From NCBI RefSeq assembly GCF_025699485.1, contig NZ_JANUXN010000008.1, positions 1 through 64,000 on the forward strand: a DNA stretch of 64,000 nt, written 5' to 3'. The first letter of the stretch is position 1, and each line of letters opens with the position of its first letter. Origin of the DNA: Thauera carbonicopians. Its GTDB lineage: Bacteria; Pseudomonadota; Gammaproteobacteria; Burkholderiales; Rhodocyclaceae. The notes below the pieces were generated by a model that had not been told where the DNA came from, did not search any database, and saw only the letters and a program-made list of their open reading frames with translations. A program made the position numbers and the translations under genes. Below are positions 1 to 64,000 of the stretch, one piece after another.

Positions 1-71
1 CAGGACCGTGAAACACAAACGCGCCGATGATAGTGAGGCCCGCCCTCGTGAAAGTAGGTCATCGTCAGACT
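1..71 (+). rRNA. rrf: 5S ribosomal RNA, 3' part (5' end outside window)
   Basis: The first ~70 bases read as the 3' half of a betaproteobacterial 5S rRNA, including the conserved blocks GCGCCGATGATAGTG and GTGAAAGTAGGTCATCGTCAG. Roughly the first 45 bases are missing at the window edge, so this is the end of an rRNA operon entering from the left. The exact 3' end is estimated. Confidence 0.9.
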
Positions 72-85
72 AACTACACCACGCC

Positions 86-120
86 AACGCCCGAGCACCC
101 AAAAACAGGTCTCGGGCGTT
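86..120 (+). terminator. Hairpin terminator after the 5S rRNA gene
   Basis: A perfect 10-bp inverted repeat (AACGCCCGAG at 86-95 and CTCGGGCGTT at 111-120) with a 15-base loop lies just after the 5S sequence. No long T-run follows, but position and stem strength fit an rRNA operon terminator. It may also stop the convergent small gene that ends at 204. Confidence 0.75.
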
Positions 121-203
121 CGTGCGTGGACCCGCGAATCACGCGGGCCTCATGTACATGGGCAGATGGATTCGCAGCTTCTGCCCGGGTTTCGACAAGC
201 GCC

Positions 204-407
204 TCAGCGAGCGCCGAAACCGGCGTCCTCGATCGCCTGGTAGATGTCTGCCGATGAAACGAAATCGCCATGCTCGATCGTCGCCTCGCCGGTTTCGAAC
301 AGGATTTCCAGATAACCGATGCCCGGCAGGTCCTGGATGGCGTTGGTGACCAGGCGCAGACATTGCTCGTCCTGCATGCCGCTGATGATCAGAGTGGTCG
401 TTTGCAT
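204..407 (-). CDS. Small heavy-metal-associated (HMA) fold protein, degenerate metal site
   Basis: A 67-residue protein of the ferredoxin-like HMA family (CopZ/MerP-type chaperones and the N-termini of metal P-type ATPases). It starts MQTTTLIISGM and has the usual beta-alpha-beta-beta-alpha-beta length. The metal loop reads GMQDEQC where the family has GMxCxxC: the first cysteine is Asp and only the second Cys remains, so classical Cu(I)/Zn(II) binding by two thiolates is unlikely. The chosen ATG at 407 has GGAG about ten bases upstream; the frame stays open further 5' but without family-like sequence. It stands alone, convergent to the 5S gene, with no metal ATPase or regulator beside it. 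Family is confident; function is unknown. Confidence 0.75.
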   Translation of the reverse strand: MQTTTLIISGMQDEQCLRLVTNAIQDLPGIGYLEILFETGEATIEHGDFVSSADIYQAIEDAGFGAR

Positions 408-655
408 GGAAAATGCTCCGCTTGAGTGTCCGGTGAGCGGTCGTGCGATGTTTGCCGACCCCAGGGGCCGATGATACTGGAGGCGATATTGGTGGCGGAG
501 AAAGCTGTCCATGCTGCGGAAAGCCGGGAAACACCGGCTCGTACAAAGTGCGCGTATTCTGCAAGCCGGGAGCCAGGCGTGGATGTCGGTGCGAAAATCG
601 GCACCGTACGCAAAGCCGATTCGAACAGCCTTTCCCCCGATCCCGCGAACTAGCG

Positions 656-3220
656 ATGAACTTTCCTGACGATTCTTTTGGTGACATGCTCGAAAAGGAG
701 TTTCGCCTGCTTCCCGCCGGTACCTTGACGGCAGGCGCGATTGCGCACGGCGATCTGCTCGAGTGTGCGCCTGGCCTGTCGCTGTGCGAAGCGGCGCGCC
801 TGATGAGTGAACGCCGCGTCAGCTCGATTCTCGTCGTGGAGGAAGGGCAGGTCCTCGGTATCTGGACCGAGCGGGACGGCCTGGCGATCGACTTCACCGA
901 CCCGGCGGTCTTCTTCCGGCCGATTTCCGAGGTCATGAGCACCCCGGTACGTGCTGTAGCCGCGGCCATGAGTCTGCATGAACTGACCCAGCGCTTCCGC
1001 GAAGAGCAGATGCGCCACTATCTGGTGGTGGATGAAGAAAGCGGGCGGCGCTGCGGCATCGTGTCCTTGTCCGACATCGTGCTCAACCAGGGAGTCGAGC
1101 ATTATCTCAAGCTGCGCAAGGTCGACTCGCTGATCAAAGGCGGCCTGCGAGTGCTGCCTGCAGATACCCCGATGGCCGAGGCCACCCGTCTGATGCGCGA
1201 AGCTGCACTCGATGCGGTGGTGGTGGATTTCGGTGCCGACCTCGCTGCCAAGGCGCAAGGGCGCTACGGGATCATGACCGAGCGTGATGTCATGCGGCTG
1301 GTGGCAAGGAAGCAGGTGGGCCTTGCGATCGGCGAACTGGCAAGCCGTCCGCTGGTGACGGTCGATGAGCACTACAGCCTGTACCGCGCCCGGGCAATGA
1401 TGACAGAGCGCCGCATCCGCCACATCGGTGTGCTGCACAGCGATGGCTCGCTGGCCGATGTGATCAGCTTCCGCGACATCCTGGGCAGCATGGAGCTGGC
1501 CTATGTCGACGAACTGCAGCAGGCATTGCATGAATCGGACCGCGCCCTGAGTCATTCGCGGCGCAACCTGCATCTGGCGGAGCAGGTCATCGAGAGCTCG
1601 CTCGAAGGCATCATGGTCACCGATGCCCAGGGCCTGATCATCTCGGTCAACCCCGCGTTCAGCCGGCTCACCGGCTATAAGGCCGAAGAAGTCGTCGGCC
1701 GCAACCCTTCGCTGTTGTCGTCCGGCAGGCAGAGCCCGGCTTTCTATGCCCGCATGTGGGCATCCCTGCAGGCCGAGGGCAAGTGGCAGGGAGAAATCTG
1801 GAACAGGCGCAAGTCGGGCGAGATCTATCCGGAGCTTCTCCACATCACGGCGATCAGGGACGAGCAGGGGCATGTGAGCCACTATGCGGCCGTGTTCACC
1901 GACATCACCTTGCTGAAGGAAACCGAGGCCCGCATCCGCGATCTTGCCTACTACGACCCATTGACAGGCTTGCCGAACCGGCGTCTGCTGGAAGACCGCC
2001 TGCAGGTCGAACTGTCGCATGCGGCACGGATGTGCAGCCGGCTGGCGGTGATGTTCGTCGATCTCGATCGTTTCAAGCGCATCAACGACAGCCTGGGGCA
2101 TGAAATCGGTGATCGTGTGCTGGTGGAAGTTGCCAGTCGCATCCGTCTCTGCCTCAGGGATGACGACACGGTCGCGCGCATGGGTGGGGACGAGTTCATC
2201 GTTCTCCTCGGCAATCTCGCCCAGCCGGATGCCGCCGCGGCGACTGCGCGCCGCATCGTTGCGGCCTTGCGCCGGCCGGTCGCCATCGATGGCCGCGAGC
2301 TGGTGGTGACGACCAGCATCGGCATCAGCATCTACCCGGACGATTCAGCCGATTCGGCGACGTTGATCAAGAATGCCGACATCGCCATGTACCGGGCAAA
2401 GGAAGAGGGGCGCAACAGTTTCCAGCTCTACCAGCCGGCGATGAACGCCCGCAGCCTGGAGCATCTGGCGCTCGAGACCGCGCTGCACGGCGCCTTGCAG
2501 CGCGACCAGTTGCTGCTGCACTTTCAGCCGCTGGTCCGGGCGGATACTGGCGAACCGGTTGCGGTCGAGGCCTTGCTGCGCTGGCAGCACCCCGAACTGG
2601 GCCTGGTATCGCCGGCGGACTTCATCTCCCTGGCCGAGGAAACGGGCCTGATCGTGCCGATCGGCGAATGGGTGCTGCGCCACGCCTGTCTCTGCCACGG
2701 CAGGTGGCGCGAGGACGAGCGGACGCCGTTGCGCATGATGGTGAATATCTCGGCACGGCAGTTCCGCCAGGAAGGCTTCGTCGACATGGTCCGGCGCGTG
2801 CTGCACGAGACGGCAATGGAGCCCTCGCTGCTGACGCTCGAACTGACCGAAAGCATGCTGATGGACGACACCGAAGCGTCGGTGCTGCGGATGCAGAAGC
2901 TGCGTGAACTCGGGGTCAGTCTGGCGCTGGACGATTTCGGCACCGGCTATTCGTCGCTGGCCTACCTGAAGGATTTCCCGATCGACGAACTGAAGATCGA
3001 CCGCCTTTTCGTTCGCGGCATCGACCGCAATGTGCGCGACGCCGCGCTGGCGTCGGCGATCATTTCTCTTGGCCACAGCCTGGGCTTGAGGGTGGTGGCC
3101 GAGGGCGTCGAAACCCGCGCCCATCTCGACGTGCTGCAGCGGCATGGCTGCGATCTGGCCCAGGGCTTCCATTTCAGCAAGCCCTTGCCGTGGCAAACCT
3201 TCGTGGCAATGTACGGATAA
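656..3220 (+). CDS. c-di-GMP signalling protein: four CBS, PAS, GGDEF, EAL
   Basis: An 854-residue cytoplasmic protein with no membrane segment. Two pairs of CBS domains (about 15-140 and 150-290) are followed by a linker helix, one PAS domain (about 305-425, ending in the usual DITLLKETE coiled linker), a GGDEF domain (about 430-590; DPLTGLPNR start, intact GGDEF near 510, an inhibitory-site RDDD five residues before it) and a complete EAL domain (about 605-850; EALLRW, the DDFGTGYSS loop and conserved QGFHFSKPL end). Both cyclase and phosphodiesterase signatures look intact, so it may be bifunctional. CBS pairs commonly bind adenine nucleotides, so energy status may gate output (inference). 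The ATG at 656 is chosen because upstream in-frame sequence resembles nothing; ATG 686 is an alternative. It stands alone. Confidence 0.9.
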   Translation: MNFPDDSFGDMLEKEFRLLPAGTLTAGAIAHGDLLECAPGLSLCEAARLMSERRVSSILVVEEGQVLGIWTERDGLAIDFTDPAVFFRPISEVMSTPVRAVAAAMSLHELTQRFREEQMRHYLVVDEESGRRCGIVSLSDIVLNQGVEHYLKLRKVDSLIKGGLRVLPADTPMAEATRLMREAALDAVVVDFGADLAAKAQGRYGIMTERDVMRLVARKQVGLAIGELASRPLVTVDEHYSLYRARAMMTERRIRHIGVLHSDGSLADVISFRDILGSMELAYVDELQQALHESDRALSHSRRNLHLAEQVIESSLEGIMVTDAQGLIISVNPAFSRLTGYKAEEVVGRNPSLLSSGRQSPAFYARMWASLQAEGKWQGEIWNRRKSGEIYPELLHITAIRDEQGHVSHYAAVFTDITLLKETEARIRDLAYYDPLTGLPNRRLLEDRLQVELSHAARMCSRLAVMFVDLDRFKRINDSLGHEIGDRVLVEVASRIRLCLRDDDTVARMGGDEFIVLLGNLAQPDAAAATARRIVAALRRPVAIDGRELVVTTSIGISIYPDDSADSATLIKNADIAMYRAKEEGRNSFQLYQPAMNARSLEHLALETALHGALQRDQLLLHFQPLVRADTGEPVAVEALLRWQHPELGLVSPADFISLAEETGLIVPIGEWVLRHACLCHGRWREDERTPLRMMVNISARQFRQEGFVDMVRRVLHETAMEPSLLTLELTESMLMDDTEASVLRMQKLRELGVSLALDDFGTGYSSLAYLKDFPIDELKIDRLFVRGIDRNVRDAALASAIISLGHSLGLRVVAEGVETRAHLDVLQRHGCDLAQGFHFSKPLPWQTFVAMYG

Positions 3221-3229
3221 GGCTTCTGC

Positions 3230-4030
3230 TCAGGCCGTGCCCGGGTCGAGAGTCTGCCAGGCCGCATGCACGGCTTCTGCGCCGTAGGCCCGTTCCAGCC
3301 GGCGCACGGTGAAATGACCGCGGCTGACGTCCTGGAAGTGGTTCATGAACATCAGGTTGATGCCGGCGCCGGCCGCCGCGCCGATGCCGGGCACCAGCAT
3401 GCCGGCGGCCTTCTGTGTGAGCTGCACCTTGTATCGTGCGGCGACCATCGTAATCAGCCGCACCAGTGCCGGTGCGCCCTCGCTGGTCAGGCCTTTTTCG
3501 GCCAGGTGGCGAGCCGCTTCGCCCACCGTGGTCGCCAGCGCCGCGCGCACGGCGTAGTAGCCGGATTCTGTCGCATCGTCGCTGCGGCTGGTGCCGCCCA
3601 AGGCAAAGACTTCCAGCGCCGCCAGCCGTGCCTGGGCGCTGCCGATGTCCTCGCCTTCGGCACGGGCGATGTCGAGGATGGCGCGCATGATCAGCACCGT
3701 CGACACCGGAATCTCCACTGCCAGCCCCGCCAGGCCGAAAGCTCCGCCCGCCCCGCCGCTGACCGAGCCGAGCAGCTTGTGCAGCCGGGGCGAAGCATCG
3801 CGTGCCTCGGGTTTCAGCGTCCTGGCGGCGGTTTCCAGCGCTTTCAGCAAGGCATCGTGCGCAAGCGCGCCGACGCGGCCGCGCCAGCTTGCCGGCAGGC
3901 GCGCAATGCCCTTTTCCAGCGGACTGCCGACCAGGTTGCTCAGCCGGGCGGCGAGGCTGGGCCGGTCGAGCAGTACGCGGGCGCGGGCCAGTTCGTCGAG
4001 GTCGGCAGGAGAAAGCAGAAGTGTGCTCAT
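3230..4030 (-). CDS. EcsC family protein
   Basis: A 266-residue EcsC-domain protein of unknown biochemical role; the family is named after a protein encoded with the Bacillus Ecs ABC transporter. The Gly/Ala-rich central segment (SVSGGAGGAFGLAGLAVEIPVST) and the conserved C-terminal block (VPGIGAAAGAGINLMFMNHFQDVSRGHFTVRRLE, quoted in part as VPGIGAAAGAG) are typical. Two hydrophobic stretches suggest membrane association. The start is the ATG at 4030; an in-frame TTG at 4039 would add three residues. No ABC transporter is adjacent, and the gene converges on the c-di-GMP gene with a 9-base gap. Confidence 0.85.
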   Translation of the reverse strand: MSTLLLSPADLDELARARVLLDRPSLAARLSNLVGSPLEKGIARLPASWRGRVGALAHDALLKALETAARTLKPEARDASPRLHKLLGSVSGGAGGAFGLAGLAVEIPVSTVLIMRAILDIARAEGEDIGSAQARLAALEVFALGGTSRSDDATESGYYAVRAALATTVGEAARHLAEKGLTSEGAPALVRLITMVAARYKVQLTQKAAGMLVPGIGAAAGAGINLMFMNHFQDVSRGHFTVRRLERAYGAEAVHAAWQTLDPGTA

Positions 4031-4104
4031 GCGGCGCAAGGCTATGGATGTGTTCCTGCTGCGTCAGACGCCGCGCGGCAGCGGGCGTTCCGCGGCGGGA
4101 TGGC

Positions 4105-4773
4105 TTACGACGGCCTGCCGGCTTCCAGCGACTGCAGGATCGCCGCACCCAGCACTGCCGCCGATTGCGCTCCCGACGCTGCCAGCTTGCGGTTGAAGAT
4201 GAAGAAGGGCACGCCCTCGACGCCCTGCTTGCGCACGCCTTCGGCCATGCGCCTGATCTTGTCGATGTCCTCGCGGCCGTCGAGCCATTCGCGCACCGTG
4301 TCGCGCCGCTCGCCGTTGGCGGCAGCGATGTCGGTCAGCGTGTCCTTGTCGCCGATGTCGCGGCCTTCCTGGAAATAGGCGGCGAACAGCGCGCCGGCCA
4401 GCGCCTGGATACGCGCCGGCGTCTGGCCGACAGCTTGGGCACGGTACATCAGGCGGTGCGCCTGCAGCGTGTTGGGACGGGTACGGATGCGTTCGAAGGC
4501 GTAAGTCAGGCCATCCTCGGCGGCCGCCTCACTCACCTTGGCGAGTACGGCGTCGGCCTTCAGCGGGCCGCCGAACTTCGCTTCGAGGAATTCGCGATAA
4601 GGCTCGCCGGCTGCCGGCGTGTCGGGATTCAGGAAGAAGGGCAGCCAGTTGATGCGGATGTCGAGGTCGGGCCGGCTGGATTTCACTTCTTCGATTGCGC
4701 GGTCGAGCCGTACCTTGCCGAGAAAGCACCAGGGGCAGACGAAGTCGGAAACGAGGTCGATGTTCAGGATCAT
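4105..4773 (-). CDS. DsbA-family (FrnE-like) thiol oxidoreductase/isomerase
   Basis: A 222-residue cytoplasmic thioredoxin-fold protein of the DsbA/FrnE/2-hydroxychromene-2-carboxylate isomerase superfamily. The CPWC motif lies at the N-terminus (about residues 13-16, within DFVCPWCFLGK), followed by the inserted helical domain and the late GVEGVPFFIFN cis-Pro segment. There is no signal peptide, so it acts in the cytoplasm and not as periplasmic DsbA. FrnE-type relatives are implicated in polyketide biosynthesis or oxidative stress, but the substrate here cannot be inferred. The ATG at 4773 gives the family-typical start MILNIDLVSDFVCPWC. It sits 65 bp downstream of trhP on the same strand and may be co-transcribed. 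Confidence 0.88.
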   Translation of the reverse strand: MILNIDLVSDFVCPWCFLGKVRLDRAIEEVKSSRPDLDIRINWLPFFLNPDTPAAGEPYREFLEAKFGGPLKADAVLAKVSEAAAEDGLTYAFERIRTRPNTLQAHRLMYRAQAVGQTPARIQALAGALFAAYFQEGRDIGDKDTLTDIAAANGERRDTVREWLDGREDIDKIRRMAEGVRKQGVEGVPFFIFNRKLAASGAQSAAVLGAAILQSLEAGRPS

Positions 4774-4837
4774 GGCAGTGGGGGCTGGAGCGACGGGAAT
4801 GGGGCGAGGATGATGAAGAAGGGCCGGCGGCGCCGGA

Positions 4838-6247
4838 TCAGAGGAAGCGCGCGATGAAACAGGGCTGCGCCGGATCGGCGCCGGCGGGCAGCGGCAACCA
4901 CACGCGCCGGCCGCTGCCGGGGATGCGTTCCACGGTGCTGCCATCGGCTGTCAGGATGCGATCGAGCCTCAATTCATGGTTGCCGTCCGGCTGCACGAAC
5001 TCCAGCCGGTCGCCGACGCCGAAGCCGTTCTTGACTTCGACTTCCACCAGGCTGCGTCCGGCATCGTAGCCGACCATTTCAGCGACCAGCAGGTTGCGGC
5101 CCGATTCGGAGTGGCCGCGCAGGTAGTTCTGATGCTCGGGCGTATGGTGGCGCTGGTAGAAGCCGTCGGTGTAGCCCCGGCTGGCGAGGCCTTCGAGTTC
5201 GCTGAGCAGGCGGGGGTCGAAGGGGCGGCCGGCGACCGCGTCGTCGATCGCGCGGCGATAGCCCTGGCTGGCGCGGGCGACGTAGTAGGGGCTCTTGGTG
5301 CGGCCTTCGATCTTCAGCGAATCGACGCCGATCTCCACCAGCCGCTGCACGTGCTCGATCGCGCGCAGATCCCTGGAGTTCAGGATGTAGGTGCCGTGCT
5401 CGTCTTCCTCGATCGGCATCAGCTCGCCGGGGCGGGTGCCTTCCTCCAGCAGCCAGACCTTGCTGCCGCCGATGTGGCGCGGCCCGCCGCCGAGTGCCAG
5501 GCCTTGCGCGGTGTCGAGCCGGCTGCGGGTGGCGGTGCCGACGGCGCCCGAGTCCTTCGGGTTGCCGATCGGGGTGTCGCCGCAGGCCTGCACGTCGCCG
5601 GCGGCGTTCTCGTCGGCGGCGTGCAGCTTGTAGTCCCAGCGGCAGGAGTTGGTGCAGCTGCCCTGGTTGGGGTCGCGGTGGTTGAAGTAGCCCGACAGCA
5701 GGCAGCGGCCCGAGTAGGCGATGCACAGCGCGCCATGGACGAAGACTTCCAGCTCCATGTCCGGACAGGCGTCGCGGATCTCGGCGACTTCGTCGAGCGA
5801 CAGCTCGCGCGACAGGATGATGCGCTTGATGCCGGCCGACTGCCAGAAGCGCACCGAAGCGTAGTTGGTGGTGTTGGCCTGCACCGACAGGTGGATGTCC
5901 GTCTCGGGCCAGCGCTCGCGCACCATCATCATCAGCCCGGGATCGGCCATGATCAGCGCGTCGGGCTTCAGTTCCATCACCGGCGCCATGTCTTCCTCGA
6001 AGCTGCGGATCTTGGCGTTGTGCGGGTAGATGTTGGCGACGAGGTAGAACAGCTTGCCTGCCGCGCGCGCCTCGGCCATGCCTGCGGCCAGGGTGTCGAG
6101 CTGGCCGAAGCTGTTGTTGCGCACGCGCAGCGAATAGCGCGGCTGGCCGGCATAGACGGCATCGGCACCGTAGGCGAAGGCGGTGCGCATCATGTCGAGC
6201 GTGCCGGCAGGGGCGAGCAGTTCCGGGCGGCAGGGAGTGTGAAGCAT
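4838..6247 (-). CDS. trhP: tRNA uridine-34 5-hydroxylation protein, peptidase U32 family (TrhP/YegQ)
   Basis: A 469-residue protein closely matching YegQ/TrhP (about 450 residues in E. coli), which hydroxylates U34 of tRNAs using a prephenate-derived pathway on the way to cmo5U/mo5U. The N-terminal ELLAPAG and the block VFVHGALCIAYSGRC with Cys-rich continuation (SCTNSCRWDY) are the U32 signature and probable iron-sulphur ligands. The C-terminal part carries the small beta-barrel domain found in this subfamily. The ATG at 6247 gives MLHTPCRPELLAPAG, a normal family start. The peptidase annotation of the family is historical for this branch. Confidence 0.92.
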   Translation of the reverse strand: MLHTPCRPELLAPAGTLDMMRTAFAYGADAVYAGQPRYSLRVRNNSFGQLDTLAAGMAEARAAGKLFYLVANIYPHNAKIRSFEEDMAPVMELKPDALIMADPGLMMMVRERWPETDIHLSVQANTTNYASVRFWQSAGIKRIILSRELSLDEVAEIRDACPDMELEVFVHGALCIAYSGRCLLSGYFNHRDPNQGSCTNSCRWDYKLHAADENAAGDVQACGDTPIGNPKDSGAVGTATRSRLDTAQGLALGGGPRHIGGSKVWLLEEGTRPGELMPIEEDEHGTYILNSRDLRAIEHVQRLVEIGVDSLKIEGRTKSPYYVARASQGYRRAIDDAVAGRPFDPRLLSELEGLASRGYTDGFYQRHHTPEHQNYLRGHSESGRNLLVAEMVGYDAGRSLVEVEVKNGFGVGDRLEFVQPDGNHELRLDRILTADGSTVERIPGSGRRVWLPLPAGADPAQPCFIARFL

Positions 6248-6341
6248 GTATTTGAATTTTATGAAGGTTCGGTGAGGGCGGGATTGTAAGCCCTAATGCC
6301 CGGCAGCGTCGGGGCCGGTGGAAGGCCCCGGGCAAACGAGT

Positions 6342-7640
6342 TCAGGCGGTGTCGGCCGGCGCCTGCACGATCCAGTCGGCCAGTCCTCGTGCGGCTGCCA
6401 GGCCGGTGGCGAAGCAGGCGGTCAGCAGGTAGCCGCCGGTGGGCGCTTCCCAGTCCAGCATTTCGCCGGCGACGAACACGCCCGGCCGCGCGCGCAGCAT
6501 CAGCCTGTCGTCCAGCGACTCGAAGCGGATGCCGCCGGCGCTGCTGATGGCTTCGTCGAGCGGCCGCGCTGCCGCCAGCTTCACGGGCAGGGCCTTGATG
6601 CCGGCCGCGAGCCGGGCAGGGTCGGCGAATGCGTCTGGCGGCAGGCATTCGCGCAACAGCGCGGCCTTGATGCCCTTGATGCCGGTCTGGCCCTGCAGGT
6701 GGCTGGCCATCGAGCGGCTGCCGCGGGGGCGGGCGAGTTCGGCGGCCAGGCGTTCCCGGCTGCGCCCGGGCGCCAGATCGAGTTCCAGCGCGGTCCGGCC
6801 GTGTGCCGAGATCGTGTCGCGCAAGGCGGCGGACAGCGCGTAGATCAGCCCGCCTTCGATGCCGGTCGCCGAGATCAGGCACTCGCCGGCGCGTTCATGG
6901 CACTGGCCGTCGGCGGCGGCAAGGCGGCCGACCACGTTCTTGAGCGGCTGGCCCTTGAAGCGGGCGAGGAAATGCGCGCTCCAGCCGGCCGCGACGTCGA
7001 AGCCGCAGTTTGCCGGCTGCAGCTCCGCGACCTCGACGCCGAGTGCGCGCAGGCAGGGGACCCAGGCCCCGTCCGAGCCGAACTTCGCCCAGCTGCCGCC
7101 GCCCAGCGCGAGCAGCACGGCGTCGGCTTCGACACGTCGCTCGTCATCCGGGGTGGAAAAGCGCAGCAATTGGCGAGTGCCGGTGGGCTCGTCGGCCCAG
7201 CCCAGCCAGCGGTGCCGGACTTCGAAGCGCACGCCGGCGCTGCGCAGCCGTGCCAGCCAGGCGCGCAGCAGCGGTGCGGCTTTCATTTCCTGCGGAAACA
7301 CGCGGCCCGAGCTGCCGACGAAGGTTTCCACGCCCAGGCCATGCGCCCAGTCGCGCAAGGCCTGTGGCCCGAAGGTGCGGATCATCGGTTCGAGCACGCT
7401 GCGCCTGGCACCGTAGCGCGACAGGAAGCTGTCGAGCGCCTCGCCGTGGGTCAGATTGAGGCCACCGCGTCCGGCGAGCAGGAATTTGCGGCCGACCGAG
7501 GGCATCGCGTCGAAGACCGTGACCGCCATGCCGGCGGCCGCAAGCGCTTCTGCCGCGATCAGCCCGGCCGGCCCGCCGCCGATGACGGCGACCTGGCGGA
7601 GCAAGCGCGGAGGGGCGGCAGCCCCGGAAGCCGTCGTCAT
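6342..7640 (-). CDS. BaiN/RdsA-type FAD-dependent oxidoreductase (TIGR03862-like)
   Basis: A 432-residue flavoprotein with an N-terminal dinucleotide-binding Rossmann motif (VAVIGGGPAGLIAAEAL, about 17-33), the GRKFLLAGRGGLNLTH block diagnostic of the BaiN/YhiN family, and the C-terminal GGxxxxxLDxxLMxRxxPGVFVAGEMLDWEAPTGGYLL segment that closes the FAD site. Relatives are poorly characterised soluble FAD enzymes; the substrate is not predictable. The ATG at 7640 leaves a short Ala/Pro-rich leader before the Rossmann fold. The gene follows the thioesterase gene by 37 bp on the same strand and could share its transcript. Confidence 0.88.
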   Translation of the reverse strand: MTTASGAAAPPRLLRQVAVIGGGPAGLIAAEALAAAGMAVTVFDAMPSVGRKFLLAGRGGLNLTHGEALDSFLSRYGARRSVLEPMIRTFGPQALRDWAHGLGVETFVGSSGRVFPQEMKAAPLLRAWLARLRSAGVRFEVRHRWLGWADEPTGTRQLLRFSTPDDERRVEADAVLLALGGGSWAKFGSDGAWVPCLRALGVEVAELQPANCGFDVAAGWSAHFLARFKGQPLKNVVGRLAAADGQCHERAGECLISATGIEGGLIYALSAALRDTISAHGRTALELDLAPGRSRERLAAELARPRGSRSMASHLQGQTGIKGIKAALLRECLPPDAFADPARLAAGIKALPVKLAAARPLDEAISSAGGIRFESLDDRLMLRARPGVFVAGEMLDWEAPTGGYLLTACFATGLAAARGLADWIVQAPADTA

Positions 7641-7677
7641 CGGCGGGACGGCCGCGCGGGACGATGCCGCGGCTGCT

Positions 7678-8103
7678 TCACGCCGGAAAGCGGCGGCGGA
7701 AGCCGTCCGGCACGGGGGCCTTGCTGCGCTGGCCGTAGTCGAAGAAGACGATGCCGGTCTTGCCGTGCGCGATCTCGCGCCCGCTGGCCTCGTCCGTCAT
7801 GCGCCATGCGAGGTCGCAGCCGAAATCGTGGAAGTCGTGCGCGGCCATCTCGACCACCATCGTCTCGCCGTAGAAGGCTTCCGAGCGGTAGCGTGCGGCG
7901 ACGTCGGCGACGATGATGCCCAGCCCTTCGACGTCCAGCTCGGTATAGCCCATCGACTTCAGGAAACGTACCCTGGCCTCCGACACTAGGCCGAGCAACT
8001 GGGCGTTGTCGAGGTGACGGCCGTGGTTGATGTGCGTGATCAGCAGCGGGATCTGGGTGCGGAAGGGAAAGGCGTCGGGCAGTGCGATGAGGGTGCGGGC
8101 CAT
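7678..8103 (-). CDS. Hot-dog fold acyl-CoA thioesterase (4HBT type)
   Basis: A 141-residue single hot-dog domain protein. The segment HINHGRHLDNAQLLGLVSEARVRFL resembles the 4-hydroxybenzoyl-CoA thioesterase/YbgC active-site region, although Asn-Ala replaces the usual catalytic Asp-containing 'VDxxxYxxxFExAR' pattern, so specificity is uncertain. The later GKTGIVFFDY strand is typical. Predicted to hydrolyse acyl-CoA thioesters in the cytoplasm. The ATG at 8103 is unambiguous. Confidence 0.8.
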   Translation of the reverse strand: MARTLIALPDAFPFRTQIPLLITHINHGRHLDNAQLLGLVSEARVRFLKSMGYTELDVEGLGIIVADVAARYRSEAFYGETMVVEMAAHDFHDFGCDLAWRMTDEASGREIAHGKTGIVFFDYGQRSKAPVPDGFRRRFPA

Positions 8104-8202
8104 GCTGGGCGGTTCCGGATGTCGGCGTGTGAACGGGATACGGCCCGGGCGTTGCCGTCCGGGCCGTGCGCTTGAGTGCGGCCTCGGGCGGCCGCCGGCA
8201 TC

Positions 8203-8685
8203 TCAGGCCTGCGGCGGAATGCGCAGCACCTGGCCCGGATAAATCTTGTCCGGATGCGATAGCATCGGCTTGTTGGCCTCGAAGATCACCGGATACTTGT
8301 TGGCGTTGCCGTAGAACTTCTTGGCGATCGCCGACAGCGTGTCGCCGCGCACCACGGTGTGGAACTGGGCTTCCGCCTCGCTGCGGGCGACGCTCATGCG
8401 GTCTTCGACCTTGGACACGCCGGCGACGTTGCCCGCGGCGAGCAGGATCTTCTCGCGCGTCGCCTGGTCGGGTGCGGTACCCGACACGGTGACGACCGAG
8501 GCCGCGCCGTCGAACTCGACCGCCAGATCGGCCGGTGCCAGTTGCAGGGAGCTGATGTAGTTGTGGATCGCGGATGCGGCCTTGGCATTGGCGGCCGCCG
8601 CATCCGGCGCCGCTGCGGCGGCCTTGGCTTCACCGCTGCCGAAGAGCTTTTCGCCGGCTTCCTTGACGAAATCGAACAGTCCCAT
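8203..8685 (-). CDS. kbp: BON-LysM protein, potassium-binding Kbp (YgaU) homologue
   Basis: A 160-residue protein starting MGLFDFVKEAGEKLFG as in E. coli Kbp/YgaU (149 residues). It has a BON domain (about 45-105) followed by a C-terminal LysM domain (about 108-158; FHTVVRGDTLSAIAKKFYGN and PGQVLRIP). Kbp is a cytoplasmic K+ sensor protein induced by osmotic stress. An Ala-rich insert separates the N-terminal helix from the BON domain. The ATG at 8685 is supported by a strong AGGAGGGAG ribosome-binding site. Confidence 0.88.
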   Translation of the reverse strand: MGLFDFVKEAGEKLFGSGEAKAAAAAPDAAAANAKAASAIHNYISSLQLAPADLAVEFDGAASVVTVSGTAPDQATREKILLAAGNVAGVSKVEDRMSVARSEAEAQFHTVVRGDTLSAIAKKFYGNANKYPVIFEANKPMLSHPDKIYPGQVLRIPPQA

Positions 8686-8866
8686 GTGACTCCCTCCTGG
8701 TTGGCTGTAACGCGAGGCGTCCAGCATAGACGATTCCCTTGCCGCCGGTCCATGCCGAAGCTGTTCGGCGCGTCAATGCAGTCTGTTGCAGAGTGTGCGA
8801 TGGCGTTCAGGTAGAATCGCGCGGTTCATTCCGTCTTTTCATTTTCTTGTCAGGAGAGTGCAGCAC

Positions 8867-9352
8867 ATGTTCGATCAGGAAGACAGCGACCTGGGCGTCG
8901 TCATGGGCGTGGTGTTCGGCATCATCGCGCTGGTCATCGCCTTCGTCATCGGCCTCGGCGTGTACCAGCAGCGTTCGGTGCAGGCGGCTGCGCCGGTCGC
9001 GGTGGCCGAGGATATTTTCGTCGACGTGGCCGAAGTCGGCGAGCCGCTGGTGAAGATCTATTTCGATCTGGGCCAGACCGCGCTGCCGGCGACTGGGCCG
9101 GAGCAGATCGCCACCGTGCTTGCCGCGCTGGAAGTCGCACCTGAAGCGAACGTGCTGCTGTCGGGCTTCCATGACGAGACCGGCGGTGCGGCGGTCAATG
9201 CCGAAGTGGCCAGGCAGCGTGCGCTGTCGGTGCGTGATGCGCTGGTCGCCGCAGGCGTCCCCGAAGCCCGTGTGCTGATGCGCCGTCCGGCGGTGACCCT
9301 GGGCGGCAGCGATGCTACCGAAGCGCGCCGGGTCGAGGCACGCGTGCAGTAA
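8867..9352 (+). CDS. OmpA-like C-terminal domain protein with one membrane anchor
   Basis: A 161-residue protein with a short acidic N-terminus, one transmembrane helix (about residues 10-30, VVMGVVFGIIALVIAFVIGLG) and a periplasmic OmpA-C/MotB-like domain (about 50-160) with the NAEVARQRALSVRDAL helix. The domain is expected to bind peptidoglycan, although the canonical Arg/Asp pair is only partly conserved. The N-terminal anchor makes it an inner-membrane protein, not a beta-barrel. The start at 8867 has CAGGAGAG upstream. A possible -10 hexamer TAGAAT lies about 50 bases before the start. Confidence 0.83.
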   Translation: MFDQEDSDLGVVMGVVFGIIALVIAFVIGLGVYQQRSVQAAAPVAVAEDIFVDVAEVGEPLVKIYFDLGQTALPATGPEQIATVLAALEVAPEANVLLSGFHDETGGAAVNAEVARQRALSVRDALVAAGVPEARVLMRRPAVTLGGSDATEARRVEARVQ

Positions 9353-9387
9353 GCGAGGCGCGGCAAGCGGCGCGAGACAAAGTCGAG

Positions 9388-9413
9388 AGGCTGCAACAGG
9401 AGGCTGCAACAGG
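9388..9413 (+). repeat. Two perfect tandem copies of a 13-bp unit
   Basis: AGGCTGCAACAGG occurs at 9388-9400 and again at 9401-9413, between the OmpA-like gene and its terminator. No function is apparent; replication slippage is the simplest origin. Confidence 0.8.
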
Positions 9414-9415
9414 AG

Positions 9416-9438
9416 GCCGGGCACTTGCCCGGCTTTTT
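9416..9438 (+). terminator. Rho-independent terminator of the OmpA-like gene
   Basis: GCCGGGCA at 9416-9423 pairs with TGCCCGGC at 9426-9433 and is followed directly by TTTTTG. This is a compact stem with a T-tract about 65 bases after the stop codon. Confidence 0.88.
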
Positions 9439-9514
9439 GTTTTCCGCTACAGGGTCATCCCGGGCTGCGGATGCCTGCCATCGTGCAGGGGCCTGCTTGG
9501 CCCCGATCTGGTGC

Positions 9515-9533
9515 GCACGCACCGATGGTGTGC
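9515..9533. promoter_or_regulatory. Inverted repeat of GCACC type upstream of gdhA
   Basis: GCACGCACC-GAT-GGTGTGC forms an imperfect dyad about 170 bp before the gdhA start. It uses the GCACC/GGTGC half-sites of NtrC, but with a 3-base instead of a 5-base centre, so it is only a weak candidate. A relation to the better NtrC-like box at 9580 is inference. Confidence 0.3.
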
Positions 9534-9579
9534 GATCGAGCTGTTTTCTGCCCGAAATCTCTCGCCTTGGCGCGAAAAA

Positions 9580-9596
9580 TGCACCATTTTGGCGAA
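9580..9596 (+). promoter_or_regulatory. NtrC-like box in the gdhA control region
   Basis: TGCACCATTTTGGCGAA matches the NtrC consensus TGCACCA-N3-TGGTGCA at 12 of 14 defined positions. It overlaps the -12 part of a possible sigma-54 element (TTGGCGCGAAAAATGCA, GG at 9569-9570 and GC at 9581-9582, correct 10-base spacing). It also lies just over the -35 region of a weak sigma-70 alternative with -10 TATTAG at 9610-9615. A box on the promoter itself fits repression better than activation; NtrC repression of gdhA is known in Pseudomonas putida. Operator role here is inference. Confidence 0.5.
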
Positions 9597-9621
9597 TCTT
9601 GATGCACAATATTAGGGAATC

Positions 9622-9659
9622 CACGCGACTGCCTCGGGTAAAACCGAGGCAGTCGCGTG
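9622..9659 (+). promoter_or_regulatory. Strong hairpin in the gdhA leader
   Basis: A perfect 16-bp inverted repeat (CACGCGACTGCCTCGG at 9622-9637, mirrored at 9644-9659) with a 6-base GTAAAA loop lies 34 bases before the gdhA start. No T-tract follows, so it is not a simple terminator. It could protect or regulate the leader RNA, or be a protein operator. Confidence 0.7.
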
Positions 9660-9693
9660 CGCGTGTCCATCCATTAACAGGCGAAGCGTCATC

Positions 9694-11037
9694 ATGAAAT
9701 ATCAGTCTCTCGAGGAGTTCCTGGCATACGTTGAGCAGCGTAACCCCGGCCAACCTGAATACCTGCAGGCGGTCAGCGAAGTCATGGAGAGCCTCTGGCC
9801 CTTCATTTCCGCCAACAAACGCTATGCCGAGCATTCCCTCCTCGACCGTCTGATCGAACCCGAGCGCGTGATCATGTTCCGTGTGTCCTGGGTGGATGAC
9901 AAGGGCGACGTCCAGGTCAATCGTGGCTACCGCATCCAGCACAGCTCGGCGATCGGCCCCTACAAGGGCGGCCTGCGTTTCCACCCCTCGGTAAACCTGT
10001 CGATCCTGAAGTTCCTTGCCTTCGAGCAGACCTTCAAGAATGCGCTGACCACGCTGCCGATGGGCGGCGGCAAGGGCGGCTCCGACTTCGATCCGAAGGG
10101 CCGCAGCCCGGGCGAAGTCATGCGCTTCTGCCAGGCCTTCATGAGCGAACTGTATCGCCACGTCGGGCCCGACACCGACGTGCCGGCCGGCGACATCGGC
10201 GTCGGCGGCCGCGAAGTCGGCTTCATGGCCGGCATGATGAAGAAGCTGTCGAACAACGCCGCCTGCGTGTTCACCGGCAAGGGCCTGACTTTCGGCGGCT
10301 CGCTGATCCGTCCGGAATCGACCGGCTACGGCACCGTCTATTTCGCCAACGCGATGCTCGAGCACGCCGGCCGCGACATCAAGGGCATGCGCGTGGCGGT
10401 GTCCGGTTCGGGCAACGTCGCCCAGTACGCGATCGAGAAGCTGCTCGAACTCGGCGCCAAGCCGATCACCTGCTCGGATTCGAGCGGCACCGTGATCGAT
10501 GAGGAAGGCTTCACTGCCGAGAAGCTCGCGGTGCTGATGGAGGTCAAGAATCACCTCTACGGCCGTGTGTCCGACTATGCCGAGCGCGTCGGCGCCCGCT
10601 TCGAACCCAAGGTGCGTCCGTGGCACGTGCCGGTCGAGGTCGCGCTGCCCTGCGCCACCCAGAACGAGCTCGATGCCAACGACGCCGCCACGCTGGTCAA
10701 GAACGGCGTGGTCGCGGTCGCCGAAGGCGCCAACATGCCGAGCACCGCCGAAGCCGTGAAGATCTTCGAGAACAACGGCGTGCTGTACGCGCCGGGCAAG
10801 GCCTCGAACGCCGGCGGCGTGGCGACGTCCGGCCTGGAAATGAGCCAGAACGCGATGCGCATCTCGTGGACCCGCGAGGAAGTCGACGCCCGCCTGAAGG
10901 AGATCATGCTCGGCATCCACGCCGCCTGCCTCAAGTACGGCAAGCGCGAGGACGGCAGTGTCAGCTATGCCGACGGCGCCAACGTCGCCGGCTTCGTCAA
11001 GGTGGCCGAGGCGATGCAGGCCCAGGGCGTGATCTGA
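9694..11037 (+). CDS. gdhA: NADP-dependent glutamate dehydrogenase
   Basis: Catalyses reductive amination of 2-oxoglutarate to glutamate with NADPH, the low-affinity ammonium assimilation route. At 447 residues it has exactly the usual length of the hexameric bacterial NADP-GDH. Signature segments are GGLRFHPSVN, the active-site lysine region LPMGGGKGGSDFDPKG (about 120-136), PAGDIGVGGREVGFM, and the Rossmann motif VAVSGSGNVAQYA (about 233-245). The ATG at 9694 gives the family-typical start MKYQSLEEFLAYVEQRNPGQ. It is monocistronic, bounded by a terminator on each side. The long upstream region carries an NtrC-like box and a strong hairpin, suggesting nitrogen control. Confidence 0.97.
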   Translation: MKYQSLEEFLAYVEQRNPGQPEYLQAVSEVMESLWPFISANKRYAEHSLLDRLIEPERVIMFRVSWVDDKGDVQVNRGYRIQHSSAIGPYKGGLRFHPSVNLSILKFLAFEQTFKNALTTLPMGGGKGGSDFDPKGRSPGEVMRFCQAFMSELYRHVGPDTDVPAGDIGVGGREVGFMAGMMKKLSNNAACVFTGKGLTFGGSLIRPESTGYGTVYFANAMLEHAGRDIKGMRVAVSGSGNVAQYAIEKLLELGAKPITCSDSSGTVIDEEGFTAEKLAVLMEVKNHLYGRVSDYAERVGARFEPKVRPWHVPVEVALPCATQNELDANDAATLVKNGVVAVAEGANMPSTAEAVKIFENNGVLYAPGKASNAGGVATSGLEMSQNAMRISWTREEVDARLKEIMLGIHAACLKYGKREDGSVSYADGANVAGFVKVAEAMQAQGVI

Positions 11038-11080
11038 TCGCCTGAGCCGCACGGGGCCAGCCGCGCCCCATGCATCTGCA

Positions 11081-11119
11081 AACCCGCTCGCCGCGCCAAG
11101 TGCCGGCCAGCGGGTTTTT
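11081..11119 (+). terminator. Rho-independent terminator of gdhA
   Basis: AACCCGCT at 11081-11088 pairs with AGCGGGTT at 11109-11116 and is followed by TTT. It lies about 45 bases past the gdhA stop. Confidence 0.85.
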
Positions 11120-11188
11120 GCGTTCACCGGCCCGTTCGGGTCGATCGGTTAAACTGCCGCCGATTTCAGGCTTTCAGGAGTGTCATCC

Positions 11189-11830
11189 ATGGTTCAGGCC
11201 AGCATCGTCCCGGTCACCCCCTTTCAGCAGAACTGCAGCATCCTGTGGTGCGAGCGCACGAAGAAGGCGGCCGTCGTGGACCCCGGCGGTGACATCGAGC
11301 GCATCCTCGCCGCGGTGCAGGAGCTGGGCGTGACGGTCGACAAGATCCTGATCACCCATGGCCACATCGACCACGCCGGCGGCGCGGCAAAGCTGGCGCG
11401 CGAACTCGGGGTGCCGATCGAAGGCCCGCAGGAGGAAGACCGCTTCTGGATCGAAGGCATGGCGCAGCAGAGCAGGATGTTCGGCTTTCCGGACGTCGAG
11501 ACTTTCGAGCCCGACCGCTGGCTGCACGACGGCGACACTGTCAGCATCGGCGACGAGCGCTTCGACGTCATCCACACGCCCGGCCATACGCCCGGCCACG
11601 TCGTGTTCGTGCACCCGGGCGCGCGCCTGGCCGTCGTCGGCGACGTGCTGTTCGCCGGCTCCATCGGCCGCACCGACTTCCCGCGCGGCGACCACCAGAC
11701 CCTGATCCGCTCGATCCGCGACAAGCTGTTCCCGCTGGGTGACGACATCACCTTCATCCCGGGGCACGGTCCCACCTCGACTTTCGGCGAGGAGCGCGAG
11801 AGCAATCCTTTCGTCGGCGCTTATGGCTGA
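11189..11830 (+). CDS. MBL-fold metallohydrolase, YcbL/glyoxalase II-like
   Basis: A 213-residue metallo-beta-lactamase-fold hydrolase with the dinuclear metal motif THGHIDHAGG (about residues 55-64), HTPGHTPGH (about 132-140), the bridging Asp in GDVLFAGSIGRTDF and the final metal His in PGHGPTST. Size and motifs match the short YcbL-type glyoxalase II relatives, which lack the C-terminal substrate domain of true GloB, so thioester hydrolysis is likely but the substrate is open. AGGAG ending eight bases before ATG 11189 decides the start over the GTG at 11180. Confidence 0.9.
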   Translation: MVQASIVPVTPFQQNCSILWCERTKKAAVVDPGGDIERILAAVQELGVTVDKILITHGHIDHAGGAAKLARELGVPIEGPQEEDRFWIEGMAQQSRMFGFPDVETFEPDRWLHDGDTVSIGDERFDVIHTPGHTPGHVVFVHPGARLAVVGDVLFAGSIGRTDFPRGDHQTLIRSIRDKLFPLGDDITFIPGHGPTSTFGEERESNPFVGAYG

Positions 11831-11995
11831 GGCCGGCGAGCTGCGGCCGACGCGGGTGACCGGCCAGGGCGACCGGCCGGGTGCGGCTGACCGCTTCGGG
11901 CAACCGGACTCTTGCCCGCCCCGCTGATCCAGCGCAGTATTTCGCGGCCCGGCGCCCCGGGCAGGGCGCAGATAATCACAGCAGAGGTATGTCAG

Positions 11996-14239
11996 ATGAG
12001 CAAGCAGGAAAACAACAAGAATCACCAATGGCGTTTTTTCCGCTCGGGCGGATTCGACCAGGTCCTGATCGAGAACGTGGATGATCTGCGCCACCTCGGC
12101 GAACTCGACCAGAAGTTGTGGTCGGTTCTTGCCTGCCCGACGTCCGGCCTGGAATTCGACACCCGTACGCTGCAACTGCTCGACAGCGATGGCGACGGCA
12201 GCATCCGCGCGCCGGAGGTGATCGCGGCGGCGGACTGGCTCTGCGCCGTGCTCAAGACACCGGAGGTGCTGTTCCGCGTCGGAGACGGCCTGCCGCTGGA
12301 AGCAATCGCCGACGAACACCCCGAGGGCGCCAGGCTGCTGGCGACTGCCCGGAAAGTGCTCGCCTACATGGACAAGCCGGAGGCCGATTCGATCGAGGTG
12401 GCCGATTTCGCCGAACCCTCGCGCCTCTTTGCGCCCGGGCACGCCAACGGCGACGGCATCGTGCCTGTCGAATTCGCCGCGAACGAAGTCCAAGCCGCCC
12501 TGATCGGCCTGATCATCGAGCATTTCGGTGCTGCCGAGGACCGCAGCGGCCAACCCGGCATCGATCTGGACAAGGTGTCGGCCTTCTTCGCCGCGGTGCA
12601 GGACGCCGTCGCCTGGTACGACCAGGCCGCAGCCAGCCCGGATACGGTACTGCCGCTGGGTGAAGGAACGGCCGATGCCGCCGCGGTGTTCGATGCGGTG
12701 CGCGCAAAGATCGAGGACTTCTTCACTCGTTGCCGCCTCGCCGCTTTCGACGGCCGTGCCGCCGATGCGCTGAACCCTGCCGACGAGGCCTATGCCGAGC
12801 TGAGCTCGCAGGCGCTGGCCACCGACGCCGAAGGCGTGGCCGCGCTGCCGCTGGCCCAGGTCCGCGCCGACCGCGCGCTGCCGCTGGCAGACGGGCTCAA
12901 CCCCGCCTGGCAGGCGCGCATCGCCGCGCTGCGCGATACGGTCGTGAAGCCCATCCTGGGCGAGCGCAGCGAGCTGTCCCACGCCGAATGGCAGGACATC
13001 GCCGCCCGCTTCGATGCCTACCGTGCCTGGCTCGCTGCGCGGCCGGCGACGCCGGTCGCAGCGCTGGACGCCGGGCAACTGCGCGAGCTGCTCGCCGGCA
13101 CGGCGCAAGCCGAGCTGACGGCGCTGATCGAGCGCGACCTGGCTGCCGAAACCGCCGCAGCCCAGGTCGATGCGCTCGAACGCCTGGTGCGCTACAAGCG
13201 CGACTTCATCACCCTGCTGCGCAACTTCGTCACCCTCAGCGACTTCTACGGCGCTGGTGACAAGGCCATCTTCCAGGCCGGCACGCTGTATCTGGACCAG
13301 CGCAGTTGCGAGCTTTGCCTGCGTGTGCCGGACATGGCGCGCCATGCCGCGCTCGCCCCCCTTTCCGGCACCTACCTCGTCTATTGCGAATGCGTGCGCC
13401 AGGGCGAGGCGCCGATGAACATCGTTGCGGCGATGACCGGCGGCGATGCCGACGAAATGATGGTGCCCGGCCGCAACGGCGTGTTCTACGATCGCCAGGG
13501 ACGTGACTGGCATGCCAGCGTGGTACAGGTGGTCGAGGCGCCGATCAGCGTGCGCCAGGCCTTTTGGTCGCCCTACAAGCGCATCGCCCGCATGATCGGC
13601 GACCAGATCCAGAAGTTTGCCGCATCGCGCGACAAGGCGGTCGAGGACAAGGCCGCCGCGCGCGTCGCCGATGCCGGCGCGAAGGCCGAGGCGCCGGCAC
13701 CCGCTGCCGCGCCGGCCTTCGACATCGCCAAGTTTGCCGGCATCTTCGCCGCCATCGGCCTCGCGCTGGGTGCGTTGGGCACCGCGCTGGCGGCGGTGGT
13801 CACCGGTTTCCTGTCGCTGCCGGCCTGGCAGATGCCGCTCGTCGTCGTCGGCATCATGCTGCTGATTTCCGGGCCGTCGATGCTGCTGGCCTGGCTCAAG
13901 CTGCGCCAGCGCAACCTGGGCCCGCTGCTCGATGCCAACGGCTGGGCGGTCAACACCCGTGCGCGTATCAACATCCCGTTCGGCGGCGCGCTGACCGGTG
14001 TGGCGAGGCTGCCGGCCGGCGCTTCCCGCACGATGGCCGACCCCTACGCGGAAAAGGAAACGCCGTGGGGCACCTGGCTGTTCCTGCTCGCCGTGGTGAT
14101 CACGGCGCTGGTGCTGTGGCGCCAGGGCGTGTACGACAGCTTCTTCTCCCAGCCCGAAGCCGAGGCACCGGTGGCGGAGGAAAGCGCAGCGGCGCCTGCC
14201 GAGGAAGCGCCCGCAGCACCGCCGGCCGAGGGCGAGTGA
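11996..14239 (+). CDS. Unrecognised large protein with EF-hand loop and C-terminal membrane segments
   Basis: A 747-residue protein I cannot assign to a characterised family. Near the N-terminus DSDGDGSIRAPE (63-74) is a canonical 12-residue EF-hand calcium loop (D63, D65, D67, S69, E74), and a degenerate second copy occurs near 148 (GHANGDGIVPVEF). The long middle is helical and soluble. The C-terminal part has two adjacent hydrophobic helices (about 578-600 and 607-627) and a third near 691-710 (WLFLLAVVITALVLW), ending in an acidic Ala/Pro/Glu tail. This suggests an inner-membrane protein with a large cytoplasmic N-terminal domain, since there is no signal peptide. It lies between an MBL hydrolase and a convergent TRIC channel gene. 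The start ATG 11996 follows GCAGAGGTATGTCAG. Calcium sensing is inference. Confidence 0.75.
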   Translation: MSKQENNKNHQWRFFRSGGFDQVLIENVDDLRHLGELDQKLWSVLACPTSGLEFDTRTLQLLDSDGDGSIRAPEVIAAADWLCAVLKTPEVLFRVGDGLPLEAIADEHPEGARLLATARKVLAYMDKPEADSIEVADFAEPSRLFAPGHANGDGIVPVEFAANEVQAALIGLIIEHFGAAEDRSGQPGIDLDKVSAFFAAVQDAVAWYDQAAASPDTVLPLGEGTADAAAVFDAVRAKIEDFFTRCRLAAFDGRAADALNPADEAYAELSSQALATDAEGVAALPLAQVRADRALPLADGLNPAWQARIAALRDTVVKPILGERSELSHAEWQDIAARFDAYRAWLAARPATPVAALDAGQLRELLAGTAQAELTALIERDLAAETAAAQVDALERLVRYKRDFITLLRNFVTLSDFYGAGDKAIFQAGTLYLDQRSCELCLRVPDMARHAALAPLSGTYLVYCECVRQGEAPMNIVAAMTGGDADEMMVPGRNGVFYDRQGRDWHASVVQVVEAPISVRQAFWSPYKRIARMIGDQIQKFAASRDKAVEDKAAARVADAGAKAEAPAPAAAPAFDIAKFAGIFAAIGLALGALGTALAAVVTGFLSLPAWQMPLVVVGIMLLISGPSMLLAWLKLRQRNLGPLLDANGWAVNTRARINIPFGGALTGVARLPAGASRTMADPYAEKETPWGTWLFLLAVVITALVLWRQGVYDSFFSQPEAEAPVAEESAAAPAEEAPAAPPAEGE

Positions 14240-14275
14240 AGAACGGGGCCTGCCGGGGCGCTTCGGCGCCCCGCG

Positions 14276-14896
14276 TCAGGCCCGCGCGCGGAACACCGGC
14301 AGGCGCCAGCGGAAGCGTATCGCGCACAGCCGCAGCAGCAGCGTGGTCATGCCGCCCGCCAGTGCGGCCCAGCCGGGGCTGAGGCCATGGGCCATCAAGC
14401 CCAGCAGCAACAGCGCACCGAGCCACGAAGCGGTCGCGTACAGCTCGCCGTTGAACACCAGCGGCACTTCGTTGCACAGCACGTCGCGCACGATGCCGCC
14501 GAACACGCCGGTGATCACACCCATCAGGCTCGCCACCAGCCACGGCGCACCCATCGCCAGCGCGGCCTCGGTGCCGGACACGGTGAACAACGCCAGCCCG
14601 ATCGCATCGGGCAGCAGGAACAGCCGCGCCGGCAGGCGCACGCGGCGCACCAGCACGAACGTTGCCAGTCCGGCGATCATCGCCGCGATCAGGTAACTCT
14701 GGTCGGCGATCCAGAACACCGTGCGGTCCAGCAGTACGTCGCGCAGCGAGCCGCCGCCGAGTGAAGCCGCCAGCGCCACGACGACGATGCCGAACATGTC
14801 GAAAGGCTTGCGCCCGGCATCGAGCACGCCGGCCGCCGCCTGGGCGGCGACGCCGGCGATGCCGATGCCGTAGAGGATGGATTCGATGTCTTGCAT
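14276..14896 (-). CDS. TRIC-type cation channel family protein (UPF0126, YadS/YicG-like)
   Basis: A 206-residue membrane protein made of two tandem repeats of about 80 residues. Each contains a glycine-rich helix with a conserved Arg-Asp (GGGSLRDVLLD near 50 and GGIVRDVLCNEVP near 137), the hallmark of the UPF0126/trimeric intracellular cation channel fold. Prokaryotic members form K+-conducting trimers or are proposed amino-acid transporters. About seven transmembrane segments are predicted. The ATG at 14896 gives MQDIESILYGIGIAG; longer in-frame starts add an unrelated basic leader. It converges on the EF-hand protein gene. Confidence 0.88.
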   Translation of the reverse strand: MQDIESILYGIGIAGVAAQAAAGVLDAGRKPFDMFGIVVVALAASLGGGSLRDVLLDRTVFWIADQSYLIAAMIAGLATFVLVRRVRLPARLFLLPDAIGLALFTVSGTEAALAMGAPWLVASLMGVITGVFGGIVRDVLCNEVPLVFNGELYATASWLGALLLLGLMAHGLSPGWAALAGGMTTLLLRLCAIRFRWRLPVFRARA

Positions 14897-14985
14897 GCGG
14901 CGAGAGCATAGCATCGGCCGCAGCGCGGAGCAGTGGCGTGTGTCCGCCACGGCATGAAGGTTCGCTGCAGGCGCATCGGGCGAAT

Positions 14986-15003
14986 TTCAAACGACCGTTT
15001 GAA
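14986..15003. promoter_or_regulatory. PsrA-like inverted repeat upstream of nitronate monooxygenase-like gene
   Basis: TTCAAACG-AC-CGTTTGAA is a dyad of 8-bp arms 76 bases before the start at 15079. It contains CAAAC-N4-GTTTG, which fits the operator pattern of PsrA-like TetR regulators of fatty-acid degradation. The responsible regulator is not in the window. Operator role is inference. Confidence 0.5.
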
Positions 15004-15078
15004 TTCGGCTCCTGCGGTGCTACAGTCGGTTTTTCCATCCTTGCACGACTTGCGAGAACACGCACAGGAGAACCGCAG

Positions 15079-16053
15079 ATGAGCCTTCCCGCCAGCCTTC
15101 ATGGCCGTTTCAGCGTGCCGGCGATCGCCGCGCCGATGTTCCTGGTGTCCGGCCCCGAACTGGTCATCGAGACCTGCAAGGCCGGCGTCGCCGGCACCTT
15201 CCCGGCGCTGAACGCACGCCCCGCGGCGCAGCTCGACGAATGGCTCACCCGCATCGATGCCGAACTGGCCGCCTTCCGCGCCGCCAATCCCGCCGCGCCC
15301 TGCGCGCCGCACGGCGTCAATCTGATCCTGCATGCGTCGAACGCACGCTTGAAGGAAGACCTCGCCACCCTGGTGCGCCATCGCGTGCCGATCGTCATCA
15401 CCAGCCTGGGCAACCCCGCCGAAGTGGCCGACGTGGTGCACGGCTACGGCGGCCTGGTGCTGTCGGACGTGGTGCACGCCTATCATGCGCGCAAGGCGAT
15501 CGCGGCCGGCGTGGACGGCATCATCGCGGTGGCGGGCGGCGCCGGCGGGCATGCCGGCGTCCAGAGCACGATCAGCCTGGTGCGCGAGATTCGCGAATTC
15601 TGGGACGGCCTGCTGGTGGCCGCCGGGTCGATCTCTGACGGCGCGGCGATCCGTGCGGTCGAGGTGCTGGGCGCCGACCTGGCCTACATGGGCACGCGCT
15701 TCATCGCCACGCGCGAATCCATGGCGCAGCCGGAATACAAGCAGATGGTGGTCGAATCCACGCCGGCCGACATCGTCTACACCGACGCCATCTCCGGCGC
15801 CAACGCCAACTTCATGTGGCCCAGCCTGGAGCGTGCCGGCTACCGCCGCGAGGAACTGGCCGCAGGTTTCGGCAAGGGCAAGCTGCACGACCTGTCCGAA
15901 GAGGCCAAGGCCTGGCGCGACGTCTGGAGTGCGGGCCACGGCGTCGCCACCATCGAAGACGTGCCGGCGACCGCCGAACTGGTGGCGCGGCTCGCCGCCG
16001 AATATTGCGCCGCCTGCGCCCTGCCGCCGAGCGCCGCACTGGCGCCGGCCTGA
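15079..16053 (+). CDS. FMN-dependent nitronate monooxygenase/enoyl-reductase-like flavoprotein
   Basis: A 324-residue TIM-barrel FMN enzyme of the nitronate monooxygenase (2-nitropropane dioxygenase) / FabK family. The N-terminal PAIAAPMFLVSGPELV, the central GVDGIIAVAGGAGGHAG with the conserved GGHxG phosphate site (about 160-166), and LVAAGSISDGAAIRAVEVLGADLAYMGTRF are diagnostic. Probable activities are oxidation of alkyl nitronates or NAD(P)H-dependent flavin chemistry; the substrate is not predictable. ACAGGAGA precedes ATG 15079. A PsrA-like operator upstream hints at lipid-linked control. The LivHM permease genes follow on the same strand after a 117-bp gap. Confidence 0.87.
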   Translation: MSLPASLHGRFSVPAIAAPMFLVSGPELVIETCKAGVAGTFPALNARPAAQLDEWLTRIDAELAAFRAANPAAPCAPHGVNLILHASNARLKEDLATLVRHRVPIVITSLGNPAEVADVVHGYGGLVLSDVVHAYHARKAIAAGVDGIIAVAGGAGGHAGVQSTISLVREIREFWDGLLVAAGSISDGAAIRAVEVLGADLAYMGTRFIATRESMAQPEYKQMVVESTPADIVYTDAISGANANFMWPSLERAGYRREELAAGFGKGKLHDLSEEAKAWRDVWSAGHGVATIEDVPATAELVARLAAEYCAACALPPSAALAPA

Positions 16054-16170
16054 GTTCCGCCCCTGCGGCGGACACGGTTGCCGTCGGCGCCGTGCGCCGC
16101 CTGGCATGGTGCCTACCGGGTGCCGGTGCCGGTGCCGGCGCACGGGGCGGATCGGCTATGCTCTGCCCCC

Positions 16171-17046
16171 ATGCTCGCCTTTCTCCAGGTCCTGTCCAGC
16201 GGAATCGCCATCGGCTGCGTATATGGCCTGGTGGCGCTGTCCTTCGTGCTGATCTTCAAGGCGACGCAGACGGTCAGCTTCATGCAGGGCGACCTGCTGA
16301 TGCTGGGCGGTTTCGCCGGACTGGCGCTGCATCTGGCGGCCGGCTGGCCATTGGCGCTGGCGGCACTCGCGGCGGTGCTCGCGGTCGCACTGCTCGGTGC
16401 CGGGCTCGAGCGTGCCGTGCTGCGCCGGACCATCGGCCAGCCGCACCTCGTCGCGGTGCTGCTGACCTTCGGCCTCGGCATGATGATGCGCGGCGGCGTG
16501 GCCTCGGTGCCGGCGGCTGCGCAGGACATGTACCGCCTGCCGTTCGCCGCCGACACACTCGTCCTCGGCCCGCTGGTGCTGGCCGCCAGCCATCTCTGGG
16601 TGATCGGCGCCACCGTGGTGCTGGCGCTGCTGCTCGCCGCCTTCTTCCGCCATACCCGTGCCGGGATCGCGCTGCGCGCCTGCGCCGAGGATGCGCGCAG
16701 CGCGGCGCTGATGGGCGTGCCGGTGGCGCGCATGCACACGCTGGCCTGGGCGCTCGGCGCCGGCCTGGCGGCGGTGGCCGGGCTGCTGCTGGCGCCGATT
16801 ACCTTCGTGCATCTGAACATGGGCTTCATCGCGCTGAAGGCTTTCCCTGCCGCGGTGCTGGGCGGCCTCACCAGCCTGCCGGGCGCGCTGGCCGGCGGCG
16901 TGTTTCTCGGCGTGGCCGAGGCGCTGGCAGGCCTGGTGCTGCCCGAGGGCGCCAAGGACGTCGTGCCCTACGTGCTGCTGATGGCGGCACTGCTGCTGTT
17001 CCCGACCGGCCTCGCCGGCGGGCGTGGCGGCGGAGACGGGCGATGA
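16171..17046 (+). CDS. livH: Branched-chain amino-acid type ABC permease, LivH family
   Basis: A 291-residue inner-membrane permease with about eight hydrophobic helices. The start MLAFLQVLSSGIAIGCVYGLVALSFVLIF and the ATQTVSFMQGDLLMLGGF segment are typical of LivH; the EAA-like loop GIALRACAEDARSAALMGVPV contacts the ATPase. It would form a heterodimer with the LivM protein encoded next (ATGA overlap). The start at 16171 is chosen by alignment to LivH length; no clear Shine-Dalgarno is visible. The transported compound is unknown. Confidence 0.9.
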   Translation: MLAFLQVLSSGIAIGCVYGLVALSFVLIFKATQTVSFMQGDLLMLGGFAGLALHLAAGWPLALAALAAVLAVALLGAGLERAVLRRTIGQPHLVAVLLTFGLGMMMRGGVASVPAAAQDMYRLPFAADTLVLGPLVLAASHLWVIGATVVLALLLAAFFRHTRAGIALRACAEDARSAALMGVPVARMHTLAWALGAGLAAVAGLLLAPITFVHLNMGFIALKAFPAAVLGGLTSLPGALAGGVFLGVAEALAGLVLPEGAKDVVPYVLLMAALLLFPTGLAGGRGGGDGR

Positions 17047-17990
17047 GGCGGACGGCAGTGCTGCGCCCCTTGCTGGCCTGGGCGCTGCTGCTGGCGCTTG
17101 CGGTGGCCTGGCTGGGCGCCGATTTCGCCTTCGGCCAGGCGACGCTGGTGGCGACCTACGCGATCGCCGGCCTCGGCGTCGTCGTCATCATCGGCCAGGC
17201 GGGGCAGATCGTGCTCGGCCAGGGCGCCTTCGTCGCGCTCGGCGCCTACGCCCAGGCGCTGCTGGTGCAGGCGGGCGTGGCGCCGCTGGCGGCCTTGCCG
17301 CTTGCCGCCGCGGCCGGCGCGCTGGGCGGTGCGCTGGCGAGCCTGCCGGCCGGGCGGCTCGGCGGCCTGTACTTCGGCATGAGCACGCTGGCTTTCGCAC
17401 TGATCGTCGAAGAGCTGCTGGTGCGCTGGGAATCGCTGACGCATGGCTCGGCCGGCCTGGTCGTGCCGGCTTTCGGCCTTGCCGGCTGGACCGCCGGCAC
17501 GCCGGCGGCGCAGGCCGCGATCAGCCTTGCCGTGCTGCTGGCGGTGCTGGCGGTGTGTGCGCGCCTGCTGGCCTCGCGCCTCGGCCGCGCATGGCGCGCC
17601 GTTCGCGAGGACGAAGCCGCCGCTGCCGCCTGTGGCATCGCCCCGGCTGCGGCCAAGCTGCGCGCCTTCGCCGTCGGCGGTGCGCTGTCGGGGCTGGCGG
17701 GCGGCTTGTATGCGCACTGGATCGGCTTCATCAGCCCCGAGCAGTTCGGCCTGGTGTTTTCCTTCGAACTGCTGATGCTGGCTTTCATCGGCGGCACCCG
17801 CCGCCTGGCGGGGGCGGCATGGGGCGCGCTGGTGGTGGTGGCGATTCCGCAACTGATCGCGGTGCTGCGCGATACCCTGCCCGGCGACTGGGCGCGCTCC
17901 GCCGGGCTGGAACTGATGCTGTTCGGCGCCGTGGTGGTCGGCGTGGTGCTGCTGCGGCCGCAAGGGCTGGCAGGCGGCAGCGGGCGCTGA
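17043..17990 (+). CDS. livM: Branched-chain amino-acid type ABC permease, LivM family
   Basis: A 315-residue permease, partner of the preceding LivH. Typical features are the GQAGQIVLGQGAFVALGAYAQ segment, the SLPAGRLGGLYFGMSTLAFALIVEE block, the RLGRAWRAVREDEAAAAACGI cytoplasmic loop (EAA-like) and C-terminal GLVFSFELLMLAFIGGTRRLAG. The start codon overlaps the livH stop (ATGA), giving tight translational coupling. No LivG or LivF ATPase gene follows; a binding-protein gene comes next instead. Confidence 0.9.
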   Translation: MRRTAVLRPLLAWALLLALAVAWLGADFAFGQATLVATYAIAGLGVVVIIGQAGQIVLGQGAFVALGAYAQALLVQAGVAPLAALPLAAAAGALGGALASLPAGRLGGLYFGMSTLAFALIVEELLVRWESLTHGSAGLVVPAFGLAGWTAGTPAAQAAISLAVLLAVLAVCARLLASRLGRAWRAVREDEAAAAACGIAPAAAKLRAFAVGGALSGLAGGLYAHWIGFISPEQFGLVFSFELLMLAFIGGTRRLAGAAWGALVVVAIPQLIAVLRDTLPGDWARSAGLELMLFGAVVVGVVLLRPQGLAGGSGR

Positions 17991-18084
17991 AGCCGCGCCT
18001 CTTGTCCGCGGAAATGGATCGTCGGAGAATCCGCGCCTCGGGGCAGGCTCCGCCTGTGCCGTGCCACTCAGGAAACACGCCGTG

Positions 18085-19251
18085 ATGAAACGTCTCCGCA
18101 GTCTCGCCCTTGCCCTGTCCGCCGTGATGGCGGGCGCACCTGCCCATGCCGCCGAAGCGGCCGGCGTCAGTGAGCGCGAGATCGTCGTCGGCCATGTTTC
18201 CGACCTTTCGGGGCCGATCGCGATGCTCGGCACGCCGGTACGCGACGGCATGCTGATGCGCTTCGACGAGGCCAATGCCGCGGGCGGCGTGCATGGCCGC
18301 ATGCTGCGGCTGGTGGTGGAGGATGCCGGCTACGATCCCAAGCGCGGCGTGCTGGCGGCGCGCAAGCTGGTGCAGCGCGACAAGGCTTTCGCCTTCATCG
18401 CCACCATGGGCACGCCGGTGGTGATGGCGACGATGCCGGTGGTGCTCGACGCCGGCCGCCTGCACCTGTTCCCGTTCTCGCCGCACAAGGCCACCTACGA
18501 GCCGCTGCATCCGCTCAAGTTCCAGAATTTCGCCCCCTACCAGGACTACATGGAAGCGGCGACGCGGCACATGGTCGAGCGCGGCGACTACCGCCGCAGC
18601 TGCCTGCTGTACCAGGATGACGACTACGGCCAGGAAGTCATGCGCGGCGTCGAGGCCGGGCTGGGCAGGCTGGGGCGGCCGTTGGTCGAGCGCACCGGCT
18701 ACAAGCGCGGCGCCACCGACTTGTCGAGCCAGATCGCGCGCTTGCGCGCGGCCGATTGCGACCTGGTGGTGCTGGCGACGGTGGTGCGCGAGACGGTCGC
18801 GGCGATGGCCGAAGCGCGCCGCATCGGCTGGCAGGTCGACATGCTGGTGACGGCCTCGGGCTATTCGGCCCAGACCCACGAACTGGGCGGCGACACGGTC
18901 GAAGGCCTGTACGGCGTCAGCGTGCTGCCGCATCCCTATGCCGAAGGCGCCAATCCCCGGCTCGCCGGCTGGATCGAGCGCTACCACGCCCGCTTCGGCA
19001 CCGCGCCCAACGTCTGGAGCGTGATGGGCTACACGCTGGCCGACATGTTCGTGCGCACCGCCGAGGCCACCGGGCGCGACTTGACGCCCGCAGCGTTCGC
19101 GCGCACCCTCGAACGCATCGAATTCGCCGGTGACGATTTCGGCAGCCCGGCCTACCGCTTCAGCGCCGACGACCATCTCGGCAACCGCCATGGCCGTCTG
19201 GCGCAGATCCGCAACGGGCGCTGGGAACTGATCACGGACTACCTGCGCTGA
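18085..19251 (+). CDS. Periplasmic ABC substrate-binding protein (Leu/Ile/Val-type, peripla_BP_6)
   Basis: A 388-residue secreted protein with a Sec signal peptide (MKRLRSLALALSAVMAGAPAHA, cleavage after AHA near residue 22). The mature part begins with ISxxEIVVGHVSDLSGPIAM-type sequence and has the two-lobe type I binding fold (DDDYGQEVMRGVEAGL linking segment). It would deliver its ligand to the LivHM permease encoded just upstream. Relatives bind branched-chain amino acids, amides, urea or aromatic acids; the ligand here cannot be read from sequence. AGGAAA lies about 11 bases before the ATG. The 94-bp gap from livM suggests the same operon. Confidence 0.88.
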   Translation: MKRLRSLALALSAVMAGAPAHAAEAAGVSEREIVVGHVSDLSGPIAMLGTPVRDGMLMRFDEANAAGGVHGRMLRLVVEDAGYDPKRGVLAARKLVQRDKAFAFIATMGTPVVMATMPVVLDAGRLHLFPFSPHKATYEPLHPLKFQNFAPYQDYMEAATRHMVERGDYRRSCLLYQDDDYGQEVMRGVEAGLGRLGRPLVERTGYKRGATDLSSQIARLRAADCDLVVLATVVRETVAAMAEARRIGWQVDMLVTASGYSAQTHELGGDTVEGLYGVSVLPHPYAEGANPRLAGWIERYHARFGTAPNVWSVMGYTLADMFVRTAEATGRDLTPAAFARTLERIEFAGDDFGSPAYRFSADDHLGNRHGRLAQIRNGRWELITDYLR

Positions 19252-19337
19252 CTCTCACCGCACCTGGTCAGATCCGGCCGGGGCAGGCGCCTGGCCAGGT
19301 CGAGCCCGCAGCAGCCCGCATTCACCCAGGAGCGCCG

Positions 19338-19997
19338 ATGGCCCCCTCTGCTTCCCCTGCCACCAGTCCCCGCACCATCACCGTCGCCTTCACCGGCGCG
19401 TCCGGCCTGCCTTACGGCCTGCGCCTGGTCGAGTGCCTGCTGCGGGCGGGCCAGCGGGTCTGGTTGCTGTATTCGCAGGTGGCGCAGATCGTCGCCCGCC
19501 AGGAAATGGACTGGAACCTGCCGGCGCGGCCGGCCGAGGTCGAGGCCGAACTGGCCGCCCGCTTCGGCGCCGCCCCCGGCCAGTTGCGCGTGTTCGGCCG
19601 CGAGGAATGGTTCGCGCCGCCGGCCTCCGGCTCCAATCCGCCGGATGCGATGGTGGTCTGCCCGTGCACGATGGCGACGCTGGCGGCGATCGCCGGCGGC
19701 CTGAGCCAGAACCTGATCGAGCGCGCTGCCGACGTCGTCATCAAGGAAGCGCGCAAGCTGGTGCTGGTGCCGCGCGAAACGCCGTATTCGGCGATCCATC
19801 TCGAGAACATGCTCAAGCTCGCGAGGCTGGGGGTATGCATCCTGCCGCCGAATCCCGGCTTCTACCACCATCCGCAAAGCGTGCAGGATCTGGTGGATTT
19901 CGTCGTCGCGCGCATCCTGGACCAACTGGGCGTGGAGCACCGGTTGATGGCGCGCTGGGGCGAGGAGGCGGAACGCGCGGGCGAGGCCGGCGAATGA
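19338..19997 (+). CDS. ubiX: Flavin prenyltransferase UbiX
   Basis: Makes prenylated FMN from dimethylallyl phosphate and FMN, the cofactor of UbiD-type decarboxylases (ubiquinone synthesis and anaerobic aromatic degradation). The 219-residue protein has the family motifs VAFTGASGLPYGLRLVE (FMN phosphate loop), VVCPCTMATLAAIAGGLSQNLIERAADV and the C-terminal LVPRETPYSAIHLENMLKLA with ILPPNPGFYHHP. A UbiD gene is not in the window. The start at 19338 gives a short Pro/Ser-rich leader. It overlaps the next gene by ATGA. Confidence 0.94.
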   Translation: MAPSASPATSPRTITVAFTGASGLPYGLRLVECLLRAGQRVWLLYSQVAQIVARQEMDWNLPARPAEVEAELAARFGAAPGQLRVFGREEWFAPPASGSNPPDAMVVCPCTMATLAAIAGGLSQNLIERAADVVIKEARKLVLVPRETPYSAIHLENMLKLARLGVCILPPNPGFYHHPQSVQDLVDFVVARILDQLGVEHRLMARWGEEAERAGEAGE

Positions 19998-20602
19998 GCT
20001 CCACGGCCGAAACGCAGCGCTTGCCGCTGTTTCCGCTCAAGACCGTGCTGTTCCCCGAAGGGATGCTGCCGCTGAGGGTGTTCGAGCCGCGCTACATGGA
20101 CATGGTGACGCGCTGCATGCGCGAAGGCGAGGCTTTCGGCGTCTGCCTGATCGCCGCCGGCGAAGAGGTCGGTGAAGCCGCGGTGCCGCATCCGGTCGGC
20201 ACCGAAGCGCACATCGAGCGCTGGGACATGGAGCAGGCCGGCCTGCTCACGCTGCTGGTGCGCGGCGGGCGGCGTTTCCGCGTGCTCGATCATGAAGTCG
20301 AGCGCGATGATCTGCTCGTCGCCGAAGTGGGCTGGCTGCCCGAACCGCCGCCGCAAGCCGTGCCTGCCGCCCAGCAGGATCTGCTGCCGCTGCTGCAGAG
20401 CATCGTGGCCGAGCTCGGCGAGCGCCTGCCGCCGCCGCACCGCTTCGACGATGCGGCCTGGGTCGGCGCACGCTATGCCGAACTGCTGCCGATCCCGCTG
20501 CTGGCCAAGCAGCGCCTGCTCGAGCTGGACGATGCGATCAGCCGGCTGGAGATCGTGCAGCGCTTCCTGAGGGAGCGCGGCCTGCTGCCGGGAATGGCCT
20601 GA
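19994..20602 (+). CDS. LON peptidase substrate-binding (N-terminal) domain protein
   Basis: A 202-residue stand-alone LON N-terminal domain protein: LPLFPLKTVLFPEGMLPLRVFEPRYMDMV at the start, then GVCLIAAGEEVG and the helical tail with LLELDDAISRLEIVQRFL. It lacks the AAA+ and protease domains, so it cannot be a protease on its own; the family is thought to recognise or shuttle proteins, with no settled role in bacteria. Translation is probably coupled to ubiX through the ATGA overlap. It converges on mutY. Confidence 0.9.
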   Translation: MSSTAETQRLPLFPLKTVLFPEGMLPLRVFEPRYMDMVTRCMREGEAFGVCLIAAGEEVGEAAVPHPVGTEAHIERWDMEQAGLLTLLVRGGRRFRVLDHEVERDDLLVAEVGWLPEPPPQAVPAAQQDLLPLLQSIVAELGERLPPPHRFDDAAWVGARYAELLPIPLLAKQRLLELDDAISRLEIVQRFLRERGLLPGMA

Positions 20603-20634
20603 GCGCGGCCGGCGCTGGGCCCGTGACAGGGAAC

Positions 20635-21711
20635 TCAGCCCGTGAATAGGTCGGGCGCCGCCAGTGCGTCGAGAATCCTGCGCACCGGTGTCGGCAGGGC
20701 GGCCTCGTCCAGCGCCGACAGCGGCACCCAGGCCAGCGCGTCGCCGTCCCGGGCACAGGGCCGCGTGTCGGTACGGAGCCGCAGCAGCACCGGCTGCATC
20801 TCCAGCACGAAATGAGTGAAAGTGTGGGTCAGGGCGCCGAGCGCCTGGGCCTCGACGGCGTCGAAGCCGAAATGCGAGCGTGCCCAGGCGCTGGTATCGG
20901 CCAGTTTGGTCGGAACCTCGGCGGGAATCTCCGGCAGGCTCAGCAGCCCGCCCCAGATGCCCGCCGGCGGGCGGCGCTCCAGCATGACCGCCTCCCGGTG
21001 CAGGACCACCGCATAGCGGGCACTGCGCCGCGGCACCGTTTTCTTCGGCCGCGGCGTCGGCAGTTCGCCGACCCGGTTGTCGCGCCGCGCGACGCAGTCG
21101 CCGGCGAACGGGCAGCGCTCGCATGCCGGCTTGCCGCGGGTACAGAGCGTGGCGCCCAGATCCATCTGGGCCTGGATGTAGCGGCCGACCTCGTGTGCCG
21201 GCAGCAGCGATTCCGCCAGTGCCCACAGCCGGTTCTCCACCGCCTTGTCGCCCGGAAAGCCTTCGACGCCGAAGATGCGGCACAGCACGCGCTTGACGTT
21301 GCCGTCGAGGATCGCCGCACGCTCGCCGTAGGCGAAGGCGGCGATCGCCGCTGCGGTCGAGCGGCCGATGCCCGGCAGTTCGGCGATTTCTGCCGCGCTG
21401 CGTGGAAACTCGCCGCCGTGCTCGGCCACGATGGCCTGTGCGGCACGATGCAGGTTGCGCGCACGGGCGTAGTAGCCCAGCCCGCTCCACAGCGCCATGA
21501 CTTCTTCCACCGGTGCCGCCGCCAGGCTTGCGACGTCGGGAAAGCGCGCCAGGAAGCGCGCGTAATAGGGAATCACGGTATCGACCTGGGTCTGCTGCAG
21601 CATGATTTCGGACAGCCAGATCCGGTAGGGATCATGTCCGCCCTGCCAGGGCAGGTCGTGCCGGCCGTGGCTGCGCTGCCAGTTGATCAGGCGCTCGGCA
21701 AAATCGTTCAT
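20635..21711 (-). CDS. mutY: A/G-specific adenine DNA glycosylase
   Basis: Base-excision repair enzyme that removes adenine opposite 8-oxoguanine. The 358-residue protein has the N-terminal catalytic domain (LPWQ, SEIMLQQTQVDTVIPYY), helix-hairpin-helix ELPGIGRSTAAAI (about 110-122), the catalytic Asp in ILDGNVKRVLCR (about 134) and a complete [4Fe-4S] ligand set C-x6-C-x2-C-x5-C (CTRGKPACERCPFAGDC, about 187-203). A NUDIX-like 8-oxoG recognition domain follows (about 225-355; GIWGGLLSLPE). The ATG at 21711 gives MNDFAERLINWQRSHGR; another in-frame ATG lies 36 bases upstream. Confidence 0.96.
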   Translation of the reverse strand: MNDFAERLINWQRSHGRHDLPWQGGHDPYRIWLSEIMLQQTQVDTVIPYYARFLARFPDVASLAAAPVEEVMALWSGLGYYARARNLHRAAQAIVAEHGGEFPRSAAEIAELPGIGRSTAAAIAAFAYGERAAILDGNVKRVLCRIFGVEGFPGDKAVENRLWALAESLLPAHEVGRYIQAQMDLGATLCTRGKPACERCPFAGDCVARRDNRVGELPTPRPKKTVPRRSARYAVVLHREAVMLERRPPAGIWGGLLSLPEIPAEVPTKLADTSAWARSHFGFDAVEAQALGALTHTFTHFVLEMQPVLLRLRTDTRPCARDGDALAWVPLSALDEAALPTPVRRILDALAAPDLFTG

Positions 21712-21841
21712 GTCACGGTTTTTCCTGTGTTTCTTGTCATGCATCATGGCGTCTGCCCTCGACGCGCCGGCCGCATGCGGCCATAATCCGCGGCTTCGCC
21801 AGCATTCCAACAGGCGCGGATCGCACCGCGACGTTTCGTCC

Positions 21842-22351
21842 ATGACCCAGCAGACCGTCCCGCAGCCGGATTTCGGCGAGGATTTCTCCCGCCGCTTCCG
21901 CAACGCCCTCGGCATGTTCGCCACCGGGATCACGGTGGTGACCACCCGCACATCGGCGGGCGAGCCGATCGGCCTCACGGTGAATTCCTTCAATTCGGTT
22001 TCGCTCGAGCCGCCCCTGGTCGTCTGGAGCCTGTCGAACAGCCTGCCCAGCCGTGAGCTGTTCGAAGGGTGCGAATACTACGCCATCAACGTGCTGGCCG
22101 AAGGCCAGGCCGAGTTGTCGCAGCGCTTTGCCGGCCGCATGGGCGAGAAGTTCGCCGGGCTGGAGATCGACGAGGGGCCGGCTGGCGTGCCGCTGCTCAA
22201 GGGCTGCTGCGCCCGCTTCATCTGCCGCAACACCGTGCGCCATGCGGGGGGCGACCACATCGTCTTCATCAGCGAGGTGATCGGCTTCGATCGCGACGAG
22301 CGTGCGCCGCTGGTGTATTTCGGCGGCAATTATCGGCGCCTGGCGCCCTGA
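21842..22351 (+). CDS. Flavin reductase family (FMN-binding split-barrel) protein
   Basis: A 169-residue protein with the flavin reductase split barrel: FRNALGMFATGITVVTTR, GLTVNSFNSVSLEPPLVVWSL and the C-terminal DHIVFISEVIGFD...PLVYFGGNYR. Relatives are the small reductase components (HpaC-type) of two-component flavin monooxygenases, supplying reduced FMN/FAD. No oxygenase gene is adjacent, so a partner must be elsewhere. The ATG at 21842 is preferred over upstream in-frame starts that lie in the divergent mutY promoter region. Its 3' end overlaps the convergent gene by 22 bp. Confidence 0.88.
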   Translation: MTQQTVPQPDFGEDFSRRFRNALGMFATGITVVTTRTSAGEPIGLTVNSFNSVSLEPPLVVWSLSNSLPSRELFEGCEYYAINVLAEGQAELSQRFAGRMGEKFAGLEIDEGPAGVPLLKGCCARFICRNTVRHAGGDHIVFISEVIGFDRDERAPLVYFGGNYRRLAP

Positions 22352-23535
22352 GCGGCCCTGGGGCGTGGCGGGTTTGCGCCGCCGCGCCTTTTCGGTGCTG
22401 CATCCGCCAGTTCGATGCGGCAGGGTGTTGCGGGGTCGAGCGCCAGCGCGAGCAGTGACAGGCGGTGCCGTGCGGCCTCGGGCGTTTCCGCAGCCTCGAT
22501 GCAGGCTTCGCGGCAGAACGCGCCTTGCGGATGAAAATTCCAGGCATCGGCCGGCACGATCGCGCAGTCGGCGATCAGGCCCGCTTCGACGCGCACCCAG
22601 CACAGCAGCACGCCGCGTGCCGTACTGACGCGCGCCAGGCCGATGCCGGGCGCTGCCTGCGCCGCATCGAGCATCGGCGGCACGTCGTCGGTGAAGGGGT
22701 AGCGCAGCCGGCTGGCGCAGTCGGCCAGGTCGATCGCCTTGGAGAACAGCCGCGCCGATACGCGGTGGCCGCGCTCGAGCAGCAGCCGCACCAGGGGCGA
22801 CACGGTATGGCGCGCCAGGGGACCGGTTTCGGCGGGTTCGCCGGCGAAGGTCGGCCGGGTGACGAATTCGGCGGCGGGCCAGGTGCCGATGGCGGAAACC
22901 CAGGCTGCGGCGCTCAGCTTGCCCAGGATCGGTACGGCGTGCCCTTGGCGGGGCTGGGACGGGCCTAGATTGATCAGCTCGCGCAGCGCGGCGCCGAGGA
23001 TGCCGCCTCTGTCGGCGCGTTCGGCGAATTCGGCCAGGCTGTGCGGCAGGCGGATGCTGTTGAAGAAGCCACCCAGCATTTCGCGCGCGACCAGGTCGAG
23101 GATGTCGCCGCCGAGCTCGAAGCAGGACGCAGTGTCGGTCCGGGTGCTCAGCCGGCGGTGGAATTCGGCGTGGCGGCTCGGCCGGGGATCCATGTCCAGG
23201 CACAGCGGCCAGTCGATCAGCAGCTTCTGGAGATGATCGTCGGCGGCTTCGGCGGCAAGTTCGCGTTCGCTCGCGAGCAGGCTGTCGAGGTCGGGAGGAG
23301 GCAAGTCGAGTGCAGCGGCAGAAGCCGCGCCGAGTGCGTGGGCATGGGCGCGCTTGCTGTGACCGAGATGCTCGCCGAGGGCTGCGGCGGCGGCTTCGGC
23401 AGCAAGCCCGATGACCAGCGCGCCCGGCGGCACCTGTTCCGGCATGGTGATCGTGGTCGACACGACGCATCCGCCGCGGCGATGAGCAGTGATGCGGATG
23501 AACGGGTCGCCGTCGGCTGGCGTGTGCTGCGACAT
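22330..23535 (-). CDS. Orphan [NiFe]-hydrogenase large-subunit-like / HupK-like protein
   Basis: A 401-residue protein whose C-terminal half resembles the catalytic-subunit fold of [NiFe] hydrogenases and the accessory protein HupK: ARVSTARGVLLCWVRVEAG, IVPADAWNFHPQGAF and the end segment LALDPATPCRIEL, which corresponds to the DPCxxC ligand motif with the first Cys replaced. No N-terminal RxCGxC motif is visible, so it cannot bind a NiFe(CN)2CO centre in the normal way. HupK-type proteins act as scaffolds in cofactor assembly. No other hydrogenase gene is nearby, so this is an orphan or remnant. The ATG at 23535 has GAGGG upstream; the frame is open further but runs into the HU promoter region. 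Assignment is moderate. Confidence 0.55.
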   Translation of the reverse strand: MSQHTPADGDPFIRITAHRRGGCVVSTTITMPEQVPPGALVIGLAAEAAAAALGEHLGHSKRAHAHALGAASAAALDLPPPDLDSLLASERELAAEAADDHLQKLLIDWPLCLDMDPRPSRHAEFHRRLSTRTDTASCFELGGDILDLVAREMLGGFFNSIRLPHSLAEFAERADRGGILGAALRELINLGPSQPRQGHAVPILGKLSAAAWVSAIGTWPAAEFVTRPTFAGEPAETGPLARHTVSPLVRLLLERGHRVSARLFSKAIDLADCASRLRYPFTDDVPPMLDAAQAAPGIGLARVSTARGVLLCWVRVEAGLIADCAIVPADAWNFHPQGAFCREACIEAAETPEAARHRLSLLALALDPATPCRIELADAAPKRRGGANPPRPRAAQGARRR

Positions 23536-23741
23536 GAGGCCCTCGGGGCGCGTATTCCTTCGAGGCGCAAGGATAGCGCGGAAGTCCCCGGTCTGAGTCG
23601 TGCGGGTGTTGCCGCATGTGCCGCGTGCATGGAAGATGTCACGCATGTTTGCCGGGAAATGCTCCACAAGCTGCGACGGTGCTAGAATCCGCCGCGTAGA
23701 TAGGACTTCCCAAACTCCACACACACCAATCGAGGAAAAGC

Positions 23742-24017
23742 ATGAACAAAGGTGAATTCGTCGAAGCGCTGGCCGACCGTCTGGATGTCTCTCGCGCGCA
23801 AGCCGATCGTGCGTTGTCCGCCGTGCTCGACATCATCGCCGAGCAACTCGGCAAGGGTGAAAAAGTCGCGTTCACCGGCTTTGGCTCGTTCGAAGTCTCC
23901 GAACGCGCTGCCCGTACCGGCCGCAACCCGCAGACCGGTGCGACGATCGAAATCGCCGCATCCAGCGTGCCCAAGTTCACTGCCGGCGCCACGCTGAAGG
24001 CCGCGGTCAACAAGTAA
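23742..24017 (+). CDS. hupB: DNA-binding protein HU
   Basis: A 91-residue histone-like nucleoid protein. It starts MNKGEFVEALADRLDVS and has the DNA-binding beta-arm with GFGSFEVSERAARTGRNPQTG and the final VPKFTAGATLKAAVN. It acts as a homodimer or heterodimer bending DNA. GAGGA seven bases before the ATG is a good ribosome site. A possible -10 hexamer TAGAAT lies about 60 bases upstream. The sequence is IHF/HU-like; PKFTAGATLK and the length favour HU. Confidence 0.95.
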   Translation: MNKGEFVEALADRLDVSRAQADRALSAVLDIIAEQLGKGEKVAFTGFGSFEVSERAARTGRNPQTGATIEIAASSVPKFTAGATLKAAVNK

Positions 24018-24061
24018 GCGCAAGTAAGCAAGTTGTTCCCCGCGGGGGGAGACCTCCGCCA

Positions 24062-24098
24062 GAACGGGTCTGAGCGCTGGGCGCCAGGCCCGTTTTTC
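24062..24098 (+). terminator. Rho-independent terminator of the HU gene
   Basis: GAACGGGTCTGAGCGC-type left arm pairs with GCGCCAGGCCCGTT on the right, with one wobble and one mismatch, followed by TTTTCTT. It lies about 45 bases past the stop codon. Confidence 0.8.
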
Positions 24099-24154
24099 TT
24101 GTATCGCGCCTGGCGCGCAGCGCTTTCCCTGTCAAGCACTTTCACCGCTTTTGG

Positions 24155-24183
24155 GCGACAGCGGCGAAGAAAAGCGCTATACT
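24155..24183 (+). promoter_or_regulatory. Candidate rhlE promoter with a ~360-base leader
   Basis: TATACT at 24178-24183 is a strong -10 hexamer; GCGACA at 24155-24160, 17 bases upstream, is a 4/6 match to -35. Transcription from about 24190 would give a leader of about 360 bases before rhlE. The 24190-24548 stretch has no convincing coding region and is unusually GC-rich with several short complementary segments. Promoter assignment is inference. Confidence 0.45.
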
Positions 24184-24548
24184 TCGCCGCGTTGTGCAAT
24201 GCAGCAGCAGGGCCATGGAGCTTTTCGGTGCGGACGAGGGTGCCCGCCGACCTGGCCCGAGGGACTGTAACCACAGCCCCATCGCCCCCGACCTCCCGCC
24301 GAATTTCCATTCGTTCTTCCGATCGTCTGGCATCGTGACAACCGGTTGGTGCCGATGCGCGGTCCTTGCGGCCTCCGGCCGTCGAGACCAGCCACGCCCA
24401 TCGCGTATTCGTTGCCCTTGCGACTCCGCTCCCGTTCCAGCCAGGCTGGCACGGTGCGGCGCGATGCCTTGAGCTTCCCTGCCGGGAAGCCCGAATCCGT
24501 GCGGCCTTCGCCAGATCGAGGCCGGCACGCCAGACACAGGACAAGAAC

Positions 24549-25871
24549 ATGAATTTCCACGACCTCGGCCTCGCCGCAGAACTTCTCCAGGCCGTCGAGC
24601 AGACCGGCTACACGACGCCGACGCCGGTGCAGATGCAGGCCATTCCGGCTGCCATCGCCGGCCGCGACCTGCTGGTTTCCAGCCACACCGGCAGCGGCAA
24701 GACCGCTGCCTTCACGCTGCCGGCCTTGCACCGCATCATCGACCGCCGCCCGGCGCAGGGCAGCGGCCCGCGCGTGCTGGTGCTGACGCCGACCCGCGAG
24801 CTCGCACTGCAGGTCGAGAAAGCCGTGCAGACCTACGGCAAGGCGCTGCGTTGGCTGCGGACCGCCTGCCTCGTCGGCGGCGCGCCGATGTTCGCCCAGG
24901 TCAAGCAGCTGCAGCGCCAGTGCGACGTCGTTGTCGCCACCCCGGGACGCCTGCTCGACCATCTGAACCGCCGCAAGCTCAAGCTCTCCGACGTCGAAGT
25001 GCTGATCCTCGACGAAGCCGACCGCATGCTCGACATGGGCTTCGCCGAAGACATCGACGCCATCGTCGCCGCCACTCCAGCCAAGCGCCAGACCCTGCTG
25101 TTCTCGGCCACGCTCGACGGCGTCGTCGGCAGCATGGCCGAGCGCATGACGCGCGAGCCGCAACGCATCGAGATCGAAGTCGCCAAGGAAGACCGCGGCC
25201 AGATCGAGCAGCGCCTGATGTTCGCCGACGACATCGGCCACAAGAACCGCCTGCTCGAAGCCCTGCTTGGCGACGACAGCCTGCAGCAGGCGGTGGTGTT
25301 CACCGCCACCAAGAAGAGCGCCGACGAACTGTCGCTGTCGCTGCAGGAAAAGGGCATCGCCGCGGCCGCGCTGCACGGCGACATGCACCAGACCCAGCGC
25401 AACCGCACGCTGGACCGCCTGCGCCAGGGCCGCATCGGCGTGCTGGTGGCGACCGACGTCGCCGCGCGCGGCATCGACGTCGCCGGCATCAGCCATGTCA
25501 TCAACTTCGATCCGCCGCGCCAGGCCGAAGACTATGTGCACCGCATCGGTCGCACCGGCCGCGCCGGCCGCGACGGCGTCGCGATCACGCTGTCGGGGCC
25601 GCGCGAAACCGGCCTGATCCGTGCCATCGAGCGCTTCACCGGTGGCCGCCTCGCGGTGCACACCATCCCCGGCATGGAGCCGGCGCCGCGCCGCCCGTCC
25701 GGCCCGCGTCCGGGCGGCAACGGTGGCCGCCGTTTCGGCAACGGCGGCGGCTACGGCCGTCCGGGTGGCGACAGCCGCCGCAGCGCAGGCGGTTATGGCC
25801 GTGGTGACGGCCATGCTTCGCGCAACGAGCGCAGCCATGGCGGCCGTTTCGACCGCGGTTCGCGCGGCTGA
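24549..25871 (+). CDS. rhlE: DEAD-box ATP-dependent RNA helicase, RhlE-like
   Basis: A 440-residue DEAD-box helicase: Q-motif with TTPTPVQMQAIP, Walker A SHTGSGKT (45-52), PTRELA, TPGR, DEAD (155-158), SAT, and motif VI HRIGRTGRAGR. After the second RecA domain comes a short basic Gly/Arg/Asn-rich tail (about 375-440; repeats such as GGNGGRRFGNGGGYGR) that would bind RNA nonspecifically. RhlE-type enzymes act in RNA remodelling, ribosome assembly and cold adaptation. The ATG at 24549 gives MNFHDLGLAAELLQAVEQTGY. A long untranslated leader upstream suggests post-transcriptional control. Confidence 0.93.
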   Translation: MNFHDLGLAAELLQAVEQTGYTTPTPVQMQAIPAAIAGRDLLVSSHTGSGKTAAFTLPALHRIIDRRPAQGSGPRVLVLTPTRELALQVEKAVQTYGKALRWLRTACLVGGAPMFAQVKQLQRQCDVVVATPGRLLDHLNRRKLKLSDVEVLILDEADRMLDMGFAEDIDAIVAATPAKRQTLLFSATLDGVVGSMAERMTREPQRIEIEVAKEDRGQIEQRLMFADDIGHKNRLLEALLGDDSLQQAVVFTATKKSADELSLSLQEKGIAAAALHGDMHQTQRNRTLDRLRQGRIGVLVATDVAARGIDVAGISHVINFDPPRQAEDYVHRIGRTGRAGRDGVAITLSGPRETGLIRAIERFTGGRLAVHTIPGMEPAPRRPSGPRPGGNGGRRFGNGGGYGRPGGDSRRSAGGYGRGDGHASRNERSHGGRFDRGSRG

Positions 25872-25893
25872 GCTTACGCCTTGGCTGACTCGA

Positions 25894-25918
25894 CGCGCCG
25901 GTGACCCGAGCCGGCGCG
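25894..25918. terminator. Hairpin between convergent rhlE and patatin genes
   Basis: CGCGCCGG at 25894-25901 pairs with CCGGCGCG at 25911-25918 in the 52-bp gap between the two stop codons. There is no T-tract, so termination may be weak or factor-assisted. Confidence 0.4.
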
Positions 25919-25923
25919 GCGCT

Positions 25924-26973
25924 TCAGGCGAACAACGCCTCCAGGTTCACCGACTCGCGCCGGCCGACGTCTCGCCGGTGGCGGCGCAACCACTCATCGG
26001 CCCGAGCGCGGCCGAGTTCGCGCAGGTGTAGCAGGAAGCGGGTAGAGGCGTTGAGCTTGCTGTCGCTACCGATTGCGCCCAGTTCTCTGGCATCGATGAG
26101 ATGGAAGCGCAGGCGCATCAGCTTGCGCTCCAGCCGTCCACGCGGCAGCCAGCGGCTCGCTTCGCTGGCATAGCTGCGGGCGTGCGCGATCATCCGCATC
26201 TCGCGCAGGAAAGTGGTGGAAAAACCCAGCTCCAGGCTGCGCGCGGCGATGTCCGCGGCGCTGCGCGGCGCCTCGTCATGCACCAGCGGATTCAGCAGCA
26301 CGAGCAGGACGTCCGGCGTCGTGCATTCGTACATCAGCGGATAGATCGCCGGGTTGGCGGTGAAACCGCCGTCCCAGTAGTGCTCGCCGTCGATCTCGAC
26401 CGCGTGGTGCAGCGTGGGCAGGCAGGCCGAAGCCAGCAGCGCATCCTCGCTCAGCTCGCGGGTACGGAACAGGCGGATCTTGCCGGTGCGCACCTCGGTG
26501 GCTGCGATGAAAAGCTTCAGCGGGCAGCTTCGCCGCAGGCGCTCGAAGTCGAACTGGGCGCGCACCACGTCGCGCAGCGGATTGAGCTCGAAAGGGTTGA
26601 GCTGGTAGGGTGAGAACAGCCGCGACAGACCCAGCATCATGTTCATCGGCGCCGGCAGGCCACCGTCCTGCGCCGGACTCAGGCTGTGCATCAGATCGAG
26701 ATGGAAGGGCGTGCTGTCGCCTACCGCCATCCAGAACGCTTCCAGCGCGGCGCGCGCGCCTTCGGCGGCGCCGGCGGTCCAGCCCTGCGCCAGCGCCACC
26801 GCATTCATCGCGCCGGCACTGGTACCGCTGACGCCGTCCAGCCGCCAGTCGTCTTCCAGCAGCCGGTCCAGCACGCCCCAGGTATAGGCGCCGTGCGCAC
26901 CGCCGCCCTGCAGGGCGAGGCTGAGGGGAGGGGCCGGATCGCTGCGCCCGGCCCGCAATAGTTTGCCGAACAT
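25924..26973 (-). CDS. Patatin-like phospholipase
   Basis: A 349-residue patatin-fold lipolytic enzyme with a Ser-Asp dyad: oxyanion loop LALQGGGAHGAYTWGVL (about 21-37), nucleophile GTSAG (about 53-57) and the DGG motif in HYWDGGFTANPAIYP (about 205). Relatives hydrolyse phospholipids or other acyl esters. There is no signal peptide, so a cytoplasmic or membrane-face location is likely. The ATG at 26973 is preferred to the GTG at 26979 because GGGAG lies seven bases before it. A near-perfect 29-bp palindrome lies just upstream, a likely operator. Confidence 0.9.
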   Translation of the reverse strand: MFGKLLRAGRSDPAPPLSLALQGGGAHGAYTWGVLDRLLEDDWRLDGVSGTSAGAMNAVALAQGWTAGAAEGARAALEAFWMAVGDSTPFHLDLMHSLSPAQDGGLPAPMNMMLGLSRLFSPYQLNPFELNPLRDVVRAQFDFERLRRSCPLKLFIAATEVRTGKIRLFRTRELSEDALLASACLPTLHHAVEIDGEHYWDGGFTANPAIYPLMYECTTPDVLLVLLNPLVHDEAPRSAADIAARSLELGFSTTFLREMRMIAHARSYASEASRWLPRGRLERKLMRLRFHLIDARELGAIGSDSKLNASTRFLLHLRELGRARADEWLRRHRRDVGRRESVNLEALFA

Positions 26974-27006
26974 GAACACTCTCCCGGGCGATGGTTGACA
27001 GGGGAT

Positions 27007-27035
27007 GTGTAAATTGCGCAGTGCACAATTTACAC
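27007..27035. promoter_or_regulatory. Near-perfect 29-bp palindrome upstream of the patatin gene
   Basis: GTGTAAATTG (27007-27016) and CAATTTACAC (27026-27035) are perfect 10-bp arms, and the 9-base centre is itself mostly symmetric (GCA/TGC). The dyad is AT-rich in a GC-rich genome and begins 34 bases before the patatin start. It fits a dimeric repressor operator overlapping a promoter. The regulator is unidentified; the spacing does not fit TyrR or BirA sites. Confidence 0.6.
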
Positions 27036-27094
27036 CATTACCATCGACCGCGGCAGGTTTTGCGCAGGAGCAAACACACTGTTGCAGTGTTCGC

Positions 27095-27910
27095 TTACAG
27101 CATGCTCTCCAGAAACGCCCGCGTGCGCGGATGCTGCGGATTGGCGAAGAACGCTGCCGAAGGCTGCGATTCGATCAACTTGCCGCCATCCATGAAGGCC
27201 ACGCGGCTGGCGACTTCGCGCGCGAAACCCATTTCGTGCGTGACCACCAGCATCGTCATGTGCTCGTCGGCGAGCTGGCGCATGGTGCGCAGCACTTCGC
27301 CGGTCAGCTCGGGGTCGAGCGCCGAGGTCGGCTCGTCGAACAGCATGATGTCGGGCGCCATCGCCAGCGCGCGGGCAATGGCGACGCGCTGCTTCTGGCC
27401 GCCGGACAGGCGCGAGGGGTAGGCGTCGCGCTTGTCGAGCAGGCCGACCTTCTTCAGCAGCTCCTCGGCCTTGGGCAGGATCGCCTCGCGCTTCATGCCC
27501 TTGACGGTGACCGGTGCCTCGATCACGTTCTGCAGCACGGTCAGGTGCGGGAACAGGTTGAAGTGCTGGAATACCATGCCCATGCGCGCGCAGATGCGGC
27601 GTACTTCGGTATCGGCGACGTAGCGGGCGCGGCCGTGGGCATCATTGGCGACAAGGGTGTCGCCTTCGATGTCGATGCGGCCGGCGTCGATGGTCTCGAG
27701 ATGGTTCAGGCAGCGCAGGAAAGTGCTCTTGCCCGAGCCGGAGGGGCCGATCACCGCGATCACTTCACCCTTGGCCAGCGTCAGCGACACGCCCTTGAGC
27801 ACTTCGTGGCTGCCGAAGCGCTTGTGGATGTCGTCGGCGAGAATCATCGGGCTTGTCATCGGACTTGCTGCCGAACTGGCGATGGATGCAGCCTCAGTCA
27901 TAGACGGCAT
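27095..27910 (-). CDS. Polar amino-acid ABC transporter ATP-binding protein (GlnQ/HisP family)
   Basis: A 271-residue ATPase: Walker A IGPSGSGKST (about 54-63), signature LSGGQKQR (about 169-176), Walker B IMLFDEPTSALDPE (about 190) and the H-loop VTHEMGFA. It would power uptake through the permease and binding protein encoded just upstream on the same strand. Within the family, MVFQHFNLFPHLTVLQNV places it with GlnQ/ArtP/HisP. Start 27910 is preferred because GGAG lies eight bases before it; ATG 27901 is possible. The gene overlaps the permease 3' end by 17 bp. Confidence 0.93.
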   Translation of the reverse strand: MPSMTEAASIASSAASPMTSPMILADDIHKRFGSHEVLKGVSLTLAKGEVIAVIGPSGSGKSTFLRCLNHLETIDAGRIDIEGDTLVANDAHGRARYVADTEVRRICARMGMVFQHFNLFPHLTVLQNVIEAPVTVKGMKREAILPKAEELLKKVGLLDKRDAYPSRLSGGQKQRVAIARALAMAPDIMLFDEPTSALDPELTGEVLRTMRQLADEHMTMLVVTHEMGFAREVASRVAFMDGGKLIESQPSAAFFANPQHPRTRAFLESML

Positions 27911-28544
27911 GGCGTTTCTCCAGGCGCTGGAAGAACCAGGTCAGCACCAGGGTCATGAGCAGGTAGAAGGCGGCGGCGACCACGAAGGGGGTGATCGTGA
28001 AGTCGCGCTGGACGATGCCGCGCGCGGCGCGCAGCAGGTCGTTGAGGGCGAGCACGTAGATCAGCGAAGTGTCCTTTACCAGGGTGATGGTCTCGTTGCT
28101 CATCGGCGGCAGGATGCGCTTAACCACCTGCGGCAGCACGATGCGGCGCATGGTCTGGCCGTAGGAGAAGCCGAGTACCTTGGCGCCTTCGTACTGGCCG
28201 CGGTCGATGGACTGGATGCCGGCGCGGAAGATCTCGGCGAAGTAGGCGGCGTAGTTGAGTGCGAAGGCCACGATCGCCGCCGGGAAGTCAGGCAGGCGGA
28301 TGCCGATCACCGGCACGAAGGGCAGTGCGAAGTAGATGAACAGCAGTTGCAGCATCAGCGGCGTGCCGCGCATCAGCCAGATGTAGCCATTGACCGCCTG
28401 GCTGGCGACGGTGAAGCGCGAGATGCGGATCAGCGCCAGCGCCAGCCCGAGCGGCACCGCCAGCGCCAGCGTGATGAAGAACAGCTTGAGGGTGACCAGC
28501 GAGCCTTCGGCAAGCGGTCCGATGATGCTGAGTACGTAGTCCAT
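27894..28544 (-). CDS. Polar amino-acid ABC transporter permease (HisM/GlnP family)
   Basis: A 216-residue inner-membrane permease with about five helices. It has the N-terminal GSLVTLKLFFITLALAVPLG segment, YIWLMRGTPLMLQLLFIYFALP, and the EAA loop YEGAKVLGFSYGQTMRRIVLPQ that docks on the ATPase. Only one permease gene is present, so it presumably acts as a homodimer. It sits between the binding-protein and ATPase genes in a three-gene operon read on the minus strand. Confidence 0.92.
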   Translation of the reverse strand: MDYVLSIIGPLAEGSLVTLKLFFITLALAVPLGLALALIRISRFTVASQAVNGYIWLMRGTPLMLQLLFIYFALPFVPVIGIRLPDFPAAIVAFALNYAAYFAEIFRAGIQSIDRGQYEGAKVLGFSYGQTMRRIVLPQVVKRILPPMSNETITLVKDTSLIYVLALNDLLRAARGIVQRDFTITPFVVAAAFYLLMTLVLTWFFQRLEKRHAVYD

Positions 28545-28619
28545 GCGGCCTGCCCGTCCGCCGGGCCGCGTTGCGGGCCCGGCGGGGTCGAAGAAGGAAA
28601 GGGACGGGGCGACCGGGAC

Positions 28620-29420
28620 TTACTTGATGATGTCCTTGCCGAACCATTCGTTCGAGATGCGGGCGGCGCTGCCGTCGGCCTTCATCTCGTCCATCGCCTT
28701 CTGCAGCTGGGCCAGCAGCTCGGTGTCGTCCTTGCGGGTACCGACGCCGAATTCCTCGGTGCCGAAGTGCTCGTCCAGCACCACGTAGTCGTCCGGCTTC
28801 TTCGAGGTGTAGTAGCGGCCGACGACTTCGTCCAGCACCACCGCGTCGAGGCGGCCGGTGGCGAGGTCCATCAGCGCGGTGACGTTGTCGCCGAAGCGCT
28901 TCAGCTCCTTGAAGGAGCCGGAGATCGGGTCCTTCTGCACGGCGTCGATTGCGCTGCTGCCGTCCTGGATGCCGATGACCTTGCCGGCGAGTTCGGCCTT
29001 GGCCTTGATCGGCGACTTGGCCGGCACCACGATGATCTGGTGGTTTTCCATGTAGGGCGTGGTGAAGCCGATGTTCTTGCGCCGCTCTTCGGTGATCGTC
29101 AGGCCGTTCCACAGCGCATCGACGCGCTTGCCGTTCAGTTCGGCTTCCTTGGCGCTCCAGTCGATCGGCTTGAACTCGACGTCTACGCCGAGGCGCTTGG
29201 CGGCCTCGCGCGCCAGGTCGATGTCGAAGCCGACCAGTTCGTTCTTCTCGTTGCGGAAGCCCATCGGCGGGAAGTTGTCGTCGAGGCCGACGACGATCTT
29301 CGCCGGTACGGCGGCTGCCGCGCCGGATTGTGCAGCCGGGGTGGCGTCGTTGTTGCCACAGCCGCCCAGCAGGGCACCGGCGGTGAGGGAGAGCATCAGC
29401 AGCGAGGAGAATTTCTTCAT
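28620..29420 (-). CDS. Polar amino-acid ABC transporter binding lipoprotein (SBP family 3)
   Basis: A 266-residue extracytoplasmic binding protein with a lipoprotein signal (MKKFSSLLMLSLTAGALLGGC; lipobox LGGC with Cys about residue 21). The mature part shows family 3 features: IVVGLDDNFPPMGFRNEKNELVGFDIDLAREAAKRLG, IGFTTPYMENHQ and GVGTRKDD. The residues resemble glutamine/arginine/cystine binders but do not settle the ligand. It is the first gene of the operon with permease and ATPase. A hairpin at 29473-29499 separates it from the upstream lipoprotein gene. Confidence 0.92.
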   Translation of the reverse strand: MKKFSSLLMLSLTAGALLGGCGNNDATPAAQSGAAAAVPAKIVVGLDDNFPPMGFRNEKNELVGFDIDLAREAAKRLGVDVEFKPIDWSAKEAELNGKRVDALWNGLTITEERRKNIGFTTPYMENHQIIVVPAKSPIKAKAELAGKVIGIQDGSSAIDAVQKDPISGSFKELKRFGDNVTALMDLATGRLDAVVLDEVVGRYYTSKKPDDYVVLDEHFGTEEFGVGTRKDDTELLAQLQKAMDEMKADGSAARISNEWFGKDIIK

Positions 29421-29472
29421 GGTCTTGCCCGAAAGAGTGATCGAGGGCGCACAGAAGCCTTGCACGCCGCGA

Positions 29473-29499
29473 TTCGGCGCCCGCGCGGCGGGCGCCGAA
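29473..29499 (-). terminator. Perfect hairpin between lipoprotein gene and ABC operon
   Basis: Twelve-base arms TTCGGCGCCCGC (29473-29484) and GCGGGCGCCGAA (29488-29499) enclose a 3-base loop. On the minus strand it follows the stop of the lipoprotein gene by about 65 bases and lies before the ABC binding-protein gene. There is no T-tract. Confidence 0.6.
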
Positions 29500-29564
29500 G
29501 GCGTGATTTTCGCCGTGATGCGGCGGGGGATCAACCGGCTGAAGCAGGGATCTCGCCGGCGGGC

Positions 29565-30140
29565 TCAGCGGCGATCAATGTGGAGCGAGGGCCGCTGCCT
29601 GTCGCCGGGCCTGGCGCGCTGGCTGCGATCGTCCTTGCCGCGGCGGGAATCCGGCTGTGCCCGCGTGTCGCGCTCGTCTTTGCGCGCCTCGAAGGATGGC
29701 CGGCGATTCTCGCCGAAGCCGGGACGATCCGGGCGGGCGCCGTGGTCGATGCGCGGCTTGGGCGGCGGCCGCAGGCGGGGCGGCTCGCGGCCGCCGCGGT
29801 GGTGGTCGATGCGGTCCCGGCCGGCCTGCCATTGCGGGTGCGTCGGCGGCCGTGGATGCCGGGCGGGCGGCGCCCAGTAGCCGGGCACCCAGTCGTGGCG
29901 GGCGCCGATGCGGTTCCAGTGGCCGCCGATCCAGACATGGCCCGGGCCGGGCCACGGCCCCCGGTGCTCGATACGCGGCGCGGGTGTGACGATGATGGCG
30001 GTGCGGTCGTGATAATGGCTGCCGTAACCGCCATAGGCATGGCCGCCGTAGACGTAGCTGCGCTCGTGGGGGGCGACGGTACAGCCGGCCAGCGACAGCA
30101 TCAGCGTGGCGGCCAGCATCATGGGCCATGGGGGTTTCAT
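29565..30140 (-). CDS. YXWPGH-type repeat lipoprotein of unknown function
   Basis: A 191-residue lipoprotein with a clear signal (MKPPWPMMLAATLMLSLAGC, lipobox LAGC). The mature part has a Gly/Tyr/His-rich segment (YVYGGHAYGGYGSHYHDR) and one aromatic repeat unit of the YXWPGH kind (HVWIGGHWNRIGARHDWVPGYW, quoted in part), then a long basic, Pro/Arg-rich disordered tail. Such proteins are common in betaproteobacteria and have no known role; the tail may contact polyanionic surfaces. The ATG at 30140 is chosen by the signal peptide. Confidence 0.75.
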   Translation of the reverse strand: MKPPWPMMLAATLMLSLAGCTVAPHERSYVYGGHAYGGYGSHYHDRTAIIVTPAPRIEHRGPWPGPGHVWIGGHWNRIGARHDWVPGYWAPPARHPRPPTHPQWQAGRDRIDHHRGGREPPRLRPPPKPRIDHGARPDRPGFGENRRPSFEARKDERDTRAQPDSRRGKDDRSQRARPGDRQRPSLHIDRR

Positions 30141-30328
30141 CGTCGGCGTCCTTCGTCCGGGCCAGGGGGTGCGCAGTATTGACAGGCTGATGGTGGAAGA
30201 AATCCCGTGTTCCGCGCGGTCGGCAAGGTAATCAGTTGTAAGGTGGGCGGCGGTGCGGCGGGTGCCCTGCATCAGAATGGCGCCTGCCGCCGCGGCAAGG
30301 CGGTTTTCACCCGAATGAGGAATGTCCG

Positions 30329-31324
30329 ATGAGTCTGGCCCGAAAAGTGTCTGTCTGTGTGCTGTCGTCGCTGTCCGTGAGCGCTTGCGGTCTGTTCGGC
30401 GACAAGGCCGAAACCGCCGGGCCGCTGGAGCCGGCGCCTGCGGTCCAGCGCATGGCGGCGGCGACTTCGCAGGAGGAGAGCTGGCGCTGCGGCGACACGG
30501 TCGTGATACTGCGGCGCCTGGGCGACGGCGCCAGCCTCAACGCCGGTGGCCGGAGCTGGGCCTTGCGCCAGGAAATCGCCGCCTCGGGGGTGAAGCTGGT
30601 GGCGGTGGACGACGAGCGCACGGTGTTCTGGAGCAAGGGCGATGCCGCGATGCTGGAACTGGCCGGCGTGAGCCAGCCCGAGTGCCGACTGGTCGTCGAG
30701 GATCGCCTGTTCCGCGCCGTCGGCAATGAACCCTCCTGGCGCCTGGACGTGACGACCAGGGCGCTGGTCCTGCTGACCGATTGGGGCGAGACGCGCGTGG
30801 TCGCGCCGGGGCCGCTGGTCGAGGAGGCGGGCGGGGTGCGCCATTACCGCGCCGACACGCTCGACGGCGAACTGTCGGCCACCGTGGTCGATCGCCTGTG
30901 CGTGGACAGCATGAGCGGCATGCCGCATCCGGCGGCGGTCGAAGTGAATTGGCAGGGACAGCTCCTGAAAGGCTGCGGCGGCGATCCGGCGCAACTGTTG
31001 CAGGGTGAGCCGTGGCAGGTGGTGGAGATCGACGGCCGGCGCGTCGGCGATCCGTTGCGGGTGACGCTGGTCTTCGGCGAAGGCGGCAGCCTGGCCGGCA
31101 TCGCCGCCTGCAACCGCTACCAGGGCCGCTACACGCTGTCGGGCGAAGGTCTGCGGCTGTCGGAGCTGGGCGGGACCAAGATGGCCTGCGAACAGGCGCT
31201 GATGGACGAGGAGCAGCGTTTCCGGGCGGCGCTCGGCGGCGTGGATGGCTTCGGCATCGCCGCCGATGGCAGCCTGGAGCTGAAGTCCGCCGAGCGTGCG
31301 GTCGTGCGCGCCCGGCGAGATTGA
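30329..31324 (+). CDS. Lipoprotein with MliC-like, COG3650-like and META domains
   Basis: A 331-residue lipoprotein (MSLARKVSVCVLSSLSVSAC, lipobox VSAC). Three domains can be read. An MliC-type lysozyme-inhibitor domain spans about 50-110 (WRCGDTVVILRR, VFWSKGDAAMLEL). A COG3650-type domain spans about 125-215 (FRAVGNEPSWRLDV). A C-terminal META/HslJ domain spans about 225-330 (WQVVEIDGRRV, GIAACNRYQGRY, LGGTKMACEQALMDEEQRF). MliC proteins inhibit C-type lysozyme; META domains are linked to heat shock and novobiocin resistance. The combination points to envelope protection (inference). GAGGAATG before ATG 30329 supports the start. Confidence 0.85.
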   Translation: MSLARKVSVCVLSSLSVSACGLFGDKAETAGPLEPAPAVQRMAAATSQEESWRCGDTVVILRRLGDGASLNAGGRSWALRQEIAASGVKLVAVDDERTVFWSKGDAAMLELAGVSQPECRLVVEDRLFRAVGNEPSWRLDVTTRALVLLTDWGETRVVAPGPLVEEAGGVRHYRADTLDGELSATVVDRLCVDSMSGMPHPAAVEVNWQGQLLKGCGGDPAQLLQGEPWQVVEIDGRRVGDPLRVTLVFGEGGSLAGIAACNRYQGRYTLSGEGLRLSELGGTKMACEQALMDEEQRFRAALGGVDGFGIAADGSLELKSAERAVVRARRD

Positions 31325-31362
31325 AGGCGGCAGCGGCGACAGCAGTGCCGGAGACCGCTCCT

Positions 31363-31387
31363 GCGAACCGCGTCAGCCGCGGTTCGC
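31363..31387. terminator. Perfect hairpin at the convergent end of nusB
   Basis: GCGAACCGCG (31363-31372) and CGCGGTTCGC (31378-31387) form a perfect 10-bp stem with a 5-base loop that includes the nusB stop codon. It lies 38 bases past the stop of the convergent lipoprotein gene and could end both transcripts. Confidence 0.55.
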
Positions 31388-31861
31388 GCGGGCCGCTTCG
31401 ACTTCCTCGGGGCGCAGCCGGGCGGCGGTCTTGTCCAGCACGCCGTTGACGAACTTGTGGCCGTCGGTGCCGCCGTAGCCCTTGGCCAGTTCGATCGCTT
31501 CGTTGATCACCACGCGGTAGGGCGTTTCGATGTTGTGGCGCAGCTCGTGGGTGCCGAGCAGCAGGATGGCGTGCTCGATCGGCGACAGCTCGACCACCGG
31601 GCGCGACAGCAGCGGTTCGAAGCAGGTGCGCAGTTCGTCGGCGCTGTCGATCGCGCCGCGCAGCAGGCTGACGAAGAGTTCGCGGTCGGTCTTGTCCAGG
31701 TGCTCGTTCTCGGCTTCGAGGTGGCGCTGCACGGTCGCTGCGGTGTTGCCCGACAGCAGCCACTGATACACGCCCTGCAGGGCCAGCGCGCGGGCGCGGC
31801 GGCGCGCCATCTTGCTCGTCGGATTGGGCGCGGCCGGCCGGGTGTCGTCGATGTCGCTCAT
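31373..31861 (-). CDS. nusB: Transcription antitermination factor NusB
   Basis: A 162-residue all-helical NusB protein. It binds boxA RNA with S10 (NusE) in rRNA antitermination. Features are the basic start [42 protein letters not shown] and the conserved [28 protein letters not shown] near the end. The start overlaps the ribH stop (ATGA), the common ribH-nusB arrangement. Confidence 0.96.
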
Positions 31862-32361
31862 CTCACCACCTTCAGCAGATTGACCATCTCCACCGCGGCG
31901 CGGGCGCAGTCGGCGCCTTTCTCGCTCATGCGGGCGATGGCCTGGTCGTCGTCCTCGGTCGTCAGCACGCCGTTGGCGACCGGGATGCCGGCATCGAGGC
32001 CGACGCGGGTGACGCCGGCGCCCATTTCGTTGGAGACCAGCTCGAAGTGGTAGGTCTCGCCGCGGATCACCGCGCCGAGCGCCACCAGCGCATCGTACCG
32101 GCCGCTCTTCGCCATCGTCTGCAGTACCAGCGGGATTTCCAGCGCGCCGGGCACGGTGACGATGCGGATGTCGCCGCGGGCGACGCCGAGCCGGAGCAAT
32201 TCGTCGGTGCAGGCCGACAGCAGGCCTTCGCAGATGTCGAGGTTGAAGCGCGCCATGACGATGCCGACGCGCACGCCGCTGCCGTCGAAGCTGGGGTCGA
32301 TCTCGTCGATGCCGTCATAGCGGGCGCCCTGGCGGGCGTTTTCGGATTGGTTGCGTTGCAT
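31858..32361 (-). CDS. ribH: 6,7-dimethyl-8-ribityllumazine synthase
   Basis: Condenses 3,4-dihydroxy-2-butanone 4-phosphate with 5-amino-6-ribitylaminouracil, the penultimate step of riboflavin synthesis. The 167-residue protein has the phosphate and substrate motifs [43 protein letters not shown] and [15 protein letters not shown]. It lies between ribB and nusB in the minus-strand riboflavin operon. Confidence 0.96.
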
Positions 32362-32382
32362 GCGGATTTCTCTTGGGTGCGG

Positions 32383-33471
32383 TCAGTTCTTGTCGACGAA
32401 GCCGGTGATCTCCAGCCCGAAACCGGCCATGCTCGGAATCTTGCGCGGGCTGGCCAGCAGCCGCATCCTGCCGACGTTCAGCGCGCGCAGGATCTGGGCG
32501 CCGACGCCGAACAGGCGCGGGTCCCATTTCGTCGGCCGGTCCTGGCCGCCGTTCAGGCTGGCGAGCAGTTCGCGGCCGGACATCGGCCGGTAGAGCAGCA
32601 CGATCACGCCGGCTTCGGCCGCGGCCAGCGCGGCGAGCGACTCATTGACCGGGAAGCTGTGGTGATTGCTGCTGGAGTCGAGGAAATCCACCACCGAGAT
32701 CGGCTCGTGCACCCGCACCAGGGTTTCGCGCTCCGGTGCGATGTCGCCGCGCGACAGGGCGAAATGGACGTCGCCCGAGGTCTTGTCCTCGAAGGCGGAC
32801 AGCGTGAAGCGGCCGTGGGCGGTATCGACTTCCTTGTCGCAGACCTTCTCGATCAGGTGTTCGGTGGCGGCGCGGTATTCGATCAGGTCGCGGATGGCGC
32901 CGATCTTCAGGCCGTGCGTCTTGCCGAACTCGACGAGATCGGGCAGGCGGGCCATGGTGCCGTCGTCCTTGAGGATCTCGCAGATCACCGCGGCAGGCTC
33001 CAGTCCGGCGAGCTGGGCGAGGTCGCAGCCGGCTTCGGTGTGGCCGGCGCGGATCAGCACGCCGCCCTTCTGCGCGGTGAGCGGGAAGATGTGGCCCGGC
33101 ATCACGATGTCTTCGGGCCTGGCGTGGCGGGCGACCGCGACCTGCACGGTGCGCGCGCGGTCGTGGGCCGAAATGCCGGTGGTGACGCCGGTGGCGGCCT
33201 CGATCGAGGCGGTGAAGGCGGTGCCGTGCGGCGTGCGGTTGTCGCGCACCATCTGCTCGAGGCCGAGCTGGCGGCAGCGTTCGTCGGTCAGCGTCAGGCA
33301 GACCAGGCCGCGGCAGTGCGTGACCATGAAATTGATCGCTTCGGGGGTCACGAACTCCGCGGCGAGGACGACGTCGCCCTCGTTCTCGCGGTCTTCCTCG
33401 TCGACCAGGATGACCATCCGGCCGGCCTTGATGTCGGCGATGATCTCGGTAATCGGCGCAAGTGCGCTCAT
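32383..33471 (-). CDS. ribB: 3,4-dihydroxy-2-butanone-4-phosphate synthase with degenerate GTP cyclohydrolase II-like domain
   Basis: The N-terminal domain (about 1-200) is a complete DHBP synthase acting on ribulose 5-phosphate: DEEDRENEGDVV metal/substrate loop, THCRGLVCLTLT, TGISAHDRA and HIFPLTAQKGGVLIRAGHTEA. The C-terminal domain (about 205-362) aligns to GTP cyclohydrolase II but lacks its zinc cysteines: where RibA has a GDVFGSxRCDCG-type stretch, this protein reads RVHEPISVVDFLDSSSNHHS. GTP ring opening is therefore not expected from this domain. Such hybrids (RibBX type) are known in proteobacteria. AAGGA before the ATG at 33471 supports the start. A separate RibA and RibD must be encoded elsewhere. 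Confidence 0.93.
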   Translation of the reverse strand: MSALAPITEIIADIKAGRMVILVDEEDRENEGDVVLAAEFVTPEAINFMVTHCRGLVCLTLTDERCRQLGLEQMVRDNRTPHGTAFTASIEAATGVTTGISAHDRARTVQVAVARHARPEDIVMPGHIFPLTAQKGGVLIRAGHTEAGCDLAQLAGLEPAAVICEILKDDGTMARLPDLVEFGKTHGLKIGAIRDLIEYRAATEHLIEKVCDKEVDTAHGRFTLSAFEDKTSGDVHFALSRGDIAPERETLVRVHEPISVVDFLDSSSNHHSFPVNESLAALAAAEAGVIVLLYRPMSGRELLASLNGGQDRPTKWDPRLFGVGAQILRALNVGRMRLLASPRKIPSMAGFGLEITGFVDKN

Positions 33472-33530
33472 GCTGTGTCCTTTGTTCGTGCCTTGCCGGC
33501 GTTTGGCGCGGCGCATGTGTTCGTTGTTGC

Positions 33531-34142
33531 TCAGCCCTGGGCAGCGTCTTCGCTGCGCCAGGCGAGCATGCGCTCGACGTAGCGCGCGATCAGGTCGATT
33601 TCCAGGTTGACCCGGCTGCCCGCGGCCAGATGCTTCAGGTTGGTCATCGCCACTGTGTGCGGGATCAGGTTGATCGAGAAGTCGCGCCGTTCGACGCGGT
33701 TCACCGTCAGGCTGACGCCGTTGACGGTGATCGAGCCCTTCTTGGCGATGTAGCCGGCGATCGCCGCGGGCGCGCGGATCACCAGTTCGTGGCTCTCGCC
33801 CAGCGGTTCGAATTTCAGCACTTCGCCGACGCCGTCCACATGGCCGGTGACCAGGTGGCCGCCGAGGCGGTCGGCCAGGCGCAATGCCTTTTCCAGGTTC
33901 ACTTCGTTGCCGACGGCGTCCAGGCCGACGGTGCAGTTCAGCGTCTCGCGCGAAACGTCGTACTTCAGCCTGGGGCCGTCCATCTCGATCACGGTCAGGC
34001 ACACGCCGCTGTGCGCGATGCTGTCGCCGACGATGACGTCGGACAGGTCCAGGCCGTTGGTATCGACGGTGAGGCGGATGCCGTCCGCGAGCGGCTCGAT
34101 GTGTTCGATGCGGCCGACGGCCGCGACGATGCCGGAGAACAT
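33531..34142 (-). CDS. ribE: Riboflavin synthase, alpha chain
   Basis: Dismutates two lumazine molecules to riboflavin. The 203-residue protein is two tandem lumazine-binding repeats (about 1-95 and 97-190): MFSGIVAAVGRI, GDSIAHSGVCLTVIEMDG in the first and GGHLVTGHVDGVG, KKGSITVNGVSLTVN in the second. In the first repeat the usual NGVCLTV has Ser for Asn. It leads the ribE-ribB-ribH-nusB cluster. No FMN riboswitch sequence is visible in the 60 bases upstream. Confidence 0.96.
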   Translation of the reverse strand: MFSGIVAAVGRIEHIEPLADGIRLTVDTNGLDLSDVIVGDSIAHSGVCLTVIEMDGPRLKYDVSRETLNCTVGLDAVGNEVNLEKALRLADRLGGHLVTGHVDGVGEVLKFEPLGESHELVIRAPAAIAGYIAKKGSITVNGVSLTVNRVERRDFSINLIPHTVAMTNLKHLAAGSRVNLEIDLIARYVERMLAWRSEDAAQG

Positions 34143-34202
34143 GAAAGGTCTGACGCGAAAGGGGAAAGGCGGGATTGTAGGGTAAAAACCCCGGCCTCGC
34201 TG

Positions 34203-36041
34203 CTACAGCGCCCGATCCAGCACGGTCGCGAAGGGTTCGGCCTTCATGAAGCCGACCACGCGCAGGCCCTTGCGCTCCTGGCCCCCGGCGTCGAAGAAGA
34301 TGATGCCCGGCGGACCGAACAGGCCGAAGCGCTTCAGCAGCGCCTTGTGCTCGTCGCTGTTGGCGGTGACGTCGGCCTTCAGCAGCAGCATCCGGCCCAT
34401 GCGCTCGGCGACGGCGGCGTCGGTGAAGGTGAAGCGTTCCATTTCCTTGCACGACACGCACCAGTCGGCATAGAAGTCGAGCATCACCGGGCGGTCGGTG
34501 GTCGCCAGGCGGGCGTCGAGCTCGGCGATGGAATCGACCTTCTCGAACGGCGGCAGGCTGACCGGCGCCGCGGCTTCGGCGCGCAGCACCGCCAGCGGCT
34601 GCAGCGGGTCGCGCGAGCCGGCCAGGGCGCCGATCAGCATCGCCGCGCCGGACAGCAGCAACAGCACGCCGACGCCTTTCCAGAAGCGCTGCCAGCCCCT
34701 GGCGTTGTGCGGCAGCGGGTCGATCGCGTGCAGGAAGATGGCCGAGAACAGCAGCAGCGCCGCCCAGCCCAGCATCATGGCCAGCGGCGGGATCACCGGC
34801 GTCAGCATCCACAGCGCCACCGCCAGCAGCATCACGCCGAAAGCCTTCTTGACGCCTTCCATCCACGGCCCGACCTTGGGCAGCAGGCTGCGCGAGGCCA
34901 CGCCCACCAGCAGCAGCGGCGCGCCCATGCCCAGCGCCATCACGAACAGCGCCCAGCCGCCCAGCACCGCGTCGCCGGTCTGGGCGATGTAGAGCAGGGC
35001 GCCGGCCAGCGGCGCGGCGACGCAGGGGCCGACGATCAGCGCCGACAGCGCGCCCATGATGGTGACGCCACCGAGGTTGCCGCCCTTGCTGTGGCTCGCG
35101 CTGTCGGCCAGCCGGCTCTGCAAGGCGGTCGGCAGCTGCAGTTCGTAGAAGCCGAACATCGACAGCGACAGCAGCACGAACAGCAGCGCGAAGGCCGACA
35201 GCACCCAGACGTTCTGCAAGGCCGCGGTCAGCATCGTGCCCGACAGGCCGGCGGCGACGCCGGCCAGCGCGTAGGTCGCCGCCATGCCCAGCACGTAGGC
35301 CAGCGACAGCACGAAGGCGCGCGCGTGCGAGACCTTGTGGCCCTGGCCGACGATGATGCCGGACAGGATCGGAATCATCGGGAAAGTGCAGGGCGTGAAG
35401 GCCAGCAGCAGGCCGAAGCCGAAGAAGCTCAGCAGGACCAGCGGCAGGCTGGCGCCCGACAGCAGGCGGGCGATGTCGCCGGTTTCGTCGCCGGAGACGG
35501 TCGTGCCGGTGGTGGATTCACCGGCTGCCGAAGCCGTGGTGCCGCCGAAGCCGCCGTTGAGCACATTGCCGAGGAAGCCGCTGCCGCTCTTCTGCGGCGG
35601 TGCGTCGAGGTCGATCGCCGCGAGTTGCGTCGTCGGCGGGTAGCAGATGCCGCCGTCCCAGCAGCCCTGGCTGGTGGCGACCAGCTCGAAGCGCCTCGTG
35701 CCTTCGGGCACCGCCGTCACCGGCAGCAGGATGCGCAGCTCGCCGCGGTGGGTCTCGACGTTGCCGAAGAAATCGTCCTTGTGCCATTTGCCGGCCGGTT
35801 TCACCGGCGGGCCGAATTCGACGCCGGCGGGTTCGGACTCGAAACGGAACTTGTCGCCGTACAGGTAGTAGTCCTTCGCCACCTGGAACACCACTTCCAC
35901 CGTCTGCGGATCCAATGCCTGGGCGCGCAGGGCGAAGGCCTTCTCGGGCTCGATCGGATTGGCCTGGGCGTGGCCGGGCAACGACAGGCCGGACAGCAGC
36001 AGGCCGGCAAGCAGCGAAAGCAGGATCAGCAGGCGGTGCAT
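34203..36041 (-). CDS. dsbD: Thiol:disulfide interchange protein DsbD
   Basis: Transfers electrons from cytoplasmic thioredoxin across the inner membrane to periplasmic DsbC/DsbG/CcmG. The 612-residue protein has a signal peptide (MHRLLILLSLLAGLLLSG...GHA), an N-terminal domain with redox pair in SQGCWDGGICYPP (about 127-134), eight membrane helices with CTFPMIPILSG (near 216) and GPCVAAPL (near 338), and a C-terminal thioredoxin domain with CVSC (near 528-531, DFYADWCVSCKEME). The ATG at 36041 is chosen by the signal peptide. It is 58 bp downstream of cutA, the frequent cutA-dsbD arrangement. Confidence 0.96.
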   Translation of the reverse strand: MHRLLILLSLLAGLLLSGLSLPGHAQANPIEPEKAFALRAQALDPQTVEVVFQVAKDYYLYGDKFRFESEPAGVEFGPPVKPAGKWHKDDFFGNVETHRGELRILLPVTAVPEGTRRFELVATSQGCWDGGICYPPTTQLAAIDLDAPPQKSGSGFLGNVLNGGFGGTTASAAGESTTGTTVSGDETGDIARLLSGASLPLVLLSFFGFGLLLAFTPCTFPMIPILSGIIVGQGHKVSHARAFVLSLAYVLGMAATYALAGVAAGLSGTMLTAALQNVWVLSAFALLFVLLSLSMFGFYELQLPTALQSRLADSASHSKGGNLGGVTIMGALSALIVGPCVAAPLAGALLYIAQTGDAVLGGWALFVMALGMGAPLLLVGVASRSLLPKVGPWMEGVKKAFGVMLLAVALWMLTPVIPPLAMMLGWAALLLFSAIFLHAIDPLPHNARGWQRFWKGVGVLLLLSGAAMLIGALAGSRDPLQPLAVLRAEAAAPVSLPPFEKVDSIAELDARLATTDRPVMLDFYADWCVSCKEMERFTFTDAAVAERMGRMLLLKADVTANSDEHKALLKRFGLFGPPGIIFFDAGGQERKGLRVVGFMKAEPFATVLDRAL

Positions 36042-36099
36042 CGTGTTCTTCTGGAGCGGCGGGTGGAAGGGCAGCGTGGAGGCAATTGCGAAGCGGGCT

Positions 36100-36435
36100 T
36101 CAGGCATCGGCAGCGGTTTCGGCCGCGATCCAGTCGAGGTAGCCCGGCAGGCCCAGCACCACAGGGACCGCGACGATCTCGGGAAGTTCGTAGGGGTGGC
36201 GGGCGCGGATGGCCGTTTCCAGCGCGGCATAGCGTGCGCGCGTGGCCTTGATCAGCAAGGGTACTTCGGCTGCCGTCTCGAGTTCGCCCTGCCAGCGATA
36301 CACCGAGGTGCAGGGCGCCAGGATATTCACGCAGGCGGCCAGCCGCTGCTCGACCAGCGCCGCGGCGAGCGCACGGGCGCTGTCGCCATCGGGCAGGTTG
36401 GTGAGGACGAGAAGAGTGTCGGGGGTGTCGGCCAT
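36100..36435 (-). CDS. cutA: Divalent-cation tolerance protein CutA
   Basis: A 111-residue trimeric CutA1 protein: LLVLTNLPDGDSARALAAALVEQRLAACVNI, SVYRWQGELETAAEVPLLIKAT and HPYELPEIVAVPV. The conserved Cys in AACVNI is present. It binds Cu(II) in vitro; its biological role remains debated. It probably shares a transcript with dsbD. Confidence 0.95.
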   Translation of the reverse strand: MADTPDTLLVLTNLPDGDSARALAAALVEQRLAACVNILAPCTSVYRWQGELETAAEVPLLIKATRARYAALETAIRARHPYELPEIVAVPVVLGLPGYLDWIAAETAADA

Positions 36436-36594
36436 GTCGGGCTCCGTGTCGCAGTGGGCGATTGTCCCAGAGCCGGCGGCTGTTTGGGCTGTCGCGGATC
36501 AAGCGAAAGCCGATTGAAAGGGATGGCATTGCAATATGTGCCGCGTGCCATTCCCGCGTGGCGCGAATAACTCGACAAGATCACGGAGACATTC

Positions 36595-37641
36595 ATGAAC
36601 CGCTTCACCCGGATGGCCACGCTGGCCACTCTCGCTTCGGCTGCCGCTTTCCCGTGTGCCGCCCAGTCCAACGTCACTATATATGGCCTGCTCGACGTCA
36701 ACCTCGGCTACGAGCGCTCCGGCGATCTCCGCCACAAGGGGGTGGACCACGGCGAACTGAACGGCACGCGCATCGGCTTTCGCGGCACCGAGAACCTGGG
36801 CAATGGCATGAAGGCCTTGTTCGTGCTGGAAAGCGGCTTCGACATCTCGAACGGCCAGCGCGAGCAGGGGGGACGGCATTTCGGCCGCCAGGCTTTCGTC
36901 GGCCTCGAAGGCGGCCTGGGGCGGCTCACGCTCGGCCGCCAGTATTCGCCCGCCTTCGTCGCGATCGATCCCTTCGATGCCACCGGCAGCGCCGACCGCA
37001 GTGTCGGCCTGCTGTCGCGCAAGGCGGGTGCGGTGAAACCGGCCTACGAAGTGCGCTTCGACAACATGGTCAAGTACCGCTCGCCCAAGCTCGCCGGCTT
37101 CGAGCTCGATGCCGGCTACTGGTTCGGCAGGGAGGAAGGTTCGGACTCCAGCGCGCGCAAGCAGGGCGACGGCCACGGCATCGCCCTGCTCTACGCCAAC
37201 GGCCCGTTCTCCGGCTCGCTGGTCACGCAGACGGTGCAGCAGGACGCCACCGGCGGCAAGGTGCGAACCAACGGCTTCGGGCTGGCGTATGACTTCGGGC
37301 CGGTCAAGGCCTACTTCGCCTGGACCCAGGATCGCGAGCGCGGCACGGTCGGCTCGGGCAAGGCGCGCACCTTCGACGTGGGTGCCGAGATCAGGGCCGG
37401 TGCCAGCGGCACGGTGGCGCTGACCTACGCCGACCGCGACGAATCCGACGGCGCGGCGGGGCAGGATGCGCACGGCTGGTCCGCCTACTACATGCACGAC
37501 CTGTCCAAGCGCACGACGCTGTATGCCGGCTACTCGCGCCTCAGCAACGAAAGCGGCGCCAGCTACGCGATCGGCAACATCAGGCCGGAAGCGGGCGATT
37601 CGCACCGCGTGCTGCTGGCGGGCGTGCGCCACCGTTTCTGA
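36595..37641 (+). CDS. Outer-membrane porin, betaproteobacterial (Gram-negative porin) family
   Basis: A 348-residue trimeric general porin. The signal peptide is MNRFTRMATLATLASAAAFPCAAQS. The mature start NVTIYGLLDVNLGYERSG, the L3-like region FVGLEGGLGRLTLGRQYSPAF, and the final strand HRVLLAGVRHRF with terminal Phe (the BAM recognition signature) are diagnostic. Specificity is not predictable. GGAG precedes ATG 36595. It stands upstream of the citrate-lyase-like operon but is separated by a strong hairpin. Confidence 0.93.
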   Translation: MNRFTRMATLATLASAAAFPCAAQSNVTIYGLLDVNLGYERSGDLRHKGVDHGELNGTRIGFRGTENLGNGMKALFVLESGFDISNGQREQGGRHFGRQAFVGLEGGLGRLTLGRQYSPAFVAIDPFDATGSADRSVGLLSRKAGAVKPAYEVRFDNMVKYRSPKLAGFELDAGYWFGREEGSDSSARKQGDGHGIALLYANGPFSGSLVTQTVQQDATGGKVRTNGFGLAYDFGPVKAYFAWTQDRERGTVGSGKARTFDVGAEIRAGASGTVALTYADRDESDGAAGQDAHGWSAYYMHDLSKRTTLYAGYSRLSNESGASYAIGNIRPEAGDSHRVLLAGVRHRF

Positions 37642-37674
37642 GCGCCGCGGCCGCGGCAAGCACGCCGATCCCGA

Positions 37675-37716
37675 GCCCTGCGATGGTGCGGCAGTCCAGC
37701 CGCGCCATCGCAGGGC
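37675..37716 (+). terminator. Strong hairpin after the porin gene
   Basis: Twelve-base arms GCCCTGCGATGG (37675-37686) and CCATCGCAGGGC (37705-37716) enclose an inner CGGC/GCCG stem. It starts 34 bases after the porin stop. There is no T-tract, but stem strength and position suggest transcript end or 3' protection. Confidence 0.65.
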
Positions 37717-37792
37717 CTCGGCGGGGCGAAAGCGTTCCGAAAGCCATTCGTTCTAGTTTTGGCGGACAACACATACAGAGGAGACAGCCACC

Positions 37793-39082
37793 ATGAATGT
37801 CAACGGCATGAAGTATGGCGCGCACCTGCTGCGCTTCGCCGACTTTCCCACTCCGGAGATACTGGGCTCCGATGCCAGCGAGGAAGAGATCCGCGATCTC
37901 ATCGAGCGTCACGGCGCAGTGTTCGTGAAGCCCGTGTTCAAGGGCGGGGTCGGCAAGAAGGGCAAGGCCGGCCTGATCGGCCGTGCCAAGGATCTGAAGA
38001 CCGCGCTGGCCGAGAAGGAGCGCCTGTACTTCGTCGAGCATCGCCACGGCAACCAGGTGTCGAAGTCCAATGGCGTCACTTTCGAGGCTGCGGTGCCGGC
38101 CGAGCACGAGATCTACTTCTCGATCACCGATTCGACCGAATTCCGCGCGCCGACGATGACGCTGACCCACATGGGCGGCATGGACATCGAGGAACTGGAC
38201 AAGTCGCTGGTCGCCCGCGTCCCCTTCGATCCGCTCACCGGCCTGAAGGCTTTCGTCGTCGCCAACGCGCTCGCCGACATCGGCGCGCCCAAGCAGGTGA
38301 TCTCACCGCTGGTGCAGCATCTGCCGCGCCTGTGGGAGCTGTACCACGACTTCGGCATGACGACGCTCGAGCTCAACCCGATCCGCATGCGCCCGGATCG
38401 CCGCGGCCGGCTCACGCCGGTGGCCTGCGACTTCAAATGCGGCTTCGACCGCGACGATCCGCGCTGGCACCGCCTGAACCTGCCGCTCCACCTGTTCGCC
38501 ACCGACTACTCGGATTTCGAGCAGGAGATCAACCAGCTGCGCACCCACCAGGGCCAGAGCGACGTATACGTCATCAACGAGGGCGGCACGATCCTGGCGC
38601 CCACCTTCGGCGGCGGCGCCAACTCGCTCGTCACCGAGATGCTCGGCGACGACGCCATCATCTCCTCGGACTTCGGCGGCAACCCGCCTTACGAGAAGAT
38701 GAAGACGGTGGCCTCGATCTGCTTCAAGCACTGGCTGCGCCAGTCCAACGTGCTCTTCATCATCGGCGGCAAATCCAACAACACCGACATCTTCGAGACC
38801 TTCCGGGCGATGTCCGACGCGCTGCGCGAGCACTTCGCCAGCCATGGGCCGACGCCGCTCTACGTCGTCGCCGGGCGCGGCGGCCCCAACCTCGTGCGCG
38901 GCCTGGGCGTGCTGCGCGACACCTGCGAAGCGCTCGGCCTGCCCTATCGGCTGTTCGGCTTCGATTCGGCGATGAGCGAAGTCGTCGACTACGCGCGCGA
39001 GGCCAACGAATGGATGAAGGCGGGCGGGCGCGACGCCGTCGCCCAGCGGCTGCGCATCGCCCCCGCGGCGAGCGCTGCCTGA
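37793..39082 (+). CDS. ATP-citrate-lyase-like small subunit (succinyl-CoA-synthetase beta-type ATP-grasp)
   Basis: A 429-residue protein with the ATP-grasp fold of succinyl-CoA synthetase beta and of the small subunit of two-subunit ATP-citrate lyases. FVKPVFKGGVGKKGKAGLIG (about 44-63) corresponds to the nucleotide-binding Lys/Gly loop, TTLELNPIRM (about 190) to the metal-binding ELNP motif, and the C-terminal half (GGTILAPTFGGGANSLVTEML, quoted in part) to the CoA-ligase-like flavodoxin domain. It would phosphorylate a carboxylate via its partner encoded 43 bp downstream. GAGGAGA precedes the ATG. The true acid substrate (citrate or a related hydroxy-acid) is not readable from sequence. Confidence 0.75.
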   Translation: MNVNGMKYGAHLLRFADFPTPEILGSDASEEEIRDLIERHGAVFVKPVFKGGVGKKGKAGLIGRAKDLKTALAEKERLYFVEHRHGNQVSKSNGVTFEAAVPAEHEIYFSITDSTEFRAPTMTLTHMGGMDIEELDKSLVARVPFDPLTGLKAFVVANALADIGAPKQVISPLVQHLPRLWELYHDFGMTTLELNPIRMRPDRRGRLTPVACDFKCGFDRDDPRWHRLNLPLHLFATDYSDFEQEINQLRTHQGQSDVYVINEGGTILAPTFGGGANSLVTEMLGDDAIISSDFGGNPPYEKMKTVASICFKHWLRQSNVLFIIGGKSNNTDIFETFRAMSDALREHFASHGPTPLYVVAGRGGPNLVRGLGVLRDTCEALGLPYRLFGFDSAMSEVVDYAREANEWMKAGGRDAVAQRLRIAPAASAA

Positions 39083-39125
39083 GCGCGGCCACCCCCCGGC
39101 ACGGACAAGAACACAGGAGACAGCC

Positions 39126-41828
39126 ATGTATCGGCAAGGTGCAGGTGATTTCAAGTATTACGTCGGCATCAACTCGCTGGCGCAGATCGCAACGCGGCAC
39201 GACCGCGTCTGCGTGCTCAACATTCTCGGCGGCGAATCGAGCGAAGTGACGCCGGTCGGCCACGCGTGGTCGGGCGGCAACGTCGTGTTCGGCACTTCGC
39301 CGGGGCGGCGCGGCCAGGTGCTGGAGACGCCGATCGGGAACATCCCGGTCTACAACAGCGTGCGCGAAGGCCTCGACGACGGCCACCGCTTCAACTGCGG
39401 CGTGGTGTACCTGCCGCCCGCGGCGGCGCGCGACGGCGTCGCCGAGCTGATCCGGGTCAACCCGGAACTGAAGAAGATCTTCATCATCACCGAGAAGATC
39501 GCGGTGCACGATGCGCGCGAGATCCGCGCCATGGGCCAGCAGCACGGCATCGACATCTTCGGCGCCAACTGCCTCGGCGTGGCCGACGCCTGGAACCAGG
39601 TGCGCATCGGCGGCGCGCTCGGCGGCGACAACCCCTCGGATACGCTGCGCCGCGGCTCGATCGCGGTGCTGTCGAACTCGGGCGGCTTCACCACCACCAT
39701 CGCCCAGTACCTGCGCATGGCCGGCTGGGGCACGACGACGCTGGTCTCGAGCGGCAAGGACGTCTATATCCACTATGCCGCGCCCGAGTTCGCCTTCGCC
39801 CTCGCCAACGATGCGCGCAGCAAGGCCGCCGTGCTGTATTGCGAACCCGGCGGCTATTACGAGCGCGATGCCGAGTTCACCAAGCCGGTCGTGGCCTGCG
39901 TCGTCGGCCGCTGGAAGAGCAAGCTCACGCGCGCCGTCGGCCATGCCGGGGCGATGGCCGGCGGCGAGGACGACGCCGCGGCGAAAGAGCGCTGGTTCAT
40001 GGACAAGTTCGGCGTCGATGGCATCTATACGCCCGAGCGGCCGGTGTTCTCGGCCAAGGGCGCGGTGGTCACCAACATCGCCCACATCCCCGCCGCGCTC
40101 ACCGCGGTGATGCGCGCCAATGCCACGCTGCCCGATTTCGAGCCGGAAGGCACGATGGAGCTGAAGCCCTGGTTCGGCTCCGGCATGGGCCTCAGCCTGC
40201 CGCCGCAGCTCGACGTGCCGGTGGTCGAGGCGATGGCGCCCTACGGCAGCCAGATCGCCGCGCTCGCCAAGCAGGTGGGCGCCGTGTTCCCGCGCGCGTC
40301 GATGAAGGACACCTCCGGTGCTTCGCAGCTCGACCCGGCGACCCAGGTCGCCAGCCTGCACGGCATGCGCGTGCTCGACGCCGCAGGCCTGCCGCTGGAA
40401 GCGAACGTCGCCCTCGCGCTGCTGCACGAGCCCGGCGGCGACAACGACCGCAAGCTCGTCGCCGTCGCCGTCGGCGCCTGCCTGAACCTGCACGGCGATC
40501 CCGCGCTCGCCGCGGCCGAGGCGGCGCGTGCCGCCGGCAGCGCGCCCAACGCGGTGCTCGCCGCTGCGCTCACGATCGCCGGCCCGCGCCGGGCCGAAAC
40601 TGCCCGCAACATCGCCGCCGCCTTCGTCGAGCGCTTCGCCGCCGCGGGCCTGCGCGATGCGCTCAGCGCCGACTTCGACTGCAGCGCGCTCGCCGACGAC
40701 GCCGAATTCACCGCACTGGTGCGTGCGCCGTCCGCCGACGCGCGCGCCGAGGCGATGCTTGCCGGGCTGGCCGCGCGCGGTGCGCAGTCGGCGTTCGTGC
40801 GCTTCCTGCAGCAGCTCGACGGACCGGTCAGCGCCGACGCGGTGCTCGCCGCGATCACGACGACGCTCGGCTGGGGGCCGCTGATGCGCAAGCGCGTGTC
40901 GCGCCTGACGGTCGAGTGCCTGCCGTGGTGGATGCAGCTGATCGGCGCCATGATCGGCGCTTCGGCGCCGGCGGCCGCGCACGAAGCGGGCAGCTTCTGC
41001 GGCGTCGGCGAAGCCGAACTGCTCGGCGAAGCCTCGCTGACCGAGCTCGCCTGCCGCGCGCTGCTCGGGCGGGCGCCGGCGGAGGCCGATCTGTTCGCCC
41101 TCCAGACCCTGATCGGCATCATGCTCACCAACGGCCCCGGCACGATTTCCGCCCAGGGCGCCAAGGGTGCGGTGTCGGCCGACGGACCGGAAGTGCCGCA
41201 GCGCGTGCAGCTCAACAAGGCGCTCGTCGGTTTCCTGAGCCACACCGGCTATGCCCACGGCGGCAACGGCTTCGAAGGTGTGCAGTTCCTGATCGAGCAG
41301 TTCCGCGACACCGGCCTCGACGATCCGGCAGCGGCGAACGGCATCGACGTCGCGGCGCTGGCGCGGCGCTGCGCCGAGGACTACGCGAACTACAAGGCCG
41401 CGCGCCGCGCGGCGGGCAGTGCCGAGCTGCGCAAGATCCCCGGCGTCAATCACCCGGTGTTCAAGGACCGGCCGGTCAACCTCGACCCGCGCGAAGTCTT
41501 CATCCGCGAGCTGATGTCCGCGCGCGGCGAGGCCAACGTCTTCCACGACTTCTACCATGCGCTGGTGCACGCGCTGCACGAAGCCGGGGTGTCGCGCACG
41601 GTGTACTGCGTCAACATCGACGCGGTGATCGCCGCGCTGCTGCTGCGCCTGACCTGGCAGCCGTGGCGCGCCGGGGAGGTCGGCGAAGCCGCGCTCGAAT
41701 CGGCGGCGTTCACCCTGTTCCTGTATGCGCGCATGCTCGGCTGCGCCGCCGAGATCGACGATCACCTGAACCGCGGGCGCAACATGGATACGCGCACGCC
41801 CGCGTCGAAGTGCCGCTTCGTCAGTTGA
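39126..41828 (+). CDS. ATP-citrate-lyase-like large subunit: CoA-binding/ligase plus citrate-synthase-like domain
   Basis: A 900-residue protein. Residues about 1-330 match the succinyl-CoA synthetase alpha/ATP-citrate lyase core: CoA-binding Rossmann region, SNSGGFTTTIAQYL and the phosphohistidine loop VGHAGAMAGG with His273. About 330-600 is an Ala-rich region hard to assign. About 600-900 resembles the citryl-CoA lyase (citrate synthase-like) domain: GPGTISAQGAKG, HGGNGFEG, GVNHPVFKD (His776 where the family has GxGHR) and VNIDAVIAALLL (Asp832), ending AAEIDDHLNRGRNMDTRTP. Known bacterial AclA proteins are about 600 residues, so this is much longer. Predicted reaction: ATP- and CoA-dependent cleavage or formation of a citrate-like acid. 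ACAGGAGA precedes the ATG. Confidence 0.7.
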   Translation: MYRQGAGDFKYYVGINSLAQIATRHDRVCVLNILGGESSEVTPVGHAWSGGNVVFGTSPGRRGQVLETPIGNIPVYNSVREGLDDGHRFNCGVVYLPPAAARDGVAELIRVNPELKKIFIITEKIAVHDAREIRAMGQQHGIDIFGANCLGVADAWNQVRIGGALGGDNPSDTLRRGSIAVLSNSGGFTTTIAQYLRMAGWGTTTLVSSGKDVYIHYAAPEFAFALANDARSKAAVLYCEPGGYYERDAEFTKPVVACVVGRWKSKLTRAVGHAGAMAGGEDDAAAKERWFMDKFGVDGIYTPERPVFSAKGAVVTNIAHIPAALTAVMRANATLPDFEPEGTMELKPWFGSGMGLSLPPQLDVPVVEAMAPYGSQIAALAKQVGAVFPRASMKDTSGASQLDPATQVASLHGMRVLDAAGLPLEANVALALLHEPGGDNDRKLVAVAVGACLNLHGDPALAAAEAARAAGSAPNAVLAAALTIAGPRRAETARNIAAAFVERFAAAGLRDALSADFDCSALADDAEFTALVRAPSADARAEAMLAGLAARGAQSAFVRFLQQLDGPVSADAVLAAITTTLGWGPLMRKRVSRLTVECLPWWMQLIGAMIGASAPAAAHEAGSFCGVGEAELLGEASLTELACRALLGRAPAEADLFALQTLIGIMLTNGPGTISAQGAKGAVSADGPEVPQRVQLNKALVGFLSHTGYAHGGNGFEGVQFLIEQFRDTGLDDPAAANGIDVAALARRCAEDYANYKAARRAAGSAELRKIPGVNHPVFKDRPVNLDPREVFIRELMSARGEANVFHDFYHALVHALHEAGVSRTVYCVNIDAVIAALLLRLTWQPWRAGEVGEAALESAAFTLFLYARMLGCAAEIDDHLNRGRNMDTRTPASKCRFVS

Positions 41829-41855
41829 GCCGCCACGCCCGGAGGCGGAAATGCC

Positions 41856-42041
41856 ATGAATCGCAGGGACCTGGCAAGGGCTGCGCCGGGTTTCGGCAGC
41901 ACCGCCATGCTCCCTGCCGGGCTCAGGGCGTGCGCGGCCGCCACCCGCAGTGGTGGCGGCCGCGTGGCGGCGGGCGACATTCATGCCCATGTGTTCCATC
42001 GCAGCCTGCCCTTCCTGCCCAGGCAGCGCTGCACACCTTGA
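41856..42041 (+). pseudogene. Truncated Tat-exported amidohydrolase remnant
   Basis: A 61-codon frame encodes a twin-arginine-like leader (MNRRDLARAAPGFGSTAMLPAGLRACAAA) followed by GDIHAHVFHRSLPF, the start of a metal-dependent amidohydrolase (the HxH metal motif, normally followed by several hundred residues). It stops at 42041 and the next gene begins 15 bases later, so the catalytic body is gone. GGAGG upstream of the ATG remains. Most likely the 5' end of a deleted gene. Confidence 0.6.
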
Positions 42042-42056
42042 GCTTCCATTGCCGAC

Positions 42057-42506
42057 ATGCACGACGCTTCCCCCAACCCCGAGCTTCCCAGGCCCCGCGG
42101 CGAGCCCGCGATCCGGACCATCGCCATGCCCGCCGACGCCAACCCCGCCGGTGACATCTTCGGCGGCTGGCTGATGGCGCAGATGGACCTTGCCGCCGGC
42201 AACGTCGCCGCGCGCCGCGCGCGCAGCCGCTGTGCCACCGTATCGGTGGATCGCATCACTTTCCTGCGTCCGGTATTCATCGGCGACGAGGTCAGCCTGC
42301 ACGCCGAGATCGTGCGCGTCGGCCGCAGCTCGATGACGATCGAAGTCGAAGCCTGGCGGCGTTCGCGCGACGGCGAGGAGCAGGTCAAGGTCACCGACGC
42401 GAGCTTCGTTTTCGTTGCCCTCGACCAGGGCGGGCGGCCGCGCCTGATTTCACCCGCGGCCGGCGATCCGGCGGCCGGCGATCCGGCGCCGGGCGGGCGC
42501 GGCTAG
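42057..42506 (+). CDS. Acyl-CoA thioesterase, YciA/ACOT hot-dog family
   Basis: A 149-residue single hot-dog domain. IRTIAMPADANPAGDIFGGWLMAQMDLAAG carries the catalytic Asn/Asp-type segment of YciA-like acyl-CoA hydrolases; VDRITFLRPVFIGDEVSLHAEIVRVGRSSM follows. The C-terminus holds two copies of AAGDP from a short DNA repeat. It follows the citrate-lyase-like genes on the same strand and might control acyl-CoA pools from that enzyme, but it could be independent. Confidence 0.87.
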   Translation: MHDASPNPELPRPRGEPAIRTIAMPADANPAGDIFGGWLMAQMDLAAGNVAARRARSRCATVSVDRITFLRPVFIGDEVSLHAEIVRVGRSSMTIEVEAWRRSRDGEEQVKVTDASFVFVALDQGGRPRLISPAAGDPAAGDPAPGGRG

Positions 42507-42534
42507 GCCGGCGTCGCCGCGGCCCGGGCGATGC

Positions 42535-43602
42535 TCAGGCCGCGACCAGGCGGCGGAACAGCGCGAAGCTCCATTGCGCCGCCAGCGTCAGCACGACGAC
42601 GCGCAGCACGTGGCAGACGGTGATCAGCGGCACGCCGAGCTGCAGCACCTTGGCCGTGATGCACATCTCGGCCACGCCGCCCGGTGCGGCGGCGAGCGCC
42701 AGCGTCGCCAGCGGAACTTCCGTGAGCGCGCCGAACAGCGCGGCGAGCGCGAAGCAGAGCACGATCGATAGCGCCGCCGACAGCGCGGCCACGGCCATGA
42801 AGCGCGGTGCGGCGCGGAAGAACTCGCGCGAGAAGCGGCAGCCGAGGGAGCAGCCGATCAGCAACTGGCCGCCATTGACGATCCAGGCCGGCAGTGCCGA
42901 CAGTTCGATGCCGGAACCGGTGGCGAGCGCGACGCCGAGCAGCGCGCCGAGCACCCAGCCGTTGGCGAGGCGCAGTACGCGGAACAGCGCCACGCCGGCC
43001 AGGCCGGCGGCGGCCAGCAGGGGCAGGCGTGCCATGTCCACCTCGCGCATCAGCGGGGTGTATTGGCCCGTGCCATGGACGCCGGAGACGCTCAGCGCAA
43101 TCGGCACCACCGATACCACCATCATCACGCGCAGCGCGTGCGCGGCCGCGATGCGGTCGACTGCGCCGCCGAAGCGGTCGGCCAGCGTCGCCATTTCCGA
43201 AGCGCCGCCGGGCAGCGAGGCGAAGAAGGCGGTCGGCGTGTCGACGCCGGCAAAGCGCCGCGTGAACATCGCGCAGACGAAGCCGATCGCGAGCGCGGCG
43301 AACGCCACCGTCGTCACCAGCACCGTGTGCTCGGTGAGTTCGGCGAGGACCGCGGGGCTGAAATAGAGGCCGAGCGCGGTGCCGATGGCCCATTGCCCGG
43401 CCTGGCGCCCGCCCGGCAGCGGGCGTAGCGGCAGGTCGGCCATGCGCAGGCCGGCGACGGCGAACAGCGGACCGATCATCCACGGCAGCGGCAGCGTCGC
43501 GGCCTGGGCGAGCCAGCCGGCGATGGTGGCGATGACGAGGGTGGGGACGATGCGGCGCCAGTCGGCGAAGGTCGAAGAGAGCGGGCGGCGTGGCAGGGGC
43601 AT
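42535..43602 (-). CDS. AbrB-family (COG3180) membrane transporter
   Basis: A 355-residue integral membrane protein with about ten helices in two similar halves. Each half has the signature LPWMIGPL or PAWIVNGGQLLIG and a FFASLPGGASEMATLA / LAAAPGGVAEMCITA motif, typical of the AbrB (AmoA-regulator-like) family. The name comes from an E. coli regulator phenotype; members are now regarded as transporters of unknown substrate. The ATG at 43602 gives a short soluble leader. Confidence 0.85.
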   Translation of the reverse strand: MPLPRRPLSSTFADWRRIVPTLVIATIAGWLAQAATLPLPWMIGPLFAVAGLRMADLPLRPLPGGRQAGQWAIGTALGLYFSPAVLAELTEHTVLVTTVAFAALAIGFVCAMFTRRFAGVDTPTAFFASLPGGASEMATLADRFGGAVDRIAAAHALRVMMVVSVVPIALSVSGVHGTGQYTPLMREVDMARLPLLAAAGLAGVALFRVLRLANGWVLGALLGVALATGSGIELSALPAWIVNGGQLLIGCSLGCRFSREFFRAAPRFMAVAALSAALSIVLCFALAALFGALTEVPLATLALAAAPGGVAEMCITAKVLQLGVPLITVCHVLRVVVLTLAAQWSFALFRRLVAA

Positions 43603-43647
43603 GGAAGGGGGCAGGGGACGTGCCTGTGGCGATCGGTGGTGGCGTGT

Positions 43648-44721
43648 TCAGAGCGGGGAGCGCGTCGCTTCCGCCCACTGGCGCAGGAAGGCCCGCTGCT
43701 TGGCCTGATCCTGATAGGCGAGCAGGCCGGGGCCGATCGCGATCGGCCGGAAGGCGTGGCTCAGCCGCGCGCGCAGCATTGCCGTCGCGGTGTCGGCGTT
43801 GTTGTCGGTACGGATCGAGAACAGCCCCAGGTTCTTCACCAGCAGGGCCTGGCCGTGTACGGACAGCGTGTGGTCCAGCCACAGGCGGGCCGCCGGCGGA
43901 TTGCGTGCGTCGCGCATGATGAAGGCGACGCGCGACAGCACCAGCGTGTAGTCGCGCGGCCAGATCACGCCCAGCGCGGAGTCCTGCTGGGCGCGCTTGC
44001 TGGCATAGGAGCCGAGCACGTTGTAGGCGATCCTCACCTTGCCGGCGGCGACGCGGTCGAGCATGTCCTCGGTCGAGACGTGGCGCTCCAGGCCCAGCGC
44101 GCCCATCTGCTCGGCCAACCTCCAGAAGGCGGTGGGATTCGCCTGTGCGTCCTGCGTATGCAGCAGCAGCCCGAGGCCGGAGCGTTCCGGGTCGTAGCTG
44201 GCGATGCGGTGGCGGAAGCGCTCGGGCTGGTCGTCGAGCAGACGGATCAGGGCGCTGTGGGTGTCGGGTGCTTCCTCGGCAGAGAGTGCGCGCCGGTCAT
44301 AGACGATCGCGGCCGGTTCGTAGGTGGTGCCGAAGGCCTCGCTCTTCCACGAGGCCCAGGCCGGCAGCGCCGCGGTCTGCGCTGAACGGTAGGGCTGGGC
44401 GTAGCCGTCGTTGACCAACTTCAACTGCAGGTCCATCGCCGAACTCCAGGCGACGTCGGCATACGGCGTGCCGGCGGCGGCCTCGGCGACGATGCGGTGA
44501 TACAGCTCGGTCGAGTTCATGTCGTGATATTCGACCCGGATACCCGGATGGCTGGCCTCGAAATCGTCGATCAGCGGCTGGACGATGCTCTGGTCGGTAT
44601 TGGCATAAACGACGACCCTGGCCTCGCGCTGCGCTCGCGGCGGCGGCTCCTGCGCAGGCGTGCTGCCGCACGCCAGGCCGAGCAGGATCGCAAGCGTCCG
44701 GCGTATTCGAGGTTTGTCCAT
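43648..44721 (-). CDS. Extracytoplasmic solute-binding protein (Fe(III)-type family 1)
   Basis: A 357-residue exported binding protein: signal MDKPRIRRTLAILLGLACGSTPAQE, then EARVVVYANTDQSIVQPLIDDFEASHPGIRVEY and the family-typical VAWSSAMDLQLKLVNDGY and YEPAAIVYDRRAL. Relatives carry iron, phosphonates or organic acids. No permease or ATPase gene is adjacent. Instead it is divergent (81 bp) from a response regulator-kinase pair, which suggests that it serves as a co-sensor or is regulated by the pair, as in TctCDE-like or other binding-protein-linked systems. Confidence 0.85.
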   Translation of the reverse strand: MDKPRIRRTLAILLGLACGSTPAQEPPPRAQREARVVVYANTDQSIVQPLIDDFEASHPGIRVEYHDMNSTELYHRIVAEAAAGTPYADVAWSSAMDLQLKLVNDGYAQPYRSAQTAALPAWASWKSEAFGTTYEPAAIVYDRRALSAEEAPDTHSALIRLLDDQPERFRHRIASYDPERSGLGLLLHTQDAQANPTAFWRLAEQMGALGLERHVSTEDMLDRVAAGKVRIAYNVLGSYASKRAQQDSALGVIWPRDYTLVLSRVAFIMRDARNPPAARLWLDHTLSVHGQALLVKNLGLFSIRTDNNADTATAMLRARLSHAFRPIAIGPGLLAYQDQAKQRAFLRQWAEATRSPL

Positions 44722-44802
44722 TTTTGTGCGTCGGGTCGATTGGCCCTGTTGCCATTTTGGGTCAATATTCCCACATCCGGCTTTCTGCTCACTTTCAATC
44801 CC

Positions 44803-45480
44803 ATGCGCCTGCTGCTCGTCGAAGACCATACCGAACTGGCCGAATGGGTCCGCAGGACGCTGTGCCAGGCCGGCTACGTGGTCGACGTGCTCGAACGCGG
44901 CGACCACGCCGACCTGGCGCTGCGCACACAGTCCTACGATCTGGTGATTCTCGATCTGTCGCTGCCGGGCATGGACGGGCTGGACGTGCTGCGCCGCCTG
45001 CGCGAGCGCCAGCAGGGCGCGCCCACTCCGGTGCTGGTGCTGACCGCGCGCGGCGCCACCGAGGAGCGCGTGTGCGGCCTCAACCTCGGCGCCGACGACT
45101 ACCTGGCCAAGCCCTTCGATTTCGCCGAACTGGAAGCCCGCATCAAGGCGCTGCTGCGCCGCAGCGGCAACCTCGTGCCGATGGTGCGCATCGGCCGGCT
45201 GATGTTCGACACCACGGCGCGGCTGGCATGGGTCGACGGCAGGGCGCTGGCGCTGACGCCGCGCGAACTGGCGGTGCTGGAAGTCCTGCTGTCGCGCAGC
45301 GGCCGTCCGGTGGCGCGCGAAGCCCTGTTCGAGAAGGTGTTCGACTTCGATGCCGATGCCCGCGTCGAGGCCATCGAGATCTACATCTCCCGCCTGCGCA
45401 AGAAGCTCGAAGGCTCGGGCGTCGCCATCAGCACCCTGCGCGGACTCGGTTACCTGCTGACCGAGGCGGGCAAGGATTGA
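44803..45480 (+). CDS. OmpR-family response regulator (TctD/QseB-like)
   Basis: A 225-residue regulator with an N-terminal receiver (D8 acidic pocket in MRLLLVEDHTE, phospho-acceptor Asp51 in DLVILDLSLPGMDG, Lys in DDYLAKPFDF) and a C-terminal winged-helix DNA-binding domain (ALTPRELAVLEVLLSRSGRPV...VEAIEIYISRLRKKLE...GLGYLL). It pairs with the histidine kinase encoded with a 4-base overlap. Divergent transcription from a binding-protein gene suggests that gene as a target. Confidence 0.93.
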   Translation: MRLLLVEDHTELAEWVRRTLCQAGYVVDVLERGDHADLALRTQSYDLVILDLSLPGMDGLDVLRRLRERQQGAPTPVLVLTARGATEERVCGLNLGADDYLAKPFDFAELEARIKALLRRSGNLVPMVRIGRLMFDTTARLAWVDGRALALTPRELAVLEVLLSRSGRPVAREALFEKVFDFDADARVEAIEIYISRLRKKLEGSGVAISTLRGLGYLLTEAGKD

Positions 45481-46904
45481 AGTCGCCCGCCGACCATCCG
45501 GCCCGCGGCAGTCTGCGTCGGCGCATCGCGCTGTGGCTGCTGCCGCCGCTGGCCGTGCTGCTGGGCATCAATGCGCTGCTGTCCTACCGCAGTGCGCTCG
45601 AAGGCGTCAATCGCGCCTACGACAGCTCGCTCACCGCCTCGATCCGTGCCGTGGCCGAGCGCGTGCATTCGCTCGACGGTGAAATACAGCTCGACATTCC
45701 CTATGTCGCGTTCGAGGATGCTGCGCAGGAGCGCATCTACCATGCCGTGATCGACGCTGCCGGCACGGTGCTGACCGGCTATGGCGACCTGCTCCCGCCG
45801 CAGGAGCTGCCGGACATCGGCGAGATCCGCATCTTCGATGCCGCCTATCGTGGTTATGCGGTGCGGCTGGCGGCGATGCGCAAGCGGCTCTACGACCCGG
45901 CAGTGCCGGTGGACGACTGGGTGACAATCCTGTTCGCGGAAACCACCGACACCCGCAATGCGCTCGCCCGCGACCTGTTCCTGGACAGCATGCGCCTCCA
46001 GCTCGCGCTGATCCTGGTGGGCGGCATCGTCATGGTGCTGGCGCTGGATTCGGCCTTCCGTCCGCTGCTCGAACTGCGCGACACCATGCGCCGGCGCGAT
46101 GCGGAGGATCTGATGCCGGTGGCGGCGGACAAGGTGCCGAGCGAAGTCGCGCCGCTGATCGACGCCATCAACCACCACATGGAGCGGCTGTCGGCCATGC
46201 TCGTCGCCCGCCGCCGCTTCCTGGCCGATGCCGCGCACCAGATCCGCACCCCGCTCGCGGTTCTCGGCACCCAGGCCGAATACGGCCTGCGGCTGTCCGA
46301 TCCGGAAGAGATGCTGGATACCTTCGCCAGCCTGCACAGGAGCATCCGCAGCGCCCGGCGGCTGGTCAACCAGATGCTGACGATGTCGCGCGCGGAGTCC
46401 GACGACGGCTTCATCGGCGAGCGCACGACAGTCGATCTCGATGCGCTGGTGAAGGACGTGGCGATGGACCTGGTGCCGCTGGCCCTGACCAAGGGAATCG
46501 ATCTCGCCTTCGAAGGGCTGGGCCGCGCCGTTCCGATCGAGGGCAACGGGCCGATGTTGCGCGAGATGGTGGCCAACCTGCTGGACAACGCGATCCGCTA
46601 CAGCCCGGCCGAGAGCCAGGTCACGCTGGCGCTGGCCGCCTTCGACGGGCAGGCGATGATCAGCGTCTGCGACCAGGGCCCCGGCATTCCCGAGGCCGAG
46701 CGCGAGAACGTGTTCCACCGCTTCTACCGCATCCTCGGCCAGGGCGACAGCGAGGGCAGCGGGCTGGGGCTGTCGATCGTGCGCGAAATCTGCGATGCCC
46801 ACGGCGGCCGCGTGAACATGAAGGACGGCCCCGGCGGACGTGGCCTGTGCGTCGAGGTCGAGCTCGCCTGCAAGCCGGCGATGCCCGCGGACGCCAAGCG
46901 ATGA
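45477..46904 (+). CDS. Sensor histidine kinase (TctE/QseC-like)
   Basis: A 475-residue membrane kinase: transmembrane helix 1 (about 16-36, LWLLPPLAVLLGINALL), a periplasmic sensor region of about 130 residues of the TctE N-terminal type, helix 2 (about 173-195), HAMP-like linker, HisKA with phospho-acceptor His254 (DAAHQIRTPLAVL), and HATPase_c with N box NLLDNAIRYS, DQGPGIP and GSGLGLSIV. The only start fitting the family N-terminus is TTG at 45477, overlapping the regulator stop (TTGA). The sensor domain likely binds a carboxylate or the periplasmic binding protein; the ligand is unknown. Confidence 0.9.
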   Translation: MKSPADHPARGSLRRRIALWLLPPLAVLLGINALLSYRSALEGVNRAYDSSLTASIRAVAERVHSLDGEIQLDIPYVAFEDAAQERIYHAVIDAAGTVLTGYGDLLPPQELPDIGEIRIFDAAYRGYAVRLAAMRKRLYDPAVPVDDWVTILFAETTDTRNALARDLFLDSMRLQLALILVGGIVMVLALDSAFRPLLELRDTMRRRDAEDLMPVAADKVPSEVAPLIDAINHHMERLSAMLVARRRFLADAAHQIRTPLAVLGTQAEYGLRLSDPEEMLDTFASLHRSIRSARRLVNQMLTMSRAESDDGFIGERTTVDLDALVKDVAMDLVPLALTKGIDLAFEGLGRAVPIEGNGPMLREMVANLLDNAIRYSPAESQVTLALAAFDGQAMISVCDQGPGIPEAERENVFHRFYRILGQGDSEGSGLGLSIVREICDAHGGRVNMKDGPGGRGLCVEVELACKPAMPADAKR

Positions 46905-46943
46905 GCGGCGGCGCCCGGCCGGGCATGCCGCTGGCGGGCGCGT

Positions 46944-47609
46944 TCAGCCTTTGTCGGCGTGGGCTACGTTGCGGGCGATGAGCTCGCGGATGATGTGCAG
47001 CTTGCCGTGGAAGAAATGGTCGGCGCCCGGCACCACGATCACCGGCAGATCCTGCGGCCGCGCCCACTCGAGCACGTTGGCCAGCGCCACGGTTTCGTCG
47101 TTCTCGCCGTGGATCAGCAGCGTCGGAACGTTCTTCGGCACCGCCGGCGTCTGGTAGTGGCGGCCGCTGCCGGTGGTGTCGCCGGCGGCGGTGCCGACCA
47201 GGATCAGTTGCCGCGGCGGCGCGATGCCGTCGGCGAGGTGGTTGGCGACGCGCACCTGCACGTAGCCGCCGAAGGAGAAGCCGCCCAGCGCCAGCGGCAG
47301 GCTGCCCCAGCGCGACTGCGCCCAGCTGATCACCGACAGCATGTCCTCGGTCTCGCCGACGCCTTCGTCGTGCTTGCCTTCGCTCTGGCCCACGCCGCGG
47401 AAGTTCGGCCGGATCGCGGCGAAGCCGAGGTCGCGGTAGCAGCGCGCCAGGGTGTGCGCCACCTTGTTGGTGTTGGCGCCGCCGAACAGCGGGTGCGGGT
47501 GGCACACCAGGGCGATGCCGCGCACGGTTTCCGGCGCATCGATCAGGACTTCGATATGGCCTTCGGCGCCGCGCAGCAGCGCGGACTCGGTGGGCAGGGA
47601 GCGGCTCAT
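46944..47609 (-). CDS. Alpha/beta hydrolase (dienelactone-hydrolase/YfhR-like short form)
   Basis: A 221-residue alpha/beta hydrolase: ALVCHPHPLFGGANTNKV oxyanion region, FRGVGQSEG, nucleophile GFSFGG (about 110-115), acid in HGENDETV and His in PGADHFFHGKL. This short COG2945 type is cytoplasmic with an unknown ester or acyl substrate. It overlaps the upstream 2Fe-2S protein gene by ATGA, indicating a shared transcript. Confidence 0.88.
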   Translation of the reverse strand: MSRSLPTESALLRGAEGHIEVLIDAPETVRGIALVCHPHPLFGGANTNKVAHTLARCYRDLGFAAIRPNFRGVGQSEGKHDEGVGETEDMLSVISWAQSRWGSLPLALGGFSFGGYVQVRVANHLADGIAPPRQLILVGTAAGDTTGSGRHYQTPAVPKNVPTLLIHGENDETVALANVLEWARPQDLPVIVVPGADHFFHGKLHIIRELIARNVAHADKG

Positions 47610-47926
47610 GCTTCCTCCGGCAGGCGCAGGCGCTCGACGATGCGGCCATGCACCAGATGGTTGTCGATGATGTCGTCGATGTCTTCCTCGTCCACGAAGG
47701 TGTACCAGACATTGTCGGGGTAGACCACCAGCACCGGGCCGTCGTCGCAGCGGCCCAGGCAGCCGGCCTTGTTGATCCGCACGCTGCCCTTGCCGCGCAG
47801 GCCGAGCGAGGTGCAGCGGTCCTTGGCGTAGGCCTGCAGTTCGCTGGCGCGATGGTCGTTGCAACAGGTCTCGCCGCCGGCGCGCTGGTTGCAGCAGAAG
47901 AAGACGTGGTGCTTGAAATAGCTCAT
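47606..47926 (-). CDS. Thioredoxin-like [2Fe-2S] ferredoxin
   Basis: A 106-residue small protein of the thioredoxin-like 2Fe-2S (Shethna/NuoE-type) family: HHVFFCCNQR, ETCC, RINKAGCLGRCDDGPVLVVYPDNVWYTFVDEEDI. The Cys in FFCCN, in TCC and in GCLGRC supply the cluster ligands. It is cytoplasmic and presumably an electron carrier; its partner is unknown. It leads the two-gene operon with the hydrolase. Confidence 0.92.
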   Translation of the reverse strand: MSYFKHHVFFCCNQRAGGETCCNDHRASELQAYAKDRCTSLGLRGKGSVRINKAGCLGRCDDGPVLVVYPDNVWYTFVDEEDIDDIIDNHLVHGRIVERLRLPEEA

Positions 47927-48008
47927 GGTGTCCGGTGGTTTCGCAAAGAGGCGCAGATCGGGGGGGCCGGCGCGGGAGCGGGCCGGCCACGCGGAAAGAC
48001 AGTGGCGA

Positions 48009-49112
48009 TTATAGGCCCTGGCGCCGTTCGCCTGCCTTTGCGGTCAGATGTTCGCCGCGCCACAGGCCGAGCGCCGACAGGTAGGCCAGCGCGGCAAAGG
48101 GCCACAGGCTGTCGACCCATTCGGTCAGGCCATGGAAGTTCAGCACGTTGCTCAACTGGGCGAGCTGCCGGTTGTAGGCCAGATAGGGATTGTCGGGCAT
48201 CAGGTTGACCAGGGCGGTGGCGCCCAGCAGCGCGGTGCCGGCCAGCGCGTGCTGGGCGAGGCGGGGCAGCAGCAAGGCGGCGGCCAGCAGCGCGCTGCCG
48301 ATCGCCAGCCCCCGCTCGGCGCCCGGCGTCAGCCAGGCCAGCGGTGCGCTGGGTTCGAAGAAGGTGGCGGTGGCCACGCTCTTGGCGGCGATGCCCAGCG
48401 CCAGCAGCAGCACGATCGGCAGCGGGTTGCGCGCGCGCATCATGCAGCGGGCGAAGAGGCCGACGGCCAGGATCGAGGCCGCGGTCAGCGCGGTGTCGAA
48501 GGCGATGAAGCGTTCGGGGCTGAACGGCAGCGGCGCGGCGATGCCGAGCAACTGGCGCAGATTGCCGCTGGAAAACAGCAGGTCGGTGGCGCTGAGCTGG
48601 CTCAGCAGCCACAGCGCGAGCAGGACCAGGCCGGCTTCGCCGGTGCGGCCGCCGATGATCCAGGCCGTGCGCCAGCGATGGATGATGCCGCGGGGGCCGA
48701 ACCAGTCCTGCCCCCAGCGTATCCCCAGCATCGCGCCGAGCAGACCGCCCAGGATGTTGGCGCCGATGTCGAGGTTGCTGGCGATGCGGCTCGGCAGCAG
48801 GTTCTGCAGGGTTTCCAGGCCCAGGCTCAGCAGTGCCGCCAGCACGGTGATCCGTGCGACGCCGCGCCAGGCCGGTCTGCCCGCCGGCAGCGCGGCGGCG
48901 GCGAGGAAGCCGAAGGGCAGGTAGCCGAGGATGTTGAACAGGAAGTCTTCGAGGATGAAATAGCGCGGCCATGGCGCCCACAGATAGTCGAACAGCGGCA
49001 GTCCGCTGTCGCGCCAGCCCGCCAGCGGATACAGGCAGGCGTAGGCCATCAGCGCCGCATAGGCGATGGCGAGGTTGCGCGGCAGCGAGGAGGGGGGCGT
49101 GTTCCGGTTCAT
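48009..49112 (-). CDS. VanZ-family membrane protein
   Basis: A 367-residue protein with about ten hydrophobic helices. The N-terminal half carries the VanZ-like core (YFILEDFLFNILGYLPFGFLAAA and ASNLDIGANILGGLLGAMLG); the C-terminal half is a further group of helices ending in a short cytoplasmic tail. VanZ confers low-level teicoplanin resistance in enterococci, but most VanZ-like proteins have no known role. The ATG at 49112 is consistent with the first helix. Confidence 0.82.
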   Translation of the reverse strand: MNRNTPPSSLPRNLAIAYAALMAYACLYPLAGWRDSGLPLFDYLWAPWPRYFILEDFLFNILGYLPFGFLAAAALPAGRPAWRGVARITVLAALLSLGLETLQNLLPSRIASNLDIGANILGGLLGAMLGIRWGQDWFGPRGIIHRWRTAWIIGGRTGEAGLVLLALWLLSQLSATDLLFSSGNLRQLLGIAAPLPFSPERFIAFDTALTAASILAVGLFARCMMRARNPLPIVLLLALGIAAKSVATATFFEPSAPLAWLTPGAERGLAIGSALLAAALLLPRLAQHALAGTALLGATALVNLMPDNPYLAYNRQLAQLSNVLNFHGLTEWVDSLWPFAALAYLSALGLWRGEHLTAKAGERRQGL

Positions 49113-49200
49113 GGCGTGGGGGGACGGAGTGCCCTGCACCTGCGGGTTCCGATGTCCGATCCCCCGGGATTCTGCCAGTTCCCCCGGGGTCTGTGGCTCA

Positions 49201-49217
49201 TGCACCGCCGTGGTGCG
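49201..49217. promoter_or_regulatory. NtrC-like box upstream of the first Anbu-system operon
   Basis: TGCACCGCCGTGGTGCG matches TGCACCA-N3-TGGTGCA at 12 of 14 defined positions, with perfect GCACC-N5-GGTGC half-sites. Its centre lies about 107 bp upstream of the start expected from the sigma-54-like element at 49289-49305, the usual enhancer distance. NtrC binding is inference. Confidence 0.6.
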
Positions 49218-49288
49218 CGATGTGCATTCCGGGTGCGTGAAAGAGGATGGCTGCCGATGAATCGTGCGGGCGTGGCCATGGTTTGCGG

Positions 49289-49305
49289 ATGCGCACGGTT
49301 CTTGC
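49289..49305 (+). promoter_or_regulatory. Sigma-54-like -24/-12 element, first Anbu-system operon
   Basis: TGCGCACGGTTCTTGCT fits the sigma-54 pattern YTGGCACG-N4-TTGCW except for two positions in the -24 part (CG in place of GG at 49292-49293). The -12 half TTGCT is perfect and spacing is right. The predicted start near 49317 is about 30 bases before the GTG start codon. The imperfect -24 keeps confidence modest. Confidence 0.45.
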
Positions 49306-49347
49306 TGTGGAGCAGGCTGTCGCTCAACCGTGTCCTGCGAGGCTCTC

Positions 49348-52300
49348 GTGTCCATCCACGTCAAGCTGAATCACATCACCCATTACCGTTACGACCGCCC
49401 GGTGGCGCTGTCGCCGCAGGTCGTCCGCCTGCGCCCGGCGCCCCACAGCCGCACGCCGATCCATGCCTATTCGCTGAAAGTGGAGCCGGCGGAGCATTTC
49501 ATCAACTGGCAGCAGGATCCCCAGTCGAATTACCTGGCGCGGCTGGTGTTCCCGGAAAAGACCACCGAGTTCCGCGTCGAAGTCGATCTGGTCGCCGAGA
49601 TGTCGGTGATCAATCCCTTCGACTTCTTTCTCGAGCCGAGCGCCAAGGAAATCCCCTTCGATTACGACGACGGCCAACTCGTCGAATTGGCGCCCTATCT
49701 GGTCAAGGCCCCTGCCGGGGTGCTGGGGCCGAAGTTCGAGGCTTACCTGGCCTCGATTCCGCGCGAGCCGCAGGCCAGCGTCGATTTCCTCGTCGCGCTC
49801 AACCAGCGCCTGCAGCAGGACATCCGCTACCTGGTGCGGATGGAACCCGGCGTGCAGACGCCGGAAGAAACGCTGAGCCTGGCGAGCGGCTCCTGCCGCG
49901 ACTCGGCCTGGCTGCTGGTGCAGCTGCTGCGCCACCTGGGGCTGGCAGCGCGTTTCGTGTCGGGCTACCTGATCCAGCTGACGCCCGACGTGAAGTCGCT
50001 CGATGGCCCCTCGGGCACCGAAGTGGACTTCACCGACCTGCACGCCTGGTGCGAGGTCTATCTGCCCGGCGCCGGCTGGGTCGGGCTGGATCCGACTTCC
50101 GGCCTGTTCGCCGGCGAAGGCCACATTCCGCTCGCCTGCTCGCCCGAACCGTCCTCGGCGGCGCCGATCACCGGGTTCTCCGACGAGTGCGAATGCGAGT
50201 TCGAGCACCACATGAAGGTCGAGCGGGTGTGGGAGGCGCCGCGCGTCACCAAGCCCTATACCGAAGAGCAGTGGGAAGCGATCGAAGCCCTCGGCCACCG
50301 CATCGACGGCGACCTGGATGCCAGCGACGTGCGCCTGACCCAGGGCGGCGAGCCGACTTTCGTGTCCCTGGACGATCGCGACGGCGCGGCCTGGAACGGC
50401 GATGCGCTCGACCCCTTCAACCGCGACACCAGCAAACCGAGCAAGCGCACGCTGGCCGAGAACCTGATGTTCCGGCTCAAGGACCACTATGCGCCGCAGG
50501 GTCTGCTGCATTTCGGCCAGGGCAAGTGGTATCCGGGCGAGCAACTGCCGCGCTGGTCGCTGAACTGCTACTGGCGCAAGGACGGCGAGCCGCTGTGGCG
50601 CGACCCGGACCTGTTTGCGCGCGAACTCTCCGGCACCCGGGTGGATGAGAAGACTGCAGGCGATTTCCTCGCCCGCGTCGCCGAACGCCTCGGGGTTGCC
50701 GGCAAGTGGATGATGCCGGCCTTCGAGGATGCCTGGTACTACCTGTGGCGCGAGCGCAAGCTGCCGACCAACGTCGATCCGCACGATTCGCGCGTCGACG
50801 ACCCGCTGGAGCGCGCCCGCCTGGCCAAGATCTTCGAGCAGGGCCTGAAGGAGGTCATCGGCTACGTGCTGCCGATCGTGCGCAGCCACACCGGTCCGCA
50901 GCGCTGGCAGAGCGGGCCGTGGTTCCTGCGCGCCGAGCGCCTGTACCTGATCCCGGGCGATTCGCCGATCGGCTACCGCCTGCCGCTGGATTCCCAGCCC
51001 TGGGCCGGCAAGGGCGACTACCCGTGGATCCATCAGATCGACCCCAACCAGGCTTTTCCGGTGTTGCCGGCCCATGCGGCCTTGCGCCATCAACTGCAGC
51101 CGACGGGCGTGACGATCGGTGCCGACAGCGGCCTCGGTTTCGAGGCGCATGCCGGCGGCTGGACGCCGGGGCGTATCGAGCATGCCGGCCAGCACGACGT
51201 CGATGGCGAGGCGGCGATGCCGCTGCCGGGCGCCGACACCGCGGCGCTGGCCAGCCGCGACGAGCGCTACGACCCGGCCCGCCCGCCCGGCCCCTACGAA
51301 TCCGCCGGCTGGATCACCCGCAGCGCGATCTGCGCCGAGCCGCGCGGCGGCCTGCTGTACATCTTCATGCCGCCCACCGCGGCGCTGGAAGACTACCTCG
51401 AAGTCGTCGCCGCGATCGAAGCCACGGCCGAGGAGTTCGCCCTGCCGGTCGTGCTCGAAGGCTACGAGCCGCCGTCCGACCCGCGCCTGTCGCACTTCCG
51501 CATCACCCCCGACCCGGGCGTGATCGAGGTCAACATCCATCCGGCGGGCAACTGGGACGAACTCGTCGAGCGCACCACCACGCTGTACGAGGAAGCCCAC
51601 CAGTCGCGCCTGTCGACCGAGAAGTTCATGCTCGACGGCCGCCACACCGGCACCGGCGGCGGCAACCACTTCGTGCTCGGCGGCGCCACGCCGGTGGATT
51701 CGCCTTTCCTGCGCCGGCCCGACCTGCTGCGCAGCCTGGTCAGCTACTGGCACAACCATCCCAGCCTGTCCTACCTGTTCTCGGGTCTCTTCATCGGCCC
51801 GACCTCGCAGGCGCCGCGTGTCGACGAGGCCCGCCACGATTCGGTGCACGAACTGGAAGTCGCCTTCCAGCAGTTCCCCGACCCCGGCGTCCAGGTGCCG
51901 CCCTGGCTGATCGACCGCCTGCTGCGCAACCTGCTGATCGACGCCACCGGCAATACCCACCGCGCCGAGTTCTGCATCGACAAGCTCTACAGCCCCGACG
52001 GCCCCACCGGCCGGCTCGGCCTGCTGGAACTGCGCGCCTTCGAGATGCCGCCGCATGCGCGCATGAGCCTAGCCCAGCAACTGCTGCTGCGCGCGCTGAT
52101 CGCCCGCTTCTGGCAGCAGCCCTACGCGCCGGATCGGCTGCGGCGCTGGGGCACCGAGCTGCACGACCGCTTCCTGCTGCCGCACTGGGTGGCGGAGGAC
52201 TTCCGCGACGTCATCGACGAGTTGCGCGAATTCGGCTATCCGATGGAATTCGACTGGTTCGCGCCGCATTTCGAGTTCCGCTTCCCGAAGTACGGCGAGT

Positions 52301-52824
52301 TCGCCGCGCGCGGGGTGCAGGTCGAACTGCGCATGGCGCTCGAACCCTGGAACGTGATGGGCGAGGAAGGCTCGGTCGGCGGTACGGTGCGCTACGTCGA
52401 TTCCTCGGTCGAGCGGCTGCAGGTCAAGGTCAGCGGCCTCAACGACGATCGCCATGTGCTGAGCTGCAACGGCCGTGCGATACCGCTGCAGCCCACCGGC
52501 ATCGTCGGCGAGTTCGTCGCCGGTGTGCGCTACCGTGCCTGGCAGCCGCCGTCCTGCCTGCACCCGACCATCGGCGTGCATGCACCGCTGACCTTCGACC
52601 TGGTCGACGGCTGGATGCAGCGTTCGATGGGCGGCTGCGTGTATCACGTCGCCCACCCGGGCGGCCGCAATCACGAGACCTATCCGGTCAATCCTTATGA
52701 GGCCGAAGGCCGCCGGCTGGTGCGTTTCACCACCACCGGCCACACGCCGGGCCGCATCGAGCCTGCGCCGGCGACACGCAACGCCGACTTCCCCTTCACC
52801 CTCGACCTGCGCCGCCAGGGCTGA
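49348..52824 (+). CDS. Transglutaminase-like protease fused to DUF2126 (Anbu-system component)
   Basis: A 1158-residue protein. About 1-290 is a bacterial transglutaminase-like domain with N-terminal beta region (KLNHITHYRYDRPVALSPQVVRLRP) and a complete Cys-His-Asp triad: Cys183 in SGSCRDSAW, His232 in DLHAWCEVY, Asp248 in GLDPTSG. About 340-1158 is the DUF2126/COG4196 region (GGEPTFVSLDD, FGQGKWYPGEQLPRW, HTGTGGGNHFVLGG), a domain related to circularly permuted amidoligases of glutamine-synthetase/ATP-grasp neighbourhoods. It likely cleaves or cross-links peptides. The GTG at 49348 gives the family start VSIHVKLNH with GAGG upstream. The next gene starts seven bases after its stop. Confidence 0.88.
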   Translation: MSIHVKLNHITHYRYDRPVALSPQVVRLRPAPHSRTPIHAYSLKVEPAEHFINWQQDPQSNYLARLVFPEKTTEFRVEVDLVAEMSVINPFDFFLEPSAKEIPFDYDDGQLVELAPYLVKAPAGVLGPKFEAYLASIPREPQASVDFLVALNQRLQQDIRYLVRMEPGVQTPEETLSLASGSCRDSAWLLVQLLRHLGLAARFVSGYLIQLTPDVKSLDGPSGTEVDFTDLHAWCEVYLPGAGWVGLDPTSGLFAGEGHIPLACSPEPSSAAPITGFSDECECEFEHHMKVERVWEAPRVTKPYTEEQWEAIEALGHRIDGDLDASDVRLTQGGEPTFVSLDDRDGAAWNGDALDPFNRDTSKPSKRTLAENLMFRLKDHYAPQGLLHFGQGKWYPGEQLPRWSLNCYWRKDGEPLWRDPDLFARELSGTRVDEKTAGDFLARVAERLGVAGKWMMPAFEDAWYYLWRERKLPTNVDPHDSRVDDPLERARLAKIFEQGLKEVIGYVLPIVRSHTGPQRWQSGPWFLRAERLYLIPGDSPIGYRLPLDSQPWAGKGDYPWIHQIDPNQAFPVLPAHAALRHQLQPTGVTIGADSGLGFEAHAGGWTPGRIEHAGQHDVDGEAAMPLPGADTAALASRDERYDPARPPGPYESAGWITRSAICAEPRGGLLYIFMPPTAALEDYLEVVAAIEATAEEFALPVVLEGYEPPSDPRLSHFRITPDPGVIEVNIHPAGNWDELVERTTTLYEEAHQSRLSTEKFMLDGRHTGTGGGNHFVLGGATPVDSPFLRRPDLLRSLVSYWHNHPSLSYLFSGLFIGPTSQAPRVDEARHDSVHELEVAFQQFPDPGVQVPPWLIDRLLRNLLIDATGNTHRAEFCIDKLYSPDGPTGRLGLLELRAFEMPPHARMSLAQQLLLRALIARFWQQPYAPDRLRRWGTELHDRFLLPHWVAEDFRDVIDELREFGYPMEFDWFAPHFEFRFPKYGEFAARGVQVELRMALEPWNVMGEEGSVGGTVRYVDSSVERLQVKVSGLNDDRHVLSCNGRAIPLQPTGIVGEFVAGVRYRAWQPPSCLHPTIGVHAPLTFDLVDGWMQRSMGGCVYHVAHPGGRNHETYPVNPYEAEGRRLVRFTTTGHTPGRIEPAPATRNADFPFTLDLRRQG

Positions 52825-52831
52825 GGACGCC

Positions 52832-55549
52832 ATGCAGCTTCAGCCGCAGAGCCCGCCCGAACTGCTCGCGCACTACGCCGCGCGGCCGGACCGCTACGAC
52901 GAACTGTGCCAGCGCATCGGCAGCGTGGTGGTGGTGCGGCCGCACTGGCGCGACTTCTTCCACCAGCTGGCGGCGATGCCGCCGGCCGAGACCGAGGCGC
53001 GGCGGGCGGCGCTGCGCCGGCTGGTGCACGAGAACGGCATCACCTACAACGTCTATGCCGACCCGCGCGGCTTCGAGCGGCCGTGGGACCTCGACCTGCT
53101 GCCCTACATCCTGCCGGCGGCGGAATGGGCGCAGATCGAGGCCGCGGTGATCCAGCGCGCGACGCTGTTCAACCTGATCCTCGCCGACCTCTACGGCGAG
53201 CAGAACCTGCTGCAGCAGGGGCTGATCCCGCCGGCGCTGATCTATGGCCACAGTGGCTTCCTGCGGCCGCTGGTGGGCGTCAAGCAGCCGCGCGACCTGT
53301 TCCTGCACCTCTATGCGGTGGATCTCGCGCGCTCGCCCGACGGCCGCTGGTGGGTGGTGGCCGATCGCACCCAGGCGCCGTCCGGCGCCGGTTATGCGCT
53401 GGAGAATCGCGGCGTGGTGGCACGGGCGCTGCCGGAACTCTATCGCGCCGCCGGCGCGCAGCCGCTGGCGCCTTTCTTCGAGGATTTCCGCGACAGCCTC
53501 GCCGCGCTGGCACCCCTGGGATCGGCAGCGGGCGAGGCACCGCTGATCGTGGTGCTGACGCCCGGGCCGTACAACGAAACCTACTTCGAGCACGCCTTCC
53601 TCGCCCGCGAGATGGGGTTCCCGCTGGTCGAAGGCCAGGACCTGACGGTGCGCGACGAACAGGTCTTCCTGCGCACGCTGGATGGCCTGCGCCGGGTGCA
53701 TGTGATCCTGCGCCGGGTGGACGACATCTGGTGCGACCCGCTCGAACTGCGCGACGATTCGGCGCTCGGCGTGGCCGGGCTGGTGGCGGCGGTGCGTGCC
53801 GGCGGCGTGACGGTGGCGAACGCGCTCGGCAGCGGCATTCTCGAAACCGGCGCGCTGCTCGGTTATCTGCCGCGGCTGGCCGAGCACCTGCTCGGGCAGA
53901 AACTGAAGATGCCGTCGGTGGCGACCTGGTGGTGCGGCGAGGCCGCGGCCTGTGCCCATGCGCTGTCGCGACTGGGCGAACTGGTGGTCAAGCCGGCCTA
54001 TCCGGCGATGCGCGGCGGGCCGGTGTTCTGCCGCGACCTGCCGCCGGCGGAACTGGCGGCGCTGGCCGCTCGCATCGCCGAGCGGCCTTTCGACTTCGTC
54101 GCGCAGGAAATGGTGAATATCTCGCAGGCGCCGGTGCTGGCCGACGAGCGGGAGGAGGCCGGCGAGGCCGCCGGCGGGCTGGTGGCGCGCAACATCGGCC
54201 TGCGGGTGTTCGTCGCCGCCTCGCCCGACGGCTTCCGCGTGATGCCGGGCGGCCTGGTGCGCGTCGCCCCCGAAACCGACATGCGCGTGGTGTCGATGCA
54301 GCACGGCGGCGGCAGCAAGGATGCCTGGGTGCTGGGTGGCGCGGTATCGACGGTGCGCCGGCCGGTGTCCGCGGTGCCCGGCCAGCTCGCGCCGCGCGAG
54401 CTCGACATGCCGCTGCCCGGGCTGGCGAGCCGGGTCGCCGAGAACTTCTTCTGGCTCGGCCGCTACAGCGAGCGTGCCGACGGTTCGGCACGCCTGGGGC
54501 GTGAAACCCTGAGGCGGCTCGGTGGCCTGGTGGAGTTCGATCGCCCCGTGGCGAAGGCACGCAACGATGATGCCGGGCCATGGGCGACGCCGACGCTGGC
54601 GGCGCTGGCCAGCCTGTGCGAGCGCTGCGGCCTGCGGCTGTCCGCCGGCGAAGAGGCCGCTGAGGAAAGGGCCGTCCAGGACAGGAGTGCCCGGGGAGAG
54701 GCAGCGGCGCAGGACGGCGCTGCGCCGGCACGGCCTGTGCCGCCACCCGAGGATGGCCCCCTTGCTGCGGAGTGCGGCATCGAGCGGCTGGCGGGTGCGT
54801 TGTTCGACGAAAGCCAGAGCGGCAGCGTGGTGACCAGCCTGCGTGGCGTGCTGCGCCTGGCGGCCCAGCTGCGCGACCGGCTGTCGCCGGACAGCTGGCG
54901 CATCTACAATCGCCTGGCCGAATTCGCCACGCCTGCGCCAAGCACGCCAGGCCTGGGCGACGCGATGCATCGCCTGGACGAGTCGCTGCTGTCGCTGGTG
55001 ACGCTGTCGGGCTTCGTCATCGAGAGCATGCCGCGCGATGCCGGCTGGCGCTTCCTGTCCATCGGCCGCCGCATCGAGCGCCTGCAGTTCCTGACTTCGG
55101 CGCTGGCCGCGCTGCTGACGGTGCCGGAGCAGGGTGCGCTGGAAGCGCTGCTGGCCGTCACCGACGGCGAGATCCGTTACCGCAGCCGCAACACGCGCGG
55201 ACTCGCGCCGCGGCCGGTCGCCGAGCTGGTGATGTTCGACCCCGACAATCCGCGCGCGCTGCGCTACCAGATCGAGTCGCTGATCGAGCATGTCGGCCGC
55301 CTGCCGGGCGGCCGCTCGCTCGGCGAGCCCTTGCAGGCGCTGCTGGCCGAGCTGGATGCCGAACGCGACTGCGACTGCTTCGAAAGGCTGGCGCTCGATC
55401 CGCGCAAGCCAGCCGCGGCCGAGGCGCGGCAAACTGTCGCTTCGCTGCTGCGGCGCATCTGGGGCGCCGGCAATGCACTGGCCGACGGCATTTCCCACCG
55501 CTACTTCACCCATCTGGACGCGCGCAGTCATGCAACCGCCTCGCGCTGA
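52832..55549 (+). CDS. Circularly permuted ATP-grasp ligase fused to an alpha-E domain
   Basis: A 905-residue fusion. About 1-520 is a circularly permuted ATP-grasp (DUF404/DUF407) domain with NGITYNVYADPRG, TPGPYNETYFEHAFLAREMG, VEGQDLTVRDEQVFLRT, LVVKPAYPAMRGGPVF and GGLVRVAPE. About 525-900 is an alpha-E helical domain starting LASRVAENFFWLGRYSERAD. The linker near 600-660 carries an Ala/Glu/Pro-rich low-complexity insert. The ATP-grasp part is predicted to form peptide-like bonds; alpha-E domains accompany it. It duplicates, in fused form, what the two genes at 56664 and 58183 encode separately. It is tightly packed behind the DUF2126 gene. Confidence 0.88.
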   Translation: MQLQPQSPPELLAHYAARPDRYDELCQRIGSVVVVRPHWRDFFHQLAAMPPAETEARRAALRRLVHENGITYNVYADPRGFERPWDLDLLPYILPAAEWAQIEAAVIQRATLFNLILADLYGEQNLLQQGLIPPALIYGHSGFLRPLVGVKQPRDLFLHLYAVDLARSPDGRWWVVADRTQAPSGAGYALENRGVVARALPELYRAAGAQPLAPFFEDFRDSLAALAPLGSAAGEAPLIVVLTPGPYNETYFEHAFLAREMGFPLVEGQDLTVRDEQVFLRTLDGLRRVHVILRRVDDIWCDPLELRDDSALGVAGLVAAVRAGGVTVANALGSGILETGALLGYLPRLAEHLLGQKLKMPSVATWWCGEAAACAHALSRLGELVVKPAYPAMRGGPVFCRDLPPAELAALAARIAERPFDFVAQEMVNISQAPVLADEREEAGEAAGGLVARNIGLRVFVAASPDGFRVMPGGLVRVAPETDMRVVSMQHGGGSKDAWVLGGAVSTVRRPVSAVPGQLAPRELDMPLPGLASRVAENFFWLGRYSERADGSARLGRETLRRLGGLVEFDRPVAKARNDDAGPWATPTLAALASLCERCGLRLSAGEEAAEERAVQDRSARGEAAAQDGAAPARPVPPPEDGPLAAECGIERLAGALFDESQSGSVVTSLRGVLRLAAQLRDRLSPDSWRIYNRLAEFATPAPSTPGLGDAMHRLDESLLSLVTLSGFVIESMPRDAGWRFLSIGRRIERLQFLTSALAALLTVPEQGALEALLAVTDGEIRYRSRNTRGLAPRPVAELVMFDPDNPRALRYQIESLIEHVGRLPGGRSLGEPLQALLAELDAERDCDCFERLALDPRKPAAAEARQTVASLLRRIWGAGNALADGISHRYFTHLDARSHATASR

Positions 55550-55583
55550 AGATCCATGCGTGCCGGCGGCGGACGAAGCGTCG

Positions 55584-56534
55584 ATGCACTGCTACGAGAT
55601 CACCCACGACACCACCTACCGCTACGCCAGCCCGGTGCTGCTGTCGCAGCAGATCGCCCACCTGAGCCCGCGTGCGATGCCTCGCCAGCGCCTGTTCGCG
55701 CATCGCCTGACGATTTCGCCCGAGCCGTCCACGCGCAGCGAGCGCCCGGACTTCTTCGGCAACCCGACGACGCGCTTCGGCCTGTATGCGCCGCACGAAC
55801 GGCTGAGCGTGCGGGCGGTGAGCCGGGTCGGCGTGCAGCGGCAGGACTGGCCCGAGCCGGCGCAGAGCCTGCCGTGGGAAGCCGCGCGCGACCATCTGCG
55901 CGATGCGCTGTCGGGCCATGCGCCCTTGCAGGTCGATGCGCGCGATGCCGGCCAGTACCGCTTCGCCTCGCCCTTCGTGCAGCTCGGCGAGGAAACCGCG
56001 ACCTATGCCGCCTATGCCGCGCGCTGCTTCACCCCCGGCCGGCCGCTGCTGGAAGCGGCGCAGGCGCTGTCCTCGCTGATCCATGCCGAATTCCGCTTCG
56101 ACCCGGCGGCCACCAGCGTCGCCACGCCGGTGGCCGAGGTTTTCGCCGAACGCCACGGCGTGTGCCAGGACTTTTCCCATCTGATGATCGCCTGCCTGCG
56201 CTCACTCGGGCTGGCGGCGCGCTACCTGTCGGGCTACCTGCTCACCGAGCCGCCGCCGGGGCAGCCGCGGCTGATCGGCGCCGACGCCTCGCATGCCTGG
56301 GTCGCGGTGTGGTGCCCGGGCATCGGCTGGGTGGAGTTCGACCCCACCAACGCCGTGCAGCCGGCTCAGGGCCACATCACGCTGGCCTGGGGGCGCGATT
56401 ATGGCGACGTCTGCCCGCTGCGCGGCGTGATCCTGGGCGGCGCCAGCCACGCCGCGGACGTCGCGGTGACGGTGATGCCGGTAGCGGTGCCGCCAGCGGC
56501 GCCGGGCTGCGGCGAATCCGATGCACCAGCATGA
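55584..56534 (+). CDS. Second transglutaminase-like protease of the Anbu system
   Basis: A 316-residue transglutaminase-like protein. It starts MHCYEITHDTTYRYASPVLLSQQIAHLSPR and has the Cys194 (HGVCQDFSHLM), His237 (ASHAWVAVW) and Asp253 (EFDPTNAV) triad. It lacks the DUF2126 extension of the protein encoded at 49348. The ATG at 55584 is chosen because the family starts at this beta-strand; ATG 55530 would add 18 residues and overlap the previous gene. Predicted to cleave or transfer peptides in concert with the ATP-grasp ligases. Confidence 0.86.
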   Translation: MHCYEITHDTTYRYASPVLLSQQIAHLSPRAMPRQRLFAHRLTISPEPSTRSERPDFFGNPTTRFGLYAPHERLSVRAVSRVGVQRQDWPEPAQSLPWEAARDHLRDALSGHAPLQVDARDAGQYRFASPFVQLGEETATYAAYAARCFTPGRPLLEAAQALSSLIHAEFRFDPAATSVATPVAEVFAERHGVCQDFSHLMIACLRSLGLAARYLSGYLLTEPPPGQPRLIGADASHAWVAVWCPGIGWVEFDPTNAVQPAQGHITLAWGRDYGDVCPLRGVILGGASHAADVAVTVMPVAVPPAAPGCGESDAPA

Positions 56535-56538
56535 TGCA
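56522..56538. promoter_or_regulatory. NtrC-like box 1, second Anbu-system operon
   Basis: TGCACCAGCATGATGCA matches TGCACCA-N3-TGGTGCA at 13 of 14 positions. It overlaps the 3' end of the transglutaminase gene and is centred about 117 bp upstream of the predicted sigma-54 start. Confidence 0.65.
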
Positions 56539-56556
56539 TCGCATGCCAGGCTGGTG

Positions 56557-56573
56557 CGCACCAGCGAGGTGCA
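56557..56573. promoter_or_regulatory. NtrC-like box 2, second Anbu-system operon
   Basis: CGCACCAGCGAGGTGCA matches the consensus at 12 of 14 positions with perfect GCACC-N5-GGTGC cores. It is centred 35 bp after box 1. Between and overlapping them lies another dyad CTGGTGCGCACCAG. Tandem boxes at this distance are typical of NtrC enhancers. Confidence 0.65.
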
Positions 56574-56619
56574 CGCCGGGCAATTGCGCCGCGGCGCGGT
56601 ATTTCGCGCCCGCCAGCGG

Positions 56620-56636
56620 CTTGGCACGCTTTCTGC
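56620..56636 (+). promoter_or_regulatory. Sigma-54 -24/-12 promoter, second Anbu-system operon
   Basis: CTTGGCACGCTTTCTGC with GG at 56623-56624 and GC at 56635-56636 (10 bases between) is a near-consensus sigma-54 element (YTGGCACG-N4-TTGCW, one mismatch in the -12 part). A start near 56647 leaves a short leader containing AAGGGAG before ATG 56664. Confidence 0.7.
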
Positions 56637-56663
56637 TGTGGTAGCGCGCAAGGGAGTCCGACA

Positions 56664-58112
56664 ATGATCGCAGACATCAAAATGACCGCAGCGAAACCCT
56701 ATGACGAAATGTATGCCGCCGATGGTTCGGTGCGCGCCCATTACCGCAGCTACGCCGACTGGCTCGAACGGATGCCGCGCGAACGCATCGAGCGCAAGCG
56801 CGGCGAGGCCGACGTCGCCTTCCACCGCGTCGGCATCACCTTCAATGTCTATGGCGCCGACGGCGGCAAGGAGCGGCTGATCCCGTTCGATCTGCTGCCG
56901 CGCATCATCCCCGGCGATGAATGGACGGCGCTCGAAGCCGGTCTGCGCCAGCGCGTGAGGGCGCTCAACGCCTTCCTGACCGACGTCTATCACGACCAGG
57001 AAATCCTGCGCGCCGGCCGCATGCCGTCCGACCTGGTGCTGAACAATGCCCAGTTCCGCACCGAGATGAAGGGTGTGGACGTGCCCGGCGGGCTGTACGC
57101 GATGATTGCCGGCATCGACCTGGTGCGCGCCGCGGGCGCCGACGGCAAGGGCGAGTACTACGTGCTGGAGGACAACCTGCGCGTGCCCTCGGGCGTCAGC
57201 TACCTGATCGAGAACCGCAAGATGATGATGCGGCTGTTCCCCGACCTGTTCTCGCGCTACCGCGTGCAGCCGGTGGAACACTACCCCGACCTGCTGCTGG
57301 AGACGCTGCGCGCGGTCGCGCCCGAGGGCGTGCTCGACCCCACTGCGGTGCTGCTGACGCCGGGCGCCTACAACAGCGCCTACTTCGAGCACAGCTTCCT
57401 GGCCCAGCAGATGGGGATCGAACTGGTCGAAGGCCAGGACCTGTTCGTCAAGGACGACACGGTCTACATGCGCACCACCCAGGGGCCGCGCCGGGTGGAC
57501 GTGATCTACCGCCGCATCGACGACGACTTCCTCGATCCGCAGGTGTTCCGCGCCGATTCCATGCTCGGCGTGCCCGGCCTGATGTCGGCCTACCGCGCCG
57601 GCCGGGTGACGCTGGCCAACGCGGTCGGCACCGGCGTCGCCGACGACAAGTCGATCTACCCCTACGTGCCGGAGATGGTGCGCTTCTACCTGGGCGAGGA
57701 ACCCATCCTCAACAACGTGCCCACCTACATGCTGCGCAACGAGGAGGACCTCGCCTATACGCTCGCGCACCTGCCCGAGCTGGTGGTGAAGGAAGTCCAC
57801 GGCGCCGGCGGCTACGGCATGCTGGTCGGGCCGGCGGCGACCAAGGCCGAGATCGAGCATTTCCGCCAGCTCATCGTCGCCGCGCCGGAGAAATACATCG
57901 CCCAGCCGACGCTGTCCTTGTCGACCTGTCCGACTTTCGTCGAAGCCGGCATCGCGCCGCGCCACATCGACCTGCGCCCCTTCGTACTGTCGGGCGGCAA
58001 GGAGATCCGCATGGTGCCCGGCGGCCTGACGCGGGTGGCGATGCAGGCCGGTTCGCTGGTGGTGAATTCCTCGCAGGGCGGCGGCACCAAGGATACCTGG
58101 GTGGTCGGCTGA
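56664..58112 (+). CDS. Circularly permuted ATP-grasp ligase of the Anbu system
   Basis: A 482-residue stand-alone circularly permuted ATP-grasp (DUF404/DUF407) protein: [91 protein letters not shown] and GGLTRVAM. It is paralogous to the N-terminal domain of the fusion at 52832. Predicted role: ATP-dependent amide-bond formation on an unknown peptide or protein. It is first gene of the downstream operon, with AAGGGAG before the ATG and a sigma-54 element immediately upstream. Confidence 0.9.
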
Positions 58113-58182
58113 GGCCGCTCACCTGCCTTCAGCCGCCTGTCCCCGTCCGTACCCCATATCCGATGAAGCTGGGAGAACGATC

Positions 58183-59130
58183 ATGCTGAGCCGTACCGCC
58201 GATCACCTCTACTGGATGGCGCGTTATACCGAACGTGCGGAAAACACCGTGCGCATGCTCGACGTTTCTTACCGGATGTCGCTGCTGCCGCGCAACAACG
58301 GCAGCAGCGACGACGGCTGGGGCGCGATCCTCGCCATCAGCGAACTGACCGACGCCTACGCCCGCAGCGGACGGCCGCTGACGGCGCGTGACGTCATCGA
58401 GTTCGTCGTGCTCGACCGCGACAACCTGTCGAGCGTGTGGAACTGCCTGCGTGCGGCGCGCGAGAATGCGCACGCGGTGCGCGGCACGCTGACCGCGGAA
58501 ATGTGGGAAACCACCAACGCCACCTGGCTCGAAATCCGCGACATGACGCCGGAAAAGCTGCAGGTGACCGATCTCGGCGAGTTCTTCGAGTGGGTGAAAT
58601 TCCGCTCCCATCTGCTGCGCGGCGTCACCTTCGGCACCATGCTGCACGACGACGCCTTCCAGTTCGTGCGCCTGGGCACCTTCCTCGAACGTGCCGACAA
58701 CACCGCGCGCCTGCTCGACGTGAAGTACCACAACCTGCTGCCGCAGACCGAGAGTCCGACCGGCACCACCGACTACTACCAGTGGGGCGCGCTGCTGCGC
58801 TCGGTGTCGGCCTTCGAGACCTACCGCCACGTCTACCGCGATGTCATCACGCCCTACAAGGTCGCCGAACTGCTGATCCTCAACCACGCCATGCCGCGCT
58901 CGCTGCATGCCTGCGTCGACGAGGTCAACGACATCCTCGGCGAGATCGCCAACCTGCACTCGGCCGAAGCCGCGCGCCAGGCCGGCGAACTCCATGCCAC
59001 GCTGCACTACGGCCGCATGGACGACATCTTCGACACCGGCCTGCACCCCTGGCTCGAGCGCTTCCTCGAGCGCATCAACCGGCTGGGGGATCGCATCGGC
59101 GACAACTTTCTCGTTCCGGTCGCCGCCTGA
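58183..59130 (+). CDS. Alpha-E domain protein of the Anbu system
   Basis: A 315-residue all-helical alpha-E protein: MLSRTADHLYWMARYTERAENTVRMLDV at the start, FLERADNTARLLDVKY, and an Asp/Arg-rich helical core. The family always accompanies the permuted ATP-grasp ligases and is thought to be a scaffold or accessory; biochemical role unproven. It parallels the C-terminal part of the fusion at 52832. GGGAGAA precedes the ATG; it follows the ATP-grasp gene by 70 bp. Confidence 0.9.
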   Translation: MLSRTADHLYWMARYTERAENTVRMLDVSYRMSLLPRNNGSSDDGWGAILAISELTDAYARSGRPLTARDVIEFVVLDRDNLSSVWNCLRAARENAHAVRGTLTAEMWETTNATWLEIRDMTPEKLQVTDLGEFFEWVKFRSHLLRGVTFGTMLHDDAFQFVRLGTFLERADNTARLLDVKYHNLLPQTESPTGTTDYYQWGALLRSVSAFETYRHVYRDVITPYKVAELLILNHAMPRSLHACVDEVNDILGEIANLHSAEAARQAGELHATLHYGRMDDIFDTGLHPWLERFLERINRLGDRIGDNFLVPVAA

Positions 59131-59203
59131 ACGCTTCCTGGCGCCGCCCTCGGTTTGCTCGTGGACCGGCGGCGCCGAACAATGACCCGACAGGACTGCC
59201 CGC

Positions 59204-60016
59204 ATGACTTATTGCGTTGCGATGTGCCTCGACGAGGGACTCGTCTGTCTGTCCGATTCCCGCACCAACGCGGGCGTCGACCATATCAACACCTTCCGCA
59301 AGATGACCGTCTTCGAGCGTGCCGGCGACCGGGTGCTGGTGTTGATGAGCGCCGGCAACCTCGCCATCACCCAGGCGGTCATCAACATCCTGCGCGAACA
59401 TGCCGCGGTACAGGACCGCCAGAGCCTGTGGAGCGCGCCGACCATGTTCGAATGCGCGCGCCTGGTCGGCGACACCATCCGTCGCGTGCATCAGCGCGAT
59501 GCCGAAGCCTTGCAGCAGTTCGGCGTCGAATTCAACGCCTCCTTCATCCTCTGCGGCCAGATCGCCGACGAGCCGCCGCGGCTGTTCAGCATCTACGCCG
59601 CCGGCAACTTCATCGAGGCCTCCAGCGACACGCCCTACTTCCAGATCGGCGAATCCAAGTACGGCAAGCCGATCGTCGACCGCGTGGTCAATTGCCGCAC
59701 CTCGCTCGACGAAGCCGCCAAGTGCGCGCTGATCTCGATGGATTCGACGATCCGCTCGAACCTGTCCGTCGGCCTGCCGCTGGACCTGCTGATCTACAAG
59801 CGCGACAGCCTGAAGGTGACGCGCCACGTCAGCATCGATGCCGACAATCCCTATTTCGACATGATCCACAACCAGTGGGGCGCCAACCTGCGCCGGGTGT
59901 TCGCCGAACTGCCCGATCCCGACTGGGCGACCTGGCCGCAGGAAGCCGTGCCGCGCCCGCGCGTGCGGGACATGGGCGAGACGGCGGTATGCGAAGCCGC
60001 CGGCAAGAAGGGGTGA
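59204..60016 (+). CDS. Anbu bacterial proteasome homologue (proteasome-type protease)
   Basis: A 270-residue N-terminal-nucleophile hydrolase of the Anbu (bacterial proteasome homologue) family. After Met removal Thr1 would be the nucleophile (MTYCVAMCLDEGLVCLSDSRTN); counting from Thr1, Asp17 and Lys32 occupy the positions of the proteasomal Asp17 and Lys33. Family features include LVLMSAGNLAITQAVIN and ISMDSTIRSNLSVGLPLDLLIY. Structures of relatives form open helical rings with weak or undetected peptidase activity and unknown substrates. It closes the operon and is followed by a strong terminator. Its genomic company is the defining context of the family. Confidence 0.95.
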   Translation: MTYCVAMCLDEGLVCLSDSRTNAGVDHINTFRKMTVFERAGDRVLVLMSAGNLAITQAVINILREHAAVQDRQSLWSAPTMFECARLVGDTIRRVHQRDAEALQQFGVEFNASFILCGQIADEPPRLFSIYAAGNFIEASSDTPYFQIGESKYGKPIVDRVVNCRTSLDEAAKCALISMDSTIRSNLSVGLPLDLLIYKRDSLKVTRHVSIDADNPYFDMIHNQWGANLRRVFAELPDPDWATWPQEAVPRPRVRDMGETAVCEAAGKKG

Positions 60017-60044
60017 GGCAGGATGGAGGCAGTGGGATGAAGAA

Positions 60045-60074
60045 AAAAGGGCTGCGTGTGATCGCAGCCCTTTT
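60045..60074. terminator. Bidirectional terminator between anbu and the chemoreceptor gene
   Basis: AAAAGGGCTGCG (60045-60056) pairs perfectly with CGCAGCCCTTTT (60063-60074) around a 6-base loop. A-run on one side and T-run on the other let it stop anbu transcripts and the convergent chemoreceptor gene. Confidence 0.9.
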
Positions 60075-60162
60075 CCGGGATGAATGTGGCGGAGCGGGCG
60101 GTGCGCGTGCACGGCCGACTCCGCGAGCGGGCGCCGACGCCGACGCCGAAGCGGCTCCCGAT

Positions 60163-62103
60163 CTACGACTTGAAACGCCCCACCAGCCCGTTCAACTCAT
60201 CCGATAGCTGCGACAGCCGCCCGGAATCCTCCTGTGCAGAGCTGGCCAGGCGCTCGACCAGCTGCGCTTCGTCGTAGATCTGCTGGATATGCTGGTTGAT
60301 CTCTTCGGCCACCCGGTGCTGCTCCTCCGCTGCGGCCGATATCTGCAGGTTCTGGTCCCGGATTTCATCGACCGACAGCTGGATGCCTTCGAAGCTCTCC
60401 CGCGCATTCTCGATCGACGACACGCTGGCACGCGACAGATCCAGGCAGCTTTCCATTTTCTGCGAGACCTCGTTGGTCTTGCTGCCGAAGGTGTTGAGCA
60501 ACTGGACGATTTCGCCGGTGGAGTCGGAGGTGCGCTTGGCCAGAACCCTCACTTCATCCGCAACCACGGCAAATCCACGCCCCTGCTCGCCTGCCCTGGC
60601 GGCCTCGATCGCCGCATTCAGCGCCAGCAGGTTGGTTTGTTCGGCGATGGCGCGGATGGTGTCCAGAATCTGGTTGATGTTGCGGCTGCCTTCCTCCAGC
60701 TCCACCATGGCCCGGGACGACTCGGCCAGGCGGCTGCCCAGGCGGTTGACGTTCTCGGTGCTCAACTCGATCTGCTGCTTGCCCTCGGCGACACGACGAT
60801 GTCCGTTCTCGGCGGAGTCGGCGGCATTGCTGCACGAACGGGCCACTTCGTTGGCGGTGGCGACCATCTCCTTGAACGCGGTGGACACCAGTTCCGCCGC
60901 TTCGCGCTGGCGCCCGGCCGCCTGGTGCATGTTGCCGGCAACGTCGCTGTTGACCCGCGAGGCGTCCTGCAGCCTGGTCGATGCCGCGCCGATGCGCTGG
61001 ATCAACTGGCGTATCGCGGCGAGAAACTTGTTGAACCAGCCCGCCAGTTCCGCGGTTTCGTCCTTGCCCTGGACCTCGAGATCGCGGCGCAGATCGCCAT
61101 CGCCCTGGGAAATCGACTGCAGCCCGGCGCTGACCTGGCCGATGGGCTTGACGATCACTCTGGAGAACACCGCTGCGATCAGGGCAAAGACGATCGCCAG
61201 CACCACCACGATGGCCGCCGTCAGGTAGCTCATGCGGGTGGCCTCGCCCATGACTTCGCCGTGCTCGATCAGGCCCACGTAACGCCAGCCGAGGTCGGGC
61301 GAGGACCAGATATTGGCCATGTAGCGCACGCCGTCGATTTCCACCTCGGTGAAACCCTGCGTGGTGGCGGCCAGTTGGGCGTAGGGTGCGCCCAGCTCCT
61401 TGAGCTGCTTGAAATTGTGCCCGGCATCCCGGGGGTCGACCAGCACGATGCCGTCCTCGATCAGCATCACGTAGCCGCTTTTACCCAGCTTGATGCTCTT
61501 GACCAGCTCGGTGAGGTTCTTCAGCGAAACGCTCACGACGAACACGCCCTTGGCCTTGCCTGCGCCATCGAGCATCGCCCTGGCCGTGCCGACCAGCGCC
61601 ATGTCGTCCTTGTCGTAATAGTAGGCGGGCGTGCGCACCGTCTTGCCCGGGCTGGCCATGGCGGCCTTGTACCAGGGGCGCGAGCGCGGATCGTAGTTCG
61701 CCAGCTGCGGGTCGTCCGGCCATTTGGCGTAGCTGCCGTCTTCCAGGCCGATGGAAAGGATCGCGGCCGAGGGGTGGGTGGTGCCATAGCGTGCGAACTG
61801 ATCGATCACCTGCCGGGCCGCCGCCGGCATGGGCTGGCTGGCGGCATCGGCGGAGCGGTAGTCCTTCAGGCTGTCGACCCATGTATATGCGGGATCGGCC
61901 GCCATCTGATCGACGTTCTGCTGGGCGGCGTCGAAGAACTGGCGGATATTGCCGTCGATCTGGCGGATTTCGCGGGTGCTGCTGTCGATGAACTGGTCGA
62001 CCGCCTGGCTGCGGGTGTTCAACACCGAGATCACGGCAACCAGGCTGACCGGGATAAAGGCGACCAGGACGAAAGCAAGGACGAGCTTGGTCTGTATTTT
62101 CAT
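60163..62103 (-). CDS. Methyl-accepting chemotaxis protein with dCache sensor
   Basis: A 646-residue chemoreceptor: transmembrane helix 1 (about 8-28), a periplasmic double-Cache domain (about 35-275; [13 protein letters not shown] motif and [18 protein letters not shown]), helix 2 (about 282-305), HAMP (about 306-360) and the cytoplasmic signalling domain with the hairpin tip [32 protein letters not shown] (quoted in part as [20 protein letters not shown]). dCache domains often bind amino acids or organic acids. No CheR-docking pentapeptide is at the C-terminus. The ATG at 62103 gives [17 protein letters not shown] sigma-28-like promoter lies upstream. Confidence 0.94.
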
Positions 62104-62182
62104 TGTGATAACCATCATGCATTGGGGTTGGGCGCAAACGGCTGCGGCACGGTGACATGTGCGGCGATCTGCTGCCGGCCCT

Positions 62183-62210
62183 GTATCGGCTCGATGGGGG
62201 CGAATCTTTA
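62183..62210 (-). promoter_or_regulatory. Sigma-28 (FliA)-like promoter of the chemoreceptor gene
   Basis: On the minus strand TAAAGATT (62210-62203) is followed 12 bases later by GCCGATAC (62190-62183). The sigma-28 consensus is TAAAGTTT-N11-GCCGATAA, so both boxes match well with one extra base of spacing. A start near 62175 gives a 70-base leader. FliA control fits chemotaxis genes. Confidence 0.6.
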
Positions 62211-62284
62211 GCGGGGATTCCGGCCATGACGGGAAACAAGGCGGCTTCGCGCCTGTTTTTTTGTCCGCCGGGCCGCCCCAAGGC

Positions 62285-62344
62285 AAAAAGCGCCCCCTGA
62301 GGGGCAGCGAGTCCGCGAAGCGGATGAGCGTGGGGGCATTTTTC
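62285..62344. repeat. Palindromic GC-rich element flanked by A- and T-runs
   Basis: The element starts AAAAAGCGCCCC and ends GTGGGGGCATTTTT, with an inner GAGGGGC and TCCGCGAAGCGGA dyad. It looks like the dispersed bidirectional hairpins common between genes in beta-proteobacteria. It separates the tRNA transcript from the chemoreceptor promoter. Confidence 0.5.
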
Positions 62345-62418
62345 GCCTGATGGCCCGCGCGTATCCGAAGCGCCGGGACTTGCTCCCGCGGGAGGGCGCC
62401 CCTGCCGGGCGCACAATG

Positions 62419-62452
62419 AAAAAGGGCCAGCACTTTTCAGCGCTGACCCTTC
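62419..62452 (-). terminator. Rho-independent terminator of tRNA-Asp
   Basis: Plus-strand AAGGGCCAGCAC (62422-62433) pairs with GCGCTGACCCTT (62440-62451) with two imperfect pairs. On the minus strand it ends in a T-run just past the tRNA. Confidence 0.8.
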
Positions 62453-62460
62453 GAATGCTT

Positions 62461-62537
62461 TGGCGGAGTGGACGGGGCTCGAACCCGCGACCCCCGGCGT
62501 GACAGGCCGGTATTCTAACCAACTGAACTACCACTCC
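62461..62537 (-). tRNA. tRNA-Asp (anticodon GTC)
   Basis: A 77-nt cloverleaf on the minus strand: acceptor GGAGTGG pairs with CCACTCC, CCA is encoded at 62463-62461, the T-loop GGTTCGAGCC is standard and the anticodon GTC lies at 62503-62501. An 8-bp hairpin (62541-62548 and 62557-62564) lies on its 5' side; no second tRNA is visible up to 62766. Confidence 0.97.
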
Positions 62538-62766
62538 TGAATCGAGGCCCGCTCGAGCCTCGATCTTGAAACCGGAAATGAAGGCAGAGTGCCCGATTTC
62601 CTTCGTAACTGTTTGATCTGGCGGAACTTCATGAAGCGCCGCAGCAGCAGTGCGGCGCATTATCCATGAATGCCCGAGGGCTGGCAACATTTGCGGCAAG
62701 GGCTGCAGTGCAGCCCCATGAAGCCCGCAGCGTACAATCGGCCGAACCCCGCAGGAGAGCATCCGG

Positions 62767-63411
62767 ATGCGCCACATACTTGTCTATGCCGATTCCTTGT
62801 CGTGGGGAATCATCCCGACGACGCGCAAGCGTCTGGATTTCGATCGGCGCTGGCCGGGGGTCATGGAGGCGTCGCTGTGTTCTTCAGGCCGGCGGGTTCG
62901 CGTCATCGAGGACTGCCTGAATGGCCGGCGCACCGTGTGGGGCGATCCGTTCAAGCCGGGCCGCAACGGCCTCGTCGGCCTGGCGCAGCGGATGGAGATC
63001 CATTCGCCGCTCGACCTGGTCGTCCTGATGCTTGGAACGAACGACTTTCAATCGATGCACGAACACAATGCCTGGCATTCGTCCCAGGGCATCCTCGCCC
63101 TCGTGTCGGCCATCCGCACTGCGCCCATCGAGCCCGGCATGCCGGTGCCGCCCATTCTCGTGATTGCGCCGCCGGCCATCGAGCGCCCGAAAGGGCCGAT
63201 CGCGCCGAAATTCGAAGGCGGCGAGGCCAAGTGCATCGGGCTGGCTGCCGCTTATCGAAAGGTCTGCGATGAAGCCGGCTGCCATTTCTTCGACGCGGGC
63301 AGCGTCACCGCATCGAGCAGGGTCGATGGCGTGCATCTCGATCCGGAACAGCACGAGGCGTTCGGCAAGGCGGTGTCCAACGTGGTGAAGGCCCTGATCT
63401 TCAAGGACTGA
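62767..63411 (+). CDS. SGNH/GDSL hydrolase
   Basis: A 214-residue SGNH hydrolase: nucleophile block VYADSLSWG (ADSL in place of GDSL, Ser10), the Gly in GRNGL, the Asn in MLGTNDF and the His in DGVHLD (about 192). It is cytoplasmic (no signal peptide). Closest look is to acetylhydrolases or arylesterases of the SGNH_hydrolase type 3; substrate unknown. The start ATG 62767 follows GCAGGAGAG. Monocistronic, downstream of the tRNA on the opposite strand. Confidence 0.88.
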   Translation: MRHILVYADSLSWGIIPTTRKRLDFDRRWPGVMEASLCSSGRRVRVIEDCLNGRRTVWGDPFKPGRNGLVGLAQRMEIHSPLDLVVLMLGTNDFQSMHEHNAWHSSQGILALVSAIRTAPIEPGMPVPPILVIAPPAIERPKGPIAPKFEGGEAKCIGLAAAYRKVCDEAGCHFFDAGSVTASSRVDGVHLDPEQHEAFGKAVSNVVKALIFKD

Positions 63412-63522
63412 GCATTCGCAAGAGGTGTCCGCTTCATGCGGCAGGAAGAGGGTTGCCGCCGGGGACCGCGCACCGGTGGCATCCAGCGGATGCCGAGAAA
63501 CCGGTTCGTGTTCCGGTATTTA

Positions 63523-63538
63523 TGTAGTAAGCTACATT
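63523..63538. promoter_or_regulatory. Inverted repeat upstream of the MarR gene, likely autoregulatory operator
   Basis: ATGTAG-TAAG-CTACAT is a perfect dyad with 6-bp arms 20 bases before the MarR start. AT-rich dyads of this kind (TGTAG/CTACA) are usual MarR-family operators. Autoregulation is inference. Confidence 0.5.
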
Positions 63539-63557
63539 TAAGCCAAGGATGAATTCC

Positions 63558-64000
63558 ATGTTCGAACTCAAGGACCTGCCCAGTTACGACACCCTCGCGG
63601 CCTTCGGCGAAGCCTATGGCAACCCCGATGTCGATGGCCTGCACACCTGGCTGCTGTGGGCCTCGGCCACCAAGGAGATGCTGTCTGCCTTCGAGGGCAA
63701 TCTTGCCCGCAATGGCGGCCTGTCGCAGTCGCAGTTCTTCGTGCTGATTCTGCTCAAGCGCAAACCCGCCGGCCTGAGCGTGGGGGCTCTGGCGCAGGGT
63801 GTGGGCGTCACTTCGCAGACCATGACACGCATCATCGACCGCATGGAGGGCGAATGCCTGTGCCGGCGCGAACCCGATCCGCACGACCGCCGCGCCTGGC
63901 TGGTGAAGCTGGCGGAGCGGGGCGAGGCGCTGCTGGGCAAGGCGTTGCCGGCACACTACGCGTGGGTGGCGAATCTGATGCGCCACTTCAGCGCGAAGGA
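63558..64000 (+). CDS. MarR-family transcriptional regulator (3' end outside window)
   Basis: The first 147 residues of a winged-helix MarR regulator: SQSQFFVLILLKRKPAGLSVGALAQGVGVTSQTMTRIIDRMEGECLCRREPDPHDRRAWLVKLAERGEALL shows the recognition helix and the basic wing DPHDRRAWLV (quoted in parts). AAGGA eight bases before ATG 63558 favours it over ATG 63549. The gene runs off the window edge. Its target is unknown. Confidence 0.88.
   Translation, partial: MFELKDLPSYDTLAAFGEAYGNPDVDGLHTWLLWASATKEMLSAFEGNLARNGGLSQSQFFVLILLKRKPAGLSVGALAQGVGVTSQTMTRIIDRMEGECLCRREPDPHDRRAWLVKLAERGEALLGKALPAHYAWVANLMRHFSAK

Follow-up and report, generated by a model that had tools for sequence, protein, structure and literature searches.

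Two adjacent Anbu-associated operons with NtrC-type boxes in Thauera carbonicopians: a possible nitrogen-starvation pathway for making and hydrolysing amide bonds

Anbu is a relative of the proteasome whose structures have been solved and whose substrate is still to be found. Which chemistry it serves is the question raised by six intact neighbouring genes of Thauera carbonicopians, all on the + strand at positions 49348-60016 of the 64,000-nucleotide stretch of contig NZ_JANUXN010000008.1 analysed here (the window; Table 1). The six proteins gave Pfam matches to Bact_transglu_N, Transglut_core, DUF2126, CP_ATPgrasp_2/1, Alpha-E and Proteasome, all above the curated cut-offs. A first-pass annotation had read these genes as an intact cluster of families known to occur together, with an undescribed substrate, and this description holds. 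It had further proposed that a module of ATP-grasp ligase, alpha-E protein and transglutaminase is present twice, once fused and once split, each copy performing one ligation step that feeds a tagged peptide to the Anbu ring. The named domains do adjoin each other, and in Thauera the two modules are joined head to tail, with operon A directly upstream of operon B.

Table 1. Genes and predicted control sites of the cluster, in window positions.
Feature	Position	Strand	Basis and remarks
NtrC-type box GCACC-N5-GGTGC upstream of operon A	49202..49216	+	exact match
Sigma54-like site GCGCACG-N4-TTGC, weak -24 element	49291..49305	+	2 mismatches to TGGCACG-N4-TTGC; -24 GG not kept
Gene 1 (operon A): transglutaminase-like domain (TG1) fused to DUF2126	49348..52824	+	DUF2126 part 50182-52812; GS-fold candidate amidoligase
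Gene 2 (operon A), GA: circularly permuted ATP-grasp fused to alpha-E	52832..55549	+	Pfam, 3n6x match, residue comparison; A-x-R instead of E-x-N
Gene 3 (operon A), TG2: single-domain transglutaminase-like protein	55584..56534	+	Pfam; groups with operon-A TG2, support 97/96
Second NtrC-like box, overlapping the end of TG2	56523..56537	+	1 mismatch
NtrC-type box GCACC-N5-GGTGC upstream of operon B	56558..56572	+	exact match
Sigma54-type promoter TGGCACG-N4-CTGC	56622..56636	+	1 mismatch
Gene 4 (operon B), GB: permuted ATP-grasp	56664..58112	+	Pfam, 3n6x (E 5.3e-223), residue invariance; E169-x-N171, K329, K376, GGYG, K476
Gene 5 (operon B): alpha-E protein, predicted all-helical	58183..59130	+	Pfam; model pLDDT 89.3, pTM 0.89
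Gene 6 (operon B): Anbu; Thr1, Asp17, Lys32 once Met is removed	59204..60016	+	structure matches, residue invariance
Stem-loop 3' of anbu, possible transcript end	60046..60073	+	11-pair stem; minimum energy of stretch -22.1 kcal/mol, z -3.65

A recent duplication of the module was considered and rejected, because the proteins form separate groups in our phylogenetic trees. The transglutaminases fall into three groups (69 rows, trimmed by BLAST), namely TG1 with support 100/100, TG2 with 97/96 and, weakly, TG3 with 76/42, while GA and GB are two separate groups (SH-aLRT 100; 26 and 29 rows). As judged from these trees, operons A and B are distinct paralogous operons. The catalytic triads claimed in the first pass are present, Cys, His and Asp being invariant in 28/28 TG1 and 26/26 TG2 rows including those of the window. 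Gene 1 does carry a transglutaminase domain; to regard it as a plain transglutaminase overlooks that DUF2126 (1333.7 bits) makes up some three quarters of its length. The second transglutaminase, TG2, belongs to operon A, therefore operon B has no transglutaminase of its own here. In the window's genome TG1 and TG2 are the only Bact_transglu_N matches; TG3 is thus absent, which is most simply explained by loss.

The two ATP-grasp proteins differ in what remains of the active site. E-x-N is a metal ligand in ATP-grasp enzymes and in glutathionylspermidine synthase. GB, a CP_ATPgrasp match, has this motif, the lysines and the glycine loop, as would be expected of a ligase, and it resembles 3n6x, a putative glutathionylspermidine synthase with a permuted ATP-grasp, nearly end to end. 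GA is a more remote and motif-poor relative of 3n6x (E 2.9e-90). A sequence match to glutathionylspermidine synthase was not found. None of 26 aligned GA proteins and none of 14 further ones has E-x-N; in all 26 the counterparts of E169 and K329 are absent, the glycine loop is scrambled, and K376 and K476 are kept in 22 and 18, respectively. We conclude that GA is probably degenerate as an ATP-grasp ligase. Thus the earlier claim of two permuted ATP-grasp ligases with all residues stands for GB and is not borne out for the fused GA, nor is the claim of two ATP-grasp ligation steps. Alternatively, GA could be catalytic through a different metal or nucleotide site that includes its own conserved R179 and Q181: in 26/26 GA proteins R occupies the N171 position and Q or E the R173 position, D152 is kept in 25/26 and R284 in 26/26, and of the 14 further proteins 13 keep K476 and all have K or R at 376. 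Considering the motif losses listed above and the H at the N171 position in two of the 14 (L204, L212), we regard a catalytic GA as distinctly improbable.

The duplicated-module reading is also difficult to reconcile with the distribution of the genes. Fused-GA-sized frames, defined by a chosen cut-off as alpha-E in frames of at least 845 aa and below 250 bits (which leaves out G239 and G167 with high-scoring alpha-E in long frames), were found in 15 of the 185 genomes of a class sample; 13 of these have DUF2126, nine have Anbu and six gave no Anbu match. Together with the separate groups in the trees, of which TG3 is weakly supported, and the missing E-x-N of GA, this makes two equivalent ligation modules very improbable. 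DUF2126 and Anbu tend to be encoded together: in the class sample 35 genomes have DUF2126, 48 have Anbu and 30 have the two together (Fisher p 4e-17, without correction for kinship). In these 185 genomes DUF2126 was always accompanied by alpha-E, and five of the DUF2126 genomes gave no Anbu match at E 1e-15; DUF2126 and a frame of fused-GA size are both present in G108, G151, G174 and G267, in which Anbu was not matched. Within the genus sample of 25 genomes, the window's included, Anbu, alpha-E and DUF2126 occur together in 19 and are all missing in G008, G009, G011 (68% complete), G012 and G013; the fragmented G023 carries operon A and the start of GB up to a contig end, with no Anbu match.

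For DUF2126 a glutamine synthetase (GS)-like fold is predicted from the structural model. The model is middling (pLDDT 69.5), the best Foldseek E-value is only 0.15, and the VIA rows for DUF2126 were picked from Foldseek's list. At the sequence level DUF2126 shows no similarity to the glutamine synthetase superfamily (GS, GmaS): hhalign against the genome's own GlnA gave a probability of 0.1%, and a profile search of solved chains found no GS. DUF2126 also differs from this superfamily by its roughly twofold length and its fusion to a transglutaminase domain. A shorter second relative of DUF2126 was seen in G126, G131, G237, G246 and G267, in open frames of 713-718 aa that match parts of profile positions 23-165 and 343-826 and lie apart from or beside the long one.

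The condition under which the cluster is used can be approached through its upstream regions. Exact NtrC-type boxes occur twice in the 64 kb (0.19 expected; 2 of 100 shuffles reach 2), once before gene 1 and once before gene 4, and each is followed by a sigma54-type site. The three sigma54-type sites found in the window (2.79 expected) are alone not beyond chance. Upstream of GB, a sigma54 site within 2 mismatches with GG and GC kept is present in 18/18 Thauera and 51/72 other loci (reverse-complement controls 0 and 3), a site within 1 mismatch in 16/18 and 19/72 (controls 0 and 0), and box and site together in 18/18 and 21/72 (controls 0 and 0), these loci being related and not independent samples; in 51 of the 72 loci outside Thauera the two elements were not found together. 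Operon B hence has the arrangement of a predicted NtrC/sigma54 regulon member, a box upstream of a -24/-12 promoter. A box within 1 mismatch also precedes GB in 18/18 and TG1 in 12/12 Thauera upstreams. The evidence for the TG1 promoter itself is weaker: 11/12 Thauera upstreams have a site of at most 2 mismatches positioned at -56 to -58, none of these 11 keeps the -24 GG, and outside Thauera the excess of both elements is modest (5/31, control 1). The regions preceding alpha-E and Anbu score close to the controls. A divergent membrane-protein-like frame (48009-49364, - strand, read from its translation) reads away from gene 1 out of a common upstream region; the box at 49202 may therefore act on this frame rather than on gene 1.

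Genome-wide, 44 exact boxes were counted, and the 42 that lie elsewhere than in the window were examined for a sigma54 site no more than 260 bases away. At 1 mismatch or fewer, the boxes with such a site lead to glnA (L079/L202; two boxes), to TIGR02001-glnK-amtB (L081/L221; GlnK and AmtB named from translation) and to ureD (L083); at 2 mismatches four more boxes have a nearby sigma54-like site (L059, L062, L069, L085). Both operons are apparently induced by nitrogen starvation, which the first-pass annotation had suggested as a test condition and which is a sensible one. The promoters thereby indicate a growth condition in which to seek the Anbu substrate.

Operon B has the order GB, alpha-E, Anbu of the canonical Anbu operon (ATP-grasp, alpha-E, transglutaminase, Anbu). 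It differs in carrying no TG3 and in the second operon with a GS-fold candidate ligase directly upstream. We take PP2685-2687 of Pseudomonas putida to be the Anbu operon of this organism. These genes are given as up 11.1, 6.6 and 7.1-fold in nitrogen- versus carbon-limited cells and 4.0, 4.6 and 2.6-fold in CN- versus carbon-limited cells in the expression data of PMC3325844. For Burkholderia cenocepacia I35_5080-83, values of -8.2, -9.4, -9.4 and -6.0 in an ntrC mutant are reported in PMC5491218; these NtrC/sigma54-dependent genes encode, as in Thauera, DUF404/407, DUF403, transglutaminase and large transglutaminase proteins, DUF404/407 and DUF403 being listed there as separate proteins, unlike the fused GA. 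The main text of that paper contains no word starting with "proteasome". Expression of Anbu under nitrogen limitation is also cited in two structure papers (PMC5666114, PMC6376114). Part of the nitrogen control of the family is therefore already known. The present analysis adds the cis sites, a second operon that has a box to itself, and the reassignment of GA and DUF2126; we saw none of these in the open-licence papers searched.

The Anbu protein itself is clearly assigned: its five matches among solved sequences, with E 1.2e-100 to 3.1e-74, are all Anbu or peptidases of the Anbu type, and Thr1, Asp17 and Lys32, whose presence had been noted in the first pass, are invariant in 11/11 aligned Anbu. 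For the model of the gene 5 alpha-E protein, fold searches gave no clear match. A further proteasome-family protein, presumably HslV, is encoded elsewhere in the same genome (G000 contig C3 85847-86362, L001). Enzymes with a GS fold or a permuted ATP-grasp mostly have small-molecule substrates, which argues against the view that Anbu is a split-ring protease for protein turnover under nitrogen starvation, with the other genes tagging or preparing proteins. Binding of proteasome inhibitors, from which its authors conclude that Anbu is a protease, ring architecture and nitrogen-limited expression (PMC5666114) favor protein turnover, as do the nitrogen promoters of the Thauera operons; on the other hand, Pfam detected no unfoldase among the six genes, and three Anbu proteins had no peptidase activity on three proteasome substrates (PMC6376114). 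We therefore consider protein turnover unlikely.

Instead, we propose that the two NtrC/sigma54-controlled operons encode a pathway for nitrogen starvation in which amide bonds are formed and hydrolysed, a reading whose chances we place only a little short of even. GB and DUF2126 would be ATP-using ligases that join a carboxylate to an amine, so that two ligation steps are possible, and GA/alpha-E would be a non-catalytic or altered partner. The transglutaminases could act as cysteine enzymes, either amidases that split the amide or transamidases that transfer it, and Anbu as an Ntn amidohydrolase for the ligated product, perhaps a gamma-glutamyl or isopeptide compound, rather than as a general protease. 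The gain would be nitrogen recovered or safely held while ammonium is short. A more specific version, which we put forward as rather doubtful, is a cycle in which DUF2126 and GB attach an amine to a metabolite that bears a carboxylate, the transglutaminases and Anbu, an Ntn threonine amidohydrolase like gamma-glutamyltranspeptidase and not a protease, cleave the product, and GA/alpha-E is a pseudo-ATP-grasp scaffold coupling both ligases. On this reading the likely ligases are GB and DUF2126, GA probably not being one, and the chemistry is narrowed to enzymes that can be tested.

Two candidate ligases beside amidase-like and Ntn enzymes would also suit the synthesis of a peptide or natural product, as proposed by Iyer 2009 according to citing papers, in which the enzymes would make and mature a small metabolite with an amide bond, and nitrogen control would be incidental. 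Since the intergenic gaps are only 7 to 129 bases, the six genes include no transporter or tailoring gene; furthermore, DUF2126 and Anbu are widespread in the class sample and the nitrogen promoter is kept over many loci. We judge this explanation quite unlikely.

Among 80 named Anbu loci, 55 have the order GB, alpha-E, TG3, Anbu, and in one more this order is truncated by the edge of the contig. A further 13 loci lack TG3 but have alpha-E and Anbu, and in the other 11 Anbu stands by itself. Operon A keeps the order TG1-DUF2126, GA, TG2 in 20/20 DUF2126 stretches, taken from 19 of 26 positive named genomes. Outside Thauera operon A was seen downstream (L114, L116), in divergent orientation (L049), or inserted between alpha-E and Anbu (L050, L166), where it occupies the usual position of TG3; in L095 a lone TG1-DUF2126 gene sits there. 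This is only suggestive of a replacement of TG3 by operon A: of the 35 genomes with a readable alpha-E/Anbu locus, out of 43 named genomes searched for DUF2126, 8/10 without and 12/25 with TG3 have DUF2126 (p 0.13). The 43 genomes stand for 45 chosen loci less L118 and L166. Of the 80 Anbu loci, L103 was covered as G016 in the genus sample, and 34 others lay outside this search, among them L102 and L104, whose genomes are G010 and G019. Eight Anbu-only loci, excluded from this comparison, have DUF2126 in 6/8. Three genomes (G025, G039, G066) have Anbu with no Bact_transglu_N match, so a transglutaminase is not always needed.

The two compared loci with neither TG3 nor DUF2126 (L144, L156) contain no transglutaminase at all. 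They are from Burkholderiaceae MAGs that encode one transglutaminase each on a separate contig, and they have an additional open reading frame between GB and alpha-E. Downstream of the Thauera cluster, a methyl-accepting chemotaxis-like protein (60163-62433, - strand, read from its translation) faces the end of anbu; the stem-loop in between was not reported by the terminator scan. In G167 (contig C5, 89496-96880), two Anbu genes flank one DUF2126 gene.
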